Source: Thermoproteota archaeon
GTDB taxonomy: Archaea > Korarchaeota > Korarchaeia > B14-G2
DNA: 11,280 nt
Assembly (NCBI GenBank): GCA_003661385.1
Contig: QMWA01000036.1
Location: forward strand, 1-11,280
Direction of reading: 5' to 3'
Shown here one piece after another: positions 1 to 11,280 of this stretch. Positions within the stretch are counted from its first letter, which is position 1; each line of letters opens with the position of its first letter. The notes under the pieces were generated by a model. That model searched no databases. It saw only the letters and a list, made by a program, of their open reading frames with translations, and was not told the origin of the DNA. The translations under genes and the position numbers were made by a program.

Positions 1-1090
1 CTATAGTCCACTGCACCGCGTTGACATGGCTCTTTCTCCTGAACACATATGGGACTATTCCAGCTCCAGTCTCAGCCTCCACATCACTATTCACCCACTT
101 GTTTCCACTCAGCTTGTAGAGCTCGTACTGCCATGGGCCATCTGCTGTCATTGTAGTTGTATCTCCGAATATTATCTGTCCCATGTCAAGTGTGACATGT
201 GTATGCCTGTTCACATAGTCTGATATCTCAGACCCTGCAGACCTGAGTGTGCTCCAGTCGTCTCCGCCAAATGCATTGAACTGGATGTGAACCATGTGTA
301 TGTCAGCTTTACCATCCTTAGCTAGGTCTCTGACGCACTCCATGGTGTCCATTGTCACCGAGAAGTTTCCAGGCCTCCCTAGAGCATTAGCGTGGACGTG
401 TATGTATGTTGGCAGGTTAAGCTCCTGAGCTGCCTTACAGAGGCCCCTAAGTATCTCTCTTGGCGTTATATCGAAGTAAGGCACCTTATCATCTATGTGC
501 TCTAGGTTCTTCCCCCACCCCCATGCCTCAACTCCACCAGGGTTCACTATCTTTACCCCAAACCCTTTGAGTACGTTGATCATCCACCCAACATATGTTA
601 TACATTTGTCTACATCGCCCTCCTTGAGAAACTCCATTACAAACCAGTTGTTCCCAAACATTGGGAGGCATGCCTTGTCAACTATTGGTGTGTCGTTGAG
701 TTCTTCATGGGTGTGCCTGGTTTTCAGGGGTGGGGAAGCCGGCTCCATTACTGTAGTGTAGCCCATTACCGCATATCTGTACCCTGTTGTGAATGTCGAT
801 GGGACGCTTCTCCCAACACCGCTTCTCTTGTACTTAGTCTTCGGCTCAGGATCCTTCACGTGGTCTTCTGGCCTCAAAACCCTGCCGGAGTTCACCTTTG
901 CTCCTGCTATATGGGAGTGTAGGTCTACTCCTCCTGGCATCACAATCATTCCAGAGGCATCTATTACCTTAGCTTTGCTCTCCTCTACGCTTTCCACTAT
1001 CTTCCCATCTTTCACATAGATGTCGATTTTCTCTCCATTTACTCCATTAGCTGGGTCGTAAACATAGCCTCCTCTGACTATGAGCTCCAT
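1..1090 (-). CDS. fwdA: Formylmethanofuran dehydrogenase subunit A, 5' part (3' end off the left edge)
   Basis: This encodes the amidohydrolase subunit of formylmethanofuran dehydrogenase, which condenses formate with methanofuran inside the complex. Translating the reverse strand from ATG 1090 gives 363 residues with no stop; the family is about 570 residues, so roughly the C-terminal third is missing. Binuclear zinc-site residues are visible: His58 and His60 in DLHSHIAG, Lys180 in KIVNPGG (the position of the carboxylated lysine) and His231 in YIHVHANALG. The stretch around residues 103-122 (GYRYAVMGYTTVMEPASPPL) is very typical of FwdA. The last metal-binding Asp would lie outside the window. 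The ATG directly follows the fwdB stop codon with no spacer, and the end of fwdB supplies a good ribosome site (AGAGGTGG), so translation is probably coupled. Keeping the metal ligands argues for a working subunit. Confidence 0.96.
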   Translation of the reverse strand, partial: MELIVRGGYVYDPANGVNGEKIDIYVKDGKIVESVEESKAKVIDASGMIVMPGGVDLHSHIAGAKVNSGRVLRPEDHVKDPEPKTKYKRSGVGRSVPSTFTTGYRYAVMGYTTVMEPASPPLKTRHTHEELNDTPIVDKACLPMFGNNWFVMEFLKEGDVDKCITYVGWMINVLKGFGVKIVNPGGVEAWGWGKNLEHIDDKVPYFDITPREILRGLCKAAQELNLPTYIHVHANALGRPGNFSVTMDTMECVRDLAKDGKADIHMVHIQFNAFGGDDWSTLRSAGSEISDYVNRHTHVTLDMGQIIFGDTTTMTADGPWQYELYKLSGNKWVNSDVEAETGAGIVPYVFRRKSHVNAVQWTI

Positions 1091-2389
1091 TTAACCACCT
1101 CTCATAGCCCTAATCCTATCCAGTATCATTCTCAGGATCTCAACGTCAGGCTTCAAGCCATCAGGTGGGTTTATCACCTTCTTCATGTGTATAGGCACGC
1201 CATCCATCCTATAAGCTGTCCCTTCTACCTCAATGCCCAGCATTGCAGTCGGTATCACCACTTCAGCTATGTCTGTTGTTGAAGTCCACCTTGGGTCTAT
1301 CAGAACCACCGGTATCCTGGACAGATGCTCAACTGCTTTCCTTGGGAAGTTTGAGGCTGGATCTGATGCGACTATCAGAGCTGCATCTGCTTCTCCTCTA
1401 ACGAGTATATCTGTGACAGATGTTTCACCTGGATTATATCTCGGGTACCCGTGGCTGAAGTCTACAGCATAGGGGTAGCCTGTTTGCCATGTGAAGACAG
1501 CGTTCGCACCTACCACGTTATAGTGGCCTCTCATGGGCATCATGACAAATTTCGTGTATGCATTGAGGTCTCTGACAAGAGAGATTGCCAAGTCAATATT
1601 CCTATACTTTCCTCCTGTCATGGTAAGTCCTACTCCCCAGAAAAGCACTCCGAACTCACATGAGATAAGCAGGTCAGCTACCTCTTCTATATGCTCCCTT
1701 TTGACCCCAGCTACCTCCTCTTGCTCCAGCTCTTCTCCTCTAACAGCTGTCCTAAGGGCAGATAGGAGCTCGTAGTCCTTTCCAGGCTGAATCTGAATGA
1801 AGTAATCTGCTACTCGCGCGGTATAGGTCTTCCTCACGTCCACGACTATAAGCGTCCTCTCATCTCTGCTCTTCCTGAACTTCCCCCTCGCCATTACAGT
1901 ATACCTGGAGAGGTGCCTAGGATGGGACTGAAGAGGATTGGATGCCCAGTAGATTATGAGGTCAGCTCTGTTCTTGATTTCACCAAGAGTGCATGTTGGA
2001 TGCCCTACCTCATGCACCCCAAGAACACTCGGCCCGTGGCAGACCACTGAAGTGTTGTCTATTACCCCACCAACTTCCTCCATAAGCTCAATCCCAGTAG
2101 CTATGGCTTCACAGCTTGTATTAGACCACCCATAGGATACAGGGTAGTCTGCATTCGCTAGCAGCTCAGCAGCTCTGTTAACAGCTTCCTCTAGGCTAGT
2201 CTCCTCGAGTTCTCCATTCTTCCTGACCATCGGCTTGCTTATCCTTTCCCTGTTGTAGTTTAAGTACTTTGTTATGCTCAGTGCGCACCCATTCTTTACT
2301 CCTGCTATCTTTCCCTCCTCGACCAAGATAACCAGGTCATCACATAGGCAGCCACAGAATGGGCACACCACGTCTCTAACCTCACTCAA
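1091..2389 (-). CDS. fwdB: Formylmethanofuran dehydrogenase subunit B (Mo/W catalytic subunit)
   Basis: This is the molybdopterin oxidoreductase subunit that reduces CO2 to formate in the first step of the methyl branch. The product is 432 residues, the usual family length. The N-terminal motif CPFCGCLCDD supplies Cys9, Cys12 and Cys16, and Cys35 in KNGCAL completes a [4Fe-4S] site. Cys117 in NTSVVCHGPS sits where the metal-ligating Cys or Sec of the family is found; here it is a plain TGC cysteine, so this is not a selenoprotein form. The start is TTG 2389, overlapping the fwdD stop by 8 bp, with a GGAGGGGAGA ribosome site inside the end of fwdD. The FeS and metal-ligand cysteines separate it from the bacterial FhcB relatives that lack these cofactors. 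Sequence alone does not tell molybdenum from tungsten. Confidence 0.97.
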   Translation of the reverse strand: MSEVRDVVCPFCGCLCDDLVILVEEGKIAGVKNGCALSITKYLNYNRERISKPMVRKNGELEETSLEEAVNRAAELLANADYPVSYGWSNTSCEAIATGIELMEEVGGVIDNTSVVCHGPSVLGVHEVGHPTCTLGEIKNRADLIIYWASNPLQSHPRHLSRYTVMARGKFRKSRDERTLIVVDVRKTYTARVADYFIQIQPGKDYELLSALRTAVRGEELEQEEVAGVKREHIEEVADLLISCEFGVLFWGVGLTMTGGKYRNIDLAISLVRDLNAYTKFVMMPMRGHYNVVGANAVFTWQTGYPYAVDFSHGYPRYNPGETSVTDILVRGEADAALIVASDPASNFPRKAVEHLSRIPVVLIDPRWTSTTDIAEVVIPTAMLGIEVEGTAYRMDGVPIHMKKVINPPDGLKPDVEILRMILDRIRAMRGG

Positions 2390-2771
2390 GCCTCTCCCCT
2401 CCTTCTTCCCTGCCCTCAGCTCTATGCTCCTCTGCAGGCTCGATTTCTACTTCAATCCCTTTCAAGCTAGGCATACCAGTGGAGTGCGTTTCCTCGTCTA
2501 TGATCTTGTTTATCCAAGGCCCATAGGGGACGAAGACTACTCCCCTCGGCACCTCCTGGAGGGGCCTAGCTGTCTTTAAGACGAGCTCTCCTCTCCTGCT
2601 CTTTAGTTTCACTAGGGATCCAGCTGTGACTCCAATCTCCTTCATGTCCTCCTCATTCATCTCGCAGTAGTTCATGATCCTCCTATACTGCTGAGATAGC
2701 TTCCCAAACTCAATACCCATGCCCTGAGAATAGCTTCTGCCAGTTATAAGAACCGCTTTAATCCGCTTCAA
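2382..2771 (-). CDS. fwdD: Formylmethanofuran dehydrogenase subunit D (molybdopterin-dinucleotide-binding)
   Basis: FwdD forms the C-terminal molybdopterin-dinucleotide-binding half of the catalytic unit whose N-terminal half is FwdB. Family landmarks are the opening AVLITGRSYSQGMGIEFGK, the central NYCEMNEEDMKEIGV, and VPYGPWINKI with STGMPSLKG near the end; a charged Glu/Arg tail follows. I place the start at TTG 2771, giving 129 residues, close to the usual family length. It is preceded at 5 nt by a perfect GGTGATC ribosome site (2777-2783), and family homology begins right there. The frame stays open to another TTG at 2846, which would add 25 unconserved residues, but that codon lies upstream of the likely TATA element. 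It is the first gene of the leftward fwdDBA set and overlaps fwdB by 8 bp. Confidence 0.92.
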   Translation of the reverse strand: MKRIKAVLITGRSYSQGMGIEFGKLSQQYRRIMNYCEMNEEDMKEIGVTAGSLVKLKSRRGELVLKTARPLQEVPRGVVFVPYGPWINKIIDEETHSTGMPSLKGIEVEIEPAEEHRAEGREEGGERLE

Positions 2772-2776
2772 GCCCT

Positions 2777-2783
2777 GATCACC
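2777..2783 (-). promoter_or_regulatory. Ribosome binding site deciding the fwdD start
   Basis: On the minus strand GGTGATC is followed by five bases (AGGGC) and then TTG 2771. It is a full match to the archaeal 16S 3'-end complement and supports the shorter fwdD start over TTG 2846. Confidence 0.8.
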
Positions 2784-2818
2784 GCCAATCTGCTTCAAGT
2801 GAGGGTACCCGAGCCCTA

Positions 2819-2832
2819 CGTTATTAAGGTTT
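2819..2832 (-). promoter_or_regulatory. Candidate TATA element for fwdDBA
   Basis: On the minus strand AAACCTTAATAA occurs with TTAATAA at 2827-2821. Assuming usual archaeal spacing (about 26 bp), transcription would start near 2798, giving a leader of about 27 nt that holds the GGTGATC site. Assigned by eye from spacing and AT content only. Confidence 0.45.
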
Positions 2833-2870
2833 GGGTAATCCCCCAACTCTCAGCAGCTCTCTAGGTCTCC

Positions 2871-2884
2871 AAAAACTATTATAC
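2871..2884 (+). promoter_or_regulatory. Candidate BRE/TATA element for fwdC
   Basis: CCAAAAACTATTATA runs into ATTATA at 2878-2883, with an A-rich BRE-like stretch just ahead. The predicted start of transcription is near 2906, about 25 nt before the fwdC ATG. With the element for fwdDBA it would make this a divergent promoter region. Not tested by any model. Confidence 0.45.
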
Positions 2885-2930
2885 TCAAGGTCGAACCCCC
2901 ACCAGCTAGCTGAGAAGCAGGGATGGAAAT

Positions 2931-3761
2931 ATGGGCGAAATAACCCTTAAACCTAAGATTGAGATCAAAGTCCCACTTGATCTGAGCTGTATCTCTCCAG
3001 ATAGTCTCTCATCTATGACTCCCGATGAGATCAAGAAGCTGGAAGTACAGTACGGCAACAAGAAGAAAGCACTCGGAGAAATCTTTGATGTAGCTGGCGA
3101 GCCTGGAGGAAGCCCAGAAGACACGAAGATACTGGTCGAAGGATCTCCAAGGATCAGAAAGCTAGGCAAAGGTATGTCTGCAGGCACAATAGAGGTCAAG
3201 GGGAGTGGAGGCCTATATCTTGGCGAGGAAATGAGTGGAGGCAGGATAGTTGTATACGGCGACTGTGGACCCTGGCTTGGAGCAGGTATGTCAGGTGGTG
3301 AAATAGAAGTACACGGCAATGCAGGTGATGCAGTAGGCGCCTCATATAGAGGTGCTGGGGAAGGCATGAAAGGAGGTCGAATAGTAGTCCATGGAAGCTG
3401 CGGGTATGAAGCTGGAGAATGGATGCAGGGTGGTGTGATAATCATTGAAGGAGATGCTGGCGAGTTTGTCGGCGTACACATGTCCGGTGGCACCATATTA
3501 GTGAAAGGAAACTCAGGTGAGAGAGCTGGTGCACAGATGACCAAGGGAACGATAGCGATTCTCGGCAGAATTCCATCGGTTCTCCCCAGCTTCACAATAG
3601 ACTCGATAAGGAAGTCGGTTAAGGTTGAGGGTGAGAAGATACCCGGCCCATTCTACGTGTTCATAGGAGATCTAGGCGAAGGAGGAGAGGGGAGGCTCTA
3701 CATCTCGGTGGAAAGCAACCCACATCTCAAAGAGTACGAGAAGTACCTAGAGGAGATCTGA
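2931..3761 (+). CDS. fwdC: Formylmethanofuran dehydrogenase subunit C (beta-helix, GXGXG repeat)
   Basis: FwdC is the beta-helical structural subunit of the formylmethanofuran dehydrogenase complex and is related to the C-terminal domain of glutamate synthase large subunit. The product has 276 residues, normal for the family. Residues 1-57 form the family's N-terminal part, and residues about 79-213 hold six or seven imperfect repeats built on G-x-x-M-S-G-G-x-I-x-V-x-G-x-x-G, for example GEEMSGGRIVVYGDCG and GVHMSGGTILVKGNSG. The ATG at 2931 matches the family N-terminus (EITLKPKIE...); the ribosome site is weak (GGGATGG, six bases ahead). The gene is divergent from fwdDBA although its product belongs to the same complex. 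ftr follows 50 bp downstream on the same strand. Confidence 0.96.
   Translation: MGEITLKPKIEIKVPLDLSCISPDSLSSMTPDEIKKLEVQYGNKKKALGEIFDVAGEPGGSPEDTKILVEGSPRIRKLGKGMSAGTIEVKGSGGLYLGEEMSGGRIVVYGDCGPWLGAGMSGGEIEVHGNAGDAVGASYRGAGEGMKGGRIVVHGSCGYEAGEWMQGGVIIIEGDAGEFVGVHMSGGTILVKGNSGERAGAQMTKGTIAILGRIPSVLPSFTIDSIRKSVKVEGEKIPGPFYVFIGDLGEGGEGRLYISVESNPHLKEYEKYLEEI
3165..3569 (+). repeat. In-frame glycine-rich repeats within fwdC
   Basis: About seven imperfect units of 17-26 codons encode the G-x-x-M-x-G-G-x-I-x-V-x-G-x-x-G turns of the parallel beta-helix. These are protein-structure repeats, diverged at the DNA level, and not mobile or tandem-array DNA. Confidence 0.85.
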
Positions 3762-3774
3762 TCTCTCCACTAAG

Positions 3775-3781
3775 TATTTAA
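3775..3781 (+). promoter_or_regulatory. Possible TATA box ahead of ftr
   Basis: TATTTAA lies in the 50-bp gap between fwdC and ftr, about 34 bp before the preferred ftr ATG. ftr may therefore have its own short-leader transcript besides read-through from fwdC. Weak evidence. Confidence 0.35.
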
Positions 3782-3811
3782 CTACCTCAATTGAAGGCTG
3801 AGGGTGCGACT

Positions 3812-4711
3812 ATGCCTATAGTCAATGGTGTTGAAGTAGATGATTCAGCTTTTGCAGAGCTATTTCCAATGTGGGTTGGTAGAGTACTAATAACTGCCGA
3901 CAGCGAGAAGTGGGCTATGGCTGCAGCTCAAGCTGCAACAGGCTTCGGCTCATCGGTCATAATGTCCCCTGCCGAAGCAGGGATTGAGTGTGCTGTTCCG
4001 CCATCAGATACCCCCGATGGCCGCCCTGGTGTACTGATACAGATATATCAGAGGACAAGGCCGATGCTTAAGGCTCAGATGATATCGAGAATAGGCCAGT
4101 GTGTCATGACCTGCCCAACAACTGCCGCGTTCGATGCATTACCTGAGGCTAAGAGAAGACTGAGGGTAGGCCATGCAATAAGGATGTTTGGAGACGGATT
4201 TGAAGAGAAGAAGGAGATGTATGGTAGGACTATGTGGGTAATTCCGGTGATGGAGGGGGCATTCATCATTGAAGACCGGTTTGGCGCAAAGAAAGGCATT
4301 GCAGGCGGGAACTTCATCATCATGGGGAGCACGAAGGAGAGTGCTTTAAGGGCCGCTGAAGCCGCTGTAGAAGCCATAAAGAAGGTAGGTGGCGTAATAC
4401 TGCCATTTCCAGGTGGAGTATGTAGGTCAGGGTCTAAGGTAGGCTCCATGAAGTACAAGCTTCCTGCTTCAACAAACCACATGTTCTGCCCTACACTCAG
4501 GGAGAGGGTTCCTGAATCCCAGGTTCCAGAACAGGCCTCAGCGGTCTACGAGATAGTATTCAATGCAGTATCCCTAGACAAGATAAAGGAAGCAACTAAA
4601 GCAGGCATAGAGGCTGCCACGAAAGTAGAAGGCATCATAAAGATCTCTGCCGTGAACTTCGGAGGCAAGCTTGGTCCAGTCAAAGTCTATCTAAGGGACT
4701 TATTCACCTGA
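3812..4711 (+). CDS. ftr: Formylmethanofuran:tetrahydromethanopterin formyltransferase
   Basis: Ftr is a cytoplasmic enzyme that moves the formyl group from formyl-methanofuran to tetrahydromethanopterin, the step after the Fwd complex. The product of 299 residues matches the family over its whole length: INGVEVDDSAFAE-like N-terminus (here VNGVEV), EKWAMAAAQAATGFGSSVIM, SPAEAGIE, DTPDGRPGV, RIGQCVMT, GIAGGNFIIMG, LPFPGGVCRSGSKVGS, LPASTNHMFCPT and ISAVNFGGKLG near the end. I prefer ATG 3812, preceded by GAGGGTG at five bases, over TTG 3791, which would add seven residues. It lies downstream of fwdC in the same direction. Its stop codon overlaps the 3' end of the convergent nucleotidyltransferase gene by 8 bp. 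Confidence 0.96.
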   Translation: MPIVNGVEVDDSAFAELFPMWVGRVLITADSEKWAMAAAQAATGFGSSVIMSPAEAGIECAVPPSDTPDGRPGVLIQIYQRTRPMLKAQMISRIGQCVMTCPTTAAFDALPEAKRRLRVGHAIRMFGDGFEEKKEMYGRTMWVIPVMEGAFIIEDRFGAKKGIAGGNFIIMGSTKESALRAAEAAVEAIKKVGGVILPFPGGVCRSGSKVGSMKYKLPASTNHMFCPTLRERVPESQVPEQASAVYEIVFNAVSLDKIKEATKAGIEAATKVEGIIKISAVNFGGKLGPVKVYLRDLFT

Positions 4712-5702
4712 GCATTATGTAGTCCTTACCGGCAAGTGAAAGCGACCCCACTACGACTCTAGCCTCACCATCAGCTACCTCAAGCTCCCCCCTAATTTCG
4801 ACTGCATCCCCCGAGAGCAGTGTCCCCGAGTAAAGCGAGCTGAGGCAGATGAGTTCTGTAGGTTTCATGCTTGCATCTCCCTCCAGAACTTCTACCCTAC
4901 CTATTCTGTAGATGGCTGGGTAGAACACTCCTTCTTCATCGTCCTCTATCACCGCCCTCAAGACGACTTTCCCAAGTTTCACACAGCTGTGTACGCTTAA
5001 GTTCCCTATTTCCTCTCTTTCCCTGCAAGCTAGCACCGAGAACTCTGTCCCCATGTACTCTCCCCTGTTCCACCTCCTCTTAAGCAGCTTCTCCAGTCCA
5101 AATGGCGGTATGGAGTCTGTCCTCCATACGCCAGCATCCATCTTCCTTCTAAGCAATCTCTGGGAGTAAAGTTCGATTAAAGCCTCTCTGACCAGGGAAG
5201 CCTCGCTCTTCCCATATACAGTTAAGTCTATGTCAGAGAACGCTGTATTGTGCATGTTAAGGAGGATGCTTCCAGTGACTCCCATCTTTGATACGCTTAC
5301 TCCTGCTTTCTCAGCTATCATGGACGCTAAACTAGCCGCCTTCGCCTCCAAAGGGTCTTTTTCATCCTTTGATAAGAGGCTCCTAAGCTTCTCCTCTGGG
5401 ACATAGTGTTTAATGACCCGGCTCACTGGAACAGCGGAGAAAACCCCCACACATGGGATCGCTGTAAGGTAATGAGGAGCTTCTCTTTTAAGAAGTTCTA
5501 GGGTATCTTTGAGGAACTCCATAGTATAATACTTCAGCACCCTCTCAGCTCTGAACCCTCTTCCTCCCCACTTCCCCCTCCTGCTCTTCATGTACTTCAA
5601 GTAAGCTATAACCCTATCCTTCGGATGCTTGTTTCCAATGACGCAGAAGAAGTAGCCTTCACTAGTCTCGAGAAAGTCTCTATCTGCTACTTTCAATAGC
5701 AT
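4704..5702 (-). CDS. Archaeal predicted nucleotidyltransferase, paralogue 1 (pol-beta superfamily)
   Basis: This 332-residue protein belongs to an archaeal group usually annotated only as predicted nucleotidyltransferase (COG1665-like, from memory). The pol-beta signature is intact: Gly144-Ser145 in VTGSILL, then Asp157 and Asp159 in SDIDLTVYG, and a candidate third carboxylate, Glu220, in MGTEFSV. The N-terminal 30 residues (FLETSEGYFFCVIG) match those of the upstream neighbour. A C-terminal part of about 90 residues is beta-rich by eye (EVEVLEG-like, EIRGELEV) and may bind nucleic acid, which is a guess. Substrate is unknown; transfer of a nucleotide to RNA, protein or a small molecule are all possible. 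It is the last gene of the leftward four-gene chain, starting at ATG 5702 and overlapping the previous gene by 23 bp. Confidence 0.82.
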   Translation of the reverse strand: MLLKVADRDFLETSEGYFFCVIGNKHPKDRVIAYLKYMKSRRGKWGGRGFRAERVLKYYTMEFLKDTLELLKREAPHYLTAIPCVGVFSAVPVSRVIKHYVPEEKLRSLLSKDEKDPLEAKAASLASMIAEKAGVSVSKMGVTGSILLNMHNTAFSDIDLTVYGKSEASLVREALIELYSQRLLRRKMDAGVWRTDSIPPFGLEKLLKRRWNRGEYMGTEFSVLACREREEIGNLSVHSCVKLGKVVLRAVIEDDEEGVFYPAIYRIGRVEVLEGDASMKPTELICLSSLYSGTLLSGDAVEIRGELEVADGEARVVVGSLSLAGKDYIMLR

Positions 5703-6648
5703 ACCCCGGAGCTATGTAGCTCCAGTCGTCATTAAGGGAGATAACAAGCCTTATGCTGCCATCAGGGGGTATGCATAGCTCTATATGCCCGCTAACATAT
5801 ATCAGGGTGCCAGCTTTAGCTCCTTCGGTATCTCTTATTCTCAGGGAAAAGACCTCGCTGGCATTAACTCCCCTTACAGCTCTTATTTTGCACTGCATTG
5901 GAGTGAACACAGAATACCTGTCATCTAACACCTCATATACCCCCTTCACTCGCCCTAGTGGTATGTACAGCCTGCATTCCGGTAGGCTATCTGTCCTCGC
6001 CAGCCTGATGCTATACTCTACTCCGTTAAACATGCCTTGAAGGACTCTGCTAGCCTCTCTTCTCCTGAATAAGCTGTAGCTTATCTCTCCCCTAATGCTA
6101 GCATATTTCCTCTTTATGATGTCCTCGCTAAGTGGCTGGGTGGCTCCCTTAGCTCTAAGCTCGCTGAGCACACTATAAGCAAGCGTTCCGTCCTTTTCGC
6201 CATACACCACTAGATCTATGTCAGAGGTTTCGCGTTCTATGCCTAGGCTTACAGATCCGCTGACGCCTATGTTGCTCTCGCTAACGCCATAGCTTTCGAG
6301 CATGCTTGCCATCTCCAGGGTTGCTTCTCCGACTCTGCTTCTAGCTCCACGCTTCTTAAGCCTGGCATAAGCCTCACGCGCCTTCAAGATGCTCATGATG
6401 TCTTCAGAGAGTACTCTCATGGCAACTCTGCCTATGGCTTCATCATACCACAGGTACCTCCTTGCATGCTTCATCACTTCTGCAAACCTCTCTCCTAAGG
6501 GGTACACCTTCAGCTTTCCAGCTGCTCCTGTCACGTACTTCAGGTATGCGGTATACCACTCCGCTCCATGTCTAGCTCCCTTAACCTCGAATACATATCC
6601 TTCTCTCGTCAGTATGTAGTCTCCTTCAGCTAGCTTCTCCTTCTGCAC
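5680..6648 (-). CDS. Archaeal predicted nucleotidyltransferase, paralogue 2 (pol-beta superfamily)
   Basis: A 322-residue relative of the next gene, sharing the layout: N-terminal YILTREGYVFEVKG, a helical middle, then the catalytic core with Gly131-Ser132 in GVSGSVSLG, Asp143 and Asp145 in SDIDLVVYG, and Glu211 in NGVEYSI. All three likely metal ligands are kept, so it is probably active. Between core motifs the two proteins differ widely, which points to an old duplication and separate substrates or a heterodimer. The start is GTG 6648 with GGGGGAGA ahead of it; the first 19 bp overlap the end of the radical SAM gene. Function and substrate are not known from the sequence. Confidence 0.82.
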   Translation of the reverse strand: MQKEKLAEGDYILTREGYVFEVKGARHGAEWYTAYLKYVTGAAGKLKVYPLGERFAEVMKHARRYLWYDEAIGRVAMRVLSEDIMSILKAREAYARLKKRGARSRVGEATLEMASMLESYGVSESNIGVSGSVSLGIERETSDIDLVVYGEKDGTLAYSVLSELRAKGATQPLSEDIIKRKYASIRGEISYSLFRRREASRVLQGMFNGVEYSIRLARTDSLPECRLYIPLGRVKGVYEVLDDRYSVFTPMQCKIRAVRGVNASEVFSLRIRDTEGAKAGTLIYVSGHIELCIPPDGSIRLVISLNDDWSYIAPGYAIESSR

Positions 6649-7691
6649 AGGATTCTCCCCCTTATGTGCAGCTTAAAGCCGCAGTTAAGGCACCTGCCTT
6701 CTTTATCGAGCTTGCACCTAACAGGCCTTACACCCATCCTCTTTATGACTGCTTCACCGCATTCTGGGCAGTATGTATGTTCGCCCCAGTGTCCGGGTAC
6801 ATTCCCTATATATGGGTACATCACTCCCATCTTTCTAGCCAGCTTAACTGCACTTTCAAGCGTTTTGATAGGTGTCGGTGGATTACTGAATTTGTATGCC
6901 GGAAAGTACCTTGTGAAGTGTATTGGGGCCTCTGCTCCTGCGTGCTTCAGGTGTCTTTCAACAACCCACTCAATTTGCTCTTCCCTATCGTTTACTCCTG
7001 TAACTACTAGATTGACTACCTCGACGTGGTAGCCCATTTCTCTAGCTTTCTCGATGTTCCTCCAGACGACATCCACATCCACTCCACCACAGTATCTCTT
7101 GTAGACCTCTTCATCCCCTTTCATGTCCACTTTGAGTCCATCCATCCCACTTTCTCTCAGAAGCCTCAGAGCCTCTAGCGTCATGTACCCGTTTGAGACG
7201 AAGCAGCAGTATAGCCCTCGTGACACGCCGAGCTTGAAGACATCTATAGAGTACTCTAGCAGGAGAGTAGGTTCTTGGAAGCTTACACAGAGCCCTTCAT
7301 CACCCCAGTACTTAGAGTACTCTATGAGCTGCTCAGGTGGCATGTACTTGTCTACGAGTGGGTCTGGCTTCCTTCTAGAGAGGTGGTAGTTCTGGCACCA
7401 GGGGCACGCGAAGTTGCAGGACCACGTTGAAAACGTCGTTGCATAGGATCCAGGCCAGTAGTGGTAGAATGGCTTGATTTCGATAGGCCTACTTTCTACA
7501 GCGCTCAGGTTCCCGTAGACCAGGGTATAGAGCCTGCCTCCTATGTTCACTCTAGTCCCACAGAAGCCACTTGCACCAGGTTCCATGCTACATCTGCGCT
7601 CACATAGCAGACACCTGACCCTACCTCCACGTAGCTTCTCATATAGCAGAGCTTCTCTTACTGTTGGCTTCTGAATTATGTTTGCTTGCAT
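6630..7691 (-). CDS. amrS: AmrS-type radical SAM protein (AmmeMemoRadiSam family, PflA-like)
   Basis: This is a 353-residue radical SAM protein of the PflA-like group. The cluster motif is CNFACPWC with Cys92, Cys96 and Cys99. An N-terminal cysteine set (Cys27, 30, 34 and 44), the segments HFTRYFPAYKFSNPPTP and YIGNVPGHWGEHTYCPECG, and a C-terminal zinc-ribbon-like set (Cys308, 311, 334, 337) are hallmarks of the AmrS family. Relatives are usually found with MEMO and AMMECR1 proteins; neither is in this window. The reaction of AmrS is not firmly known to me, so older pyruvate formate-lyase activase labels should not be trusted. ATG 7691 overlaps the upstream hydrolase gene by 16 bp, and the end overlaps the nucleotidyltransferase by 19 bp. 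Confidence 0.9.
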   Translation of the reverse strand: MQANIIQKPTVREALLYEKLRGGRVRCLLCERRCSMEPGASGFCGTRVNIGGRLYTLVYGNLSAVESRPIEIKPFYHYWPGSYATTFSTWSCNFACPWCQNYHLSRRKPDPLVDKYMPPEQLIEYSKYWGDEGLCVSFQEPTLLLEYSIDVFKLGVSRGLYCCFVSNGYMTLEALRLLRESGMDGLKVDMKGDEEVYKRYCGGVDVDVVWRNIEKAREMGYHVEVVNLVVTGVNDREEQIEWVVERHLKHAGAEAPIHFTRYFPAYKFSNPPTPIKTLESAVKLARKMGVMYPYIGNVPGHWGEHTYCPECGEAVIKRMGVRPVRCKLDKEGRCLNCGFKLHIRGRILCRRRS

Positions 7692-8236
7692 GCTCTCATT
7701 ATATCTACAGCTTTATTCGAGTCTATGACTTCAGCTTTGAGGACTTCTCTCATGTGCTCCAGCGCCCACCTGTGTCTATCCTCACTTAAGCTAGCTGTCC
7801 CATCTGACACAACCAGCACGGTATATCCTCTAAAGAAGGCATCAGCTACAGTATAGAGCACGCATATGTCTGTGAGCACCCCTGTTACAATGAGCTTATC
7901 AACGCTTCTCTCTCTTAAAGCTAGATCTAGGTCGGTACCGAAGAAGCCGCTATATCTCCGCTTGTAAACGACAACCTCATTCGCAGCAGGCTTGAGCTCG
8001 TCGATGACCTCAGCTCCCCAAGTCCTTCTCACAGCATGTGGCGGGTAGAACTTGAACTCCAGGTCATCTGGCAGGTGTGCGTCACAGACATAGAATACTG
8101 GAGCTCCACTCTCTCTTGCTGCAACTAGTATCTTCCTTATGTTGCTGATTATCTTCCTCGCCTCAGGCACATACAGTGCTCCTTTCTCGCTTGCAAAGTC
8201 GTTTAGCATGTCGACTACCAGGAGTGCAGTCGACAA
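7676..8236 (-). CDS. Isochorismatase-superfamily hydrolase, nicotinamidase-like
   Basis: The 186-residue cysteine hydrolase matches archaeal nicotinamidases, which deamidate nicotinamide for NAD salvage. The catalytic triad is complete: Asp9 in VVDMLNDF, Lys92 in VVYKRRYSGF and Cys125 in LTDICVLYT. Likely metal ligands are Asp52 and His54 in CDAHLP and His67 in PPHAVRRTWGAEV. The superfamily also contains ureidoacrylate, maleamate and other amidases, so nicotinamide is likely but not certain. The start is TTG 8236; a stop lies shortly upstream in frame and GGGGGT precedes the codon. It is the first gene of the leftward chain, reading from the shared divergent promoter region, and it overlaps the radical SAM gene by 16 bp. 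Confidence 0.85.
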   Translation of the reverse strand: MSTALLVVDMLNDFASEKGALYVPEARKIISNIRKILVAARESGAPVFYVCDAHLPDDLEFKFYPPHAVRRTWGAEVIDELKPAANEVVVYKRRYSGFFGTDLDLALRERSVDKLIVTGVLTDICVLYTVADAFFRGYTVLVVSDGTASLSEDRHRWALEHMREVLKAEVIDSNKAVDIMRACKQT

Positions 8237-8257
8237 TAAGACCCCCTGCCATCAGTC

Positions 8258-8294
8258 AACTGTACTGCTTTAAAACTTCTATCACATCACAGTT
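8258..8294. promoter_or_regulatory. Possible operator: spaced inverted repeat around the TATA box
   Basis: AACTGT (8258-8263) and its reverse complement ACAGTT (8289-8294) flank the TATA box with centres 31 bp apart, about three helical turns. Such a pair is compatible with a winged-helix dimer site, but six-base arms can arise by chance. Confidence 0.25.
8269..8275. promoter_or_regulatory. Near-palindromic TATA box in a divergent promoter region
   Basis: TTTAAAA on the plus strand reads TTTTAAA on the minus strand. Leftwards it sits about 36 bp before TTG 8236, preceded by a purine-rich BRE-like GAAG; rightwards it is about 44 bp before GTG 8316. It fits the leftward four-gene unit best and could serve both directions. 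Confidence 0.6.
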
Positions 8295-8298
8295 ATCA

Positions 8299-8305
8299 GG
8301 AGGTG
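8299..8305 (+). promoter_or_regulatory. Ribosome binding site of the threonine-synthase-like gene
   Basis: GGAGGTG is a near-perfect Shine-Dalgarno sequence lying ten bases before GTG 8316. The spacing is slightly long, but no other in-frame start codon fits better. Confidence 0.65.
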
Positions 8306-8315
8306 TCTCAGCCAA

Positions 8316-9599
8316 GTGCAGCTGAAGTGCTTGAGATGTGGCAAACTGTATCCTCCTATAGTTACACTAGAGAAGTGCGCTTGCGGTGGCCCTCTATCTC
8401 TCGAGGGAGCCAGGTCAAGTGGTACAGGAGACGGGGTATGGAGATATAGGAGGCACCTTCCCAGCATGGAGGTCGAGCTATCTTTAGGAGAAGCTGCAAC
8501 TCCGCTGATACCCTGCATAGGTCTGCAGAAGCAGATCAGGTTAGCTAGTCTCTATGTGAAGGACGAGTCGAAGAACCCTACTGGCTCCTACATAGACAGA
8601 GGTAGCGCTGTGTTAGCATCAGCCATAGCTTCCTCAGGCCTACTCTCAGTGAGGCTCCACGGAGACGGAAACTACATTGCATCGATGGGGGCATACTTGG
8701 CTAGAGCTGGTGTGAAGGCTCTTGGAAGCTATGAGCTGCCAGTAGACTTAAGCAAGACCATACAAGCATCGCTATATGGGGTGAAGCACAGCTCATCAGA
8801 GAGCTCACCAGTGGTATCATATCGCAACCCATTCATGCTAGAAGGCTTAAAGACTATCGCCATAGAGATGGTAGAGCAGCTTAACACGGTGCCCTCTGCT
8901 GTCATTGTACCCACTGCCACAGGGGTCCTCCTGTTCTCGCTCTATAAAGGATTTAGAGAGCTCCTTGACTATGGGAGCATAGACAACCTTCCTGTGTTAT
9001 ATGCTGCTGTCTCAAAGGGGCACCCCTTAGTCAGCTCTAAGCAAGCACATACTGCGTTGTTCCTTCCGGTAGCTGATAAAACCTACATAGAGGAGGCGAG
9101 AAAAGCTCTGAGAGGTACAGGGGGGGATGCAGTTGAGGTATCTGATGCTGAAATGATCCGCTGCGTGAGGGTCTTAGCTAGAGTTGAGGGGATACTAGCT
9201 GAGCCTTCTGCTGCAGCCTCTGTAGCAGCCTGCTTCAGGATTTCTAAGAGACTAGCTTCATCTAGCCCCGTAGTCGCATTGGTCACAGGATCAGGCCTTA
9301 AAGCCTTAGATCTCCTGGCATACTCCTCTGATGCTACAGGCGCAGGTGCAGCTTTCCACAGGATAAAGGTCGAGATTCTCAAGGCTATAGCCGAGCGTGC
9401 TCCAATCCACGCATATGGAATCTATAAGCTGCTTAACGAGAGAGGGCTAGCTACCTCCCCACAGCTGGTCTATGCATATCTCGAGGACCTCAGCAAGAGA
9501 GGCCTCGTCTACAGCATGAATGTTGCCTCGCAGAGGAGGAAGAAAGTATTTTACTTGACTCCAGTAGGCCGCTCTCTTCTATCGCTAGTAACCTATTAA
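8316..9599 (+). CDS. Threonine-synthase-like domain lacking the PLP lysine, fused to a PadR-like winged helix
   Basis: The 427-residue protein begins with a zinc ribbon (Cys5, Cys8, Cys21, Cys23), then a fold-type II PLP domain of threonine synthase type (about 50-340) and ends in a PadR/MarR-like winged helix (about 345-427; AYGIYKLLNERG, then LEDLSKRGLV and KVFYLTPVGRSLL). In true threonine synthases the Schiff-base lysine lies in GSFKDRG; here the segment is NPTGSYIDRGS, with Ile93 (codon ATA) at that place. The usual glycine-rich phosphate loop also deviates (VPTATGVLL at 198-206). Other family segments survive: KDESKNPTG, LEGLKTIA, AEPSAAASVA and VTGSGLK. I infer a ligand-sensing regulator rather than an enzyme. 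It is divergent from the four-gene chain and 51 bp ahead of an ECF transporter gene. The start is GTG 8316. Confidence 0.85.
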   Translation: MQLKCLRCGKLYPPIVTLEKCACGGPLSLEGARSSGTGDGVWRYRRHLPSMEVELSLGEAATPLIPCIGLQKQIRLASLYVKDESKNPTGSYIDRGSAVLASAIASSGLLSVRLHGDGNYIASMGAYLARAGVKALGSYELPVDLSKTIQASLYGVKHSSSESSPVVSYRNPFMLEGLKTIAIEMVEQLNTVPSAVIVPTATGVLLFSLYKGFRELLDYGSIDNLPVLYAAVSKGHPLVSSKQAHTALFLPVADKTYIEEARKALRGTGGDAVEVSDAEMIRCVRVLARVEGILAEPSAAASVAACFRISKRLASSSPVVALVTGSGLKALDLLAYSSDATGAGAAFHRIKVEILKAIAERAPIHAYGIYKLLNERGLATSPQLVYAYLEDLSKRGLVYSMNVASQRRKKVFYLTPVGRSLLSLVTY

Positions 9600-9613
9600 C
9601 CCGTGCTTTGAAT

Positions 9614-9623
9614 AAAGTTTATC
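9614..9623 (+). promoter_or_regulatory. Possible TATA box ahead of the ECF S-component gene
   Basis: AAAGTTTATC lies about 30 bp before ATG 9651, a spacing expected for a nearly leaderless archaeal transcript. The 51-bp gap would also allow read-through from the upstream regulator-like gene. Confidence 0.35.
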
Positions 9624-9650
9624 ACCAGGAATCAAGCTCACTAAGGTAGC

Positions 9651-10385
9651 ATGTTGCAGAAAAGCGCCAAAGAGCTGGCATTGATAGCCATATTCACAGC
9701 AGTCAACTGCATCTCAACAACTCTAATTCAGGTGTACATTCCTGCGACAAAGGGGTACTTCAATGTAGGAGAGTCAACTGTTTACATCACAGCAATGCTG
9801 TTCGGCCCGAAGGTTGGGGCTCTAGCTGGTGCGCTAGGTCCTGCTCTAGCAGACGTAGCTACTGGATACTACATCTATGCACCAGCGACAGCAGTCATTA
9901 AGGGGCTGGAAGGGCTTGTAGTTGGCCTTTTAAGTAGAAGAGCTGTCAGAAGAAGGATTCCAGGCTACTTGTACGCTCTAGCTCCCTCCGTTCTCCTACT
10001 GATCATAGGCATCATGTACTACACTGGGTCATCAGAGCTAACTATAGGAATCCCAAAGTTAAATATGACAATCCTAGTCGAGATACACTACCTAGCTTGG
10101 ATCATCACAGCAGTTGTAGCAGCTGCTGCCTTAACCTATGTGGCAAGAAGCCCAGAATGCCTACAGTGGGTTATATCGGCTTCAGCTGGGGGGGCTATAA
10201 TGGTTCTAGGGTACTTCCTCTATGAGCAGCTTGTCCTCGGGTACTATGCTATAGCGGAGGTTCCCTTTAACATAGCTCAAGTACTTGTTGGGATACTCAT
10301 TGCAGTCCCTACAGTGAGCACCTTATCTCGTAGGCTGCCTAGCTCTTCAAGGAGATTCCTCCTCGATTCTAGCGCCATCAAGTGA
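9651..10385 (+). CDS. ECF-type transporter substrate-binding (S) component
   Basis: A 244-residue integral membrane protein with six or seven hydrophobic segments (about 8-30, 43-70, 76-95, 106-125, 141-165, 173-199, 208-226). The run around residues 37-94 (FNVGESTVYITAMLFGPKVG, then GALGPALADVATGY and APATAVIKGLEGLVVG) and the late VPFNIAQVLVGI are typical of energy-coupling-factor S components of the riboflavin/vitamin type (PF07155-like, from memory). S components capture a vitamin or cofactor precursor and work with EcfT and EcfA ATPases, which are not in the window and may be shared from elsewhere. The substrate cannot be read from sequence. The gene follows the threonine-synthase-like regulator on the same strand, and its last 39 bp overlap the convergent mevalonate kinase gene. 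ATG 9651 has AAGGT just ahead. Confidence 0.85.
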   Translation: MLQKSAKELALIAIFTAVNCISTTLIQVYIPATKGYFNVGESTVYITAMLFGPKVGALAGALGPALADVATGYYIYAPATAVIKGLEGLVVGLLSRRAVRRRIPGYLYALAPSVLLLIIGIMYYTGSSELTIGIPKLNMTILVEIHYLAWIITAVVAAAALTYVARSPECLQWVISASAGGAIMVLGYFLYEQLVLGYYAIAEVPFNIAQVLVGILIAVPTVSTLSRRLPSSSRRFLLDSSAIK

Positions 10386-11280
10386 TATGCCTGTCTTAAA
10401 GCACTCAAACCCCATCCGTTCTATTGCTTTAGCTATTTGTTCAGCCTTGCTCTCATCTACAGCTATCACGCAGCATCCTCCTCCCCCACCTCCTGAGAGC
10501 TTAGCTCCATATGCGCCAAGCTCTATGGCTTTCTCGACTATCGCATCTAACTCCCTAGTTGAGACCTTAAGTGCCTGGAGAAGCCTGTGATTCAGAGTCA
10601 TAAGCTCACCGATACGCTCAAAATCACGCTTCTCAAGAGCTTTTCTTCCCTCCTCAGCTACTTCCCCGATGGCATCAATTATCTTAGTATACACCTCGGG
10701 GTACTTCTTCATCAGCTGAGCTACTCTCAATATCATGTTGCGTGTGAGGCTTTTCCTACCGCTCCAAGCTATTAGAAGAGGCATGGGCTCTCTTAAGCTC
10801 AGCTGCTCTACTCTCATGGCACCTTGTCTCCAACTAACCCAGAGTACTCCTCCCAGCACAGCGCATGCTGGCCCGGTCTTGCTTGCCCTCCCATGTATCT
10901 CCCGCTCTACCTCAAATACTCTCTCTAGAAGCTCTTCTCTGGTGAGCTTAGCTCCCAATGCAGAGGTCACCGCAAGTATGCTGCAGGCTGCGACCGAAGC
11001 CGAGCTAGCCATCCCGCTTCCAATGGGAATACTTGAGTCGATTCTGCAGTATACCCCCTGTATTCCAGCTATCCTCTTGAGCGCATATGCAATAGGCTTA
11101 AGTTCATCAGGCCCCTCTTCCCTGCCTTCTCTTATCAAATATGGCCTTTTAAATGCTGAGGACTCGACGTAAACTAAGGGGGCTTGTCTAGCTTCAGCTC
11201 TAGCTATGGCTCTTCTATCGATACTGCATGCAAGTGCGGGTTTCTCATAGAGGACAGCATGTTCTCCAAAGAGGAAGGGC
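10347..11280 (-). CDS. mvk: Mevalonate kinase (GHMP family), 5' end off the right edge
   Basis: Mevalonate kinase phosphorylates mevalonate for isoprenoid lipid synthesis. The reading frame is open to the window edge; 310 residues are visible and only about ten are missing. The TTG at 11138 is an internal leucine codon, because the upstream frame reads PFLFGEHAVLYEKPALACSI, the family's first motif. Motif 2 is PIGSGMASSASVAAC and motif 3 is KLSGGGGGGCCVIA. Normally the middle of the protein has a catalytic Asp in a segment like ASPTDT or PSGID; here it reads HGRASKTGPACAVLGG, with Gly at the Asp column when aligned without gaps. That may mean altered chemistry or a different GHMP substrate. 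The last 39 bp overlap the convergent ECF S-component gene. Confidence 0.88.
   Translation of the reverse strand, partial: PFLFGEHAVLYEKPALACSIDRRAIARAEARQAPLVYVESSAFKRPYLIREGREEGPDELKPIAYALKRIAGIQGVYCRIDSSIPIGSGMASSASVAACSILAVTSALGAKLTREELLERVFEVEREIHGRASKTGPACAVLGGVLWVSWRQGAMRVEQLSLREPMPLLIAWSGRKSLTRNMILRVAQLMKKYPEVYTKIIDAIGEVAEEGRKALEKRDFERIGELMTLNHRLLQALKVSTRELDAIVEKAIELGAYGAKLSGGGGGGCCVIAVDESKAEQIAKAIERMGFECFKTGISLDGARIEEESP

Follow-up and report, generated by a model that had tools for sequence, protein, structure and literature searches.

What is the function of a threonine synthase-like protein that has lost its catalytic lysine and carries a DNA-binding domain at its C-terminus? This question is raised by a korarchaeial gene on an 11,280-nucleotide stretch of DNA (contig QMWA01000036.1), which was analysed in its full length and is referred to as the window. 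An earlier note on this stretch, made from the sequence alone, had read the gene as a transcription factor sensing an amino acid, phosphohomoserine or a B6 vitamer. According to our analysis, the gene product is quite likely a transcription factor controlling the supply of vitamin B6, composed of a lysine-less ThrC-like sensor and a PadR-type DNA-binding winged helix. For the family at large, a role as B6 regulator appears likelier still. The decisive evidence lay outside the gene itself (8316–9599), in the gene that follows it (9651–10385) and in promoters at homologous loci. The features of the gene are as follows.

8316–9599, forward strand: putative fused regulator gene (ThrC-like domain plus winged helix), 427 amino acids, GTG start codon; a single open frame with relatives of the same architecture
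8328–8384, forward strand: zinc-ribbon cysteines C5, C8, C21 and C23 near the N-terminus, invariant among fused relatives in the alignment
8481–9290, forward strand: threonine synthase-like (fold-type-II PLP) domain, residues 56–325 (PF00291, PALP, E 2e-38; Foldseek on the model)
8592–8594, forward strand: ATA codon of Ile93 in the column of the Schiff-base lysine (alignment with solved enzymes and homologues)
8910–8936, forward strand: former PLP-phosphate loop, PTATGVLLF replacing P(V/I)GNAGNIS (alignments)
9375–9581, forward strand: PadR-type winged helix, residues 354–422 (PF03551, E 9.7e-9, above cut-off)

The postulated joining of a ThrC-like domain to a PadR-like winged helix was borne out, as both lie in one frame and both Pfam domains score above their cut-offs. 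The winged helix reached 35.5 bits with PF03551 compared to a gathering score of 27 and is thus of the PadR type. Homology of the fold-type-II domain to threonine synthase (ThrC) was evident from Pfam, from the alignment and from a Foldseek search with the domain model, whose top matches were threonine synthases (E 6e-20, 28–31% identity over about 330 residues). The structure prediction suggested in the earlier note thereby recovered the threonine synthase fold, but modelled the winged helix at low confidence (pLDDT <50) because few sequences were usable. Its input alignment consisted of the window protein and the proteins of L035–L039 alone, and the model is uninformative on the pocket or a dimer. 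In the alignment of fused proteins, the window protein has VYAYL where the others show a near-invariant recognition segment, VYQHL.

Ile93 aligned with the lysine of the NPTGSFKDR motif in the references 2zsj, 6cgq and 1uim, confirming the replacement of the Schiff-base lysine. In the same way, the proposed erosion of the phosphate loop was apparent from the alignment with solved threonine synthases, in which the Gly/Asn-rich PVGNAGN corresponds to PTATGVL (residues 199–205) of the window protein. Without the Schiff-base lysine, this domain would be incapable of the chemistry of threonine synthase. A sequencing slip at codon 93 was ruled out, as all fused homologues from Korarchaeia, which stem from independent assemblies, lack lysine at this position and have I, V, A or M. 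In threonine synthase, PLP is also contacted by the S-x-G-N motif through its Asn, by the Gly-rich phosphate loop and by the C-terminal TG motif through its Thr. These other contacts are intact in the R-, I- and L-type proteins of Asgard archaea and Thermococcales. The window protein retains Asn119 (GDGN) and the Thr324-Gly motif; with its phosphate loop partly lost, it may not bind PLP in the way that other members could. The assumption that the substrate-side segments remain held for NPxxxEGxKT and the lysine of LSK, but not for STGNT, which has become GDGNY, nor for the positions corresponding to N154, S155 and R160 in the Thermus enzyme, which are altered by our reading of the alignment.

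Relatives were gathered by protein and family searches of genomes, and their loci were read as stretches of 14 kb to 2 kb. We take these genomes to belong to Korarchaeota, Thermococcota and Asgard archaea; "Lokiarchaeia-like" is the label given in this analysis to family f45. The winged helix was found in 106 of 152 ThrC-like proteins. Three of the 106 are truncated without a residue at the lysine column, and the tabulation of this column proposed in the earlier note was therefore carried out over 103 fused homologues (R 49, K 19, I 14, V 12, L 6, A 1, M 1, N 1). Of these, 84 are devoid of the Schiff-base lysine, and all 46 unfused homologues have K. Hence the lysine loss, which had been regarded as a peculiarity of this protein, is real but shared across the fused family as a whole. 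Such a loss is not an absolute requirement, since 19 fused members of the same architecture, 18 Lokiarchaeia-like and one from Thermococcales, keep the lysine; the 18 also share the B6 neighbour gene described below. A one-off degenerate gene was ruled out by the family census together with one conserved neighbour.

In a tree of 87 rows, calculated with the lysine column removed, a single branch with a support of 92 parted fused from unfused proteins. The window protein with its C-terminal PadR-type winged helix was placed inside the fused side, and its nearest kin were short Korarchaeum-type proteins (support 98). At least three changes between Lys and non-Lys are needed on this tree, which would fit a single early loss, with Lys later regained or else retained in two cases (f45 and G173). 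The latter genome harbors the lone Thermococcales member with Lys among Arg-bearing relatives (L198:4035–5363, forward strand). Fused proteins and a separate, unfused Lys-bearing ThrC coexist in many genomes. In the f45 proteins (L111–L133), the catalytic lysine occurs alongside winged helix, S gene and operator. As the lysine is kept and several of these genomes are without another strong ThrC match, the Lokiarchaeia-like proteins could be bifunctional.

The expectation that no described family has this architecture stood only in part. The NCBIfam model NF004170 (PRK05638, "threonine synthase", 442 positions) already represents the same fused architecture, but it is filed as an enzyme, and the open-licence literature yielded no report of a regulator in which ThrC is fused to a winged helix. 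Fused Thermococcales proteins with Arg at the lysine column scored 690–831 bits with this model compared to its cut-off of 421; the name "threonine synthase" is therefore probably wrong. This probable misnaming has passed into genome annotation and also leads attempts to reconstruct pathways of Asgard archaea and Thermococcales astray. NF004170 is also the best NCBIfam match of the window protein, which at 200.1 bits is not a member.

Immediately downstream of the gene lies its most informative neighbour.

9651–10385, forward strand: gene for an ECF transporter S-component, HmpT/PdxU2-like, with presumed function in vitamin B6 uptake (PF07155, E 1.7e-30; 4HZU chain S, E 4.7e-14)

The S gene starts 51 bp downstream of the regulator gene on the same strand and thus provides a B6 gene next to the regulator, as in many members of the fused clade. 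Its product belongs to PF07155 (106.7 bits compared to 26.7), and chain S of 4HZU was its sole match in the PDB. PdxU and PdxU2/HmpT, both COG4720/PF07155, are named as ECF-type B6 transporters (PMC9997740). Pyridoxamine was the substrate extracted from HmpT, a protein originally named for hydroxymethylpyrimidine (PMC4860826). That paper names six ligand residues of HmpT, four of which are identical in the window S gene (E41, Y120, N140 and Q143), while H84 is replaced by Lys and Q87 by Glu. The S-component presumably carries a B6 vitamer.

This linkage is conserved. Outside Thermococcales, an S-gene homologue was located at most 1.5 kb, mostly at most 130 bp, from the fused gene at 42 of 72 fused loci, including 20/21 in f45, 10/10 in f49, 2/2 in f15 and the window. 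The two genes are convergent in f45, divergent in f49, G007, G009 and G025, and oriented alike in the window, G026 and G038. None of the unfused loci read had an S gene beside ThrC. Two apparent cases of an unfused locus with a B6 neighbour were dismissed, L253 being a fused gene truncated at the edge of its locus and L256 a dehydratase-type gene. In G062, G074/G075 and G131, the fused gene is adjoined by pdxS and then pdxT; in Thermococcales, the regulator sits away from B6 genes.

PdxS was not detected in the tested genomes with a regulator-S pair, namely G000, G007, G009, G025, G026, G038, G088, G097, G107, G120, G133, G141 and G151. It is present, by construction, in genomes with the regulator beside pdxS, and was found in 24 of 25 Thermococcales tested (exception G172). 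In the genome of the window, neither PdxS nor homoserine dehydrogenase nor a further ThrC was detected, absences that are not proof because the assembly is 91% complete.

Inspection of the S-gene upstream regions revealed tandem palindromes. A palindromic model trained on 25 of these regions reads ATATAAGTTNNAACTTATAT and was used to score the 150-bp upstream region of each gene at the loci that were read. A threshold of 11 bits was reached by 31 of 49 S genes, by 0 of 58 unfused ThrC genes and by 4 of 787 other genes, all four being pdxS copies outside the training set (two loci, each read twice). The divergent regulator/S intergenic regions of f49 were held out of training and gave scores of 4 to 19 in 9/10 cases. 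The strict form ATAAGTTNNAACTTAT occurred at 13 sites in 15 Lokiarchaeia-like genomes of 3–5 Mb; 12 of them are at the regulator/S locus, spread over 11 genomes, and the thirteenth, in G107, is surrounded by leucine-rich-repeat-like and unrelated genes. Degenerate genome-wide matches outside the regulator locus were mostly intragenic in the loci returned and were taken as chance. A perfect core was found upstream of remote S genes in G033 and G064. In G064 (L256:1492–3433, reverse strand), the S gene with its perfect operator core lies apart from the regulator and follows a threonine-dehydratase-like gene.

Thermococcales, with their regulator remote from B6 genes, offered an independent test. 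Here, the 200 bp preceding pdxS contained the core AAGTTNNAACTT with at most two mismatches in all 11 genomes that possess the regulator and in none of the 14 that lack it (25 genomes, Fisher 2e-7; by the pdxS tree only two independent changes, both in the expected direction). Two mismatches were reached by 13% of shuffled sequences, so that the three weakest Thermococcales sites, including both Pyrococcus pdxS sites, which are at chance level, are unconvincing alone. Korarchaeum-type genomes displayed no operator at the S gene.

The upstream regions in the window itself were compared with this operator.

8237–8315, no strand: intergenic promoter region of the regulator gene, operator not established (no family-operator match)
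9600–9650, forward strand: gap between regulator and S gene (no family-operator match)

The first region borders on an isochorismatase-type gene, which is divergent from the regulator and ends at 8236. No family operator is present in either of these regions, the best scores in the window being -3.2 and -9.5 bits, and the link between regulator and S gene in the window consequently rests on adjacency. A TTTAAA sequence (8269–8274) lies between AACTGT (8258–8263) and ACAGTT (8289–8294). We do not claim these repeats as an operator, since their 25-nt gap is unlike the family site. The missing operator, the eroded phosphate loop and the change from VYQHL to VYAYL suggest that the operator, and perhaps the ligand too, has shifted in Korarchaeia.

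Elsewhere in the window, formylmethanofuran dehydrogenase subunit and formyltransferase genes (FwdB, FwdC, Ftr) are located on both strands at 1091–4711, and two similar genes, overlapping and in tandem, that weakly match a nucleotidyltransferase (PF01909) at 4704–5702 and 5680–6648 on the reverse strand. On contig C10 of the same genome (L070:4016–5610, reverse strand), a cysteine synthase-like gene beside a gene for a ParB-like protein is broken by a TGA, either a real break or an assembly error.

The architecture, the residue losses, the single fused clade, the gene linkage, the operator shared by the relatives and the co-occurrence of regulator and operator are established by computation. 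From them we infer DNA binding by the window protein, the nature of its ligand, repression as the sign of control, non-covalent ligand binding and co-transcription with the S gene. In the proposed mechanism, the ThrC-like domain without Schiff-base lysine would serve as sensor and the C-terminal PadR-type winged helix would contact DNA. Family members would bind the palindrome overlapping the promoter of the S-component gene or of pdxS/pdxT, and would most probably repress when PLP or another B6 vitamer occupies the old cofactor pocket. As this pocket keeps cofactor contacts yet loses the lysine, its residues suggest that PLP is bound reversibly without a Schiff base, a mode suited to sensing the free cofactor. 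The palindromes overlap or flank a TATA-like sequence near the start codons, which in archaea would point to repression, presumably by blocking basal factors. With the S gene 51 bp downstream on the same strand and no detectable PdxS, the regulator of the window would most likely match B6 import to need. The notion of a dead ThrC-like domain as the sensor of a winged-helix regulator thus gained support, and with it the B6 vitamer among the three effectors guessed in the earlier note.

The other two effectors did not fare as well. Control of amino-acid synthesis by a regulator sensing threonine or O-phosphohomoserine would agree with the descent from threonine synthase and with the retained LSK lysine and NPxxxEGxKT segment. 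We regard it as very unlikely, since homoserine dehydrogenase and a separate ThrC were not found in the genome of the window, the residues holding substrate phosphate and carboxylate are altered in the protein, and the neighbours and operator targets in the loci read are the B6 importer and pdxST, never threonine genes. Equally improbable is import of another pyrimidine-like vitamin (hydroxymethylpyrimidine/thiamine) by the S-component and its sensing by the regulator. The original naming of HmpT (PMC4860826) and the Lys and Glu in place of its His84 and Gln87 would be in line with such a substrate; however, both adjacency and operator are common to pdxS/pdxT, and the lack of PdxS coincides exactly with the pairing of S gene and regulator.

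That the protein has remained an enzyme, either threonine synthase or one related to it, which the winged helix merely ties to DNA, is hardly credible. The NCBIfam name of NF004170, the lysine in 19 fused members and the Lokiarchaeia-like genomes without another strong ThrC match speak for it, but the lysine is lost in 84/103 members of one fused clade, and many genomes with a fused gene also possess an unfused Lys-bearing ThrC. An unlikely explanation, although one that deserves attention, is that the family regulates B6 while the Korarchaeial branch has switched its effector or become ligand-independent, controlling its neighbours without sensing PLP. It would account for the PTATGVL loop and the missing family operator in the window, and for the sister clade, in which the loop reads PAESGVLA, the Asn119 motif is lost and corrinoid and acyl-CoA genes adjoin the regulator. 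On the other hand, the S gene still adjoins the regulator here and in its kin G007, G009 and G025, and the window protein keeps Asn119 (GDGN) and the Thr324-Gly motif. The short Korarchaeum-type fused regulators (L042:2986–4101, L045, L051, L052, L054, L068) are located between acyl-CoA dehydrogenase and corrinoid-protein genes and have no B6 gene nearby; their PLP loops are almost gone, and a change of effector is possible.

Returning to the control of B6 supply, on balance we favour the view that Archaea (Thermococcales, Asgard lineages and Korarchaeota) have a B6 regulator family of their own, a lysine-less ThrC domain with a winged helix that binds PLP reversibly without a Schiff base and is independent of PdxR. 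We found no archaeal regulator of vitamin B6 described in the open-licence literature. If true, the family would be an independent parallel to bacterial MocR/PdxR that uses a different PLP fold and a different type of helix. Two questions thereby become directly testable, namely how a PLP enzyme turns into a sensor upon losing its key lysine and where B6-dependent archaea, Lokiarchaeia-like ones included, obtain their cofactor. The operator offers a ready DNA target in growable organisms such as Thermococcales.

Compared to known systems, the Thermococcales fused proteins of NF004170/PRK05638 have the same architecture and length as the window protein. They carry Arg at the lysine column and stand alone, whereas the window protein has Ile, an eroded phosphate loop and an adjoining S gene. 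With ThrC (2zsj, 6cgq, 1uim, 1v7c) it shares the fold at 28–31% identity over about 330 residues; unlike ThrC, it lacks the Schiff-base lysine and the Gly-rich loop and has an additional DNA-binding domain. It has this DNA-binding domain in common with PadR-family regulators (PF03551), which to our knowledge have no enzyme-like sensor domain. The S gene product belongs to the same family as HmpT/PdxU2 (4HZU chain S; COG4720/PF07155) and keeps E41, Y120, N140 and Q143, but differs by its length of 244 amino acids, an insertion between two matching halves, and the changes of H84 to Lys and Q87 to Glu. MocR/PdxR proteins consist of an N-terminal GntR-type helix and a fold-type-I aminotransferase domain, usually with its lysine kept. 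PdxR and other MocR/GabR regulators, described for Bacteria, likewise combine a PLP enzyme-like domain with a winged helix and control pdxST or B6 uptake (PMC5320631). The fused family differs by its fold type II, its C-terminal PadR-type helix, its usually lost lysine and its occurrence in Archaea, in agreement with the earlier comparison to MocR/GabR as a precedent in another PLP fold with the helix at the opposite end. The sensor domains of the two groups share no homology, and the window protein has neither a GntR-type helix at its N-terminus nor a fold-type-I aminotransferase domain. By analogy, it may work like PdxR yet is not a member of that group, from which it differs in fold, helix class, domain order and domain of life.
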